IMG/VR virus record: IMGVR_UViG_3300031977_003277
Coordinates: 1 to 42,353 of that record
DNA from: a virus
Strand: one strand, 5' to 3'
DNA: 42,353 bases
Program-made: the position numbers and the translations under genes
Shown here: piece by piece, positions 1-42,353 of the stretch
How positions within the stretch are numbered: the stretch's first letter is position 1
Layout: each line of letters begins with the position of its first letter
The notes under the pieces: model-generated
Told to the model about the DNA's origin: nothing
The model's database searches: none
The model's input: only the letters and a program-made list of their open reading frames with translations

Positions 1-47
1 GATTGTGATTCTGGTTGTCGTGGGTTCGAGCCCCATCAGCCACCCCA
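1..47 (+). tRNA. 3' part of tRNA-His (GTG) at the left attachment site
   Basis: The first bases read as anticodon loop (TTGTGAT, anticodon GTG), the 3' strand of the anticodon stem, variable loop, T-arm (GTGGG / TTCGAGC loop / CCCAT), the 3' acceptor strand, the discriminator C typical of tRNA-His, and CCA at 45-47. The 5' half lies outside the window to the left, so on this side the host tRNA is presumably restored intact by integration. The right-end copy (42304-42350) is preceded by phage sequence and is only a fragment. Confidence 0.9.
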
Positions 48-50
48 CCG
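1..50 (+). repeat. attL core repeat
   Basis: These 50 bp are identical to 42304-42353. They are the crossover region of site-specific integration into the 3' half of tRNA-His. The true identity block could extend beyond the window. The core also lies inside the integrase reading frame on the minus strand. Confidence 0.95.
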
Positions 51-1173
51 TTTCTCCCTCTGACAGCGGCCCTTCGGGGCCGTTTTCCTTGGTGCCGGCC
101 GGCGCAACTTGTACCCGATTTGTACCGTGCCCGATGTTGCCGGCCCAGGCCGACAGGTGGCTCTCGCCGAGGTGGGCGTAGCGCTGCACCATCGCCTGCG
201 ACGCCCAGCCGCCCAGCTCTTGCAGCACGGCCAGCGGCGTGCCGGCCTGCACATGCCAGCTCGCCCAAGTGTGGCGCAGGTCGTGAAAGCGCAGCGTGGG
301 CAGGCCGGCGCGGATGCAGGCTTTGCGCCAGGCGTGGTTGCTGACCTTGCCGGTGGGTGCGTCGGCCACCTGCACCGGCTCGGCGCCCGGGCCGGCCTTC
401 TTTTCCCACCGCGGCACCGGGAACACCCAGCGCGGGTGCTTGCCGCGCTGGCCGGCCAGGACGATGAGCGCGGCGTCGTTGAGCGGCACATGCAAATTCT
501 TGCCGGCCTTGGCCTGGTCGCCATGCACCCAGGCGACGGCGCGCGCCGTGTCGACTTGCGACCAAGTCAGCAGCCGCACATTCGTCTCGCGCAGCCCGGT
601 GGCCAGGGCGAAGCCGGCGATCGGTTTCAGGTGCGCGGGCAGTTCCTCGAGCAGGCGGCGCGCTTCGTCTTTGCTGAGCCAGGCGATGCGCTTGGCTGGC
701 TCCGGCAGCATGGCGATCGGCGGCATGGCGGCGAGCCAGCCGCGGCGCTGCGCGTAGTGCAGGATGGCCGACAACTGCGCCAGGTGGCGGTTGACGGTGG
801 CGTTGCTGGTGGGCTTGCCCTCGGCGGTGGCCTGGCGCTTGCGCTCGGCCGCGATTTCGCGGATGGCGGTGTCGGTGATCGACGCGAGTGAGCGGCCCTG
901 CAGCCGTGCGGTGAGCCAGCGCAGCACGCGCTTGATCTCTTCGATGCTCTTGCGGTGCTGGTGCTCGGCAAGCCAGGCCACGACGGCGTGGTCCCACGTT
1001 ACTCGCGGGGTTTCGCCGAGCCGCCGCGTCCGCCAGAGATCGCGCGCAAGGGTGGCGGCGTATTCCTCCGCCGCGCGTTTTTCCGTGGTGCCAGCGCTGC
1101 GCTTAATTCGCTCGCCGTCGACGGTGATATCGATCCACCAGATGCCTCGTTTGCCGCGTTGATAGACCCGCAT
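1..1173 (-). CDS. int: Phage integrase (tyrosine recombinase), open at the left edge
   Basis: Catalyses attP/attB recombination into and out of tRNA-His. The frame gives 391 residues with no stop before the window ends. Catalytic residues are visible: R195 (in ATGLR), K225, H297-x-x-R300 (in FHDLRHTW), W323 in the His/Trp position and the nucleophile Y332 (in VQRYAHL). The N-terminal arm-binding region reads RGIWWIDIT. Start chosen at ATG 1173 because GGAGGG lies 5-10 bases upstream; an in-frame ATG at 1185 lacks a good ribosome site. The last 16 codons cross the att core. In the excised circle the frame would continue for 22 lysine-rich codons at 42303-42238 and stop at 42235. Its start overlaps the excisionase gene. 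Confidence 0.95.
   Translation of the reverse strand, partial: MRVYQRGKRGIWWIDITVDGERIKRSAGTTEKRAAEEYAATLARDLWRTRRLGETPRVTWDHAVVAWLAEHQHRKSIEEIKRVLRWLTARLQGRSLASITDTAIREIAAERKRQATAEGKPTSNATVNRHLAQLSAILHYAQRRGWLAAMPPIAMLPEPAKRIAWLSKDEARRLLEELPAHLKPIAGFALATGLRETNVRLLTWSQVDTARAVAWVHGDQAKAGKNLHVPLNDAALIVLAGQRGKHPRWVFPVPRWEKKAGPGAEPVQVADAPTGKVSNHAWRKACIRAGLPTLRFHDLRHTWASWHVQAGTPLAVLQELGGWASQAMVQRYAHLGESHLSAWAGNIGHGTNRVQVAPAGTKENGPEGPLSEGETVGWLMGLEPTTTRITI
67..86 (+). terminator. Rho-independent terminator just after the tRNA end
   Basis: A 6-bp GC stem (CGGCCC / GGGCCG) closed by a TTCG tetraloop is followed directly by TTTT. It lies 20 bp downstream of the tRNA-His CCA, on the phage side of the junction. 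It would terminate the restored host tRNA transcript and shield the prophage from host read-through. The same bases encode part of the integrase C-terminal tail on the other strand. Confidence 0.75.
109..127 (+). promoter_or_regulatory. Candidate integrase arm-type sites, left arm
   Basis: Two direct copies of TTGTACC start 11 bp apart (109 and 120), about 60 bp inside the attL core. A matching pair with the same 11-bp period lies about 70 bp inside attR (42211-42231). Paired short direct repeats flanking the core on both arms are what tyrosine integrases of the lambda type bind with their N-terminal domain. The pair overlaps integrase codons for residues 349-355. Confidence 0.6.
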
Positions 1174-1352
1174 CCTTCCCTCCATTTGCCGTACTGTGTG
1201 CGCACCCAGGCCACGACATCGTCTTCAACCAGCACATAAGCCCGGCCGATGCGCGCCGCCGGCAGACCGCGATTGTGAATGCAGTCGCTGACCGTCTCCG
1301 CCGTGGTCTGGAGCACGTCGGCGGCCTGGTCGAGGGTGAGGGTGCGGGTCAC
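999..1352 (-). CDS. Excisionase-like helix-turn-helix protein
   Basis: 117 residues starting at GTG 1352. The N-terminal 60 residues form a MerR/AlpA-type winged helix (LTLDQAADVLQTT, then ARIGRAYVLVEDDVVAW), as in small phage excisionases. The C-terminal half carries a Cys plus GGSIS-type motif that I recall from betaproteobacterial proteins encoded just upstream of integrases. That half overlaps the integrase start by 175 bp in another frame. The GTG start overlaps the stop of the upstream integron integrase gene (GTGA), so intI, this gene and int look like one transcription and translation unit. A directionality role is inferred from position and fold. Confidence 0.75.
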   Translation of the reverse strand: MTRTLTLDQAADVLQTTAETVSDCIHNRGLPAARIGRAYVLVEDDVVAWVRTQYGKWREGCGSINAANEASGGSISPSTASELSAALAPRKNARRRNTPPPLRAISGGRGGSAKPRE

Positions 1353-2365
1353 GCTGGTTGTCGCAATGCTGGCGGCGCTACGGCAGCGGCCGACGGCCGA
1401 TCGAGCGGGCTGATGACACCCCCTCCGCCCAGGCCCAGGACGTGGGTGTAGATCATCGTCGTGCTCACGTCGCTGTGCCCGAGCAGTTCCTGCACGGTGC
1501 GGATATCGTTGCCAGCTTGCAGCAGGTGCGTGGCGAACGAGTGGCGCAAGGTGTGTGGCGTGGCCGGCTTCCTGATGCCGGCGGCTTTCACGGCGCGCGC
1601 CATCATGCGCTGCACCGTTTGGTCGTAGAGGTGATGCCGGCGTAGCGCGCCGCTGCGTGGGTCGGTGACGTACTTTTCGGTGGCGAACAGGAACTGCCAC
1701 GCGAGCTGGCGCGGGGCGCCTGGGTACTTGCGGTGCAGGGCGTGCGACAGTTCCACGTCGGCATAGCCGCGCAGCACGTCGGTGGCGTGCCAGGCCTCGC
1801 GCTGCGCGAGCGTCTCGGCGATCTCGGCGCGCAGCGCGCGCGGAAGCATGACGACGCGATCCTTGTTGCCCTTGCCTTCGCGCACGGTGATGCGCATGGC
1901 GTCGAGGTCCACGTCCTTGACACGCAGGCGCAAACCCTCCATCAATCGCATACCGGTACCGTAGAGCAGCTTGAGCACCAGGCCGTGCGGTCCGCTGACG
2001 TGCGGCCAGAGGCGCGCGACTTCATCGACCGTAAGCCAGCATGGCAAGCGTTGAGGTTGCTTGGCGCGGACGATAGTGTCCACATGCGGCAGATCAACCA
2101 GCATGACCTTTTGGTACAGGAACAGCAATGCATGCAGGGCCTGGCGCTGCGTGCTGGCCGCCACGTCTCGGTCTGTTGCGAGCCACGTCAGGTACTCACC
2201 AATTTCGGGCGCGCCCATGTCACGAGGGTGGCGCTTGCCGGACCACAAGATGAAGCCGCGGATGTGATGCCAGTACGCCTCTTCCGTGCGCCGGCTGTAA
2301 TGGAGCGCGCGCACGGTTGCGATGAACTGCGCTTGCAGGCGTGGCGGTGTTGGCAGCTGCGACAT
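1349..2365 (-). CDS. intI: Integron integrase (IntI family)
   Basis: 338 residues, about the length of IntI1 (337). Tyrosine-recombinase residues are R140 (GTGMR), K165, H271-x-x-R274 (HTLRHSFATH), H297 and Y306 (TTMIYTHVL), matching IntI1 positions with a constant offset of 6. It has the insertion that distinguishes IntI from phage integrases and XerC/D: an extra helix region at about residues 209-245 with HRKYPGA, the Trp-Gln pair of LAWQF, and DPRSGALRRHH. IntI enzymes recombine folded attC sites with attI and each other. The gene faces away from cassettes lying upstream of its start, the standard integron layout. No frameshift or stop is seen, so it should be active. No LexA-type box is visible upstream. 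Confidence 0.93.
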   Translation of the reverse strand: MSQLPTPPRLQAQFIATVRALHYSRRTEEAYWHHIRGFILWSGKRHPRDMGAPEIGEYLTWLATDRDVAASTQRQALHALLFLYQKVMLVDLPHVDTIVRAKQPQRLPCWLTVDEVARLWPHVSGPHGLVLKLLYGTGMRLMEGLRLRVKDVDLDAMRITVREGKGNKDRVVMLPRALRAEIAETLAQREAWHATDVLRGYADVELSHALHRKYPGAPRQLAWQFLFATEKYVTDPRSGALRRHHLYDQTVQRMMARAVKAAGIRKPATPHTLRHSFATHLLQAGNDIRTVQELLGHSDVSTTMIYTHVLGLGGGGVISPLDRPSAAAVAPPALRQPA

Positions 2366-2412
2366 GATGCCGGTCCGGAGTTATGCGTCAGGGGGTGAGG
2401 TCGAATTCAAGT
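2366..2412 (+). other. attI-like primary recombination site
   Basis: A 46-bp stretch between the intI start codon and the first cassette ends in TTCAAG then TTAGAG, closely resembling the attI1 crossover (AAAG / TTAG). The G at 2411 and TT at 2412 mark the strand-exchange point, confirmed by the same TTAGAGCGC sequence recurring exactly 666 bp later. The site is shorter than class 1 attI, so part of it may overlap the intI coding region. Confidence 0.65.
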
Positions 2413-2444
2413 TAGAGCGCTCAAAACTTTCCGACGAACGGTAG

Positions 2445-2473
2445 TTGACAGTACCGCTCATTGAGCGTACAGT
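2445..2473 (+). promoter_or_regulatory. Cassette 1 internal promoter
   Basis: A consensus -35 TTGACA (2445-2450), exactly 17 bp, then -10 TACAGT (2468-2473). It lies 33 bp inside the cassette and upstream of the gene at 2537, so this cassette carries its own promoter and does not depend on an integron Pc. Confidence 0.8.
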
Positions 2474-2536
2474 CTCCACATCGCAGCAATACCGCTGCGG
2501 TCCCGGGCCCCGGGGCAAGTGGGCAGGAGAATAGAA

Positions 2537-2719
2537 ATGGCAAAGTATCAAATTCACTCTACCGAAGGCAACGGCTTCTGGTTCGCAAGTTCGGCTGGCG
2601 ACAGGTGCTGGACAGACACCAATCTGGCTTGCACGTTCCAAAGCCTGGAAGAGGCCGAAGACTTTGCGGCGGATGAAATGGGGCCAATCGGCGCTTTTGA
2701 AGTTGTCGAAGTCGAATGA
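2537..2719 (+). CDS. Cassette 1 small protein of unknown function
   Basis: 60 residues starting MAKYQIHSTEGNGFWF. The start ATG has CAGGAG 8-13 bases upstream; an in-frame ATG 18 bases earlier has no ribosome site. It is acidic in its second half (SLEEAEDFAADE) and likely soluble; no family is recognised. It is followed after 4 bases by a second gene, so the cassette is bicistronic. An identical gene is at 3203-3385. Confidence 0.75.
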   Translation: MAKYQIHSTEGNGFWFASSAGDRCWTDTNLACTFQSLEEAEDFAADEMGPIGAFEVVEVE

Positions 2720-2723
2720 CCCT

Positions 2724-3029
2724 ATGACCAACCACCCAAACCGGGGCCCGCAAGGGCCCTTTTCGCCACCAGCGCCTGAGGTAGTGCGCGCCCTGCGCGA
2801 CGATGCCTGCCTGAGCCAGATGCACGCCGCATCGCTGGTGCACGCCGGACTGCGCACATGGCAGCAGTGGGAGGCGGGAGACCGCAAAATGCCGGCCGCG
2901 ACGATGGAGTTGTGGTGCCTTGCCCTTGTCGTCGGCTCGTACATTGCGCCAGGCGAATGGCTGCGTCCGTTTGTGCGTCCTGATTTCATAGTGTTTTTCC
3001 AACGTCCGTTGCCGCGCGCCGCGCTCTAA
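2724..3029 (+). CDS. Cassette 1 HTH-like regulator, putative
   Basis: 101 residues. Residues 20-65 fit a Cro/XRE-type helix-turn-helix of the kind found in small plasmid and phage regulators (LSQMHAASLVHAGLRTWQQW, then GDRKMPAATMELW). The C-terminal tail is hydrophobic and aromatic. The TAA stop lies inside the attC 5' core (CTCTAAC), the usual arrangement for a cassette gene. DNA binding is inferred from the motif only. With the preceding 60-residue protein it could form a two-gene accessory module; there is no direct evidence for toxin-antitoxin activity. Confidence 0.7.
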   Translation: MTNHPNRGPQGPFSPPAPEVVRALRDDACLSQMHAASLVHAGLRTWQQWEAGDRKMPAATMELWCLALVVGSYIAPGEWLRPFVRPDFIVFFQRPLPRAAL

Positions 3030-3083
3030 CCCTCGGTTCCAGCCGACTCGCCTCCGGCGAGCGGCTGAACCGAAACGTTAGAG
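3024..3083 (+). other. attC site of cassette 1
   Basis: Core CTCTAAC (3024-3030), a long imperfect palindrome, and core GTTAGAG (3077-3083). The left arm carries two unpaired extra bases relative to the right arm, a C (GGTTC-CAG) and an A (GCCG-A-CTC). These are the same extrahelical positions as in the aadA7-type attC that IntI uses to choose strand and polarity. Recombination point at 3077/3078. Confidence 0.85.
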
Positions 3084-3110
3084 CGCTCAAAACTTTCCGA
3101 CGAACGGTAG

Positions 3111-3139
3111 TTGACAGTACCGCTCATTGAGCGTACAGT
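3111..3139 (+). promoter_or_regulatory. Cassette 2 internal promoter
   Basis: Exact copy of the cassette 1 promoter: TTGACA, 17 bp, TACAGT, preceding the gene at 3203. Confidence 0.8.
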
Positions 3140-3202
3140 CTCCACATCGCAGCAATACCGCTGCGGTCCCGGGCCCCGGGGCAAGTGGGCAGGAGAATAG
3201 AA

Positions 3203-3385
3203 ATGGCAAAGTATCAAATTCACTCTACCGAAGGCAACGGCTTCTGGTTCGCAAGTTCGGCTGGCGACAGGTGCTGGACAGACACCAATCTGGCTTGCAC
3301 GTTCCAAAGCCTGGAAGAGGCCGAAGACTTTGCGGCGGATGAAATGGGGCCAATCGGCGCTTTTGAAGTTGTCGAAGTCGAATGA
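3203..3385 (+). CDS. Cassette 2 small protein, identical copy
   Basis: Identical to the 60-residue protein of cassette 1 including its ribosome site and promoter. The duplication doubles gene dosage. No function is recognised. Confidence 0.75.
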   Translation: MAKYQIHSTEGNGFWFASSAGDRCWTDTNLACTFQSLEEAEDFAADEMGPIGAFEVVEVE

Positions 3386-3389
3386 CCCT

Positions 3390-3695
3390 ATGACCAACCA
3401 CCCAAACCGGGGCCCGCAAGGGCCCTTTTCGCCACCAGCGCCTGAGGTAGTGCGCGCCCTGCGCGACGATGCCTGCCTGAGCCAGATGCACGCCGCATCG
3501 CTGGTGCACGCCGGACTGCGCACATGGCAGCAGTGGGAGGCGGGAGACCGCAAAATGCCGGCCGCGACGATGGAGTTGTGGTGCCTTGCCCTTGTCGTCG
3601 GCTCGTACATTGCGCCAGGCGAATGGCTGCGTCCGTTTGTGCGTCCTGATTTCATAGTGTTTTTCCAACGTCCGTTGCCGCGCGCCGCGCTCTAA
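3390..3695 (+). CDS. Cassette 2 HTH-like regulator, identical copy
   Basis: Identical to the 101-residue protein of cassette 1. Its TAA stop again lies in the attC core and here overlaps, tail to tail, the stop of the opposing cassette 3 gene (3692-3694). Confidence 0.7.
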   Translation: MTNHPNRGPQGPFSPPAPEVVRALRDDACLSQMHAASLVHAGLRTWQQWEAGDRKMPAATMELWCLALVVGSYIAPGEWLRPFVRPDFIVFFQRPLPRAAL

Positions 3696-3749
3696 CCCTC
3701 GGTTCCAGCCGACTCGCCTCCGGCGAGCGGCTGAACCGAAACGTTCTGC
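3690..3749 (+). other. attC site of cassette 2
   Basis: Same palindrome and extrahelical C and A as attC of cassette 1. The 3' core reads GTTCTGC because the bases after the G/TT junction (3743/3744) belong to the next cassette. Confidence 0.82.
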
Positions 3750-3952
3750 GTCTTGCGGCCAGCCGAGGTCTTGCTGTCGACCTGGACGGCGGCGACGATG
3801 GTTTTGTGCTCGCCGGCCGTGCTGATGTCCCACCAGTCGATGTTCACGCTCCGAATCTGGATTCCGTGTTCATCGAAGATGCGTTGCGCAAACTTGCACA
3901 GGCCATCGTGGACCGCGCGCTCAACAGCGACAGTTATGTTTCCGCTTGCCAT
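3692..3952 (-). CDS. Cassette 3 small protein, reversed, read-through C-terminus
   Basis: 86 residues starting MASGNITVAVERAV. Start at 3952 has AAAGGA 8 bases upstream; an ATG at 3961 overlaps that ribosome site. The first ~68 residues look like a genuine small soluble protein (IRSVNIDWWDIST, then AVQVDSKTSAGRKTQ). The last ~17 (from NVSVQPLAGG) are translation of the neighbouring attC palindrome, so the natural C-terminus depends on which cassette lies next door. The gene points toward intI, opposite to cassettes 1 and 2. No family is recognised. Confidence 0.65.
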   Translation of the reverse strand: MASGNITVAVERAVHDGLCKFAQRIFDEHGIQIRSVNIDWWDISTAGEHKTIVAAVQVDSKTSAGRKTQNVSVQPLAGGESAGTEG

Positions 3953-3982
3953 GTTCGTCATCCTTTCGCTACGGCACCAGCC

Positions 3983-4041
3983 GCAGAACTGTTCACTCGT
4001 GTGGGGCGGCCTTCGGCCGCCCCACAGTTCCGTCGTTAGCC
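3983..4041 (+). other. attC-like site between cassettes 3 and 4
   Basis: Core GCAGAAC (3983-3989), palindrome with an 11-bp GC stem around TTC, core GTTAGCC (4035-4041). The plus-strand left arm is two bases longer than the right (an extra trinucleotide CGT after ACT), suggesting plus polarity. The gene layout would fit either polarity. Junction at 4035/4036. Confidence 0.7.
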
Positions 4042-4416
4042 GGCCAGCGCCAGCGTGATGCCGTAGTCCTCGGGGTCGTCCCCGTCAGGCAGGCGGCAGC
4101 CCAGCGCTTCAGCCTCCGCGCGTTGCATCGCCAGCAGGAACGTGCGCTCGTTGGCGCCTTCGCCCGCAGCGATGATCCCGCCGTAGGGCGTGAACACGCC
4201 AGCCGGCCAGCCGTTGTATTCCACGTAGCAGTGGAACGGCTCCACCTTCTGGCCCTTGCTGCTGGTCTTGGCGTCCTTGTGGCCGTTCACGGCAAGCCAC
4301 CATTGGCTGTCCACCTGGTGCTCCCAACATCCAGCGTGCTTGTTCAGTGGCGCGGCGCCCAGCGCCATGCCAAGGCTGCACAGCACGGCAAATGCCTCAC
4401 ATACTTGTTCGCTCAT
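4036..4416 (-). CDS. Cassette 4 protein of unknown function, reversed
   Basis: 126 residues starting MSEQVCEAFAVLCSLG. GAGAGG lies 6-11 bases before the ATG. The leader AAGCGAGAGGAA is also found before the right-end cassette gene at 41836. The N-terminus is hydrophobic for about 20 residues (possible signal or membrane segment). The middle is rich in Trp, Lys and His (QWWLAVNGHKDAKTSSKG), and the end is acidic. The TAA stop is formed by the first bases of the cassette (TTA at 4036-4038), so gene and cassette end coincide. No family is recognised. Confidence 0.7.
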   Translation of the reverse strand: MSEQVCEAFAVLCSLGMALGAAPLNKHAGCWEHQVDSQWWLAVNGHKDAKTSSKGQKVEPFHCYVEYNGWPAGVFTPYGGIIAAGEGANERTFLLAMQRAEAEALGCRLPDGDDPEDYGITLALAG

Positions 4417-4453
4417 CGTCGTTCCTCTCGCTTTTGTGCCGGCTATCGGGGCA

Positions 4454-4525
4454 GCCGGCTAACGCCCAACTGGGCATTGCCGAGTACCGGCCAGCGGCCG
4501 GCGCTGAGCGTCGATTTCTCGCTTG
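4454..4525. other. Degenerate attC-like end of the integron
   Basis: GCCGGCTAAC (4454-4463) is the exact reverse complement of the G/TT junction plus the start of cassette 4, so it is a genuine attC core. It is followed by a weaker palindrome centred on CCGGCC AGC GGCCGG (about 4487-4501). No second core (GTTRRRY) is seen before the early operon begins at 4526, so this site appears decayed or truncated. Confidence 0.5.
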
Positions 4526-5119
4526 TCATCTCCGCTCCTGCCTCTCCAACTCAATCGCAAAATTGAGTTCATCAAACCGATCCATGAACCCGTCGCGCCA
4601 GTCTTCCCAGTCGAACTGGGCCTGGTCGTCGAGGTTGATCCACTTGACGGGCGGGTGGCTTAGCGTGCACAGCCAGACGGGGCCGCTGGGCGGCAGCAGT
4701 TGCAGGCGCTCGGTGCTCAGCGCCATCATGTCGGCGCTGTGGATGTGGTTGGCGGCGCTGGCGTAGGCCTCGGCCACGCCGAAGCGGCGGCGCACGGCGT
4801 AGGCGATGCGGTGCTCTTCGATGGCCCAGGCGTCGCCGATGATCTGCTTCATGGGGCTGGCCAGGTCGCCGGTATAGGCTTCGTGCGCATCGTGCAGCAG
4901 CGCGGCCAGCAAGGCGGTCGGGTCGCGCTCGCCGAACTCGGTGGCCAGGATGTCGCACACCAGCAGGCTGTGCTCGGCCACGCTGTAGGGGCGCTTGCAG
5001 GCGCCGTTGTAGCGGTCGGTGCGCGCCAGGTGGTGGGCGATGTCGTGCAGGTGCAGCGTGTCGGGCGCCAGGTGGTGCAGGTTGACGACGCCGCCGCTGG
5101 CGGTGAGCATCCATGTCAT
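4526..5119 (-). CDS. HD-domain phosphohydrolase (YfbR-like 5'-nucleotidase)
   Basis: 197 residues. HD metal-binding residues are visible: H50 in SVAEHSLL, H76-D77 in LLHDAHEAYTGD, and a later Asp in NHIHSADMMAL. This is the pattern of the YfbR/YedJ-like phage nucleotidases that hydrolyse dNMPs. Last gene of the leftward early operon; it likely adjusts nucleotide pools during replication. It overlaps the upstream SSB-like gene by 4 bases (ATGA). Confidence 0.85.
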   Translation of the reverse strand: MTWMLTASGGVVNLHHLAPDTLHLHDIAHHLARTDRYNGACKRPYSVAEHSLLVCDILATEFGERDPTALLAALLHDAHEAYTGDLASPMKQIIGDAWAIEEHRIAYAVRRRFGVAEAYASAANHIHSADMMALSTERLQLLPPSGPVWLCTLSHPPVKWINLDDQAQFDWEDWRDGFMDRFDELNFAIELERQERR

Positions 5120-5475
5120 GGTGCCGCCCTCATTGCGGTTGGGGGGGGTTCTGTCGCATCACGCGGCTCATGGCGCGGCGCGATGGGCTGGTGTTCGATC
5201 ATGTCGACCCGGCTCAGCACCAGGTGCGGCGTGGGCAGGTGCTCGACGTCGTAGGCGCCGGCGTGCACGGTGACGCGCGTGCCCTTGCGCAGGTGCGCTG
5301 CGCTGTTGCGCGCGGCCACCGCGCCGGCTTCGCCGCCGCCCACGCGGCGCACCGCCTGCACGGCCAAGCCGGCGCCGGCCTGGTGGATTTCGAGCACCAG
5401 CCACGCCACGCCATCGGTGGAAAACCGCAGCTCAGCGTCGCGGCCGAGGGTGCCGGTGACACGGATGGCGCTCAT
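5116..5475 (-). CDS. Single-stranded DNA-binding-like protein (OB fold)
   Basis: 119 residues. The N-terminus VTGTLGRDAELRFSTDG followed by a strand WLVLEIHQ and later GTRVTVHAG and LVLSRVDMIEHQP fits an SSB-type OB fold, shorter than bacterial SSB and without an acidic C-terminal tip. It probably coats ssDNA in phage replication or recombination. Start ATG 5475 overlaps the stop of the upstream gene. Confidence 0.75.
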   Translation of the reverse strand: MSAIRVTGTLGRDAELRFSTDGVAWLVLEIHQAGAGLAVQAVRRVGGGEAGAVAARNSAAHLRKGTRVTVHAGAYDVEHLPTPHLVLSRVDMIEHQPIAPRHEPRDATEPPPTAMRAAP

Positions 5476-5723
5476 GGTGCCCTCTCGAGCGCGGCGGCGA
5501 TGAGCATCCTCCTGGCCGCCGTGGCGGCCAGGAGGATGCCGGCCAACACCTTGCCGGCGCCGCGCAGCGGGGCCTTTGCCTCGGCGGCGAGTTCGGCCAG
5601 CTCGGCGGCTTCGTCGTCGTCGTCCCACTCGTCGGTGCACTCGGCGCAGTCGTAGCTGGTGCGGTTGCGGCGGATGGCGTCGTCGATCTCGCGCTCGGTA
5701 AGCGCCCGGCGCGGGCCGTTCAT
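5472..5723 (-). CDS. Small early protein with Cys pair and hydrophobic end
   Basis: 83 residues. It contains CAEC and a run of acidic residues (DEWDDDDEAAELAELAAE), then a hydrophobic Ala/Leu segment (VLAGILLAATAARR) that may be membrane-associated. Four-base overlaps with both neighbours show it is translationally coupled. No family is recognised. Confidence 0.65.
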   Translation of the reverse strand: MNGPRRALTEREIDDAIRRNRTSYDCAECTDEWDDDDEAAELAELAAEAKAPLRGAGKVLAGILLAATAARRMLIAAALERAP

Positions 5724-5947
5724 GGCCGGCTCCTGGGTTGCAAGGTGACCACCGTGGTGGGCGCCGGCGCGGCCTGTTGCGCGGCCAGCGCCGCGGCCTT
5801 GAGGCGTTTGCGCTCGGCGGCAAAGGTGCGCGCGAGGTCGGTCTCCCGCAAGCTGTACTTGTTGGCGCGGTTGAGCACGCCGCCGTCGCGCGGCAGGGCC
5901 ACGCTGCGCACGCGCAGATCGCCCAGGTCGTTGGTCCAGGCGTTCAT
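5720..5947 (-). CDS. Small basic early protein
   Basis: 75 residues starting MNAWTNDLGDLRVRSV. The middle reads GVLNRANKYSLRE, followed by a basic helix (ARTFAAERKRLKAAALAAQQ). Unknown function. ATG overlaps the TGA of the upstream gene. Confidence 0.65.
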   Translation of the reverse strand: MNAWTNDLGDLRVRSVALPRDGGVLNRANKYSLRETDLARTFAAERKRLKAAALAAQQAAPAPTTVVTLQPRSRP

Positions 5948-6111
5948 GCTGCGCGCTCCAGCAGGGCGATGAACTGGGCGCCGATGGTCCAGACCGCGAC
6001 CACGATGGCCAGCGCGATGGCCACGCGCGCGGCGCTCACTTCGTACCAGTAGGGCCCGTCGAAAGACGGGATGATGGGCGCGCGATGGCGCGGGATGCGC
6101 GGTGCAGTCAT
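5944..6111 (-). CDS. Small membrane protein, early operon
   Basis: 55 residues with one strong predicted transmembrane helix (ARVAIALAIVVAVWTIGAQF) after a basic N-terminal stretch (RIPRHRAP). Overlaps both neighbours by ATGA. Possibly a host-interaction or superinfection-type membrane protein, but no function is shown. Confidence 0.65.
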   Translation of the reverse strand: MTAPRIPRHRAPIIPSFDGPYWYEVSAARVAIALAIVVAVWTIGAQFIALLERAA

Positions 6112-6314
6112 GGGCGGAACCCTCCAGACCAGCCGAGGAACAACACTGCGGCCAGCGCGGTGCCGATGGAAAAGGCGAGCAGCACGTCGAGCAGCAGCTC
6201 GCGGCGCGGGCGGGTCGATGCGTCGCGCTGGCGGCGGCGGTGCGGCTGCTGCTGCTCGACCACGCGGCCGCGGTCAATGTGGGCGTAGCCGCTGTGTTGG
6301 TGCAGGCGGCTCAT
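6108..6314 (-). CDS. Small membrane protein, early operon
   Basis: 68 residues: a His/Gln/Arg-rich N-terminus (SRLHQHSGYAHIDRGRVVEQ) and a C-terminal transmembrane helix (LLLDVLLAFSIGTALAAVLF). Overlaps its neighbours by four bases each. Its location next to another one-helix protein suggests the two may act together. Confidence 0.62.
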   Translation of the reverse strand: MSRLHQHSGYAHIDRGRVVEQQQPHRRRQRDASTRPRRELLLDVLLAFSIGTALAAVLFLGWSGGFRP

Positions 6315-6625
6315 TGCCGCACCTCCGCTTGCAATGGTTCTGCCGCGAAGGGCAACCCGATGTTCCGCAGATGCCAGCGCACCTTGCTCGCGCGCTGCAT
6401 GCGCGAGGCGGTGCTGTAGCCGCCAGACTTTTCGGCCGCGTAGGCGACATCGAGCACCGAGCGTTCGTGGAGGCGGGCGTGGCGCTCGCATTCGGCCGGT
6501 GACGGCCCGACGGAGACGGCGGCGCCATCACGGATGCACTTGGCGCGAGCGCGCAGATAGCGGGCGCGGCCGGCGTGGTACACGGCCAGCGTGAATTCGT
6601 TGATGTCGGGGGTCGGGCCGGTCAT
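6311..6625 (-). CDS. Hypothetical early protein
   Basis: 104 residues, soluble and basic, largely helical in appearance (HAGRARYLRARAKCIRDG; AECERHARLHERSVLDVAYA). No family is recognised. Embedded in the early operon with four-base overlaps at both ends. Confidence 0.7.
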   Translation of the reverse strand: MTGPTPDINEFTLAVYHAGRARYLRARAKCIRDGAAVSVGPSPAECERHARLHERSVLDVAYAAEKSGGYSTASRMQRASKVRWHLRNIGLPFAAEPLQAEVRQ

Positions 6626-6834
6626 TGCCAGGCCCCCACCGGCACCAGGTTGCCGAAATCGTCGATCACGGCGCGGGTTTGCGGGTACGCCCGCGCATAG
6701 CCGACCAGGCTGATCGGCAGCTCAAGGGTCAGCAGCCATGGCGCCGGGGTGGGCGACCCGAACACGCGATCGACGAAGACCAGCACGCTCGCTTCTTGCG
6801 ACGTCGAGTTCGGGCGGAAGAGGGCCGCGCTCAT
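6622..6834 (-). CDS. Hypothetical early protein
   Basis: 70 residues, beta-rich in appearance (SVLVFVDRVFGSPTPAPW; ISLVGYARAYPQTRAVIDDF). Unknown function. Coupled by four-base overlaps with the genes on either side. Confidence 0.65.
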   Translation of the reverse strand: MSAALFRPNSTSQEASVLVFVDRVFGSPTPAPWLLTLELPISLVGYARAYPQTRAVIDDFGNLVPVGAWQ

Positions 6835-7004
6835 GCCAACGCTCCCGCGACGGTGTCGTCGAAGGCGCGGAACACCCGCACGCGACCGGCGCGCAGGGCG
6901 GCTTCGGTGGCGGTGCGTTCGCGCTGCTGCTGGTCGGTCAGCGGGGCGAAGGGCCAGGGCGGCGTGGCGCCCGGCGTCGGGCTGTGCGGTGCGGTGGGTT
7001 GCAT
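6831..7004 (-). CDS. First gene of the leftward early operon, small protein
   Basis: 57 residues. Pro-rich N-terminus (PTAPHSPTPGATPPWPF), then a Gln/Arg helix. GGAGAGG lies 5 bases before ATG 7004. It sits about 30 bp downstream of the predicted pL start point. Too short for most gene callers, but the ribosome site, operon position and ATGA overlap support it. Confidence 0.65.
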   Translation of the reverse strand: MQPTAPHSPTPGATPPWPFAPLTDQQQRERTATEAALRAGRVRVFRAFDDTVAGALA

Positions 7005-7042
7005 TTGCCTCTCCAGGGCGCCGGGGTGGCGCGATGGGGAGG

Positions 7043-7081
7043 ACTTTAGCGAACGCTTGTCAATCCGTCAAGCGTTTACTT
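7043..7081 (-). promoter_or_regulatory. pL early promoter with repressor operators
   Basis: On the minus strand, -35 TTGACG (7066-7071), 17 bp, -10 TAAAGT (7043-7048). These are the same two hexamers and spacing as pR. The operator CTTTAGCGAACGCTT (7044-7058) covers the -10 and is the exact reverse complement of the pR operator. A related half-site, AAGCGTTTACTT (7070-7081), abuts the -35. Confidence 0.85.
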
Positions 7082-7120
7082 AATCTCTTATCGTGACAGT
7101 TGAAGGTTCCTCCTGGCCCC

Positions 7121-7669
7121 TCATCGTTTGAGCACTTCTTGCATGGCGCCAAAGTAGGCAGCCGGCACTTCAGCTGCGAAAGTCCCATACCGTTCGCCGT
7201 TGAATCTGAGGCGAAGGCCGGTCCCAATGCTCGCGTCGACGATTTCGGGGCTCAACGGAAAACTGACCGCTTCTCCGAGCTGACAACTCGCTCGATAGCA
7301 GCCCAAGGTCGTTCGCTGGAGGCTCACTCCGGGAACGACACCTCCCCCCACCATGCTGGCGCTCTTGTAAAAGCGCCAAGTGCCCGTGTAGATAGCTTGC
7401 AGAACGACTTCCCACTGCGGCCGGCCGCCAGCGTTGGGCTTGGCGGCATGCAGCGCGACATATAGTCTCTCTGAGGTGTCTGGGAAGGGGCCTGTCTGGG
7501 GCGTCCTGAAGATGAGATCTGGCCCGGCGTAATGGGTTGCCGAGTCAAACTCACTGCGCTTGACCGCGATTTGTTCTGTGATTGGCCGCGCCAGATCGAG
7601 GTCAACAGCCCACGCTGCATTGAGGGCGAGCAGAAGTGGTGTGACGACAGTGGGTTTCAATCGGAGCAT
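7121..7669 (-). CDS. Secreted or periplasmic protein downstream of the repressor (moron candidate)
   Basis: 182 residues with a classical signal peptide (basic start MLRLK, hydrophobic core LLLALN, cleavage likely after AWA at residue 21). The mature part contains two Cys (GCYRASCQ) that could form a disulfide. It lies 11 bp after the repressor gene on the same strand, so it would be expressed in the lysogen. Position and export suggest a lysogenic-conversion or superinfection-exclusion factor (inference). No family is recognised. Confidence 0.8.
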   Translation of the reverse strand: MLRLKPTVVTPLLLALNAAWAVDLDLARPITEQIAVKRSEFDSATHYAGPDLIFRTPQTGPFPDTSERLYVALHAAKPNAGGRPQWEVVLQAIYTGTWRFYKSASMVGGGVVPGVSLQRTTLGCYRASCQLGEAVSFPLSPEIVDASIGTGLRLRFNGERYGTFAAEVPAAYFGAMQEVLKR

Positions 7670-7680
7670 GGGATTGCCTC

Positions 7681-8301
7681 CTATAGCGTTCCGTCTAACA
7701 TGCGGTGCCGCGCAACGGCCAGGATGCGCAGGCCGTGAGTTGCAGACTCAAGACTGGGGTAGTCCGGGTTGCGGGCCCACGCCGTCCACTGGCCGCCAAC
7801 GGCGGCCCGATAGACGCGGATATACCGCGCTCCGTGTTTGTCCTCGAGCAGGACGCCGACGCCGGGCGGCGGGTGCCGATTGCCAGCGTCGAAGACAACG
7901 GGCGTGCCTCGCGGGGTGTTGGGCGCCAGCGCGTCGTCTGGCACCGCGCACGTAAAGGTTACCGGTAGATCTGAGCCTGTCGTCATGATTGCCTCCCAGT
8001 TTACGGACGGGGCATCATCGAACGAAGACAGGTTCAACGGCTGAGCAACTGGACGAAATTCCATGTACCCGACTCGGGGCTGTTCGGCGCGCAGTTCCTG
8101 ATCTAGGAATTTCGCTGGTAGTCGAAGTTTCGTCTCCCAATTGCGCGCAGATTTTTCGCCGAAGCTGTAGCCGTTGACGACCTGCGACAGGTAGCTTGCT
8201 TCGCTGGGCGTCAACCCGAATTTCGTCACGACCGCGGCGTGACCGCCATTCGCGGTCACCCACGTTGACAACTGCTGTCGGCGCAGGGTCTGAATGTTCA
8301 T
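7681..8301 (-). CDS. CI-like phage repressor
   Basis: 206 residues. An N-terminal DNA-binding domain (about 8-70; AAVVTKFGLTPSEASYLSQV) is followed by an S24/LexA-like C-terminal domain (from about 115). In the usual GDSM position the sequence reads VPDDALAP, so the catalytic serine of self-cleaving repressors is absent. Induction may therefore not go through RecA-stimulated cleavage. The start at 8301 is only about 7 bases from a TAAAGT -10 box, so the mRNA is probably leaderless. Operators cover its own promoter, pR and pL. Confidence 0.85.
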   Translation of the reverse strand: MNIQTLRRQQLSTWVTANGGHAAVVTKFGLTPSEASYLSQVVNGYSFGEKSARNWETKLRLPAKFLDQELRAEQPRVGYMEFRPVAQPLNLSSFDDAPSVNWEAIMTTGSDLPVTFTCAVPDDALAPNTPRGTPVVFDAGNRHPPPGVGVLLEDKHGARYIRVYRAAVGGQWTAWARNPDYPSLESATHGLRILAVARHRMLDGTL

Positions 8302-8308
8302 GCGATGA

Positions 8309-8324
8309 ACTTTAGCCGCCGCTT
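8309..8324 (-). promoter_or_regulatory. Repressor promoter -10 and overlapping operator
   Basis: Minus-strand -10 TAAAGT (8309-8314) with a poor -35 (GTGAAT region, 8332-8337). CTTTAGCCGCCGCTT (8310-8324) matches the pL/pR operator in 12 of 15 positions. Initiation 6-7 bases on would start the transcript at or near the repressor ATG. Confidence 0.65.
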
Positions 8325-8337
8325 TACAAGTATTCAC

Positions 8338-8366
8338 TTGACGTACGCCTAAGCGTTCGCTAAAGT
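8338..8366 (+). promoter_or_regulatory. pR promoter and operator
   Basis: -35 TTGACG (8338-8343), 17 bp, -10 TAAAGT (8361-8366). The operator AAGCGTTCGCTAAAG (8351-8365) lies between and over the -10. The cro start codon begins only 6 bases after the -10, so transcription should start at or next to the A of ATG. Confidence 0.85.
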
Positions 8367-8372
8367 GCGCGC

Positions 8373-8600
8373 ATGACATTTGGCGAATGGCTGCAAGCCA
8401 AGCCCGGCCGCGCGACTGCTGCGGCATCGTATTTCCGCGTGTCGCTCAGTGCGATCAGCCAGTGGGCGACCAATGGCGTGCCGGTTCGTCGAATGAAGGC
8501 CGTGCGCGACTTCACCGCTGGAGAGGTCACGCTCGAGGTGATGGTCCCGGGCTTGGAAGAGCAAGACATTCCGTCCGAGGAGGCCCGCGATGCAGCGTGA
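8373..8600 (+). CDS. Cro-like (YdaS-type) regulator, leaderless
   Basis: 75 residues with a helix-turn-helix at about 12-40 (TAAASYFRVSLSAISQWATN, then GVPVRRM) of the YdaS/Cro kind that pairs with CI-like repressors. Divergent from the repressor gene across a 71-bp operator region. No ribosome site can exist because the -10 box is six bases away, so it should be translated from a leaderless mRNA. Overlaps the next gene by 11 bases. Confidence 0.85.
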   Translation: MTFGEWLQAKPGRATAAASYFRVSLSAISQWATNGVPVRRMKAVRDFTAGEVTLEVMVPGLEEQDIPSEEARDAA

Positions 8601-8832
8601 TCCGCGGTTTGTCCTGCGCTGCCCGCGCTGCGCCAACGGCACGCTTTCTTGCACGGCGTTCCTGATCGAGTCCGCCGAGCGCTGGTTTTGCCTGCAATGC
8701 GACGCTACCGGTTTGAAGGTCAGGCGGGCGTCTGGCGAATTCGATCTTGTAGAAGTTCCTGTGCCCGCTTCAATGCGTGGCGCTGTAGTTCCTCGATCGT
8801 CAGATGCGCCTGTCGCGGGATCGCCACTGTGA
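8590..8832 (+). CDS. Small zinc-ribbon-like early protein
   Basis: 80 residues with two Cys pairs, CPRC and CLQC, about 25 residues apart, typical of a small zinc ribbon. Preceded by GAGGAGG. The last 37 codons overlap, tail to tail, the minus-strand gene ending at 8720, so the functional part may be only the first ~45 residues. A frameshifted paralogue begins at 9037 with the same ribosome-site and start context. Confidence 0.6.
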   Translation: MQRDPRFVLRCPRCANGTLSCTAFLIESAERWFCLQCDATGLKVRRASGEFDLVEVPVPASMRGAVVPRSSDAPVAGSPL

Positions 8833-8953
8833 GGCTGACTGACTCCAGCGTTTCGTCGCTCTCGTTGCTGATGCGTGCTGCGTGGTGCCACGTGACGAGC
8901 CAGTTCGGCCCCGTCGTGTTCTGGATCTGGAACGGTTGGCCGAGCAAGTTCAT
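8720..8953 (-). CDS. Hypothetical reversed early protein
   Basis: 77 residues starting MNLLGQPFQIQNTTGPNWLV, with a C-terminal amphipathic helix (LTIEELQRHALKRAQELLQD) typical of small phage proteins. It runs against its neighbours and is preceded by a 68-bp leader that is 78% identical to the leader of the reversed gene at 9074-9481. Unknown function. Confidence 0.65.
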   Translation of the reverse strand: MNLLGQPFQIQNTTGPNWLVTWHHAARISNESDETLESVSLTVAIPRQAHLTIEELQRHALKRAQELLQDRIRQTPA

Positions 8954-9021
8954 GGGTGCCCCTGCCGCGAAGGCTGAAGTTGTGGAAAGCGAATGCTGCC
9001 ACGGCTTGGGGCGCCCACCCA
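8954..9021. repeat. Leader repeat copy A
   Basis: These 68 bp align without gaps to 9482-9549 with 15 mismatches. Both copies lie directly upstream of a minus-strand start codon and end in GGGGCGCCCACCCA. They may be a duplicated divergent promoter/leader; on plus, both also open a short frame beginning MGA and containing GRPP. Confidence 0.7.
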
Positions 9022-9036
9022 ACCGGGAGGTGCGCG

Positions 9037-9220
9037 ATGCGGCGTGATCTACAGAGGCCCGTGCGTGGGGTGTTCAGTGTGTGCCGGCAGAGGTGTCCTG
9101 TTCGATGGACTGTCGAAGCGTTGCTATCGCCCGCAACACATCCGCCAGTGGCAGAAACACGACCAGGCGCAGGCATCCGAGCTTCATTGTGGCGGCGACT
9201 TCTTTTGGCGCTCGGCCTGA
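9037..9220 (+). pseudogene. Frameshifted paralogue of the zinc-ribbon-like gene
   Basis: Starts like the gene at 8590: GGGAGG, then GCGCG, then ATG and RGCGTGATC. After about eight codons the ATG frame becomes arginine-rich and featureless. A shift of one base near 9061 opens a frame with CVGCSVC, further Cys and a stop at 9220. Skipping one base would give a coherent Cys-rich protein of about 60 residues. The 3' part overlaps the minus-strand gene ending at 9074. It could instead be a sequencing error or chance. Confidence 0.4.
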
Positions 9221-9481
9221 GCGCAGCTCGATTTGGCTGGCGTCTGTGTGAACGCTCGGCGTTGCCGCTTCGGTTTGCGCATTGGTCGCCGCCGCAAAAA
9301 TCGGCGTGCCCGCGAACTTCAGGCACTGCTCGATGATGTCGGCCAAGCCCCACGCGTTGACGGCCGCGGCCAGTGACCGGCCCTTCGTGTCGCGCACCTC
9401 GAAGCCGACAACCGCCGGATCGGCCGTCGGGTATGTGGCGACGTGCGCCATGCCGTGGATGGTTGCTGGTTTGTTTTTCAT
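9074..9481 (-). CDS. Hypothetical reversed early protein
   Basis: 135 residues starting MKNKPATIHGMAHVATY. The middle contains VVGFEVRDTKGRSLAAAVNA, resembling a small alpha/beta phage protein; no family is recognised. It shares the 68-bp upstream leader with the gene at 8720-8953 but not protein sequence, so the leader rather than the gene was duplicated or kept. Confidence 0.62.
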   Translation of the reverse strand: MKNKPATIHGMAHVATYPTADPAVVGFEVRDTKGRSLAAAVNAWGLADIIEQCLKFAGTPIFAAATNAQTEAATPSVHTDASQIELRSGRAPKEVAATMKLGCLRLVVFLPLADVLRAIATLRQSIEQDTSAGTH

Positions 9482-9549
9482 GGGGGCCCTCGCCGTGAAG
9501 CGTGAAGTGGTGGAACACAGATCGTGCCATGGCGTGGGGCGCCCACCCA
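9482..9549. repeat. Leader repeat copy B
   Basis: Second copy of the 68-bp leader at 8954-9021 (78% identity, no gaps). It lies between the divergent genes 9074-9481 (minus) and 9564-9821 (plus). Confidence 0.7.
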
Positions 9550-9563
9550 CCATCGCCTGACCC

Positions 9564-9821
9564 ATGGCCGACCCCTTCATCGAACTGCGCGGCGACGTCC
9601 TGCGCGAGCACATCGACGTGATCGATGCCGTGGTGCAAGCCACGCCGGGCGCCAGCCGCATGAGCGTGCTGCGGTCGATCGTGGCCGAATGGGTGGAGCG
9701 GGAGGTGCATCGCTCCAGTGTCGTGATGCGCGTCTGGAACGCCAACGGAAGCGCACCGGAGTCCGAGCGGAGTCGGAGCGGAAACGCACCGGAGTCGGGC
9801 CGGAGGAGCGGCGGCACATGA
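9564..9821 (+). CDS. Small early protein, possible DNA-binding
   Basis: 85 residues. The N-terminal half (MADPFIELRGDVLREHIDVI then SRMSVLRSIVAEWVEREVHR) could form a ribbon-helix-helix or similar small fold. The C-terminus is a low-complexity Ser/Glu/Arg repeat (APESERSRSGNAPESGRRSG) built on an imperfect DNA repeat. Weak ribosome site. Unknown function. Confidence 0.5.
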   Translation: MADPFIELRGDVLREHIDVIDAVVQATPGASRMSVLRSIVAEWVEREVHRSSVVMRVWNANGSAPESERSRSGNAPESGRRSGGT

Positions 9822-9933
9822 GCCACGAGCCTCTTTTTTCAGCCCAGCGCGCCGTCGCCGGCACACATCGCGCCGCCGCATGTTGCGCCGGTATCTTGCA
9901 TTGCGTCGGTTCGCAACCGCACGTATGCCGGTC

Positions 9934-10767
9934 ATGAGCGACCTCACCCCCGCGCTCTCCCGCCGCACCGTCGCGCCCGCAATGGCCGCGCGTGGCCTGC
10001 GCTCCGCCGCCGAGCTGGCCGCGGGCAAGCCCTGCGGCACCCGCGTGCGCTATTACGCCGGGTGCCGCTGCAAGCCGTGCCGCAAGGCCAATTCGCTGTA
10101 CGAGGCCGAGCGCGCCGCCGCGAAGGCGCGCGGCGAGGGCAACGGCATTGTCAGCGCGGCGCGCGCGCGTGAGCACCTGGCCTGGCTGTCGTCGCGCGGC
10201 GTGGGCCGCAAAACTGCCGCCGACGCGGCCAAGGTGGCGGCATCGATCGTCAGCAAAATCATCGACGGCCAGCGGCTCAAGATTCGCGCGCAGACCGAGC
10301 GGCGCATCTTGGCCGTGACCGAGGCCACGGCGGCCGATGGCGCCAACATCGACGCGGCGCCGACTTGGCGGCTGCTCGATGAGTTGATCTCTAGCGGCTA
10401 CAGCAAAGCGCACATCGCCCGCGAAATCCGCGGCGGCCCGGCGCGGTCGTTGCAAATATCGCGTAGGCTGGTCGCGGTGCGAACGGCGGCGAGGGTGCGG
10501 CGTGCCTACGAGCGCCTGCGCCTGGCCGACGCCCGAGCCTCGGCGCGGGCATTGGCGCAACTGCGCGAGTTGCGCGACGAGCATTTCCGGCTCTCCACCA
10601 TCCAGCGCTTTGTCGACGAGTTGGCTTTCGCGCGCTGGTGGCCGGCCCCGTCGATCGACCCGAGGCCGTCCGGTGGCCGATGGCCTGGGCCGTCGGGGCT
10701 GACGCATCGGGCCTGCGTGCTGATCGGCGAGCTGCACGCCGAGCTGATCGGGAGCGCCGCTCAATGA
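9934..10767 (+). CDS. HTH protein with Cys-rich N-terminus
   Basis: About 277 residues from ATG 9934; in-frame ATGs at 9880 and 9925 are alternatives and none has a strong ribosome site. Residues about 35-55 hold YYAGCRCKPCRKAN, a compact metal-binding-like motif. Then comes a helix-turn-helix region (SSRGVGRKTAADAAKVAASI then KIIDGQ), similar in style to actinophage HTH proteins. A second helical region precedes the end. Position before the replication genes suggests an early regulator (inference). Confidence 0.7.
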   Translation: MSDLTPALSRRTVAPAMAARGLRSAAELAAGKPCGTRVRYYAGCRCKPCRKANSLYEAERAAAKARGEGNGIVSAARAREHLAWLSSRGVGRKTAADAAKVAASIVSKIIDGQRLKIRAQTERRILAVTEATAADGANIDAAPTWRLLDELISSGYSKAHIAREIRGGPARSLQISRRLVAVRTAARVRRAYERLRLADARASARALAQLRELRDEHFRLSTIQRFVDELAFARWWPAPSIDPRPSGGRWPGPSGLTHRACVLIGELHAELIGSAAQ

Positions 10768-10850
10768 GGCCGCGCGGCGAAGTGCGTATCGCGCTGGGCT
10801 CGGCCCGGCAGGCGCCGCCCGCGGCATGGCCGATTTTTTTCAGAGGGTAA
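10764..10850 (+). CDS. Possible 28-residue coupled ORF
   Basis: ATG overlaps the TGA of the preceding gene and the stop lies 3 bp before the initiator start. It bridges the two genes and may serve translational coupling. Too short to assign; its coding nature is uncertain. Confidence 0.3.
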   Translation: MRPRGEVRIALGSARQAPPAAWPIFFRG

Positions 10851-10853
10851 GCG

Positions 10854-11663
10854 TTGAGCACGCGCGTCATGGCCGATTGCTGGCCACTGCAAATGCCGCC
10901 GACGCCGAAGTCGGTGTTGATCAGCATGGCCGACCAGGCCAATGACCAGGGGGTGTGTTGGCCGTCGGTGGCCACGTTGTGCGAGCGAACCTGTTTCGGT
11001 GAGCGTGCGGTGCGCATGGCGATCCGCTGGCTGGAGGGTGCGGGGTTACTGAGGGTGGAGATCGGCGCGATGCGAGCGAACCGTTACACCGTAACCCCCC
11101 ACCAATTCCGCCGGCCGGTCGATGCGCCGCCGGGCGACCCACCCCGGCACGGCGTGCCCCCCGGCATCTCGTGCCCCCCGGCAGCAGATGCCCCCCAACC
11201 GGCACGAGATGCCGGGGAGGGGGGCACGAGATGCCCCCTAACCGTCATTGAACCGAATTCAATACCCCCCAACCCCCCATTGCCGTTGGCAACGGGGGGC
11301 AAGCCTGGGCCGATCGAAGCCAAACCCAAACGCCAACGCACTGGGGCGCAAGGGTTGACGCTGAGCGATTGGCTCGAGCGGTGCAGGGCCGATGGCGTCA
11401 CGCCGATTCCTGCGCACGACCCGGTGCACGGCTACTGCGAGCGGGTGGGCATTTCGGGCGAGATCCTGGCGCTGCACTGGGCCGAGTTCAAGCTGCGCCG
11501 CAGCGAGGCGGAGAAGCGGCAGGCCGACTGGCCGCGCACGTTCCGCAATTCGGTGCGCGACAACTGGTACCGGCTCTGGTACATCGCCGCCGGCCAGCCG
11601 GCCGAGCTGACCACCACCGGGCGCCAGGCCCTGGCCGCCCACGCCACGCAGGGCGCGCGATGA
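10854..11663 (+). CDS. Replication initiator-like protein (winged helix)
   Basis: 269 residues from TTG 10854, with AGAGGG 8 bases upstream. Residues about 5-80 form a winged-helix domain of the phage replication-initiator kind (MADQANDQGVCWPSVATLCE, then GERAVRMAIRWLEGAGLL). Residues about 85-165 are a proline-rich linker encoded by iteron-like repeats. The C-terminal domain (DWLERCRADGVTPI, then WPRTFRNSVRDNWYRLW) would contact the helicase encoded immediately downstream. Architecture parallels lambda O, whose gene also contains the origin. ATGA overlap with the helicase gene. Confidence 0.8.
   Translation: MSTRVMADCWPLQMPPTPKSVLISMADQANDQGVCWPSVATLCERTCFGERAVRMAIRWLEGAGLLRVEIGAMRANRYTVTPHQFRRPVDAPPGDPPRHGVPPGISCPPAADAPQPARDAGEGGTRCPLTVIEPNSIPPNPPLPLATGGKPGPIEAKPKRQRTGAQGLTLSDWLERCRADGVTPIPAHDPVHGYCERVGISGEILALHWAEFKLRRSEAEKRQADWPRTFRNSVRDNWYRLWYIAAGQPAELTTTGRQALAAHATQGAR
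11146..11235 (+). repeat. Five iterons inside the initiator gene: putative phage origin
   Basis: 13-bp units of the form GGCACGAGATGCC occur at 11146 (variant, inverted-type GGCACGGCGTGCC), 11163 (inverted, exact), 11180 (variant GGCAGCAGATGCC), 11201 (exact) and 11223 (exact). Spacings are 17, 17, 21 and 22 bp. A relatively A/T-richer stretch follows (11238-11263). Repeats in the middle of an initiator gene are the hallmark of lambda-type origins. Confidence 0.75.
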
Positions 11664-12997
11664 GCAAGGAACCGACACCGCCGCACAACAGCGAGGCCGA
11701 GCAGGGTGTGCTCGCCGTGCTGTTGATGGACAACGCGGCGTATGAGCGCGTGGGCGACCTGCTGGCCGAGCGGCATTTTTACCATCGCGACCACGGCGCG
11801 ATTTACGGCACCATCGCGCGGCTGATCAACGCCAACAAGCCGGCCGACGTGCTCACCGTGTTCGACGCTGGCGGGCACGACTTGCCGTACCTGACCACGT
11901 TGGTGCAGTCCTACGCCAGTTCGGCCAATGCGCGGCGCTATGCGGAGATCATCGTCGAGCGCTCGCGCGAGCGCGATCTGTTGCAGATCGCCGGCGCCTT
12001 GCGCGCGGAGGCTGTGAGCGGCGAATGCGGCAGCGTGTCGGAGCGTGTCGACAAGGTGGTGACGGCGCTGCTCAAGCTGGCCGATCAAACCCAGGCGCAA
12101 GAGCCGCGCGGCATGGACGAAGTGCTGGCGCCGTGGCTCGATCACCTGAACGATGTGGCGTCGGGCAATGCACGGCCGGGCATGCAGACGGGCCTGATCG
12201 ACCTGGACCGGCTGACCAGCGGCGGCATCTGGCGCGGCGAGCTGTGGGTCATCGGCGCGCGGCCGAGCATGGGCAAGTCGGCGATGTCGCTCACCATCGC
12301 GCGCAACATGGCGCGCGAGTACTCGGTGCTGTTCCTGACGCAAGAGGACAGCCAGCGCACGCTGGTGTCACGCATGGTGGCCAGCGCGGGCCGGGTCAAC
12401 CTGGCGGATCTGCGCAACCCCTACGGCAAGCCCAACGAGATGTGGGCGGGCGTCACCGAGGGGGTCGACGCGCTGAGGCAACTCAACCTGCGCATCGACG
12501 ACCAGGCCTCGCTGCGCCTGCTCGACGTGCGGCGCAAGATTCAGCAGGTCAAGCGCAAGCATGGGCTTGACGTGGTGATGATCGACTACCTGCAGCTCAT
12601 GGTCGGCGACGCCGAAACACGCAACCGCGAGCTGGGCGACATTGCCAACGGGCTCAAGGCAGCGGCGAAGGATTTCAACGTCGGCATCGTGCTGCTGAGC
12701 CAGCTCAGCCGCAAGGCCGACGAACGCAGCGGCCCGCCGCAGATGAGCGACCTGCGCGAGAGCGGCGACATCGAGGGCGCCGCCGACCTGATCGGCATGC
12801 TCTACCGCGAACACATGCGCCGGCCGACCGAAGAGAACAAACACTACGCTGAGCTGCATGTGTGCAAGCAAAAGAACGGCCCCACCGACACTCTCAGCCT
12901 GCACTTCGACGGCGCCTACCAGCGCTTCGCCGCCTGGGACGGCCCCAAACCGTGGCGACCGGCGGCAACGGCGCGATCTGGCAAGGGGCTCGAGTGA
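11660..12997 (+). CDS. dnaB: Replicative DNA helicase (DnaB family)
   Basis: 445 residues. The N-terminal helical domain begins PPHNSEAEQGVLAVLLMDNA as in DnaB. RecA-fold ATPase motifs follow: Walker A GARPSMGKS (199-207), Walker B VVMIDYLQLM (about 306-315), and the downstream VLLSQLSRKADER and DLRESGDIEGAAD. Full length for a phage DnaB. It unwinds DNA at the fork after loading by the initiator encoded upstream, with which it overlaps by four bases. Confidence 0.95.
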   Translation: MSKEPTPPHNSEAEQGVLAVLLMDNAAYERVGDLLAERHFYHRDHGAIYGTIARLINANKPADVLTVFDAGGHDLPYLTTLVQSYASSANARRYAEIIVERSRERDLLQIAGALRAEAVSGECGSVSERVDKVVTALLKLADQTQAQEPRGMDEVLAPWLDHLNDVASGNARPGMQTGLIDLDRLTSGGIWRGELWVIGARPSMGKSAMSLTIARNMAREYSVLFLTQEDSQRTLVSRMVASAGRVNLADLRNPYGKPNEMWAGVTEGVDALRQLNLRIDDQASLRLLDVRRKIQQVKRKHGLDVVMIDYLQLMVGDAETRNRELGDIANGLKAAAKDFNVGIVLLSQLSRKADERSGPPQMSDLRESGDIEGAADLIGMLYREHMRRPTEENKHYAELHVCKQKNGPTDTLSLHFDGAYQRFAAWDGPKPWRPAATARSGKGLE

Positions 12998-13617
12998 TGG
13001 AAATCTCGATCAAGACCAACTTCCCTGAGGTGCAGCGTGCGCTGCATCGGCTGCGGGTCGATGTCGGGCAGAAAGCGCTGGCCTCGGCCATCAACAAGTC
13101 CATCGCCATTGCCAAGACGCAGATGACGCGCGAGATCCCCGCAGAGTTCAACGTCTCGGCCGGGTTCGTGCGGCAGCGCCTGCGCGTGAGCCGGGCGAGG
13201 GCCGGCAAGGGCCAGGTGATCCTGAGGGCCGAACTGGCAGCCAGCGGCAAGGGCAGGGGCCGCGGGGCCAACCTCATTGCGTTCGTCACCAAGGCGCCGG
13301 GGCGCAAGTCAGCCCGCATGAATGCCGGCACCCAGGGGATGCTGTTCGTCAAGATCAAGCGCCAGGGCGCAGCCAAGCCGGTGAAGGGCAAGTACGGGCA
13401 TGGCGCGTTCGTCGGCAACAAAGGGCGCACCGTCTTCGAGCGTGTCGGCGCCTCTCGCCTGCCCATCAAGCCCGTGACCACGATCGACGTGCCGCAGATG
13501 TTCAACACCCGCCGCATCAACGGCAAGGTGGTGCAGGTAATGAAGCAGCGCTTCGTCGGCATCTTCGACAACGAGGCGCGCTTCTTCCTGGCCCGGTTCA
13601 ATGCGGGTGCCAAGTGA
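12997..13617 (+). CDS. Minor tail protein Z-like (GpZ family)
   Basis: 206 residues, start in TGATG overlap with the helicase stop. A basic, repeat-free protein with ALASAINKSIAIAKTQMTRE near the start and EARFFLARFNAG at the end, fitting the prophage minor tail protein Z family (tail completion). In lambda, Z sits among the head-tail joining genes. Here it follows the replication genes and precedes the terminase, an unusual place. The assignment rests on general resemblance. Confidence 0.7.
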   Translation: MEISIKTNFPEVQRALHRLRVDVGQKALASAINKSIAIAKTQMTREIPAEFNVSAGFVRQRLRVSRARAGKGQVILRAELAASGKGRGRGANLIAFVTKAPGRKSARMNAGTQGMLFVKIKRQGAAKPVKGKYGHGAFVGNKGRTVFERVGASRLPIKPVTTIDVPQMFNTRRINGKVVQVMKQRFVGIFDNEARFFLARFNAGAK

Positions 13618-13733
13618 TGCGAAAAATCAACGCGTCTGGGTATGTGGCGGGTCCTCCCGTACACCTTTCCCCCGCGGGTCGAAACGAGCGCGAAATCGCG
13701 CTAGTGGGTAATTTGTCGGGTTGCTTGACGTAA
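13617..13733 (+). CDS. 38-residue ORF bridging two overlapping genes
   Basis: ATG overlaps the previous stop (TGATG) and its TAA overlaps the next ATG (TAATG), filling the gap exactly. It begins MRKINASGYVAGPP. Exact two-sided coupling argues that it is translated, at least to deliver ribosomes to the next gene. Function unknown. Confidence 0.5.
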   Translation: MRKINASGYVAGPPVHLSPAGRNEREIALVGNLSGCLT

Positions 13734-14389
13734 TGCTTGACACCATCCCGAAGGGGCTCTTTGAAGACTTCGACCCGGCGATAGTTGCCGCAGTGCAGGG
13801 CCGTCTGAGCGTCGATTCCGAACAGGCCAAGCAGGCCCGCGCGCATCGCCGCCATTCGCGCCATGAAATGCGCCGCGCCAAGGCCGAGAAGACCCTCGCC
13901 GAGATCCTGCCACCGCGCTTTGATGCCGGCGTGAGTTGGCACGTCCTGTCCCATGGCGACATCGACGCCCTGAGCTACCTGCGCCATGCCCTGCAAGCCA
14001 CACACTTCGACTTTGTACTCCTGAGCACTTGGTGCATCGCCACCGAGGACATGACCGAGCTGCACAACTGGCTAGACACCGGGCGCATCGACGAGCTGAC
14101 CCTGTGCTGCGGCGAAATCTTCCCCGGAAGCTACACGGCCGAGTACGAAATGGCGCTGAAGCTCGAGGCAGCCTTCGGCACCCGCCTGATCGTCGCCCGC
14201 AACCACAGCAAGGTGACGCTGGCCGCCAACCACGCCGAGGACTACTACCTGTCGATCGAGTCCAGCGCCAACGTCAACACCAACCCGCGCATCGAACAGA
14301 CATCCATCCACGCGGGCCGCGAGCTGTTCGAGTTCTACCGCGACTTTTTCCATGACCTCCGCAGCATCGATAAACGCGCAGCGGGTTAA
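13733..14389 (+). CDS. Phospholipase-D-like phage protein
   Basis: 218 residues. The core reads as a PLD-like fold: WHVLSHGDIDALSYLRHAL, FVLLSTWCIATEDM, CCGEIFPGSY and a single HxK motif in ARNHSKVTL, followed by SIESSANVNTNPRIEQT. The single HxK-type motif with SSANxNxNPR resembles PLD nucleases and transferases. Its place just before the small terminase suggests a packaging or DNA-processing role (inference). Start ATG 13733 is coupled to the previous stop; a TTG at 13721 is possible. Confidence 0.7.
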   Translation: MLDTIPKGLFEDFDPAIVAAVQGRLSVDSEQAKQARAHRRHSRHEMRRAKAEKTLAEILPPRFDAGVSWHVLSHGDIDALSYLRHALQATHFDFVLLSTWCIATEDMTELHNWLDTGRIDELTLCCGEIFPGSYTAEYEMALKLEAAFGTRLIVARNHSKVTLAANHAEDYYLSIESSANVNTNPRIEQTSIHAGRELFEFYRDFFHDLRSIDKRAAG

Positions 14390-14888
14390 GCAGGCCGAGC
14401 TGGCCCGCCTGCTCGGCGTCTCGCGCCAGGCGATCGGCGAGTTGGTCAAGCGCGGCGTCTTCGAGCGCGCCACCGATGGCTTGATCGACGTCGAAATGGC
14501 CCGCCACGCCCTCGCCAACCGCGTGCGCCCGAGCGCCAAGACAGCCGCTGCGCTCGACGCTGCCGCCGTCCCATCCACGGCCACGGCATCTACCAACGAA
14601 ACCGACGCCACCACCACCAGCTACCACGTCGCTAAGACCCTACGCGAGGTCGCCGAAGCCCGCCTGGCCCAGCTCAAGCTCTCCGAACTGAAGGGCGAAC
14701 TCGTCCGCGCCGCCGATGTCCGCACCGCCTGGGCCAAACGCGCCGCAGGCCTGCGCGAAGCCCTGCTGCAGATGCCCGCCCGCCTGGCCGCCATCCTCGC
14801 CGCCGAGACAGACCAGGCCAAGTGCCATGACGCCGTGCAAACCGAACTGCACAGCGTGCTCGCGCAAATCACCAGCGAGGACGCCTGA
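14352..14888 (+). CDS. Terminase small subunit (Nu1/DUF1441-like)
   Basis: 178 residues. N-terminal winged helix (AELARLLGVSRQAIGELVKR), then an Ala/Thr-rich linker and an amphipathic C-terminal part (YHVAKTLREVAEARLAQLKL and later ALLQMPARLAAILAAE). Recognises the packaging site and recruits the large subunit. Starts 38 bp inside the end of the preceding gene; the large subunit follows after 2 bp. Confidence 0.85.
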   Translation: MTSAASINAQRVKQAELARLLGVSRQAIGELVKRGVFERATDGLIDVEMARHALANRVRPSAKTAAALDAAAVPSTATASTNETDATTTSYHVAKTLREVAEARLAQLKLSELKGELVRAADVRTAWAKRAAGLREALLQMPARLAAILAAETDQAKCHDAVQTELHSVLAQITSEDA

Positions 14889-14890
14889 CC

Positions 14891-16987
14891 ATGGGCGCCC
14901 GCGACCCCCACGCCCTCGTCGACGCCGAAGCCCTCATCGGCGAAGTCTGGCGCGAATTCCTCGCCCCGCCCCCCCGCATCACCGTCACCGAATGGGCTGA
15001 GAAGAACCGCGTGCTCTCCGGCAAAGACAGCGCCGAGCCAGGCCCTTACCGCGTCGCCCGCACCCCCTACGCGCGCGAGCCTATGGACTGCCTCTCCGCC
15101 ATGAGCCCCGTCGAAGAGTGCATCCTCCTGTGGGGCGCGCAGACCAGCAAAACCACCATCGGCACCAACTGGCTCGGCTACCTCATCGACACCAACCCCG
15201 GCCCGGTGATGGTTGTGTGGCCCACCATCAACGTGGCCAAGCGCAACAGCCGCCAGCGCATTGCGCCGATGATCGAAGAATCCGCCGCCCTGCGCCGCAA
15301 AGTGCGCGACAACCGCAGCCGCGACGACGCCAACACCACCCTGTTGAAGGAATTCGCCGGTGGCGTGCTCGCCATCGCCGGCGCCAACAGCGCGGCCGAT
15401 CTGCGCAGCATGCCCGTGCGCGACCTCTTTCTCGACGAGATCGACAACTACCCAATGGATGTCGACGGCGAGGGCGACCCGTGCCAGCTTGCCGAAGCGC
15501 GCCAGACCACATTCGCCCGCCGCAAACGCCTGAAGACCAGCACGCCCACCACGAAGGACATGAGCCGCATCGAATCGGCCTACCTCGCGTCCGACCGCTG
15601 CCGCTTCCACGTCCCGTGCCCGCACTGCGGCGAGTTGCAGCCGCTCGAATGGGGCGCCAGCGTCCACCACGGCATCAAGTGGACCAAGGACGCCGACGGC
15701 AACCCCCTGCTCGACACCGTGCGCTACGTCTGCCGCGAAAACGGCTGCGAAGTGCGTGAACATCACAAGGCCACCATGCTCGCCGGCGGCCACTGGGTGG
15801 CCGACAACCCCGGCGCCCAAGCCGGCCGCGTGCGCGGCTTCCACCTCTCCAGCCTCTACAGCCCGCTCGGCTGGTTGAGTTGGGCTCAAGTCGTGCGCGA
15901 ATGGCACGCCGCGCAAACCGCAGCGGCCTCGGGTGATGTGTCCCTGCTGCGCGTCTTCGTCAACACGCGCCTGGCAGAAACCTTTGAAGAGCAGGGCGAT
16001 CGAGCCAACGAGCACGAACTGCGCAAACGCGCCGCCGACATCCCCATCGGCGTCGTCAACTGGGGCACCTTCGTCCTCACCGCCGGTATCGACGTGCAGG
16101 GCGACCGCCTGGAGTGCTACCGCTGGGCCTGGGGCCGTGGCATGGAGCGCCAGCTCGTCGACCGCGCCGTGTTCTACGGCGACCCGGCCCTGCCCGAATC
16201 CGAGCCCGGCAGCCCCTGGGCCCAGCTCACCGAACACCGCCGCACCCCCGTGCTGCACGCCAGCGGCAAGCCCGTCACCCTGCTCGCCTGCACGGTCGAC
16301 AGCGGCGGCCACCACACCCAGGCCGTATACGCCTACTGCCGCGCCCACCAGCACGCCCACGTCATGGCCATCAAGGGCCAGAGCATCGCCGGCAAAGCTG
16401 TCCTCGGCAAACCGACCGACCAGGACGTGAACTGGCGCGGCACCAAGCTCAAACGCGGCGTCAAGCTCTGGCCCATCGGCACCGACAGCGCCAAGGCCGA
16501 AATCTACGGCCGCCTGCGCATCGCCAGCCCCGGCCCCGGTTTCGTCCACCTCAGCAAACACCTGCACCCCGAAGTCTTCGAGCAGCTCACCGCCGAGCGC
16601 CTCGTCACCCGCTACGTCAAGGGCCACGCCAAGCTGGAATGGATCAAGCCAGCCGGCAAGCGAAACGAAGCGCTCGACTGCGCTGTCTATGCCCTAGCCG
16701 CCGCGTACTATGTTGGCATCGACCGCTGGCGCGAGGGCGAATGGGCCAAGTGGCAGGGCAGGGTGGAGGTGCGGGATCTATTCGACCAGGCGCGGCCAGC
16801 GGCGCCACCACCGGCCACCACCACGCCGCCCGCCGAGACCCTGGGCGCCGAGGCCGCTGCGCCAGTGATCCAGCCGCCAGCCCCGGCCGATCCAACGCCA
16901 CCACCGGCGCTCCCCGCCACGGCCGCGCGCCCCGAACCCGAAGCCCCGCGCCAGCCGCCCCGCCAACCCAACCGGAGAGACTGGTGA
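14891..16987 (+). CDS. Terminase large subunit (lambda GpA type)
   Basis: 698 residues. ATPase: Walker-A-like WGAQTSKTT (81-89) and Walker B DLFLDEID (178-185). A Cys cluster (CPHC and later CRENGC) follows, then an endonuclease half with Asp-containing strands (AGIDVQGDRLECYRW; LACTVDSGGHHTQAV; NEALDCAVYAL). The last ~80 residues are a Pro/Ala-rich tail. This class cuts cohesive ends, so the phage probably uses cos packaging. Overlaps the next gene by four bases (GTGA). Confidence 0.95.
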   Translation: MGARDPHALVDAEALIGEVWREFLAPPPRITVTEWAEKNRVLSGKDSAEPGPYRVARTPYAREPMDCLSAMSPVEECILLWGAQTSKTTIGTNWLGYLIDTNPGPVMVVWPTINVAKRNSRQRIAPMIEESAALRRKVRDNRSRDDANTTLLKEFAGGVLAIAGANSAADLRSMPVRDLFLDEIDNYPMDVDGEGDPCQLAEARQTTFARRKRLKTSTPTTKDMSRIESAYLASDRCRFHVPCPHCGELQPLEWGASVHHGIKWTKDADGNPLLDTVRYVCRENGCEVREHHKATMLAGGHWVADNPGAQAGRVRGFHLSSLYSPLGWLSWAQVVREWHAAQTAAASGDVSLLRVFVNTRLAETFEEQGDRANEHELRKRAADIPIGVVNWGTFVLTAGIDVQGDRLECYRWAWGRGMERQLVDRAVFYGDPALPESEPGSPWAQLTEHRRTPVLHASGKPVTLLACTVDSGGHHTQAVYAYCRAHQHAHVMAIKGQSIAGKAVLGKPTDQDVNWRGTKLKRGVKLWPIGTDSAKAEIYGRLRIASPGPGFVHLSKHLHPEVFEQLTAERLVTRYVKGHAKLEWIKPAGKRNEALDCAVYALAAAYYVGIDRWREGEWAKWQGRVEVRDLFDQARPAAPPPATTTPPAETLGAEAAAPVIQPPAPADPTPPPALPATAARPEPEAPRQPPRQPNRRDW

Positions 16988-17319
16988 GCAGCCCCCCCCA
17001 ACCCAAACGCAAACCCGCGCGTCACCTGCTCAGCGAAAAGTTTGCCGAGCCCGACCTGGTCGACCTGATCTTCGATCGATTCGTCGCCCAGTTCCCCGAA
17101 ATCAGCCAGCACAGCCTGAGCGAACTCAAGGCCGACATGCGCGCCGAAGTCGCCGGCGACAACCACTACATCCCCAAGCGCGCCCCTACCGAGCGCCAGC
17201 GCCTGGTGCTGCAAGTGCTCGAGCAGTTCAATGGCCGCAACGCCAGCGAAGTCGCGCGCCGGCTGGGCATCGGGCGCAGCACGGTCTACCGCATCCTCAA
17301 GCAACCAGGTCGCGCCTGA
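16984..17319 (+). CDS. Mor-type transcription activator
   Basis: 111 residues from GTG 16984. After a basic start, a helical dimerisation region (PDLVDLIFDRFVAQFPEISQ) and a C-terminal helix-turn-helix (NASEVARRLGIGRSTVYRIL) match the Mor/C activator family of phage Mu. Such proteins switch on middle or late promoters by binding dyad sites. It is embedded between terminase and head genes, and a 27-bp palindrome begins 4 bp after its stop. A role as late-gene activator is inferred. Confidence 0.8.
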   Translation: MSSPPQPKRKPARHLLSEKFAEPDLVDLIFDRFVAQFPEISQHSLSELKADMRAEVAGDNHYIPKRAPTERQRLVLQVLEQFNGRNASEVARRLGIGRSTVYRILKQPGRA

Positions 17320-17322
17320 TTC

Positions 17323-17349
17323 CGTCCCACTTTTCCTGGAATTGGGACG
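17323..17349. promoter_or_regulatory. 27-bp palindrome copy 1, candidate activator site
   Basis: CGTCCCA (17323-17329) and TGGGACG (17343-17349) flank TTTTCC/TGGAA, giving near-perfect dyad symmetry. One base differs from 22619-22645. Located in the only untranslated gap of the head operon before gpW. No T-run follows, so it is unlikely to be a terminator. Confidence 0.65.
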
Positions 17350-17371
17350 CCCATCCCCGTAGCGTGCGGGG

Positions 17372-17584
17372 ATGGCCTTCACGACCGCCGACCTCACCGC
17401 GCTCGACCGCGCCATTGCCGCCAGCGAACTCGAGGTCGAGCTCGAAGGCCGCCGCGTTCGATTCGACAACTTCGAGGGCCTGAAAGCCCGGCGCGACTTC
17501 ATCGCCGGCCTGCTCGCGCAGCAAGAAACCGCGCGGCCCACCGGCGCCTTCCGCTACCGCTTCACCACCTCGCGGGGCGACTGA
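17372..17584 (+). CDS. Head-tail joining protein gpW-like
   Basis: 70 residues, acidic N-terminal helix (TALDRAIAASELEVELEGRR) and a short beta hairpin, the size and pattern of lambda gpW. It stops the DNA exit at the portal and prepares tail docking. One-base overlap with the portal gene (TGATG). Confidence 0.8.
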   Translation: MAFTTADLTALDRAIAASELEVELEGRRVRFDNFEGLKARRDFIAGLLAQQETARPTGAFRYRFTTSRGD

Positions 17585-19338
17585 TGGCGGTCAACCCCAT
17601 CGACCGCCTGATCGGCTTCTTCGATCCCAGCCGCGGCCTCAAGCGCGTCGTCGACCGCACCCGCCTGGCCCTGGCCACCCGCGCCTATGAGGCCGCCAGC
17701 CCGCGCGACACCTGGCGCCCCCGCCGCGCCGGCGCCAGCGCCCAGGCCGACCACATGGCCGACGCCGCCACCCTGCGCACCAAGGCTCGCGCCCTGGTGC
17801 AAAACGTGCCCTACATCGCCGCCAGCCTCGACGCCCTGGTGGCCAACGTCATCGGCACCGGCATCGTGCCGCGCTTCACCGGCGCCCAGGCCGATGCCCT
17901 CAACAACCTATTCACCCGCTGGTCCAAAGTCTGCGACGCCGACAACCGGCTCGATTTCTTCGGCCTGCAAGGCGTTGCGTACCGCGCCATGGAGCAAGAC
18001 GGCGAAGTGCTGGTGCGTCTGCGCCCGCGCCGCCCACAAGACAACCTGCCCGTGCCGCTGCAACTGCAACTGCTCGAGATCGATTGGCTCGACTCCAGCC
18101 GCAACACCGGCAACACCGCCACCCCCGCCGGCGTGCCCGAAGGCAACGTCATCGTCGAAGGCATCGAGTACGACCCCATGGGCAAGGTCGCGGCCTACTG
18201 GTTGTGGGACCAACACCCCGGCGACATCACCCTGCGCCGCGGCCTGCGCAGCCAATCGAGCCGCGTCGATGCGCAGTACATCGTGCACCTGTTCGAACCC
18301 AAGCGCCCCGGCCAGGGCCGCGGCATCAGCCGCCTGGCGCCCGTCATCGCGCGCACCCGCGACACCCAGCTCTACGAAGACGCCGAGCTGGCGCGCAAGA
18401 ACCTCGAAGCCCGCCTGTCCGTGCTCGTCAGCGGCGACGCCTCGCTGATGGCCAACGATTTCCAAACCAGCGCCGGCACCACTGCCGGCGCCGACACCGC
18501 AACTGCGCGTCGCACCGGCGACCTGGGCGAACTCGCCAGCGGCAGCATTACAGAGATCCCGGCCGGCAACACCGTCACCACCGTCGAGCCCAAGCCCGCC
18601 GGCGGCCACGTTGAATACGTCAAGTGGCAAATGCACGTCATCACGGCGGCGCTGGGCGTCACCTACGAGATGGCCACCGGCGACATGACCGAGGTCAACT
18701 TCAGCAGCGCGCGCGTGCGCAGCATCGACGTGCGCCGCGGCTTCGAGCACACCCAATGGGTCGTGCTCATCCCCCGCCTGTTGCAGGCCATCCTCGACGC
18801 CATGGCCAGCGCCGCCGTGCTCGCCGGCCGGGTGCCGAACAGCCGCTACGGCATCGAGTACGACTGCCCCAAGTGGGACTACGTCAACCCCGCGCAAGAG
18901 GCTCAGGCCGACGTGCTGCAAATCAATTCCGGCCTGGCCAGCCTGAGCAGCAAGCTGCGCGCCCGCGGCGAAAACCCGGCCAAGGTGTTCGAAGAAATCG
19001 CCGCCGATTTCAAGCGGCTCAAGGAACTCGGCGTGCTCGACACCCTGGTCTTCTTGCAAAAGGGCAAGACCGAAGCCACCGACCAGGCCGCCACCGACGC
19101 CGCCGCCACCCAAGATGCCGCAGCTCGCCATCTCGAATCACAAATCCAGACAGGGATTGAGGCAATGCGCGACGAGCGCAGGGCGGAGGCGTCGCAGCAG
19201 TCCGAGAAGCAGTCGCAAGTCCAGTCGTTGATCACCGAGGTGCTGCGCAACCAGCTCGTGGCGGCGCAGCCCAAGCCGGCGCGAATCAAGTTTGTCGAAG
19301 ACGAGGCCGGCAAGGTTCTAGGCGCCGAAATGGAATAA
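17584..19338 (+). CDS. Portal protein (lambda gpB family)
   Basis: 584 residues. Matches the lambda-type portal: TRAYEAASPRDTWRPRR near the N-terminus, QNVPYIAASLDALVANVIGT, LQLQLLEIDWLDSSRN, RGISRLAPVIARTRDTQLYE and GVTYEMATGDMTEVNFSSAR. C-terminal part Gln/Ala-rich and helical. Forms the dodecameric ring at the packaging vertex. In lambda the protease-scaffold gene follows directly; here a 3.3-kb block intervenes. Confidence 0.93.
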   Translation: MAVNPIDRLIGFFDPSRGLKRVVDRTRLALATRAYEAASPRDTWRPRRAGASAQADHMADAATLRTKARALVQNVPYIAASLDALVANVIGTGIVPRFTGAQADALNNLFTRWSKVCDADNRLDFFGLQGVAYRAMEQDGEVLVRLRPRRPQDNLPVPLQLQLLEIDWLDSSRNTGNTATPAGVPEGNVIVEGIEYDPMGKVAAYWLWDQHPGDITLRRGLRSQSSRVDAQYIVHLFEPKRPGQGRGISRLAPVIARTRDTQLYEDAELARKNLEARLSVLVSGDASLMANDFQTSAGTTAGADTATARRTGDLGELASGSITEIPAGNTVTTVEPKPAGGHVEYVKWQMHVITAALGVTYEMATGDMTEVNFSSARVRSIDVRRGFEHTQWVVLIPRLLQAILDAMASAAVLAGRVPNSRYGIEYDCPKWDYVNPAQEAQADVLQINSGLASLSSKLRARGENPAKVFEEIAADFKRLKELGVLDTLVFLQKGKTEATDQAATDAAATQDAAARHLESQIQTGIEAMRDERRAEASQQSEKQSQVQSLITEVLRNQLVAAQPKPARIKFVEDEAGKVLGAEME

Positions 19339-19380
19339 CTGATCGCTGGCGGCAACGCAAAACCCACTAAGGAAAGACCC

Positions 19381-19461
19381 ACGACCACCATCGGCACCAG
19401 CCCCAAGCTGCGCATCTACAACGGCACGCCGCCGGCCAGTGCCGATACCGAGATTCAATAG
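19381..19461 (+). pseudogene. Remnant ORF with ACG in place of a start codon
   Basis: AAGGA (19369-19373), 7 bases, then ACG followed by a clean 25-codon frame (TTIGTSPKLRIYNGTPPASA) ending in TAG 19459-19461. The frame is also open back to the portal stop codon. It looks like the N-terminal stub of a gene whose ATG became ACG and whose remainder was lost, at the left junction of the fibre-gene block. Confidence 0.45.
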
Positions 19462-19470
19462 GAGAACAGC

Positions 19471-19938
19471 GTGTCAAATTTCATTTTCAACTCGGCGCGC
19501 GGGCGCGTTGTTGAGTTGTACCGGGGGGTTAAAAACAACAACCCGGCCAATTCCGCGTTCGTGGTGATACCTCTGCAAACATCGGGGCTCGCGTCCGACG
19601 CGACCCTTATGGACATGACGACCGTTGCTGAAGTTTTTGCAGGCACGACGCTCGAACAGACGACGATGGGCAGGAAGGTGCTGACCGATGTCGATTTGCC
19701 AGCCATCCCGGCGCCCGACAACACGCTGAACAAAATCCAATTGTCGTTGCCAGGCCTGCTGTGGGCTGCGGCGTCCGGCCCGGCGATCAGCAAAATGCTT
19801 GTTTGCTACGACCCCGACATAACCATCGGCACGGACTCGACGCTGGAGCCATTGATGTGTTTCGACTACGTGGCCACGCCGAGTGGGGTTGACCTGCAAA
19901 CCGCGGCTGGCCTGTTTTACGAAGCCCTGTCGGTGTAA
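19471..19938 (+). CDS. Hypothetical virion-associated protein, insert block
   Basis: 155 residues from GTG 19471, GGAG 7-10 bases upstream. Starts SNFIFNSARGRVVELYRGVK, beta-rich, with a pattern common in decoration or fibre-adaptor proteins; no family is recognised. Codon use and base composition are less GC-biased than the flanking head genes. First gene of a four-gene block. Confidence 0.75.
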   Translation: MSNFIFNSARGRVVELYRGVKNNNPANSAFVVIPLQTSGLASDATLMDMTTVAEVFAGTTLEQTTMGRKVLTDVDLPAIPAPDNTLNKIQLSLPGLLWAAASGPAISKMLVCYDPDITIGTDSTLEPLMCFDYVATPSGVDLQTAAGLFYEALSV

Positions 19939-19940
19939 CC

Positions 19941-21251
19941 ATGGCGCAGCAAACAATCAACATTGGCACCACCCCTGGCGACGGAACCGGGGACACCGCG
20001 AGAGATGGCGGGGCCAAGATAAACAGCAACTTCACGGAGCTGTACGGGAAGTTGTTTGGCAACTATGGTGCCCTGAGCGACCCAACGATAAACGACGACA
20101 GCGCAGACGGCTATGTGCAAGGGTCTTTTTGGGTTAACCGCCGAACCGGCGAATCGTGGCGGTGCCTGGACCCAGCGGCCGGCGCGGCAATATGGGCGCG
20201 GGCCGGAAACGGCTATCAGCGCACTGCCGGCGACATCGCCGGCGCGCAGGAGTTCGACGGCCTGAACGTGATCGGGGACAGCATCTCGACGAACACCACG
20301 GCAAGCGGGTCGTCGACGGTGGCGAACAGCTACGCCGTGAAAACAGCCAGCCGCTCCGGGCGCAACGCGCCTGTGTACCTGGCCGTGTCGGGCGCTCAGG
20401 TCGCAGACCAAGCCGCGCAGGTATTCGCGCGGACAATTTCTGGCGCCACTCGCTCCAGCATGGTCATGCTGGGCACCAACGATGTCCGTGTGTACAAAAA
20501 CACCGGGTTGAAGGCGGTATTTTCCGAAGGTCTGCTTGCCGAGTTGGCGTGGTTGGCAACACCGCCGACGACCAGATTCAACGGCCAGGCCGGCACCTTT
20601 ACCGGCACATGGGCAAACACAACGGTTTATGGTGGAGCTCTGGGCAAGCACGCCACAACCAACGGCGCAACCGCCACCTACACGGTGCGCGGCAATGTGG
20701 TCTACGTGTGTAGTGTGTACCAAACGCCGAATACCGGGACGTACACGATCCATGTTGATGGCGTGCAATTCGGAGGTACGTTTACCACCGCCGCGACAGC
20801 GAGCATGACGACCGGCAACGGGATTTCTTATGGCCCCCGCATGCACAGAATAACCGGGTTGAGCAACGGCGTTCACACCGTTGTCGTCACCTCTGTTGCG
20901 GTTGACGCATCCAACCCAGCCTATGTGATATTTGTTGGCGGCAACTACGGGACGAACTTGCAGAGCACTTGCGGGCAGGTTCTGTGCTCAACCATTCCAT
21001 ATTTCGGCGCGGCGGGGCATACAACTTACGGCACGACGGACGCTGACTTTGATGCCTACAACACAGAGATCGAGCTTGCAGTGAACAAGCTAAGAACCGA
21101 CGGCCTGAATGTCAGGCTATCGGATCTGCGCGGGTTGCTCAATGTCACAACCGACCTGAATGCGGATGGCGTACACCCCACCGACGCCGGCCACGAGAAA
21201 ATCGCGGCGCTGCGGTCGCAAGACCTGTTCAATTTCATCCGCACGTACTAA
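19941..21251 (+). CDS. SGNH/GDSL hydrolase fibre protein
   Basis: 436 residues. The N-terminus (INIGTTPGDGTGDTARDGGA, then NSNFTELY) is a common phage fibre attachment motif. The rest is an SGNH esterase: block I GDSIS (catalytic Ser), block III GTND (Asn), block V DGVHPTDAGHE (Asp and His), with a beta-sandwich insertion (about residues 215-320). Likely deacylates or trims surface polysaccharide during adsorption. Location between portal and capsid is atypical for a fibre. Confidence 0.85.
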   Translation: MAQQTINIGTTPGDGTGDTARDGGAKINSNFTELYGKLFGNYGALSDPTINDDSADGYVQGSFWVNRRTGESWRCLDPAAGAAIWARAGNGYQRTAGDIAGAQEFDGLNVIGDSISTNTTASGSSTVANSYAVKTASRSGRNAPVYLAVSGAQVADQAAQVFARTISGATRSSMVMLGTNDVRVYKNTGLKAVFSEGLLAELAWLATPPTTRFNGQAGTFTGTWANTTVYGGALGKHATTNGATATYTVRGNVVYVCSVYQTPNTGTYTIHVDGVQFGGTFTTAATASMTTGNGISYGPRMHRITGLSNGVHTVVVTSVAVDASNPAYVIFVGGNYGTNLQSTCGQVLCSTIPYFGAAGHTTYGTTDADFDAYNTEIELAVNKLRTDGLNVRLSDLRGLLNVTTDLNADGVHPTDAGHEKIAALRSQDLFNFIRTY

Positions 21252-21271
21252 TCCGCAAAGGATAGACCTTT

Positions 21272-22126
21272 GTGGCGACCTTCGACTCCACGCAGCTAAG
21301 GTTCGATCAGACCTGCTGGACGTTTGACGACACCGCGGCATGCTTCGCGGTTGTTGAGCTAGAAGCCGCGCTTGCCCTACAGCCGCAGTCGGCGCTGGCT
21401 GTAGAAATAGAACGCGCGATCGCTCGCCCGGTAATACTGGGCGGGCAGCAGTTGGTGACGTTTGATTCGGGGCAACTGCGGTTCGATCAAACGTGCTGGA
21501 CCTTCGACGGGTCTACGCGGTGCGGGATTGCGGTTGAGATCGAGGCGGCGTTCGCGCGGCCTCCGGGGTTCGGCCACGCAGTTGAGATCGAGGCGGCGTT
21601 TGCTCGGCCTCAGGTCATTGGGTACGTTGTTGAGGCAGAGGCCGGGTTTGCACCGCCGCGTGGGTTGAGTCCTGCTGTAGAGCTGGAGGCGGGGTTCGCG
21701 CTGCCGCGAGCGTTTGGTGCCGTCGTCGAGGTGGAGATTGCGAGAGCGCCGCCGCCGCTGTTTGCTGCCACAGGTGCAGTGCTCTCGCCATACCACCGCG
21801 ACATCCTGCGCGCCCTGGCGGAACGGTTCGGCATCTCGTCTCCTGTTGCATATACCGCCACGTCCCCCTATGACGGCACCGTGGTCGGCGGCACGTTGGT
21901 GCAAAACCTGGTTGGCGGCGTGCTTACCACCGCGGCGGGCGGCCCAAGCGGGGACGCTGTTGTCGCGGGCATGGATGTCGAAGCGGCGGGCTGGCTTGAG
22001 GCGCTGGCGCGTCGGCATGGGTTGATCGACCCGATAGCGGACACGGGCACGCTGATAAGCGACGGAACCTTTGCGCAATCCGTGGCGGTGAGCGGAAACA
22101 CCGCAACGTATACGAGGCTGTCGTGA
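21272..22126 (+). CDS. Repeat protein, insert block
   Basis: 284 residues from GTG 21272. Two copies of FDSxQLRFDQTCWTFD (about 3-18 and 63-78) are followed by five ~18-residue repeats of the form VEIEAAFARPxGF (about 85-165). A non-repetitive end follows (LAERFGISSPVAYTATSPYD). Regular repeats suggest an extended beta or shaft structure on the virion. No family is recognised. Its stop overlaps the next start (GTGA). Confidence 0.75.
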   Translation: MATFDSTQLRFDQTCWTFDDTAACFAVVELEAALALQPQSALAVEIERAIARPVILGGQQLVTFDSGQLRFDQTCWTFDGSTRCGIAVEIEAAFARPPGFGHAVEIEAAFARPQVIGYVVEAEAGFAPPRGLSPAVELEAGFALPRAFGAVVEVEIARAPPPLFAATGAVLSPYHRDILRALAERFGISSPVAYTATSPYDGTVVGGTLVQNLVGGVLTTAAGGPSGDAVVAGMDVEAAGWLEALARRHGLIDPIADTGTLISDGTFAQSVAVSGNTATYTRLS

Positions 22127-22605
22127 TCTATCCGGCGCAACGACTGCTCGGGGGCATGGCGCCGCCGCCGGCGGCGGCGCAACGACTCCTCGGGGGCATG
22201 GCGCCGCCGCTGCTGGCGGGCGGAACCGATGCGATCGCCGCCAAGCTGCTCGGCACGGAGACGCACAAACGGCGCAGGGTCAAGTACCGCCCATTTTTTG
22301 ACGCGCCGATCGTCGAGCCTGAACCGCCGCAGGACGAAAACGCCACGCCACCAGCGCCGACGCTGGGCGTCGAAAAGATTGTGCGCGATTCTGTGCGCGA
22401 CGTGCTGGCAGCGATTGCCCGCTTGCCAGCGCCAGCCGATGACACCCGGGTCGAGCTGGAGTCCGAGCTAGAGCCGATTGCGCAGTCGACCCGACCAGAA
22501 CCACTGCCGGCGGCACCGCTGATACCGCAGGACCCGGATTTGTTGTACGACAACGAGCGTCGCCGCGCCATGCTGATCGCGCTGATCATGGCAACGGCTG
22601 AATAG
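22123..22605 (+). CDS. Hypothetical protein with duplicated N-terminal motif
   Basis: 160 residues from GTG 22123. Residues 6-15 and 20-29 repeat QRLLGGMAPP, encoded by a near-identical DNA repeat around a CG-rich spacer. Then a basic stretch (THKRRRVKYRPFF), an acidic Pro-rich linker and a C-terminal hydrophobic helix (RRAMLIALIMATAE). Could be a membrane-active or scaffold-type small protein. Last gene of the insert block. Confidence 0.65.
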   Translation: MIYPAQRLLGGMAPPPAAAQRLLGGMAPPLLAGGTDAIAAKLLGTETHKRRRVKYRPFFDAPIVEPEPPQDENATPPAPTLGVEKIVRDSVRDVLAAIARLPAPADDTRVELESELEPIAQSTRPEPLPAAPLIPQDPDLLYDNERRRAMLIALIMATAE

Positions 22606-22618
22606 GCGCTTCGCAAAT

Positions 22619-22645
22619 CGTCCCACTTTTCCTGGAAATGGGACG
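22619..22645. promoter_or_regulatory. 27-bp palindrome copy 2, upstream of the capsid gene
   Basis: CGTCCCA and TGGGACG arms identical to 17323-17349 with one central mismatch. A third half-site CGTCCCA (22664-22670) runs into the start codon of the protease-capsid gene. Placement before the most highly expressed virion gene fits a promoter-proximal activator or regulator site. Confidence 0.65.
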
Positions 22646-22669
22646 CCGCACCCGACAAAGTGGCGTCCC

Positions 22670-24727
22670 ATGCCCCAAGCCGCCGCCCTGCTCACACCGC
22701 CGCCCCAGCGCAGCGTCGCCGACATGCCGCTGCAAGTGCGCGCGGCCCAGGTCGTTCCCGCCAGCTTCAACGAAGCCGAGCGCACGGTTGATGTGGTCTG
22801 GACCACCGGCGCCCGCCGCCGCGCCTACGATTGGTACAACGACACCGTCTTCGAAGAAGAGCTCGCCGTCGAACCCACCGCGGTCGACATGAGTCGCTTC
22901 GAGTCCGGCGCCCTGCAAGTGCTCGACAATCACCAGGTCTACGGCGGCGTCGGCGGTGTGCTCGGCATCGCCGTGCGCGGCTCGATCGAAAACGGCGAAG
23001 GCCGCGCCACGCTGCGCCTGTCGGGCAACCCCGACAAAGCCGGCATCGTCGGCGACATCCGCGACGGCATCATCCGCGCCATCAGCTTCGGCTACTCGGT
23101 GCAGCGCTACGAAATCACCCGCGCGATCGACCGCACCGACGGCGTGAACATGCCGCTGTACCGCGCCGTGGCCTGGACGCCGCAGGAAATCTCCTTTGTC
23201 ACCGTCCCTGCCGACCCCCACGCCGGCACGCGCAACGCCGCCGAGCCCGCGCTCACCCGTTCACAACCCGTGCACGGCACCCCGTGCGAATTCATCCGGG
23301 CCGCCGCCCAATCTCCAAAGGCAAACATCATGACCGAAGCTGAAATCCAGGCCCAGCGTGACCAGGAAGTGGCCACCCGCGCCGCCGCCGATGCCGCCGC
23401 GGCAGCCCTTGCCGCCGAGCGCACGCGCGCTGCCGAGATCAACGCCCTGTGCACGCGCCACGCCGTGCCGGCTGATGCCGCGCAGCGCTACATCGCCGAC
23501 GGCATCACCGTCGAAGCCGTGCGCGAGCAGATCCTCAACGACATCGCCACCCGCGCCGAAGGCCAGGGCGGCGCCCGCCTCAACGTCACCCGCGTGGCCA
23601 CCGTCAGCGACGAGACGCAAACCCGCATGGCCGGCCTCGAAGAGGCGCTGGCCCACCGCGTCGACGCGCGCGCCACGCTCACCGACAACGGCCGCCAGTA
23701 CCGCGGCATGAGCCTGATCGAGATGGGCCGCGACCACCTCGAGCGCAGCGGCATCAACACCCGCGGCATGACGCGCATGCAACTGGCCACGCAGATCCTC
23801 ATGTTCCGCTCCGGCGGCATGATGAGCACCAGCGATTTCGCCAACCTGCTGCAAAACGTCGCCACCAAGCGCCTGCGCCAGGGCTACGAAGAAAACGCGC
23901 CCAGCTACCAGCGCTGGGCCCGCCGCGCCCCCGACGCGCCCGATTTCAAGAGCATGTCGGTCGTCAACCTGGCCGGCGCGCCCGATCTGCTGCAGGTCAA
24001 CGAGCACGGCGAGTTCAAGTACGGCGCCATGACCGATGGCAAAGAAACGTACTCGATGATCACCTACGGGCGCATCGTCAGCCTCACCCGCCAGGCCATC
24101 ATCAACGACGACCTGCGCGGCTTCGACCGCATGGTCGGCGCCTTCGGCAACAGCGCCGCGCGGCTGGAAAACCGCACGGTCTACGCCATCCTCACCGCCA
24201 ACGCCGCGCTGGCCGACACCGGCGCGCTGTTCAACAGCACGGCGGTCACCACCGCCGGCGGCCACGCCAACCTGGCCGGCGCGGGTGCCGCCATCAGCGT
24301 CGCCACCTTGGGCGCCGGCCGCGCGGCCATGCGCCTGCAAAAAGGCCTGCAGAGCGAGGAACTCAACCTCACGCCCAGCTTCCTGATCGTGCCCGCCACG
24401 CAGGAGCAGCTGGCCTACCAGTACACCAGCGCCAACTACGTGCCCGCCACGCCGGCCAACACCAACGAGTTCCGCGCCGGTGGCCGCACGGCGGTCGAGC
24501 CGGTGGTCGAGGCCATCCTCGACGCCAACAGCACCACCGCCTGGTACCTGGCCGCCAACAACGGGCAGATCGACACCGTCGAGTACTGCTACCTGCAGGG
24601 CGCCGCCGGCCCCGTCATCGAGAGCGAGATGGGCTTCGAAGTCGACGGCGTCTCCTACAAGTGCCGGCTGGATTTCGCCGCCAAGGCCATCGATTTCCGC
24701 GGCCTCTACAAGAACCCCGGCGCCTGA
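22670..24727 (+). CDS. Fused prohead protease and major capsid protein (HK97-like)
   Basis: 685 residues. Residues ~15-195 are a U35/S78-type prohead protease (VDVVWTTGARRRAYDW, LQVLDNHQVYGG with a catalytic-type His, GIIRAISFGYSVQRYE, EISFVTVPADPHAG). From ~220 a scaffold-like Ala/Arg/Glu coiled segment, then an HK97-fold capsid (LLQVNEHGEFKYGAM, SLTRQAIINDDLRGFDRMVG, PSFLIVPATQEQLAYQY). No stop separates the parts. An in-frame ATG at 23330 has AAAGG 8-12 bases upstream, so capsid may also start there independently. Cleavage by the protease would release mature capsid. Confidence 0.92.
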   Translation: MPQAAALLTPPPQRSVADMPLQVRAAQVVPASFNEAERTVDVVWTTGARRRAYDWYNDTVFEEELAVEPTAVDMSRFESGALQVLDNHQVYGGVGGVLGIAVRGSIENGEGRATLRLSGNPDKAGIVGDIRDGIIRAISFGYSVQRYEITRAIDRTDGVNMPLYRAVAWTPQEISFVTVPADPHAGTRNAAEPALTRSQPVHGTPCEFIRAAAQSPKANIMTEAEIQAQRDQEVATRAAADAAAAALAAERTRAAEINALCTRHAVPADAAQRYIADGITVEAVREQILNDIATRAEGQGGARLNVTRVATVSDETQTRMAGLEEALAHRVDARATLTDNGRQYRGMSLIEMGRDHLERSGINTRGMTRMQLATQILMFRSGGMMSTSDFANLLQNVATKRLRQGYEENAPSYQRWARRAPDAPDFKSMSVVNLAGAPDLLQVNEHGEFKYGAMTDGKETYSMITYGRIVSLTRQAIINDDLRGFDRMVGAFGNSAARLENRTVYAILTANAALADTGALFNSTAVTTAGGHANLAGAGAAISVATLGAGRAAMRLQKGLQSEELNLTPSFLIVPATQEQLAYQYTSANYVPATPANTNEFRAGGRTAVEPVVEAILDANSTTAWYLAANNGQIDTVEYCYLQGAAGPVIESEMGFEVDGVSYKCRLDFAAKAIDFRGLYKNPGA

Positions 24728-24757
24728 TCCCCCAGCGACCACCAAGGACACCAAACC

Positions 24758-25105
24758 ATGACCACCAAGTTCGTTCAAGAAGGCGACGTGCTCGACCTCG
24801 ATCCCGGCGCCACCGTGGCCTCCGGCACCGGCCACCTGTTTGGCGCGGCGCTGTTCGGTATTGCGGCGGTCGACGCCGTCAGCGGCACCGCCAGCAGCTT
24901 CATCGTGCGCGGCGTCGTCACCATCGCCAAGACCAGCGCGCTGGCCATCAGCGTCGGCGACCGCCTGTTTTGGGACGCGACCAACAGCGTCGTCAACAAA
25001 ACCAGCACCGCCCAGCAGCAGGTTGGCATCGCCGTCGAGGCCGCCGCCAACCCGTCGAGCACCGTCAAGATGCTCATGATGCCGGCCCTGCCGGTGGCGA
25101 CCTGA
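24758..25105 (+). CDS. Head decoration protein (DUF2190-like)
   Basis: 115 residues, small beta-barrel pattern (VQEGDVLDLDPGATVASGTG; SVGDRLFWDATNSVVNKTS) typical of DUF2190 proteins found directly after capsid genes. AAGGA upstream. Probably stabilises the expanded head, as gpD does in lambda. Confidence 0.85.
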   Translation: MTTKFVQEGDVLDLDPGATVASGTGHLFGAALFGIAAVDAVSGTASSFIVRGVVTIAKTSALAISVGDRLFWDATNSVVNKTSTAQQQVGIAVEAAANPSSTVKMLMMPALPVAT

Positions 25106-25133
25106 TCCTGAGCGCACGCCGAGCCGCCCGAGC

Positions 25134-25469
25134 ATGAGCTTCGCCGACATCGAATCGCGTGCCACGGCGGCCGTCATCGGCCGCCTGGTCAACGCCTCGG
25201 CGAGCTTCCTGCACGCCGGCGACGTGGTGCCTGTAGTCGGCAACGTTGTGTTTGACCCGGCGTTGTCCTACGTCGACGACATGGGCGTCGTCAGCAACCG
25301 CCCAGCGTTGCTCAAGACGCCCGACGTGGCGCCACTCACGGCCGAGGGCGACGCCATCACGCTGACCTCGCTGGGCGAGGCGGGCGCCGTGTTCGGCACC
25401 TACAAGGTTCGCAGCCTGCAGCCGCAGGCTGAAGGCGGCCTGCAGCGCCTGGTGTTGGCCAAGGTCTGA
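25134..25469 (+). CDS. Head-tail joining protein (gpFII-like)
   Basis: 111 residues starting MSFADIESRATAAVIGRL, with GDVVPVVGNVVFDPAL and GTYKVRSLQPQAEGG, in the position and size of lambda gpFII, which forms the head-to-tail interface. The match is by pattern and order. Confidence 0.75.
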   Translation: MSFADIESRATAAVIGRLVNASASFLHAGDVVPVVGNVVFDPALSYVDDMGVVSNRPALLKTPDVAPLTAEGDAITLTSLGEAGAVFGTYKVRSLQPQAEGGLQRLVLAKV

Positions 25470-25476
25470 GGTTGCC

Positions 25477-25911
25477 ATGGCCCTCGCCGCCGCCCAGGTC
25501 ATCGACGCCATTGCCGCTCGCATCGCCGCGCTGCCGGCCTATGCTGGCAAGGTGCACACCTCGCGCGCTTGGCCGCTGGCCGAGGGCGATCTGCCGGCCT
25601 GGCGCGTGACCGCCGAGGACGAAGAGGCCGGCGGCGCGATGCTCGGCGACCATACCTACGAGCACAAGCTGCAAATCGAGGCGCGGGGTTACTGCCGCGC
25701 CGTGGCCGATCTCGACGACGCCATGCACGCCATGGCCGTGGCCGCGTTGCCGGTGATCTTTGCCGCGCCCGTGCCCTACGCGCTCGATCTCGTCGGCATC
25801 AACCGCGACACGGCCGTCGAAGGCGAGGCCGCCGTCGGCGTTATCACCCTGCGCATGCAGGCGCTGTACTACGTGCGCCCGACAGCACCCGAAACCATCT
25901 TGTCATCCTGA
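25477..25911 (+). CDS. Tail terminator-like protein (gpU position)
   Basis: 144 residues. Alpha/beta pattern with QVIDAIAARIAALPAYAGKV, EHKLQIEARGYCR and ALYYVRPTAPE. Lies directly before the tail tube gene, where lambda-like phages encode the tail terminator that caps the tube. Confidence 0.72.
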   Translation: MALAAAQVIDAIAARIAALPAYAGKVHTSRAWPLAEGDLPAWRVTAEDEEAGGAMLGDHTYEHKLQIEARGYCRAVADLDDAMHAMAVAALPVIFAAPVPYALDLVGINRDTAVEGEAAVGVITLRMQALYYVRPTAPETILSS

Positions 25912-25923
25912 GGAGAGAGCCCC

Positions 25924-26568
25924 ATGTCCATCACCCTTGCCATCGGCACCACGGTCAGCATCGCCAGCACCTACGGCGCGGTCAAGACCATGAGCGCCGT
26001 CTCCAATGCCAACCCGGCCGTTGCCACGCTCGAGGCCGCGCATGGCGTTGTCGTCGGCGACATCCTGCACATCACCTCGGGCTGGGACTTGCTCAACAAC
26101 CGCGTTGTGCGCGTCTCCGCGGTGGCTACCAACGACGTCACCCTCGAAGGCGTGGACACCAGCGACACCGATCTCTACCCCGTCGGCAGCGGCATCGGCA
26201 GCGTGCGCGAAATCACCGCCTGGACCGAGGTGACGCAAATCACGCGCAATTTCAACGTCTCGGGCGGCGAGCAGCAGTACGCCGATATCTCCACCCTGAA
26301 AAACCGCGACGACCAGCGCCTGCCCACCAGCCGCACCGCGGTCGACGTCACCCTGCCCGTGTTCGACGATCCGGCGCTGGCCTGGGTCTCCACCGTCAAC
26401 GCCGCCGACAGCACCGAGACCGGCGGCCGCTTCGTCTACCCCAACGGCAGCCGCACGCTGTTCAGCGGCTTCTGGACGGTGGGGCAGGTGGCCACCGTCG
26501 AAGACTCCACGCTGCGCAACGCCGTCAACGTGAGCTTCGCGGCGCGCCCGATCCGCTACGCAACCTGA
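25924..26568 (+). CDS. Major tail (tube) protein
   Basis: 214 residues after a GAGGAGAG ribosome site. Beta-rich, with FNVSGGEQQYADISTLKNRD and FVYPNGSRTLFSGFWTVGQV. Directly followed by the frameshifted chaperone pair, which is diagnostic of the tail tube gene. Confidence 0.82.
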   Translation: MSITLAIGTTVSIASTYGAVKTMSAVSNANPAVATLEAAHGVVVGDILHITSGWDLLNNRVVRVSAVATNDVTLEGVDTSDTDLYPVGSGIGSVREITAWTEVTQITRNFNVSGGEQQYADISTLKNRDDQRLPTSRTAVDVTLPVFDDPALAWVSTVNAADSTETGGRFVYPNGSRTLFSGFWTVGQVATVEDSTLRNAVNVSFAARPIRYAT

Positions 26569-26582
26569 TCGGGGCCTGACGC

Positions 26583-26942
26583 ATGACGAGCCTCATCAGC
26601 GCGGCTCAGGTTCCGCCGCCAGAGCTGCCGTTCGAAGACGTGCCATGCCCCCCGCTGGGGGGTACGGTGCGCGTTCGCGCGCTCTGGCTCTCGCAGCGCC
26701 TGGCGCTGGAGCAGCGCATCGTCAAGCTGCGCGCCAAGCACGCCGACGAGCCCGACGCCGCGGTGTACGCCGTGATCCCCGATCTGCTGGCCATCGCCGT
26801 CGTCGACGCCAAGGACCAGCCGGTGTACTCGCGCACGCGCTGGGAGATTTTTGGCGCCATCCACACCGCGATCGCCCTCGAACTGTTCAACACCGCCTGG
26901 CGGCTTTCGGGGATGAGCGGTGAGGACGCCAAAAAAAACTAG
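26583..26942 (+). CDS. Tail assembly chaperone G
   Basis: 119 residues, mostly helical, with VRALWLSQRLALEQRIVKLR and ends at TAG 26940-26942. It overlaps the slippery run that produces the G-T fusion. Acts as chaperone for tape-measure assembly. Confidence 0.82.
   Translation: MTSLISAAQVPPPELPFEDVPCPPLGGTVRVRALWLSQRLALEQRIVKLRAKHADEPDAAVYAVIPDLLAIAVVDAKDQPVYSRTRWEIFGAIHTAIALELFNTAWRLSGMSGEDAKKN
26933..26939 (+). promoter_or_regulatory. Programmed -1 frameshift site (A AAA AAC)
   Basis: Eight A residues followed by C give the heptamer A AAA AAC in frame with G, three bases before its stop. A -1 slip places ribosomes in an open 62-codon frame. This is the conserved G/GT mechanism of siphophage tails. 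Confidence 0.9.
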
Positions 26943-27127
26943 ACGAAGCGCCGACGCTGGCCTTCGCCTTGCGCCTTGCGCAGCGCCTGGGCCGCACCCT
27001 GGCCGAGTTGGAGCGCGGCATGTCGGCAGAGGAGTTTGGGCTGCACATGCAGCTCGAGATCATGCGCAACAGCCCGCCCGCGCAAGCGGTCGACGCGGAA
27101 ATGCAAGCGCTGTTCGGCGGCGAGTAA
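26939..27127 (+). CDS. Tail assembly chaperone T part, made by -1 frameshift
   Basis: 62 codons in the -1 frame beginning LDEAPTLAFALRLAQRLG, with GRTLAELERGMSAEEFGLHM, a typical gpT region. It has no start codon of its own and would be expressed only as the G-T fusion (26583-27127). Ends with TAATG, 13 bp before the tape measure start. Confidence 0.88.
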   Translation, partial: LDEAPTLAFALRLAQRLGRTLAELERGMSAEEFGLHMQLEIMRNSPPAQAVDAEMQALFGGE

Positions 27128-27139
27128 TGGGAGTGCGGC

Positions 27140-30037
27140 ATGGCGACTGACGGCCGCGCCAATATCGTCCTGTCGGCCACCGACAAAACGGCGGCCGCAT
27201 TCGCCAGCGCCAAGCGCAACATCCTTGGCCTGCAGTCGTCGGCAGCCGGCATCAACGCCGCGCTGGGGCCGCTGCTGGGCACGGTGGGCCTGCTCGGCGG
27301 CGCACTCTCACTGCTCAATTTCAAGAGCATCATCAACGGCGTCGACGCGCTCAATGATCTGAAAGACGCCACCGGCGCGAGCATCGAGAACATCAGCGCG
27401 CTGGAAGACGTGGCCGCGCGCACCGGCACCAGTTTCGACACCGTTGGCACGGCACTCGTCAAGTTCAACGCGCAGCTCAAGGAAGCCAAGCCGGGCAGCG
27501 GGCCGGCCGAGGTGCTCAAGGCCATCGGCCTCGAAGCCGAGCGGCTGAAGGCGCTCGATCCCGCCGAGGCGCTGCGCCAAACCGCGGTGGCGTTGGCCGG
27601 CTACGCCGACGACGGCAACAAAGCCCGGATCGTGCAAGAGCTGTTCGGAAAGAGCGTGCGCGAGGTCGCGCCGTTCCTGAACGACCTGGCGACGCAAGGC
27701 AAGCTCAATGCGACGGTGACCACGAAGCAGGCCGAGGAGGCGGAGAAGTTCAACCACCAGCTCAGCGCGCTGGGGAAGAATTTCAAGGACGTGGCGCGCT
27801 CGGTTGTTGGCGACATGATCCCGGCGCTGAATCAGTTTTTCGAGGCGCTCGCTGGCATCCAACGCGGCGGCGGTTTTTTTGCGTCTCTTGGCAAGCAAGA
27901 CGACGCAAGAAACGCCAGCCACCGTTTGCGCACAGTGGTGGGCGAAATCGAGAGACTGCAGGCGGCCATCGATCGCAAGGGCGGCGACGCTGGGATGGCA
28001 AAGAAGATGTCGGAGCTGCGCGCAGAGGCCGCCGCATTGAGCCAAGAGGCACTGCGGGCAAGCGATGCGTTGAAAGGTTTTGCGGACAAGGCCAAACCGC
28101 TGCCAAAACCAACTGCCGCCGCGGACATCGGGCTCAAAGACAAGCCGGGCGCCCCCGACATCCCAACCAAAGCCGGCACCTCCGGCATCGACAAAGCCCG
28201 CACCGAAGCCCTGGCCAACCTGCGCAAGGTGATCGAAGGCCGCGTCAAGGCCATCGGCGCGGGCCTCGATGAAGAGCGCGACCTGCAACGCTTCCACGAA
28301 GATTTCTCGCGCGGGCTGTACTCCGCCGGCGAGCAAAGCCTCGAGCAGTTCTACGCCGCGCAAGACCAGGCCCGCCAAGACAGCCTCGCTGCGGTGCGCA
28401 AGGCCACCGCCGAAGAGGTCGCCGAGCGCGAGAAACTGCTGAGCAGCAAACTGCTCAAGACGCCCGGCGACCGCCAGGAGGTGCAAAACCAGATCGAGGA
28501 GGCGCGCACCAAGCTGCGCGTCGCCGAGCGCGAGGCCGACCAGGCCGCGCAACTCTCGGCCTTCGAGCGCCAGCGCGCCACCGAAGCCCTGCGCGACGAT
28601 GTGGCCGCGCTCGACGCGCAGATCCGCGAGTTGTCGGGCGATGCCGCGGCGGGTGACCTGCTCAACATCGCCAACCAGGTGCGCGCCGCCCAGCGCCTGC
28701 TGGTGCAGGCCGGGGAAGACCCGGCCGCGGCCGAACAAAAAGCCCAGCGCCTGCGCGGCCTGCTTGTCCTGCAGCAAGAGTTCAACGCCTCGCGCGCCCG
28801 GTTCGCGCAAATCAGCCAAGACGCCGCCATTGCCGAGGAGCGCCTGCTGCTGGCCAGCGAGAGCAGCGGCGCCGGTCTGCTGGAAACCGAGCGCGCCGTC
28901 GGCGCGCTGCGCCGCAAGGCGGTGGCCGAGTTCGATGCGCTGATCGCCAAAACCCGCGAGCTGGTACAGATCGACCCGGCCAACACCGCGCTCTCGCTCG
29001 GCCTGCGCGACCTCGAAGCGCAAGCCGCCCGCGTGCGCGCGCAGATGGACCCCACCAAGCTGCGGCTCGACGCCGCCGCCGGCGACATCGGCAACGTCCT
29101 GGCCGAGGGGTTTGGCCGCGCCGTGAAAGACGCGCGCGACCTCAAAAGCATCGTCAAAGACATCGGCGACCGCATCTTCGACATCGTCAACGAAGAAATC
29201 CTGATCAAGCCGCTGGCCGCGACGTTTACCAATTTCCTCAAGGGCGCCGGCGGGCAGGGCTTCGGCGAGAACATCCTCGGCAAACTGTTCGGGCTCAACG
29301 CCCCGGCGGCTGCCGCCCCTGCTGCCGGGCAGGCGGTTGGCGCAATCGCCGCGGTGGGCTCTGATGTTGCCGCGGCATCGGGCCAGGCTGCCTCGGCCGC
29401 GGCGATTTCAACCGCCATCACTGCCGCATCGGCCGCCGAGACCGCCGCGATCAGCGGCGCACTGGCGGCCACGTCAGCCACCGAGACGGCTGCGCTTTCC
29501 GCCGTGATCGCTACATCCGCGGCCACCGAGACGGCCGCGCTGGTTACGAGCATCGCCGCCTCCACGGTGGCCATCACCACGGCGATTGGCTTGGCCTCGG
29601 CAAGCAAGGCCGGCGGCGACGCGCTGGGTAATTTCATCAAGGTGGCCGGATTCGATGCGGGTGGTTTCACGGGAAACATGGGGCCGCAAGAGCCCGCCGG
29701 CATCGTGCACGGCCAGGAGTACGTGTTCAGCGCCCCGGCGGTCAAACGCATCGGCGTCGGTGCTCTCGAGCAAATCCATACCGCGGCGCTGGCCGGCGGG
29801 CGCCGCAAGTTGCCGAAGTACGAGCACGGCGGCTACGTCGGCCTGGCGCCGCGCAGGGCGGCGCCGGCCCAGCGCGACTCCGGGGCGCTGGCGGGCGACC
29901 GCGGCGGCAGCACTTATGTTGATCTGCGCGGCCTCACGGTCAACAGCCACGGCCAGATGGACCGCATGGCTGAGGAGCGCGCAGCCCGCAACGTGGCGCG
30001 CAGGGCTGAGCGTTACTTGTCGCGCCGGGGGGCCTGA
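27140..30037 (+). CDS. Tape measure protein
   Basis: 965 residues, GGGAG 7 bases upstream. Long helical protein with the tape-measure N-terminus (SATDKTAAAFASAKRNILGL), coiled-coil regions (about 370-640) and an Ala/Thr-rich repetitive segment (TAAISGALAATSATETAALS). The conserved C-terminus reads FDAGGFTGNMGPQEPAGIVH. Sets tail length; about 965 residues would predict a tail a little longer than 140 nm by the usual proportionality (inference). Confidence 0.93.
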   Translation: MATDGRANIVLSATDKTAAAFASAKRNILGLQSSAAGINAALGPLLGTVGLLGGALSLLNFKSIINGVDALNDLKDATGASIENISALEDVAARTGTSFDTVGTALVKFNAQLKEAKPGSGPAEVLKAIGLEAERLKALDPAEALRQTAVALAGYADDGNKARIVQELFGKSVREVAPFLNDLATQGKLNATVTTKQAEEAEKFNHQLSALGKNFKDVARSVVGDMIPALNQFFEALAGIQRGGGFFASLGKQDDARNASHRLRTVVGEIERLQAAIDRKGGDAGMAKKMSELRAEAAALSQEALRASDALKGFADKAKPLPKPTAAADIGLKDKPGAPDIPTKAGTSGIDKARTEALANLRKVIEGRVKAIGAGLDEERDLQRFHEDFSRGLYSAGEQSLEQFYAAQDQARQDSLAAVRKATAEEVAEREKLLSSKLLKTPGDRQEVQNQIEEARTKLRVAEREADQAAQLSAFERQRATEALRDDVAALDAQIRELSGDAAAGDLLNIANQVRAAQRLLVQAGEDPAAAEQKAQRLRGLLVLQQEFNASRARFAQISQDAAIAEERLLLASESSGAGLLETERAVGALRRKAVAEFDALIAKTRELVQIDPANTALSLGLRDLEAQAARVRAQMDPTKLRLDAAAGDIGNVLAEGFGRAVKDARDLKSIVKDIGDRIFDIVNEEILIKPLAATFTNFLKGAGGQGFGENILGKLFGLNAPAAAAPAAGQAVGAIAAVGSDVAAASGQAASAAAISTAITAASAAETAAISGALAATSATETAALSAVIATSAATETAALVTSIAASTVAITTAIGLASASKAGGDALGNFIKVAGFDAGGFTGNMGPQEPAGIVHGQEYVFSAPAVKRIGVGALEQIHTAALAGGRRKLPKYEHGGYVGLAPRRAAPAQRDSGALAGDRGGSTYVDLRGLTVNSHGQMDRMAEERAARNVARRAERYLSRRGA

Positions 30038-30039
30038 CC

Positions 30040-30675
30040 ATGGGCATCCTGGCCGACCGTTTCCCCGACGACATCGCCCGCGGCGCCGAGGGCGGCCACG
30101 GCATCTGGAAGACCACTATCGTCGGGCACGAAGGGGGCTACGAAACCCCCAATCTCGACTGGCAGGATGCGCGCGGTGAATGGAACGTCGCGCGGGCGCT
30201 GGAACTCACGGGCCTGCACGAAGCTGCGCGCAGCCACTACTACAAAGCACGCGGCATCTACCACCGCTTCCGCTTCAAGGATTGGCACGATTTCCAGTGC
30301 CCCCGCACCGGCGACGACAAAGGCCGGCTGACCGGCACCACCACCGCTTGGCAGATCAACAAGGTCTACGGCACCGATGAGGCGGCATTCGAATATGTGC
30401 GTCCGCTCAAGCGCATTGTCGCGGGCACGGTCCGCATCTGGAAAAACACCACGCTGCAAGCGATCACCACCGACTACACCGTCGACAACGACACCGGCAT
30501 CGTCACCTCGCTCACGTCATGGGCCGGCGCCACGCTCGAAGTGTCGTGCGAATTCGACGTGCTTTGCCGCTATGACGTACCGGCCTTCAAGCCCAAGCTC
30601 GAATTTCGCATGCACGACAGCAAGATGCTGTTCCGCTGGGACGACATCACCATCGTCGAGGTCCGCGAATCATGA
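30040..30675 (+). CDS. Tail tip protein, DUF2460 (TIGR02217-like)
   Basis: 211 residues: FPDDIARGAEGGHGIWKTTI, SHYYKARGIYHRFRFKDWHD and an end reading FRWDDITIVEVRE. This is the family next to tape measure in gene transfer agents and many siphophages; builds the distal tail or baseplate. Overlaps the next gene by four bases. Confidence 0.87.
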   Translation: MGILADRFPDDIARGAEGGHGIWKTTIVGHEGGYETPNLDWQDARGEWNVARALELTGLHEAARSHYYKARGIYHRFRFKDWHDFQCPRTGDDKGRLTGTTTAWQINKVYGTDEAAFEYVRPLKRIVAGTVRIWKNTTLQAITTDYTVDNDTGIVTSLTSWAGATLEVSCEFDVLCRYDVPAFKPKLEFRMHDSKMLFRWDDITIVEVRES

Positions 30676-31529
30676 CCGCCAAGGCCCTCGACACCGCCAT
30701 CGCCGCCCACCTGGCCGGCGGCCAGCACACCCTGGCCTGGGCGTTCGAAATCGTGCGCAGCGACGCCGTGGCCTACCGCCGCTGCTCGGGCAGCCGCGCG
30801 GCGGTGATCGACGGACAGACCTACACGCCGGTCGACGGCATGACGCTGAGCAGCATCGCTTGCAGCATCGGATTGAACGTCGACAACCTGCAGGTCACCG
30901 TGGGCGACAGCGCCGAGATCCTGCGCGAGGACATTCTCGACGGCGTGTGGGACGGCGCCCGCTACCGCATCTTCCAGTACAACTGGGCCAGCCCCAGCGA
31001 CGGCATCATCCCCTGGCCCTCGGGGTTCATCGCCAACGCCGAGCCGCGCGTGGGCGCATTCGATTTCGAGGCGCGTGATTTCCGGCAGGCGCTTCAGCAA
31101 GACACCACGCGCATCCACCAGTTCGGCTGCCCCTGGGTGCTCGGCGACGCCAATTGCCGCAAAGACCTCACGGCGTTCACCACCACGGCGGTGGCGATCA
31201 CCGGCGTGACCAGCCAGCGCGTCATCACCGCGTCGAGCCTGTCGGCCGCCGCGGCAGATCACTACGGCAACGGCCGCCTGCTGTTCACCAGCGGCGCCAA
31301 CGCCAACGGCATCTGGCGGCAGATCGACACCAACACCGGCGGCCAGATCACCCTGGTGTTGCCGCTGCTGCGCACGCCGTTGATCGGCGATCTGTTCACC
31401 ATCATCGCCGGCTGCCGGCACCGGCCGGACGAAGATTGCCGCGACAAGTTTGCCAACAAAGTCAACTACGGCGGCTGCGACACCAAGCCCACCGTCTCGG
31501 ACATCGTCAACGGGGAGTTGGCCGCATGA
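30672..31529 (+). CDS. Tail tip protein, DUF2163 (TIGR02218-like)
   Basis: 285 residues. N-terminus AAHLAGGQHTLAWAFEIVRS, and a Cys-containing C-terminus (GCRHRPDEDCRDKFANKVNY, then GGCDTKP) characteristic of the family, which occurs between DUF2460 and NlpC/P60 genes in GTA-like tails. Confidence 0.87.
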   Translation: MTAKALDTAIAAHLAGGQHTLAWAFEIVRSDAVAYRRCSGSRAAVIDGQTYTPVDGMTLSSIACSIGLNVDNLQVTVGDSAEILREDILDGVWDGARYRIFQYNWASPSDGIIPWPSGFIANAEPRVGAFDFEARDFRQALQQDTTRIHQFGCPWVLGDANCRKDLTAFTTTAVAITGVTSQRVITASSLSAAAADHYGNGRLLFTSGANANGIWRQIDTNTGGQITLVLPLLRTPLIGDLFTIIAGCRHRPDEDCRDKFANKVNYGGCDTKPTVSDIVNGELAA

Positions 31530-31912
31530 CCCCGCGACAGTTCGCCCGCGAGGCAATGCGCAACGGCCTGCCGCTCACCGCAGCCGGGCCGCTTCGCATT
31601 GGCCCGCACTGGACCGAGCTGGTGCTGTACCGAGACGGCCCACGCCAGATCGAGCTGGTGGTGCTGCACCCGCACGCCCAGGTGCCGCCGCACCGGCACC
31701 TGCGCTGCGACAGCGCCGATGTCGCGCTGGCCGGCGGCGGGGAAGTGCGGGTCGAGGGCCGCGCCTTCCCCTTCGGCCTCGGCCCCATCCTCAGCGTGCC
31801 AGTCGGCGTGGTGCATAGCGGTTGCGCTGGCCCCGATGGCGCCGCCTACCTGAGCTTTCAGATCTGGCAGGGCGAGCCCACGTATATCGCCAGCGACTGG
31901 GAGGCTGCGTGA
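31526..31912 (+). CDS. Cupin-like protein in the tail tip cluster
   Basis: 128 residues. Cupin motif with HPHAQVPPHRHLRCDS and a second histidine in VPVGVVHSG, enough for a metal site. It is inserted, with four- and one-base overlaps, between DUF2163 and the NlpC gene, so it is part of the tail operon. Could bind a metal or sugar at the tail tip, or be a small enzyme on host carbohydrate; unproven. Confidence 0.75.
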   Translation: MTPRQFAREAMRNGLPLTAAGPLRIGPHWTELVLYRDGPRQIELVVLHPHAQVPPHRHLRCDSADVALAGGGEVRVEGRAFPFGLGPILSVPVGVVHSGCAGPDGAAYLSFQIWQGEPTYIASDWEAA

Positions 31913-32367
31913 TGCCCACCCGCGCCGACGTAGCCGCCGCCGCTAGGACATGGATTGGCACGCCCTGGGTGCACCAGCAAACGCTCAAGGGCGTCGGCTG
32001 CGATTGCGCCGGGCTGATCCGCGGCGTGCTGATCGAGCTGGGCCTGCGGTCCGGCGATCTGGCGCTGTGGCCCGGTGTGCAGGAATTCATGGGCTACGGC
32101 CGCGTGCCCGATGGCCACAGTATCCGCCGCGCCTGCGATGCCTACCTCGAACCCATCGGCCGCGATGCATTGCAGGTGGGTGACATCGTGCTCAATGGCT
32201 GGCGCCTGATGCCGCCGCAGCACCTGGGCATCATCGTCGACCGGCGTTACGACGAGTGGGTGCTGGTGCATGCGTACCCGCCCAAGGTGATCGAAGAGCG
32301 GGTCAGCTACGAGCGCAGGCTCTGGCGCTTCGTGCAGGGCTATCGCATCCCCGGAGTGGTGGCATGA
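31912..32367 (+). CDS. NlpC/P60 peptidase, tail-associated
   Basis: 151 residues. Catalytic Cys in GVGCDCAGLIRG (about residue 30), His in QHLGIIVD, acidic third residue downstream. Standard tail peptidase that cleaves peptidoglycan stem peptides during DNA entry. Overlaps its neighbours by 1 and 4 bases. Confidence 0.9.
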   Translation: MPTRADVAAAARTWIGTPWVHQQTLKGVGCDCAGLIRGVLIELGLRSGDLALWPGVQEFMGYGRVPDGHSIRRACDAYLEPIGRDALQVGDIVLNGWRLMPPQHLGIIVDRRYDEWVLVHAYPPKVIEERVSYERRLWRFVQGYRIPGVVA

Positions 32368-35342
32368 GCAGCGCCCGCCAAGGCCTGACCATCGTCGGGC
32401 AGATCGCCGGTGCCGTCATCGGCGGGCCGATCGGCGCGACCATCGGCGGCATCATCGGCGGAGAAGTCGGCGGGTTCATCGACGGCCCGCCCGAAGGCCC
32501 GCGCCTCGACGACACCAGTGCGCCGGCTCTGGAATTCGGGTCCAAGGTGCCGCGGTTGTATGGCCGGGCCTGGTGCACGCTATCGCCGCGCTGGTGGAGC
32601 GGGCTGCGCGAATCGAGCGAGACCGTGGGCGGCAAGGGCGGTGATTCCGGGGTCGAGCAATTCAGCTATCACGCCGACATGCTGGGGGTGCTGTGCGAGG
32701 TCGATCTCGCCCGGTGGCCCAGTCCGGTCTGGACGCGCATCCGCATCGACGGCAAGATCGTGGCGTCTCGGTTGGCTGTCAATGACCCCACCGAGCTGTG
32801 GTCCGATGTCGAGCTTTTCACCGGCTCGTCAGCGCAGGCACCGTGGTCAGTGATGGAGGCCGCCGTCGGGGCAGCCAACGCCATCTCCTACCGGGGCGTG
32901 GTCAGCATCGGGTTCACCAACCTGCTGATGCAAAACGGCCGGCGGCCGTCGTTGATCGAGGTGGAGGTCAGCACCAATTCAACGACGGAAATCATCCAAG
33001 GCGACGGGCTGCTGTGCCACTTCGACGCCATCGACGGCACCACCGGGAAAGTGGTTTCGGCGGTCGGCCCGGATGTCGATCGCCAGGGCGCGGCGGCGCT
33101 GTACTCGCCGGGGCAGTTCGATCAGTGTGGCTCCAATGCCGTCGGCGGCGGCTTCATGGCCAGCGGCATCACCGGCAATGTGCTGGGCAAGGTGTGGCGC
33201 GTTGATTTCTGGGTTCAATACATCTCTTCGGGCAACTTCATCTTTCTCGAGTTCGAGAACGGGCATTCGCTGTTGTTGCAGTCTGGCGGCCTGTTCAGCA
33301 GTTTCATCTACGACATCCACTCCGCGGCCACCACGGGCGGCGGCGGTATCGGCACCGCAGCGGCTGACCAGAAACCCCAGTATCTGGAATGGGCGCATTG
33401 CGCCATCCAATACAACCCGTTCAATAACCACACCCTGGGAATTTACTGCAAGGGCAAGTACGTCGGCGCCATCACCACAGGGGCGGAGACATTCGGCGAC
33501 ACGGTGTTGAACCGCATCACCATGCTCGGCAATTCGCCGAGCCGCATCGACGAGGTGTTCTACCGGTTCATCCCTTCCATCGTAGACCCCGACGCCGTGC
33601 CATACCCGCCTGGAGACTACAGCATCCCCGCTGCTTTTTCGGCGAGCAGCGGCGACATCATCAGGCCGCTCACCGTCGATCTGCAAGATGTGCTGGAGAG
33701 CGAAATGCTGCGGTGCCGCCCGCTCACGGCGGGCGACATCGACATGAGCGCTGCGGCCGGCAAGGAAGTCTACGGCTACAAGCCGGCCGGCTCCTGCGCG
33801 TCGGCCGTGGCCCCGCTGCTCGACTGGTACTTCCTCGACCTGTTTTGCCTGGACAAGATCACCGTCGTCGCCCGCGGCGGCTCGGTCGAGCAGACCATTG
33901 CCTATGCCTACACCGGCGCGGCGATCGGCGGCGCCAGCGACCCGTTCGCCGGCCTGGTGCGCGAGAACGACGTAGAGAAACCCTTCTCCGCCGCAGTGCA
34001 GTACATCAACCTGCTGGCCGACGGTGAAACCGACACCCGCAACGGCCAGCGCATCGGCACCGGCAACGAAACCAGGCAATACGCCTTCCCGATCTCCAGC
34101 CGGCCCACACTGGCCCAAGGCCGCGCCGACACCATCACGCACGATGCGCGCGTCGTCGGCCACAAGGCCACGGTGCGCCTGGGCACCCGAGAGGCCGGCC
34201 CGATGCAGCCGGCCAGCGTGATATCGCTGGTCGACAACAAGGGCAACAGCTACCGCACGCGCGTGCTGCGCATGGTCTGGAACCAGGGTGTCACCGAGGC
34301 CGACGTGTGCATGGATGACCCGAGCATCCTGGCCGATCTCGGCATCGCCGTCGACGCGGACAGCCAAGTCATCACCGTGGCCGCGCCCGGCGTTGCCGAG
34401 TTCCTGCCGCTGGACCTGCCCAAGCTGACCAGCGCGGACGATGAGCCCGGCTACCTGCTGCTGGTGAAAACCAGCCAAAGCGCAGGCGCCCGCGGCTTCG
34501 ACTCGCCCGACAACATCACCTACTCCGCGCGCGCGGACTATGCCAACGACGCCGTGTTCGGCACGGTCACCGCGGTGTCCGGCGCTTTCGCGCAGGGCGT
34601 GTTGTTCGACGAGGGCTCCAGCCTCACGGTCAACGTCGGCGCCGGCACGCTCTCCAGCGTCACCCGCGCCGCGTTGCTGGACAGCCGGGCGTTGAACGCC
34701 TTTGCGGTCGGCATCGAGGGCCGCATGGTGATCGGCCAGTTCCGCGAGGCCGCGCTGGTCAGCGCGGGCTTCTACACCCTGCGCGGCTTCGTCAACATGG
34801 GGGCTCTGGGCACCGAACAGTATTGCGCCGACATTGCGGTTGGCGACAGTTTTGCCATGCTCGGCGTGCCCGGCACCGCGCGTATCTCGCGCACGTTGGC
34901 GCAACTCGGCGTCGGGTTCTATGTCAAGGCGGCGGTGTTCGGCGGGTCGCTGGCCGGCGTCACCGCATTGCCATTCACAGCCAACGGCGTGAGCCTCAAG
35001 CCTTTGAGCCCGGTGGCCATGCGGGCCGAGCGCGATCACGCCACCGGCGACATCACCCTCAGCGCGACGCGCCGCACCCGCAGCGAAACCCGCTTCGGCG
35101 GCAACTTGGGTGATGCCTGCCCGCTGGGAGAGGCCATCGATCAGCGGCGCTGGCGCCTCTACACCAGCGCAGCGTTCACGACAGTGCTGCGCGAGATGGG
35201 CATCACCGGCAATGACGCGAGCGCGGTTTATACCGCAGCGCAACGCGCCACCGATGGCCACACGTTGACCGATCCGCTCTACGTCGAGTGCACCCAGCTC
35301 AGCGAGCTGATCGACGGCTATCCACTCCAGGACATCGCATGA
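32364..35342 (+). CDS. Tail tip / host specificity protein with LamG-like insertion
   Basis: 992 residues. N-terminal glycine-zipper stretch (IAGAVIGGPIGATIGGIIGG, about 14-33), then a hub region (LEFGSKVPRLYGRAWCTLSP). Residues ~210-425 are an inserted concanavalin/LamG-type beta sandwich (GLLCHFDAIDGTTGK; KVWRVDFWVQYISSGNFIFL; CAIQYNPFNNHTLGIYCKGK). The GTA-like hub fold then resumes (ESEMLRCRPLTAGDID; TRVLRMVWNQGVTEADVCMD). The insertion probably adds glycan binding at the tip. The start overlaps the NlpC stop. Confidence 0.87.
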   Translation: MSSARQGLTIVGQIAGAVIGGPIGATIGGIIGGEVGGFIDGPPEGPRLDDTSAPALEFGSKVPRLYGRAWCTLSPRWWSGLRESSETVGGKGGDSGVEQFSYHADMLGVLCEVDLARWPSPVWTRIRIDGKIVASRLAVNDPTELWSDVELFTGSSAQAPWSVMEAAVGAANAISYRGVVSIGFTNLLMQNGRRPSLIEVEVSTNSTTEIIQGDGLLCHFDAIDGTTGKVVSAVGPDVDRQGAAALYSPGQFDQCGSNAVGGGFMASGITGNVLGKVWRVDFWVQYISSGNFIFLEFENGHSLLLQSGGLFSSFIYDIHSAATTGGGGIGTAAADQKPQYLEWAHCAIQYNPFNNHTLGIYCKGKYVGAITTGAETFGDTVLNRITMLGNSPSRIDEVFYRFIPSIVDPDAVPYPPGDYSIPAAFSASSGDIIRPLTVDLQDVLESEMLRCRPLTAGDIDMSAAAGKEVYGYKPAGSCASAVAPLLDWYFLDLFCLDKITVVARGGSVEQTIAYAYTGAAIGGASDPFAGLVRENDVEKPFSAAVQYINLLADGETDTRNGQRIGTGNETRQYAFPISSRPTLAQGRADTITHDARVVGHKATVRLGTREAGPMQPASVISLVDNKGNSYRTRVLRMVWNQGVTEADVCMDDPSILADLGIAVDADSQVITVAAPGVAEFLPLDLPKLTSADDEPGYLLLVKTSQSAGARGFDSPDNITYSARADYANDAVFGTVTAVSGAFAQGVLFDEGSSLTVNVGAGTLSSVTRAALLDSRALNAFAVGIEGRMVIGQFREAALVSAGFYTLRGFVNMGALGTEQYCADIAVGDSFAMLGVPGTARISRTLAQLGVGFYVKAAVFGGSLAGVTALPFTANGVSLKPLSPVAMRAERDHATGDITLSATRRTRSETRFGGNLGDACPLGEAIDQRRWRLYTSAAFTTVLREMGITGNDASAVYTAAQRATDGHTLTDPLYVECTQLSELIDGYPLQDIA

Positions 35343-37159
35343 CATTTCCGCAAACCATCACAGCCAGCCAGGCCAACAAGGAAACCCCGATTGGCGAAAT
35401 GTTCGCCGATCTCAAGTGGGCCGCCCTGCTCAGCCACGACCCCACCACCACCAGCGGCCTGACTTTCGGCGTCAACGGCGGATCGATGCTGGTGGATGGC
35501 GTGCTCACCACCGTGGCCGACCAGACCACACTGCTGGCTGCATCGAGCACCAATTACGTCGAGGCCACCCGCGCCGGCACCGTCAGCAACAACGCCACCG
35601 GCTTCACGGCCGGGCGCATGGCGCTGTATGTGGTGGCCACCGGCGCCAGCGGCATCACCAGCATCGTCGACTGGCGCACCTGGGCCGATCACCCCGGTAT
35701 CGCCGGCCGCGTGAGCGTGGCCGTGACCGGAGCCGATGTCACCCTGAGCGCGGCGCAGGCGCGCTGCGAGATCATCAACGTGACCGGCGCACTCACCGGC
35801 AACCGCAACCTGATCGTGCCCGACGGCCCGCAGCAATGGTGCGTAACCAACAACACCACCGGCGCATACACCCTGACGGTGAAAACCGCCGCCGGCGCCG
35901 GCGTCTCCGTCACGCAAGGCAAGGCCGCGGACCTGCTGGCCGACGGAACCAATGTCGTGCTGAGCAACAACGACAGCGCTGCGATCGGTGGTGCATTGCA
36001 GATCGCAAACAACCTCAGTGATGTTGCCAACGCTGCCACGTCGCGCACGAATCTCGGGCTCGGCACGGCCGCCGTGCTGGCCAGCGACACGGATGTCGCG
36101 CTCGGGGCCAACAGCGACACGCGACTCGCCACGCAGAAGGCCATCAAGGCCTACGTCGATGCGGCAGTAGCCGGTCTGAGCTGGAAGCAAGCCGTGCGCG
36201 CCGCCACCACCGCGGCCGGTACATTGGCCGCGAGTTTTGCAAACGGGTCCATCATCGACGGCGTGACCCTCGCCACCGGCGACCGTATCCTGATCAAGAA
36301 TCAGGCCGCGGGTGCAGAGAACGGCATCTATATCGTCCCGGCCAGCGGCGCGCCGGCTCGATCGAGCGATGCCGACAGTGGCGCCGAGCTGGTCAATGCC
36401 TCGGTCTACGTCAGCGAGGGCACCACGCTGGCCGATACGCAATGGACATGCTCGACCAACGCGCCGATCACGGTCGGAACGACGAGCATCGCGTTCGCGC
36501 AATTGTCGAGCGGAAGCGGTTCTGTGGCCGCCGACGCGATTTGGGATGCCGCTGGCGACCTGGCCGTCGGTACGGGCGCCAACACCGCTGCCAAGCTTAC
36601 GATGGGCACCGCGTTGCAAGTGCTGCGCGTCAACGCGGGCGCGACAGGCTTGGAGTACGCAACGCCCGCCAGCGGCGGCAGCGGCACCAAGACCTACGAA
36701 GTCTTAACGGCAATGACCAGTCAGCCACCGGCCAGCAATTTCGCCACGCTCGATGCGCGCAACAGCGTCGCGGTGCTGGAGTACGACGCGGCCGTAGAAG
36801 AGGCGACCTTCTGGGTTTGGGTGGTGCCGGAGGGGGCATCGCTCGGCTCGGGCCTCATCGTCAAGCTGCACTGGATGGGCGACACCGCCACGTCTGGCGA
36901 CGTGAAGTGGGGCGTCGCGTTCGAGCGGATGAACACCGACGTGGACACCGATTCCTACGATACGGAAACCACCGGCACCGGCACCACCAACGCCACCAGC
37001 GGAATTATCACGGTGACATCGATCACCTGCACCACCATCGACGGCGTGACTGCTGGAGATGCCGTGCGGATCAAGATCGCCCGGAAAGCCGCCGACGGCG
37101 CCGACACGATGAGCGGCGATGCGCAGCTCGTGGCCGTTGAAATCAGGAGCGCCGCATGA
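35339..37159 (+). CDS. Tail fibre protein
   Basis: 606 residues. N-terminal attachment region (FPQTITASQANKETPIGEMF), then beta-rich repeats, a NNLSDVANAATSRTNLGLGT fibre motif followed by TRLATQKAIKAYVDA, and a distinct C-terminal beta domain (about 475-606). Typical receptor-binding fibre; overlaps the hub gene by four bases. Confidence 0.87.
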   Translation: MTFPQTITASQANKETPIGEMFADLKWAALLSHDPTTTSGLTFGVNGGSMLVDGVLTTVADQTTLLAASSTNYVEATRAGTVSNNATGFTAGRMALYVVATGASGITSIVDWRTWADHPGIAGRVSVAVTGADVTLSAAQARCEIINVTGALTGNRNLIVPDGPQQWCVTNNTTGAYTLTVKTAAGAGVSVTQGKAADLLADGTNVVLSNNDSAAIGGALQIANNLSDVANAATSRTNLGLGTAAVLASDTDVALGANSDTRLATQKAIKAYVDAAVAGLSWKQAVRAATTAAGTLAASFANGSIIDGVTLATGDRILIKNQAAGAENGIYIVPASGAPARSSDADSGAELVNASVYVSEGTTLADTQWTCSTNAPITVGTTSIAFAQLSSGSGSVAADAIWDAAGDLAVGTGANTAAKLTMGTALQVLRVNAGATGLEYATPASGGSGTKTYEVLTAMTSQPPASNFATLDARNSVAVLEYDAAVEEATFWVWVVPEGASLGSGLIVKLHWMGDTATSGDVKWGVAFERMNTDVDTDSYDTETTGTGTTNATSGIITVTSITCTTIDGVTAGDAVRIKIARKAADGADTMSGDAQLVAVEIRSAA

Positions 37160-37596
37160 GCCAATACGCCCAACTGGATGCAACGGCCACGCAAGTGGTC
37201 GCCGTCGTCGACATTGCCCCGGCGCTGGTAGTCGAGTGGGTAGCAACCGGCAACCCCAAGGCCGCCCTGTACCGGCCGCTGGTGATCGACACCCAGCCCG
37301 TTCCGAGCGCAACGCAATACGTGGCGAACGCCGGGATCGTGATCGAGTCGGGTCAAGTGCGGCAAGCGTGGGCGCTGCTCGACAAGAGCGCCGAGCAACT
37401 GGAGGACGATGCCGTCCGAGCCGAAAAGCAGCAGATCAACACTTACCTCGCCGACCTCCAAACCCAGCTCGACATCAGCAACGCGGCACGCGCAGCGCTG
37501 ACCAACGTGCAGCGCATCAACGAGCTTGAAAACGACACGCGAGTCGTGATGCGCTCGGTGAAGTTCTTGCTGCGTGAGACAAAACGGAGGCTGTGA
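37156..37596 (+). CDS. Fibre-associated protein
   Basis: 146 residues. Short beta start (MSQYAQLDATATQVVAVVDI), then a long amphipathic helix (LDKSAEQLEDDAVRAEKQQI and QTQLDISNAARAALTNVQRI) likely forming a coiled coil. Position suggests a fibre chaperone or tip. Overlaps both neighbours by four bases. Confidence 0.72.
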   Translation: MSQYAQLDATATQVVAVVDIAPALVVEWVATGNPKAALYRPLVIDTQPVPSATQYVANAGIVIESGQVRQAWALLDKSAEQLEDDAVRAEKQQINTYLADLQTQLDISNAARAALTNVQRINELENDTRVVMRSVKFLLRETKRRL

Positions 37597-38240
37597 TGGC
37601 GCGCGACCTGAGTGGAGCCTCGCAGCGCATGGTGTCGGGCAACAGCATCGGCGGCGCTGGGCTGAGCGAATTCACGATATTCATCGAGGCGCGCAGAAAT
37701 TCACTAACGACGGAAGGTTGGCCTGCGGGAATAGGGGCATCATCTACCGCAAATTGTCACATTGGATTTCGCGGCGACACGGCGGGCGATCCGGTGCAAG
37801 CGAGAGCGCAAAACAGTTCGGTCGTTGCGGTGAATGCAGGATCGTATGCGGCCGACGCTTGGAAGCGCTGCGCATTGACATGCTCCAACAATGTCTCAGT
37901 GGGCCTTGACATCTACAACGAAAATGTCACGGCCAACGTCAGCAACTCGCCAGTCTATGCGCCGAGCTCGTCGAGCCTGATTTATCTGGGATCTTGGCAA
38001 GACGGCTCTGGGCTGTTCGACGGCATGGTGGCGAAGTTTGCGCTCTGGAGTGAGCGGTTGACGCCTGCGGACATCGCCTCACTTGTGGCCGGATTCAGCC
38101 CGCGGCGCATCCGCCCGCAGTCGCGCATAGCCTACACGCCGCTGATTCGCGGGCTGGGCGATTTGCACGGTTTGCTCGCATCCTGGACAGAGTTCGGCTC
38201 GCCCACGGTGTACGACCACCCGCGCAGCTACGGAGTGTGA
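37593..38240 (+). CDS. LamG/concanavalin-like fibre tip protein
   Basis: 215 residues from GTG 37593; ATG three bases later is the alternative. The central part looks like a carbohydrate-binding beta sandwich (TIFIEARRNSLTTEGWPAGI; YLGSWQDGSGLFDGMVAKFA; LWSERLTPADIASLVAGFSP, a common LamG ending in phage proteins). Base composition is less GC-rich in the middle, compatible with exchange of receptor-binding domains. Confidence 0.75.
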   Translation: MMARDLSGASQRMVSGNSIGGAGLSEFTIFIEARRNSLTTEGWPAGIGASSTANCHIGFRGDTAGDPVQARAQNSSVVAVNAGSYAADAWKRCALTCSNNVSVGLDIYNENVTANVSNSPVYAPSSSSLIYLGSWQDGSGLFDGMVAKFALWSERLTPADIASLVAGFSPRRIRPQSRIAYTPLIRGLGDLHGLLASWTEFGSPTVYDHPRSYGV

Positions 38241-38265
38241 CCAATCGGTGGAACAGGGGACCAAT

Positions 38266-38898
38266 ATGAAACACACGATCAGATGGTTCGAGTTGTTCGC
38301 GGTCTTGCTGCTCGCCGGATCGGCGCACGCGCAGCAGGCGCCAGCACAAGCGCCCGAGCCGCCCAGTTGCTGGATCGTGACCGATGCGCGAGGCTACACC
38401 ATGGGCAGCACCGACGCCGGGCGCTACGGCGCCTGGTGGTGCCCCGGTGGGTGGGGCGACTGGCGCGCCGCGCTGCTGGTGATGCGCACCGGCTACGCGC
38501 TCAAGCACCCCGCCGCCAGCGCGGCCACATCGCCGGCCAGCGTGGCAGAGGCGTACTGGCGCGCCAACGTGTCGGTCGACTGCCTGGCGCCGGGTCTGGC
38601 CGCCAGCGACCCAGCCATGTACGGCCTGTGCGCGGCCGCACACACCGCCGCGCTGGCCACGCGCCCGCTGCCGCCCTGGATCGTGCGGCCCAACGGGAGT
38701 TACGCCACGCGGCCGATGTACGACCTGGTCGGCGGCGTGCGCAGCAAAACCGCCAGCGGCTCGGTGCTCATCCGCGATGCCACGGGGCGACCGACCGCCT
38801 GCAACCACGCCGTGCGCGTGGTCGAGGGCAGCAACGTGTACGCGCAGATTCCCCACGTCGAGCCGGTGCGCGTTGCGCTGTGCTCGAGGAGCGAGTGA
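38266..38898 (+). CDS. Exported protein of unknown function
   Basis: 210 residues from ATG 38266, GGGGA 6-10 bases upstream; a GTG at 38248 is less likely. Signal peptide (MKHTIRWFELFAVLLLAGSA, cleavage after AHA). Mature protein has several Cys and Trp (SCWIVTDARGYT, GAWWCPGGWGDW). Located between fibre and holin genes, so it may act in the periplasm during lysis or exclusion. Confidence 0.75.
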   Translation: MKHTIRWFELFAVLLLAGSAHAQQAPAQAPEPPSCWIVTDARGYTMGSTDAGRYGAWWCPGGWGDWRAALLVMRTGYALKHPAASAATSPASVAEAYWRANVSVDCLAPGLAASDPAMYGLCAAAHTAALATRPLPPWIVRPNGSYATRPMYDLVGGVRSKTASGSVLIRDATGRPTACNHAVRVVEGSNVYAQIPHVEPVRVALCSRSE

Positions 38899-39134
38899 TC
38901 GCCATGGCAGCGCGCCTGAGCACCGCGCACACAGTGATCAAACGCAGCCGGATGCTCAACCCGCTGCTGCCGCCGGATTACTGGTGGCCGGCGCGCGTGC
39001 CGGCGCAGGCGCTGGAGGCCATCGTGCGCGCCCAGTCGAGCGCGGCCCTGGCGATGTTTAGCGAGGTGTTCGACGACCAGGGCCGCGGGCTCTGGAGCGC
39101 AAAAGCCAGACACAAAGAGGAGCACGCGCCATGA
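38895..39134 (+). CDS. Small hypothetical protein
   Basis: 79 residues from GTG 38895 (GAGGAG 3-8 bases upstream) or 76 from ATG 38904. Soluble; contains NPLLPPDYWWPARVPAQALE. Overlaps genes on both sides by four bases. Unknown function within the lysis region. Confidence 0.65.
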   Translation: MIAMAARLSTAHTVIKRSRMLNPLLPPDYWWPARVPAQALEAIVRAQSSAALAMFSEVFDDQGRGLWSAKARHKEEHAP

Positions 39135-39457
39135 AACTCGAATACAACGAAATCTTCACCCACCCAGTGGTGGCCGCCGCCGTGGGCGCCGTGCTCGGCC
39201 TGCGCGCGCTGCCGGGCACGTCGCGGCTCGAGAAGCTGGCCAACGTCACCGCCGGGTTCGCCATTGCCGCGTGGGCCGGCGGCGCGCTGGTCGAGCAAAT
39301 GGCGGTGCAGTCGCCGCGCCTGGCCGCCGGCATGATTTTCGTGGTGGGCGCATGCGGCCTGGTGGTGTTCAACGCTGTCACCGAAGCCATCAAGCGCACC
39401 GACTTCGCCGAGTGGGTGCGCGAGTGGCTGCCGCGCCGCAAAAAGGGGGACGAATGA
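39131..39457 (+). CDS. Putative holin, three membrane segments
   Basis: 108 residues with three hydrophobic segments (VVAAAVGAVLGLRAL; VTAGFAIAAWAGGALV; AAGMIFVVGACGLVVF) and a charged C-terminus (RRKKGDE), the topology of class I holins. Upstream of the endolysin gene. AAGAGGAG upstream. Confidence 0.72.
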   Translation: MKLEYNEIFTHPVVAAAVGAVLGLRALPGTSRLEKLANVTAGFAIAAWAGGALVEQMAVQSPRLAAGMIFVVGACGLVVFNAVTEAIKRTDFAEWVREWLPRRKKGDE

Positions 39458-39801
39458 TGCTGCACGATATCGTCACCCTCATCGTGTTCGCGCTCTGCGT
39501 GTGGGCCATCGTTTCGCCGCATGTGCCCACCGGCATCCTGGGCACCACAGGCCTGGGCGTGTTGGCATTGGCCACGCTCTGGTCGCTCGACATCACGCGC
39601 GACGAAGGGGTGATCGTCAACGCCATGATCGGCGGCATGGGCCTCGTCGCCGCGGGCGTCGCCCTGCGCGTGCTGCGCCGCCGCTCGCCGCACATGCGCC
39701 GGCTGAGCGACTGGGGCGCCGACTGGGCCAGCACCCAACCGGCGCGCGAGATCGACATCACGGAGCAGCAGCACATCAGCGGCGGGAGCAAGCCGCAATG
39801 A
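39454..39801 (+). CDS. Membrane protein of the lysis cassette
   Basis: 115 residues with three hydrophobic segments (IVTLIVFALCVWAIV; ILGTTGLGVLALATLW; VNAMIGGMGLVAAGVALRV) and a polar tail. Paired directly with the first putative holin by a four-base overlap; could be holin, antiholin or pinholin partner. Confidence 0.7.
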   Translation: MMLHDIVTLIVFALCVWAIVSPHVPTGILGTTGLGVLALATLWSLDITRDEGVIVNAMIGGMGLVAAGVALRVLRRRSPHMRRLSDWGADWASTQPAREIDITEQQHISGGSKPQ

Positions 39802-40052
39802 GCGCCAACCTGTACACCGTGCGCGTGTTTTTTGAAGCGCAGCGCGGCTGCGTCAAGGCGCCCGGCGTGTACAGGAGCATCGGCACCCCGCCCGACATCC
39901 CCGGCCTGCCGCCGCTGGGGGCGATCGACTACGCGCCCGAGGTCAACTGCGCCACGCTGATGGCGCGGCTGGGCGGGCGCCGCGAGATGACATCCGCCGA
40001 GGTGCTGGCGGTGCGGGCGTGGTTGGCTGCGGTGCAGAGGGGTGATGCGTGA
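39798..40052 (+). CDS. Small hypothetical protein
   Basis: 84 residues starting MSANLYTVRVFFEAQRGCVK. Soluble, alpha/beta. Overlaps neighbours by four bases; not recognised. Confidence 0.65.
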   Translation: MSANLYTVRVFFEAQRGCVKAPGVYRSIGTPPDIPGLPPLGAIDYAPEVNCATLMARLGGRREMTSAEVLAVRAWLAAVQRGDA

Positions 40053-41164
40053 GAGACGCCATCGCCCTGGCCGGCCTGCTCGGCGATGCCAACGTGCGCG
40101 CCTTCCTGCGCGTCATCCGCGCGGGCGAGGGCACGGCCGACGACGCCGGCTACCGCCGCCATTTCGGTGGCCGCCTGTTCGACAGCTACGCCGATCACCC
40201 GCGCGTGGCCATTACGGCCGGCCTGGGCAAGCACAAGTACACCAGCACCGCCGCCGGCGCGTACCAGTTTCTGGCGCGCACCTGGGACGGCCTGGTGCGC
40301 CAGTACGGCTTCGCCAACTTCGAGTCGAGCACGCAAGACATCGCCGCGCTGGCGCTCATCGACGGCCGCAAGGCGCTCGACGACGTGATCGCCGGGCGCT
40401 TTGCCGATGCGGTGCGCAAGTGCGCCCGCGAGTGGGCCTCGCTGCCCGGCAGCCCCTACGGCCAGCCCACGCGAACCATGGACCAGGCGCGCGCGACGTA
40501 CCTCGCCGCCGGCGGCTTGTTCGCGGCGGCCGGCACCACCACGCGCGAGGCTCCGGCGGCCCGCGCGCAAACCATCCTGGCTGCCGACAGCAGCGCATCG
40601 ATCACCACCAAGGAGGCCACCATGCCACTGCCAGCCATCATCGGCGCCCTGCTGCCGACCATCATCGAAGCCATCCCACGCTTGGGCAAACTGTTCGGCA
40701 GCGGCAGCGAGGTTGCCGAGCGCAACGTTAAAGCCGCCGAGCTGGCCGTGCAGATCGTCCAGGAGGCCACAGGCGCGCGCAACGCGCAAGAGGCGACAGA
40801 GATGGTCAAGGCCGACCCGGCAGCCGCTCAGGCGGCCGTTGCGGCGGTCGAGGAGCGCTGGTACGAGCTGACCGAGGCCGGCGGCGGCGGCATCGAGGGC
40901 GCGCGCAAGGCCGATGCCGCCATCATGGCTATGGGCGGCCCGTGGTGGGACTTCCTGCGCTCGCCGAGCTTCTGGTGCCTGCTGATCCTCTCGCCGCTGG
41001 TGTACCTGCTGGTCGGCAGCTTGATCGGCCTGTGGGGCACCGCGGTCTGGTCAGACGATGTGCGCGCCGGCCTGGCCGGCTCGATCGTCAGCTCGATCAT
41101 CGGGGCGGCGGTCGGGTACTACTGGGGGCAGACGACGAGCCGCAATCGGACGCCCCTGGCGTAG
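40049..41164 (+). CDS. Endolysin (lambda R-like) fused to a holin-like domain
   Basis: 371 residues. Residues ~15-165 are a GH104/lambda R-type transglycosylase: catalytic Glu27 in RAGEGT, HFGGRLFDSYADHPRV, then TSTAAGAYQFLARTWD. Residues ~192-371 form a separate part: a short hydrophobic N-terminus (MPLPAIIGALLPTIIEAIPR), an Ala/Glu coiled region, and two C-terminal membrane segments (FWCLLILSPLVYLLVGSLIG; SIVSSIIGAAVGYYWG). The second part has its own ideal ribosome site, so two products are expected. Fusion to a membrane anchor would be unusual for a canonical endolysin. Confidence 0.88.
   Translation: MRDAIALAGLLGDANVRAFLRVIRAGEGTADDAGYRRHFGGRLFDSYADHPRVAITAGLGKHKYTSTAAGAYQFLARTWDGLVRQYGFANFESSTQDIAALALIDGRKALDDVIAGRFADAVRKCAREWASLPGSPYGQPTRTMDQARATYLAAGGLFAAAGTTTREAPAARAQTILAADSSASITTKEATMPLPAIIGALLPTIIEAIPRLGKLFGSGSEVAERNVKAAELAVQIVQEATGARNAQEATEMVKADPAAAQAAVAAVEERWYELTEAGGGGIEGARKADAAIMAMGGPWWDFLRSPSFWCLLILSPLVYLLVGSLIGLWGTAVWSDDVRAGLAGSIVSSIIGAAVGYYWGQTTSRNRTPLA
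40622..41164 (+). CDS. Internal in-frame product: holin-like protein
   Basis: AAGGAGG (40610-40616) lies 5 bases before ATG 40622, the best ribosome site in this region, although it sits within the endolysin reading frame. The resulting 180-residue protein has a hydrophobic N-terminal helix, a charged middle and two C-terminal transmembrane segments, a complete holin-like membrane protein by itself. I infer independent translation from the same mRNA. Confidence 0.65.
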   Translation: MPLPAIIGALLPTIIEAIPRLGKLFGSGSEVAERNVKAAELAVQIVQEATGARNAQEATEMVKADPAAAQAAVAAVEERWYELTEAGGGGIEGARKADAAIMAMGGPWWDFLRSPSFWCLLILSPLVYLLVGSLIGLWGTAVWSDDVRAGLAGSIVSSIIGAAVGYYWGQTTSRNRTPLA

Positions 41165-41167
41165 GCC

Positions 41168-41422
41168 ATGCGGCGCCGTCGTATCTACACCGTGCAGCCA
41201 ATCCAGGGCGAGCCGGGCTGGTGGGAGTGGGTCAGGCCGGACAGCCGGCTGGTGCGCGGCATCCGCCGCCTGGCCCGCCAGCGGTGCAAGGCCGATCTGG
41301 TGCGCGTGGCGCGCTGGTTTTGCCGCGCCCGGCCGCCAGCGCAATTGCGCATCAAGGGCCGCGACGGGCAGATCCAGACGGAACATACTTACGGCGCCGA
41401 TCCGCGGCGGCACAAGGGGTAG
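41168..41422 (+). CDS. DUF2188-like small protein
   Basis: 84 residues. C-terminal PPAQLRIKGRDGQIQTEHTY, then GADPRRHKG, matches the DUF2188 signature (short beta-hairpin domain of unknown role). Last rightward gene of the late operon. Confidence 0.8.
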   Translation: MRRRRIYTVQPIQGEPGWWEWVRPDSRLVRGIRRLARQRCKADLVRVARWFCRARPPAQLRIKGRDGQIQTEHTYGADPRRHKG

Positions 41423-41445
41423 TGTAACGACCAACCCGCCGCTGT

Positions 41446-41535
41446 GCCGAACCTAGTCTTCGAGTTTGGCGCGGGGGTGTTATCGGACATGGCGGGTGTT
41501 ATCGGACAGGGGGTGTCTGCGAATTCACGTTCGGC
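41446..41535. other. Degenerate attC-like site before right-end cassette A
   Basis: GCCGAAC (41446-41452) and GTTCGGC (41529-41535) are complementary cores, with weak arm complementarity (TTCGAG against TTCGCAG). The middle holds two direct copies of GGGTGTTATCGGACA (41475-41489 and 41494-41508), 19 bp apart, which do not belong to an attC and resemble an inserted or remnant terminal repeat. Junction at 41529/41530. Confidence 0.45.
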
Positions 41536-41536
41536 C

Positions 41537-41836
41537 TCAGTCGTCGCGGTCGATCTTGAGGGCGATCTTGAGCAACTTGTCCATATGTGCTTCGGTGAGC
41601 TTATCGGCCATAGCGCCGCGCACTTTCTCCCGAAGGTCGGCATCCCCCAAAACCGCTGTGCGGACCATGTCCCGAATGGCCTCTGTGGTGGCTTCTTCGA
41701 CTGCGCGCTGGAAGCTGTATCCAGCGAGACTCGCAAGCACCGCTGTTTCGATGCGCTTGCCGATTCCAGCCTTGACGATGGCGTCTACGATCTGGCGCTC
41801 GATTGCTTCGGGCGCGATGTCAATCTTGATGTCCAT
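41537..41836 (-). CDS. Cassette A protein, reversed, right end
   Basis: 99 residues from ATG 41836, with GAGAGGA 5-11 bases upstream in the leader AAGCGAGAGGAA also seen before the cassette 4 gene. Helical: APEAIERQIVDAIVKAGIGK, then EEATTEAIRDMVRTAVLGDA. Resembles small helical phage or plasmid proteins; no family named. Its stop lies 7 bp from the cassette junction at 41529/41530. Confidence 0.7.
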   Translation of the reverse strand: MDIKIDIAPEAIERQIVDAIVKAGIGKRIETAVLASLAGYSFQRAVEEATTEAIRDMVRTAVLGDADLREKVRGAMADKLTEAHMDKLLKIALKIDRDD

Positions 41837-41863
41837 GTCTTTCCTCTCGCTTCGGCACCAGAG

Positions 41864-41922
41864 GCCGAACTGGTTAATCGAGAGGGACTGCCTTCGGCAG
41901 CCCCTCATTGCCGACGTTACGC
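41864..41922 (+). other. attC-like site of cassette A
   Basis: Core GCCGAAC (41864-41870), palindrome closing on CTGCC TTC GGCAG, core GTTACGC (41916-41922). GAGGCCGAAC (41861-41870) is the exact complement of the cassette A start (GTTCGGCCTC, 41529-41538). Arms are 22 and 20 bases with an extra trinucleotide on the plus-strand left arm, like the site between cassettes 3 and 4. Confidence 0.7.
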
Positions 41923-42132
41923 CTGCTTAGCCCATGCCAGCAGGAATGCCGCCAGTTCGCGGGCTTGTGCCTTCGTCAGGTCAATCGTCACCTCACGGCC
42001 AAAACCGCTTTCCGTGTCACCAGCCCATGGCCGGTCACAGGTAATGTCCAGCGTTCCATCGCTGCGAACGGTAGCGCGCAGCGCGCTGTCAGTACCGCCG
42101 ACCTCAGTCAGTTCAAGTTCTTTGTCATCCAT
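41917..42132 (-). CDS. Cassette B protein, reversed, right end
   Basis: 71 residues from ATG 42132 (or 42135), after GAGGGA. Sequence MDDKELELTEVGGTDSALRA then VTIDLTKAQARELAAFLLAW, a small alpha/beta protein. The TAA stop is supplied by the first bases after the G/TT junction (41917-41919), as in cassette 4. No matching attC is found to its right, so this unit seems truncated next to the integrase 3' segment. Confidence 0.68.
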   Translation of the reverse strand: MDDKELELTEVGGTDSALRATVRSDGTLDITCDRPWAGDTESGFGREVTIDLTKAQARELAAFLLAWAKQA

Positions 42133-42210
42133 CATTCCCTCGCTTCCGGGCCACAGTCCCACCCCCGCCCAAAACACCAACCCGTTCCGAACCTGTCACC
42201 GCCCATGCAA

Positions 42211-42231
42211 AGTTGTACCGTAGTTGTACCG
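42211..42231 (+). promoter_or_regulatory. Candidate integrase arm-type sites, right arm
   Basis: Two copies of AGTTGTACCG (42211-42220 and 42222-42231) with an 11-bp period, the same motif, orientation and spacing as the pair at 109-127. Confidence 0.6.
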
Positions 42232-42234
42232 CGA

Positions 42235-42303
42235 TCAGGCCGCTTTTGGCTTTTTCGCCGCGCGTAAGTGCTTGATTTTATTGGCGTCGGATGCGCCGGA
42301 ACC
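42235..42303 (-). pseudogene. int: Displaced 3' end of the phage integrase gene
   Basis: In the excised circle base 42303 joins base 1. The integrase frame entering from codon 391 continues here for 22 codons (GSGASDANKIKHLRAAKKPK and AA) and ends at TGA 42237-42235. In the prophage this segment is separated from the gene by the whole genome and has no start. Confidence 0.8.
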
Positions 42304-42353
42304 GATTGTGATTCTGGTTGTCGTGGGTTCGAGCCCCATCAGCCACCCCACCG
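42304..42353 (+). repeat. attR core repeat with tRNA-His fragment
   Basis: Exact copy of bases 1-50. The sequence to its left is phage, so 42304-42350 is only the 3' half of a tRNA-His and is not expected to make a functional tRNA. Confidence 0.95.

Follow-up and report, generated by a model that had tools for sequence, protein, structure and literature searches.

A probable remnant of a second, older phage-type integron beyond attP in a temperate phage with a resident integron

The window analysed here, the whole stretch of 42,353 bp, is an entire IMG/VR virus record, and the cassettes near its right end are, with a probability of roughly 80%, what remains of another, older integron, in the arrangement ΔintI2-attI2-A-B, which shares its phage-specific type with the resident integron near the left end. 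An initial annotation had described a second cassette cluster at this position; its cassettes are real, but a second integron platform to the left of A, consisting of attI2 and an intI2 stub, had been overlooked. The features of the right cluster are:

41423 to 41490, minus strand: intI2 stub, ~22 codons from the start of a second intI, interrupted by a frameshift and a TAG
41498 to 41531, minus strand: attI2, the second attI (AACGTGAATTCGCAGACACCCCCTGTCCGATAAC), 28.9 bits
41530 to 41916, plus strand: cassette A, 387 bp between its two G/TT junctions, start and end complementary at 10/10 positions
41537 to 41836, minus strand: ORF A, 99 aa, reversed relative to attC, of no known family
41864 to 41922, plus strand: attC of cassette A, 51.3 bits (CM R1, E 3e-10), the best match in the window
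41917 to 42135, minus strand: ORF B, 72 aa, in the incomplete cassette B (attC lost)

For attI detection, a matrix was built from 42 phage attI sites, with attI2 excluded. In the window it scored attI1 at 32.1 and attI2 at 28.9 bits, the next sites following at 18.7 and then 9.8 bits; the 18.7-bit match, at 39135, coincides with the start of the holin gene and was put down to chance. The intI2 stub is fused to the end (stop codon) of a phage gene at 41168-41422. In blastn, 41453-41537, comprising stub and attI2 together, matched the phage locus L070 at its intI start with 80% identity over 89 bp, the alignment passing through attI and then the intI start ATGTCCGATAACACC..., with a frameshift and a stop. 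Against the L070 intI start the stub scored 23, a value reached by 0/2000 shuffles; past the ninth codon the match is weak, with 12 points reached by 7/5000 shuffles for L070 and 264/5000 for L073. The closest loci to stub and attI2 are L070 and L073, which pair on a separate, starred branch of the IntI tree, away from IntI1, and the resident IntI is nearest to L003; we therefore assign the two platforms to different lineages, the relic not being a copy of the resident. In L073, the intI type of the stub occurs together with the same att and an int of 59% identity.

The resident integron has an IntI family protein, an attI and an array with three attC:

1349 to 2365, minus strand: IntI1, the resident integron integrase (TIGR02249, 436.8 bits, cut-off 265)
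2380 to 2413, minus strand: attI1, 32.1 bits
2412 to 3077, plus strand: cassette C1, with forward ORFs and its own promoter-like sequence; attC at 3024-3083, 42.9 bits
3078 to 3743, plus strand: cassette C2, a copy of C1; attC at 3690-3749, 44.8 bits
3744 to 4035, plus strand: cassette C3, with a reversed ORF; attC at 3983-4041, 47.8 bits
4036 to 4471, plus strand: cassette C4, the last, with a reversed ORF; no attC detected by the covariance model

C1 is duplicated exactly as C2 (668-bp exact repeat at a spacing of 666, that is, a 666-bp unit spanning 2412-3743). The forward ORFs of C1 and C2 are accompanied by a TTGACA-17-TACAGT-like sequence, and C1b resembles an HTH regulator, weakly VC1465-like. 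C4 (4036-4471) has a perfect match between its start and end cores, yet no detectable attC hairpin. By the same measures, the right cluster has an attI, a cassette with attC in A only, and no functional intI.

The phage encodes terminase, portal, head protease/major head protein, tape measure, tail proteins, holin and endolysin, and an integrase, an att core in a tRNA-His end and joined ends mark it as temperate. The elements of its att region are:

1 to 50: left att core
1 to 1173, minus strand: phage tyrosine integrase int (PF00589, phrog_1), 413 aa when completed across attP in the circle
42192 to 42303: P arm of attP, which holds the last int codons (stop ending at 42235) and is kept past int in 10 relatives
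42304 to 42353: right att core, an exact copy of 1-50

The 50 bp shared by the window ends are identical and correspond to the tRNA-His 3' end. The int frame is open through the left att core and, when the ends are joined, continues into the right end up to the stop at 42235, yielding a 413-aa protein with the C-terminus ...NKIKHLRAAKKPKAA; an int ending of the same type, reached via the same GWLMGLEPTTT.IT core, is found in 10 related contigs with contiguous int and P arm. As int is completed across attP and its C-terminus is kept in these 10 relatives, the adjacency of the window ends in a circle is well supported, and the cluster does lie next to attP, int and intI in the circular form, as initially annotated. 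attP lies inside the int gene, and with attP placed there (42235-42303 with 1-1173) integration alters the integrase C-terminus. The order in the circle is lysis genes - ΔintI2 - attI2 - A - B - attP - int - xis - intI1 - attI1 - C1 - C2 - C3 - C4 - early genes.

The retention, on the far side of attP, of attI2 together with a 5' remnant of another type of intI is what the displacement of an older integron by the present block would lead one to expect. Most likely, an older attP-int-intI2 block was lost as the present attP-int-xis-intI1-attI1 block arrived beside the old array, which would thereby have been stranded on the far side of attP; intI2 would have been deleted down to its first ~22 codons, leaving attI2, A with its intact attC, and B without one. 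The earlier proposal that the block was inserted into an existing array is thus favoured, in modified form. The cluster retains a single attC, which counts against a relic integron, and we found no phage with an intermediate arrangement. For IntI to work on two sides of the integrase block, as the initial annotation suggested it may, an attI and an intact attC would be required beyond attP; both are present there, and IntI1 could act in trans, excising A or inserting cassettes at attI2. Like int and intI, ORFs A and B are read leftward, which in the circle puts them beyond attP at the far end of the leftward block, where they may be co-transcribed from the leftward operon of the phage.

In a more specific version of this best explanation, a single ancestral array attI2-A-B-C3-C4 was split by insertion of attP-int-xis-intI1-attI1 between B and C3, with C1 and C2 entering later at attI1. 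The arrays on both sides of attP share one orientation; C3, C4, A and B all carry reversed ORFs with a similar leader, while those of C1 and C2 are forward; the last cassette on each side (B and C4) is without attC; and the intI2 stub is the 5' end beside attI2, as expected if an older int-intI2 was deleted. As no uninterrupted array was found and the joint between P arm and B shows no remaining site, we consider such a split a serious possibility, at somewhat less than even odds.

The remnant of an older integron has parallels in other phages. The intI-int block and the attP side of the window recur in six relatives (L004, L008, L012/L013, L016, L067, L073); across their whole records, attC occur only on the attI side of intI, and past the P arm they carry unrelated sequence without attC. 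The array of L016 crosses the record ends, consistent with a circular genome. In L083, L084, L085 and L088, int is present with neither IntI nor attC, which makes the integron accessory. Relic platforms are recurrent. L022 has, in addition to a complete integron, a relic next to the phage int that comprises another copy of the same attI, ~25 codons of an intI and four attC; in L060, an attI that has one attC but is not backed by an intI lies 2.7 kb from an intact intI. Such relics, together with the in-frame completion of int by the right end and the C-terminus kept in 10 relatives, make a chimeric assembly of the right end, which might be suspected in a metagenomic virus record, improbable. 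In L013 (8894-9680) and L012 (4615-5401), a C1-like leader and a C1b homolog lie beyond attP without attC. L047 has a plus-strand attC of 34.8 bits on the far side of intI (11015-11082), possibly another remnant.

Cassette A bears the signature attributed to it at the outset, with a G/TT junction at 41529/41530 and a start complementary to its own attC core (10/10). Integron integrases can use secondary G/TT sites, and IntI1 might in this way have put A and B into a chance site close to the lysis genes; the left flank of A is no chance site, being a complete attI that is backed by an intI start, and we regard this origin as very unlikely.

For attC detection, a covariance model (CM R1) was trained on 29 attC from arrays of other phage IntI loci, none of them from the window, picked by the rule that the cassette start pairs with the cassette end. 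In the resulting alignment, which was fitted with the structure in mind, 9/13 pairs covary, with 68 double changes versus 20 in shuffles; in slid controls, a fairer test of the structure, at most 46% of cells were paired versus 92%. The model identified exactly four attC in the window (42 kb), all on the plus strand, the next match scoring 13.7 bits. It also recovered the class 1 attC of phage P1, on the strand that the P1 ORFs predict, so that attC orientation is secure; A's attC accordingly forms its right end, and ORF A is reversed. A minus-strand reading of the A and C3 attC, which would render their ORFs canonical, was allowed by a first hairpin scan and rejected, the model matching the plus strand only. 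An Rfam search of the window gave no matches.

Cassette A, with the best-scoring attC of the window at 41864-41922, is structurally intact. The initial annotation would have given up its cassettes had a covariance search found no attC at this position, or had homologous phages carried these genes as fixed ones; the site was found, and no homologous phage with A or B as fixed genes turned up. ORF A has no relatives in viral_contigs or genome_contigs and ORF B none in viral_contigs, neither matched a defence family, and sigma-70 promoters and terminators in 40900-42353 did not exceed chance. Homologs that would show mobility are thus missing, as would suit genes that are simply fixed in the phage and happen to carry a palindrome, a reading that is scarcely tenable against a 51.3-bit attC, 10-bp edge complementarity and relatives with the same attP side but no such genes there.

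Both reversed ORFs have stop codons formed by the cassette edge (41537 for A, 41917 for B), as initially claimed, and ORF A starts 28 nt from its own attC. Cassette B begins with GTTACGCCTG at A's attC. The same signature had been ascribed to both cassettes; in B the edge stop is present, and neither an attC by the covariance model nor a complementary core was found. The sequence CAGGCGTAAC, matching B's start, occurs in the window without mismatch only at that start, and copies with 1-2 mismatches are at chance level. As CAGGCGTAAC does not recur, no attC follows and P-arm homology with the relatives begins at about 42181-42192, we conclude that the end of cassette B is missing.

Qi et al. 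(2023; PMC9892861) described phage integrons and CALINs and, in one prophage, a second array with an attI of its own; a literature search outside subscription journals found no further work on phage integrons. That prophage, Shewanella M16-3 (MZ568829), resembles the window phage in having a complete integron and a second, intI-less array starting at attI (PMC9892861). It carries the Shewanella chromosomal integron, with an IntI 95% identical to that of S. oneidensis (PMC9892861), and the annotated ORFs of its array share the strand of the attC; unlike in M16-3, both window platforms are of the phage-only type with reversed ORFs and flank attP, and an intI stub is kept. The Vibrio anguillarum phages Va_90-11-286_p16 and PF430-3_p42 are also temperate and carry integron parts, but these are captured pieces of the host chromosomal integron (PMC9892861), whereas the window IntI falls into an all-viral clade. 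The class 1 integron in phage P1 (MH445380, L154) shares the IntI-attI-attC organisation of the window but has a resistance array with forward ORFs, and its IntI is 56% identical. A CALIN, defined by at least two attC without intI (PMC9892861), is similar to the right cluster in having cassettes without a neighbouring intact intI; the right cluster differs in its single attC and in its attI and intI stub, and does not qualify as one. Earlier reports saw phage integrons as pieces captured from host integrons, while two platforms of different lineages flanking attP in one phage make platform replacement visible.

In a tree of 125 IntI, whose chromosomal set consisted of the best 80 matches of one search, the window's IntI lies in a group of 41, all viral, with a support of 96 by a quick method. 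The Rubrivivax MAG contig L168 looks like a phage of this type in a host bin. We think it fairly likely that temperate phages have an integron lineage of their own, with an all-phage IntI clade, a characteristic attI by int, back-to-front cassettes that can be read by the phage's own leftward operon rather than from an outward integron promoter, and platforms that are replaced and leave relics such as attI2-A-B. In a back-to-front cassette, start codon and ribosome site would lie at or in attC, with the ORF reading toward attI/intI. If this is true, phages evolve and exchange small genes through a dedicated integron system, and cassette expression without an outward promoter becomes a directly testable question.

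Cassette orientation was counted with the same covariance model in 81 complete phage-locus cassettes and 67 chromosomal ones. As the orientation of the longest ORF alone is noisy in GC-rich DNA (35 reversed and 29 forward), ORFs were counted only with a Shine-Dalgarno-like site, the longest being taken. Relative to attC, these were 59 reversed and 6 forward in phage cassettes versus 9 reversed and 49 forward in chromosomal ones (Fisher p 4e-18, treating cassettes as independent though many share a locus). Phage cassette start codons typically lie 14-36 nt from attC, and in 18/59 inside attC, in its loop (L003-L082 arrays). A reversed stop at cassette offset 8 was discarded as a mark of reversed ORFs, being equally common in chromosomal cassettes (33% and 30%), as was a second leader hairpin pairing with R'' (13 versus 6.2 expected, permutation maximum 15). 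Genes distal to the arrays run in the same direction over 34 kb and in the opposite one over 18 kb, with 9 to 11 for the nearest ORF, which fits an operon but is only suggestive. A conserved leader, TGGTGCCGAAGCGARAGG, occurs in 10 IMG/VR loci, mostly directly adjoining attC. In L158, L159, L161 and L163-L165, the leader TTCGGCC(TC)TGGTGCCGAAGCGARAGG adjoins attC upstream of unrelated ORFs.
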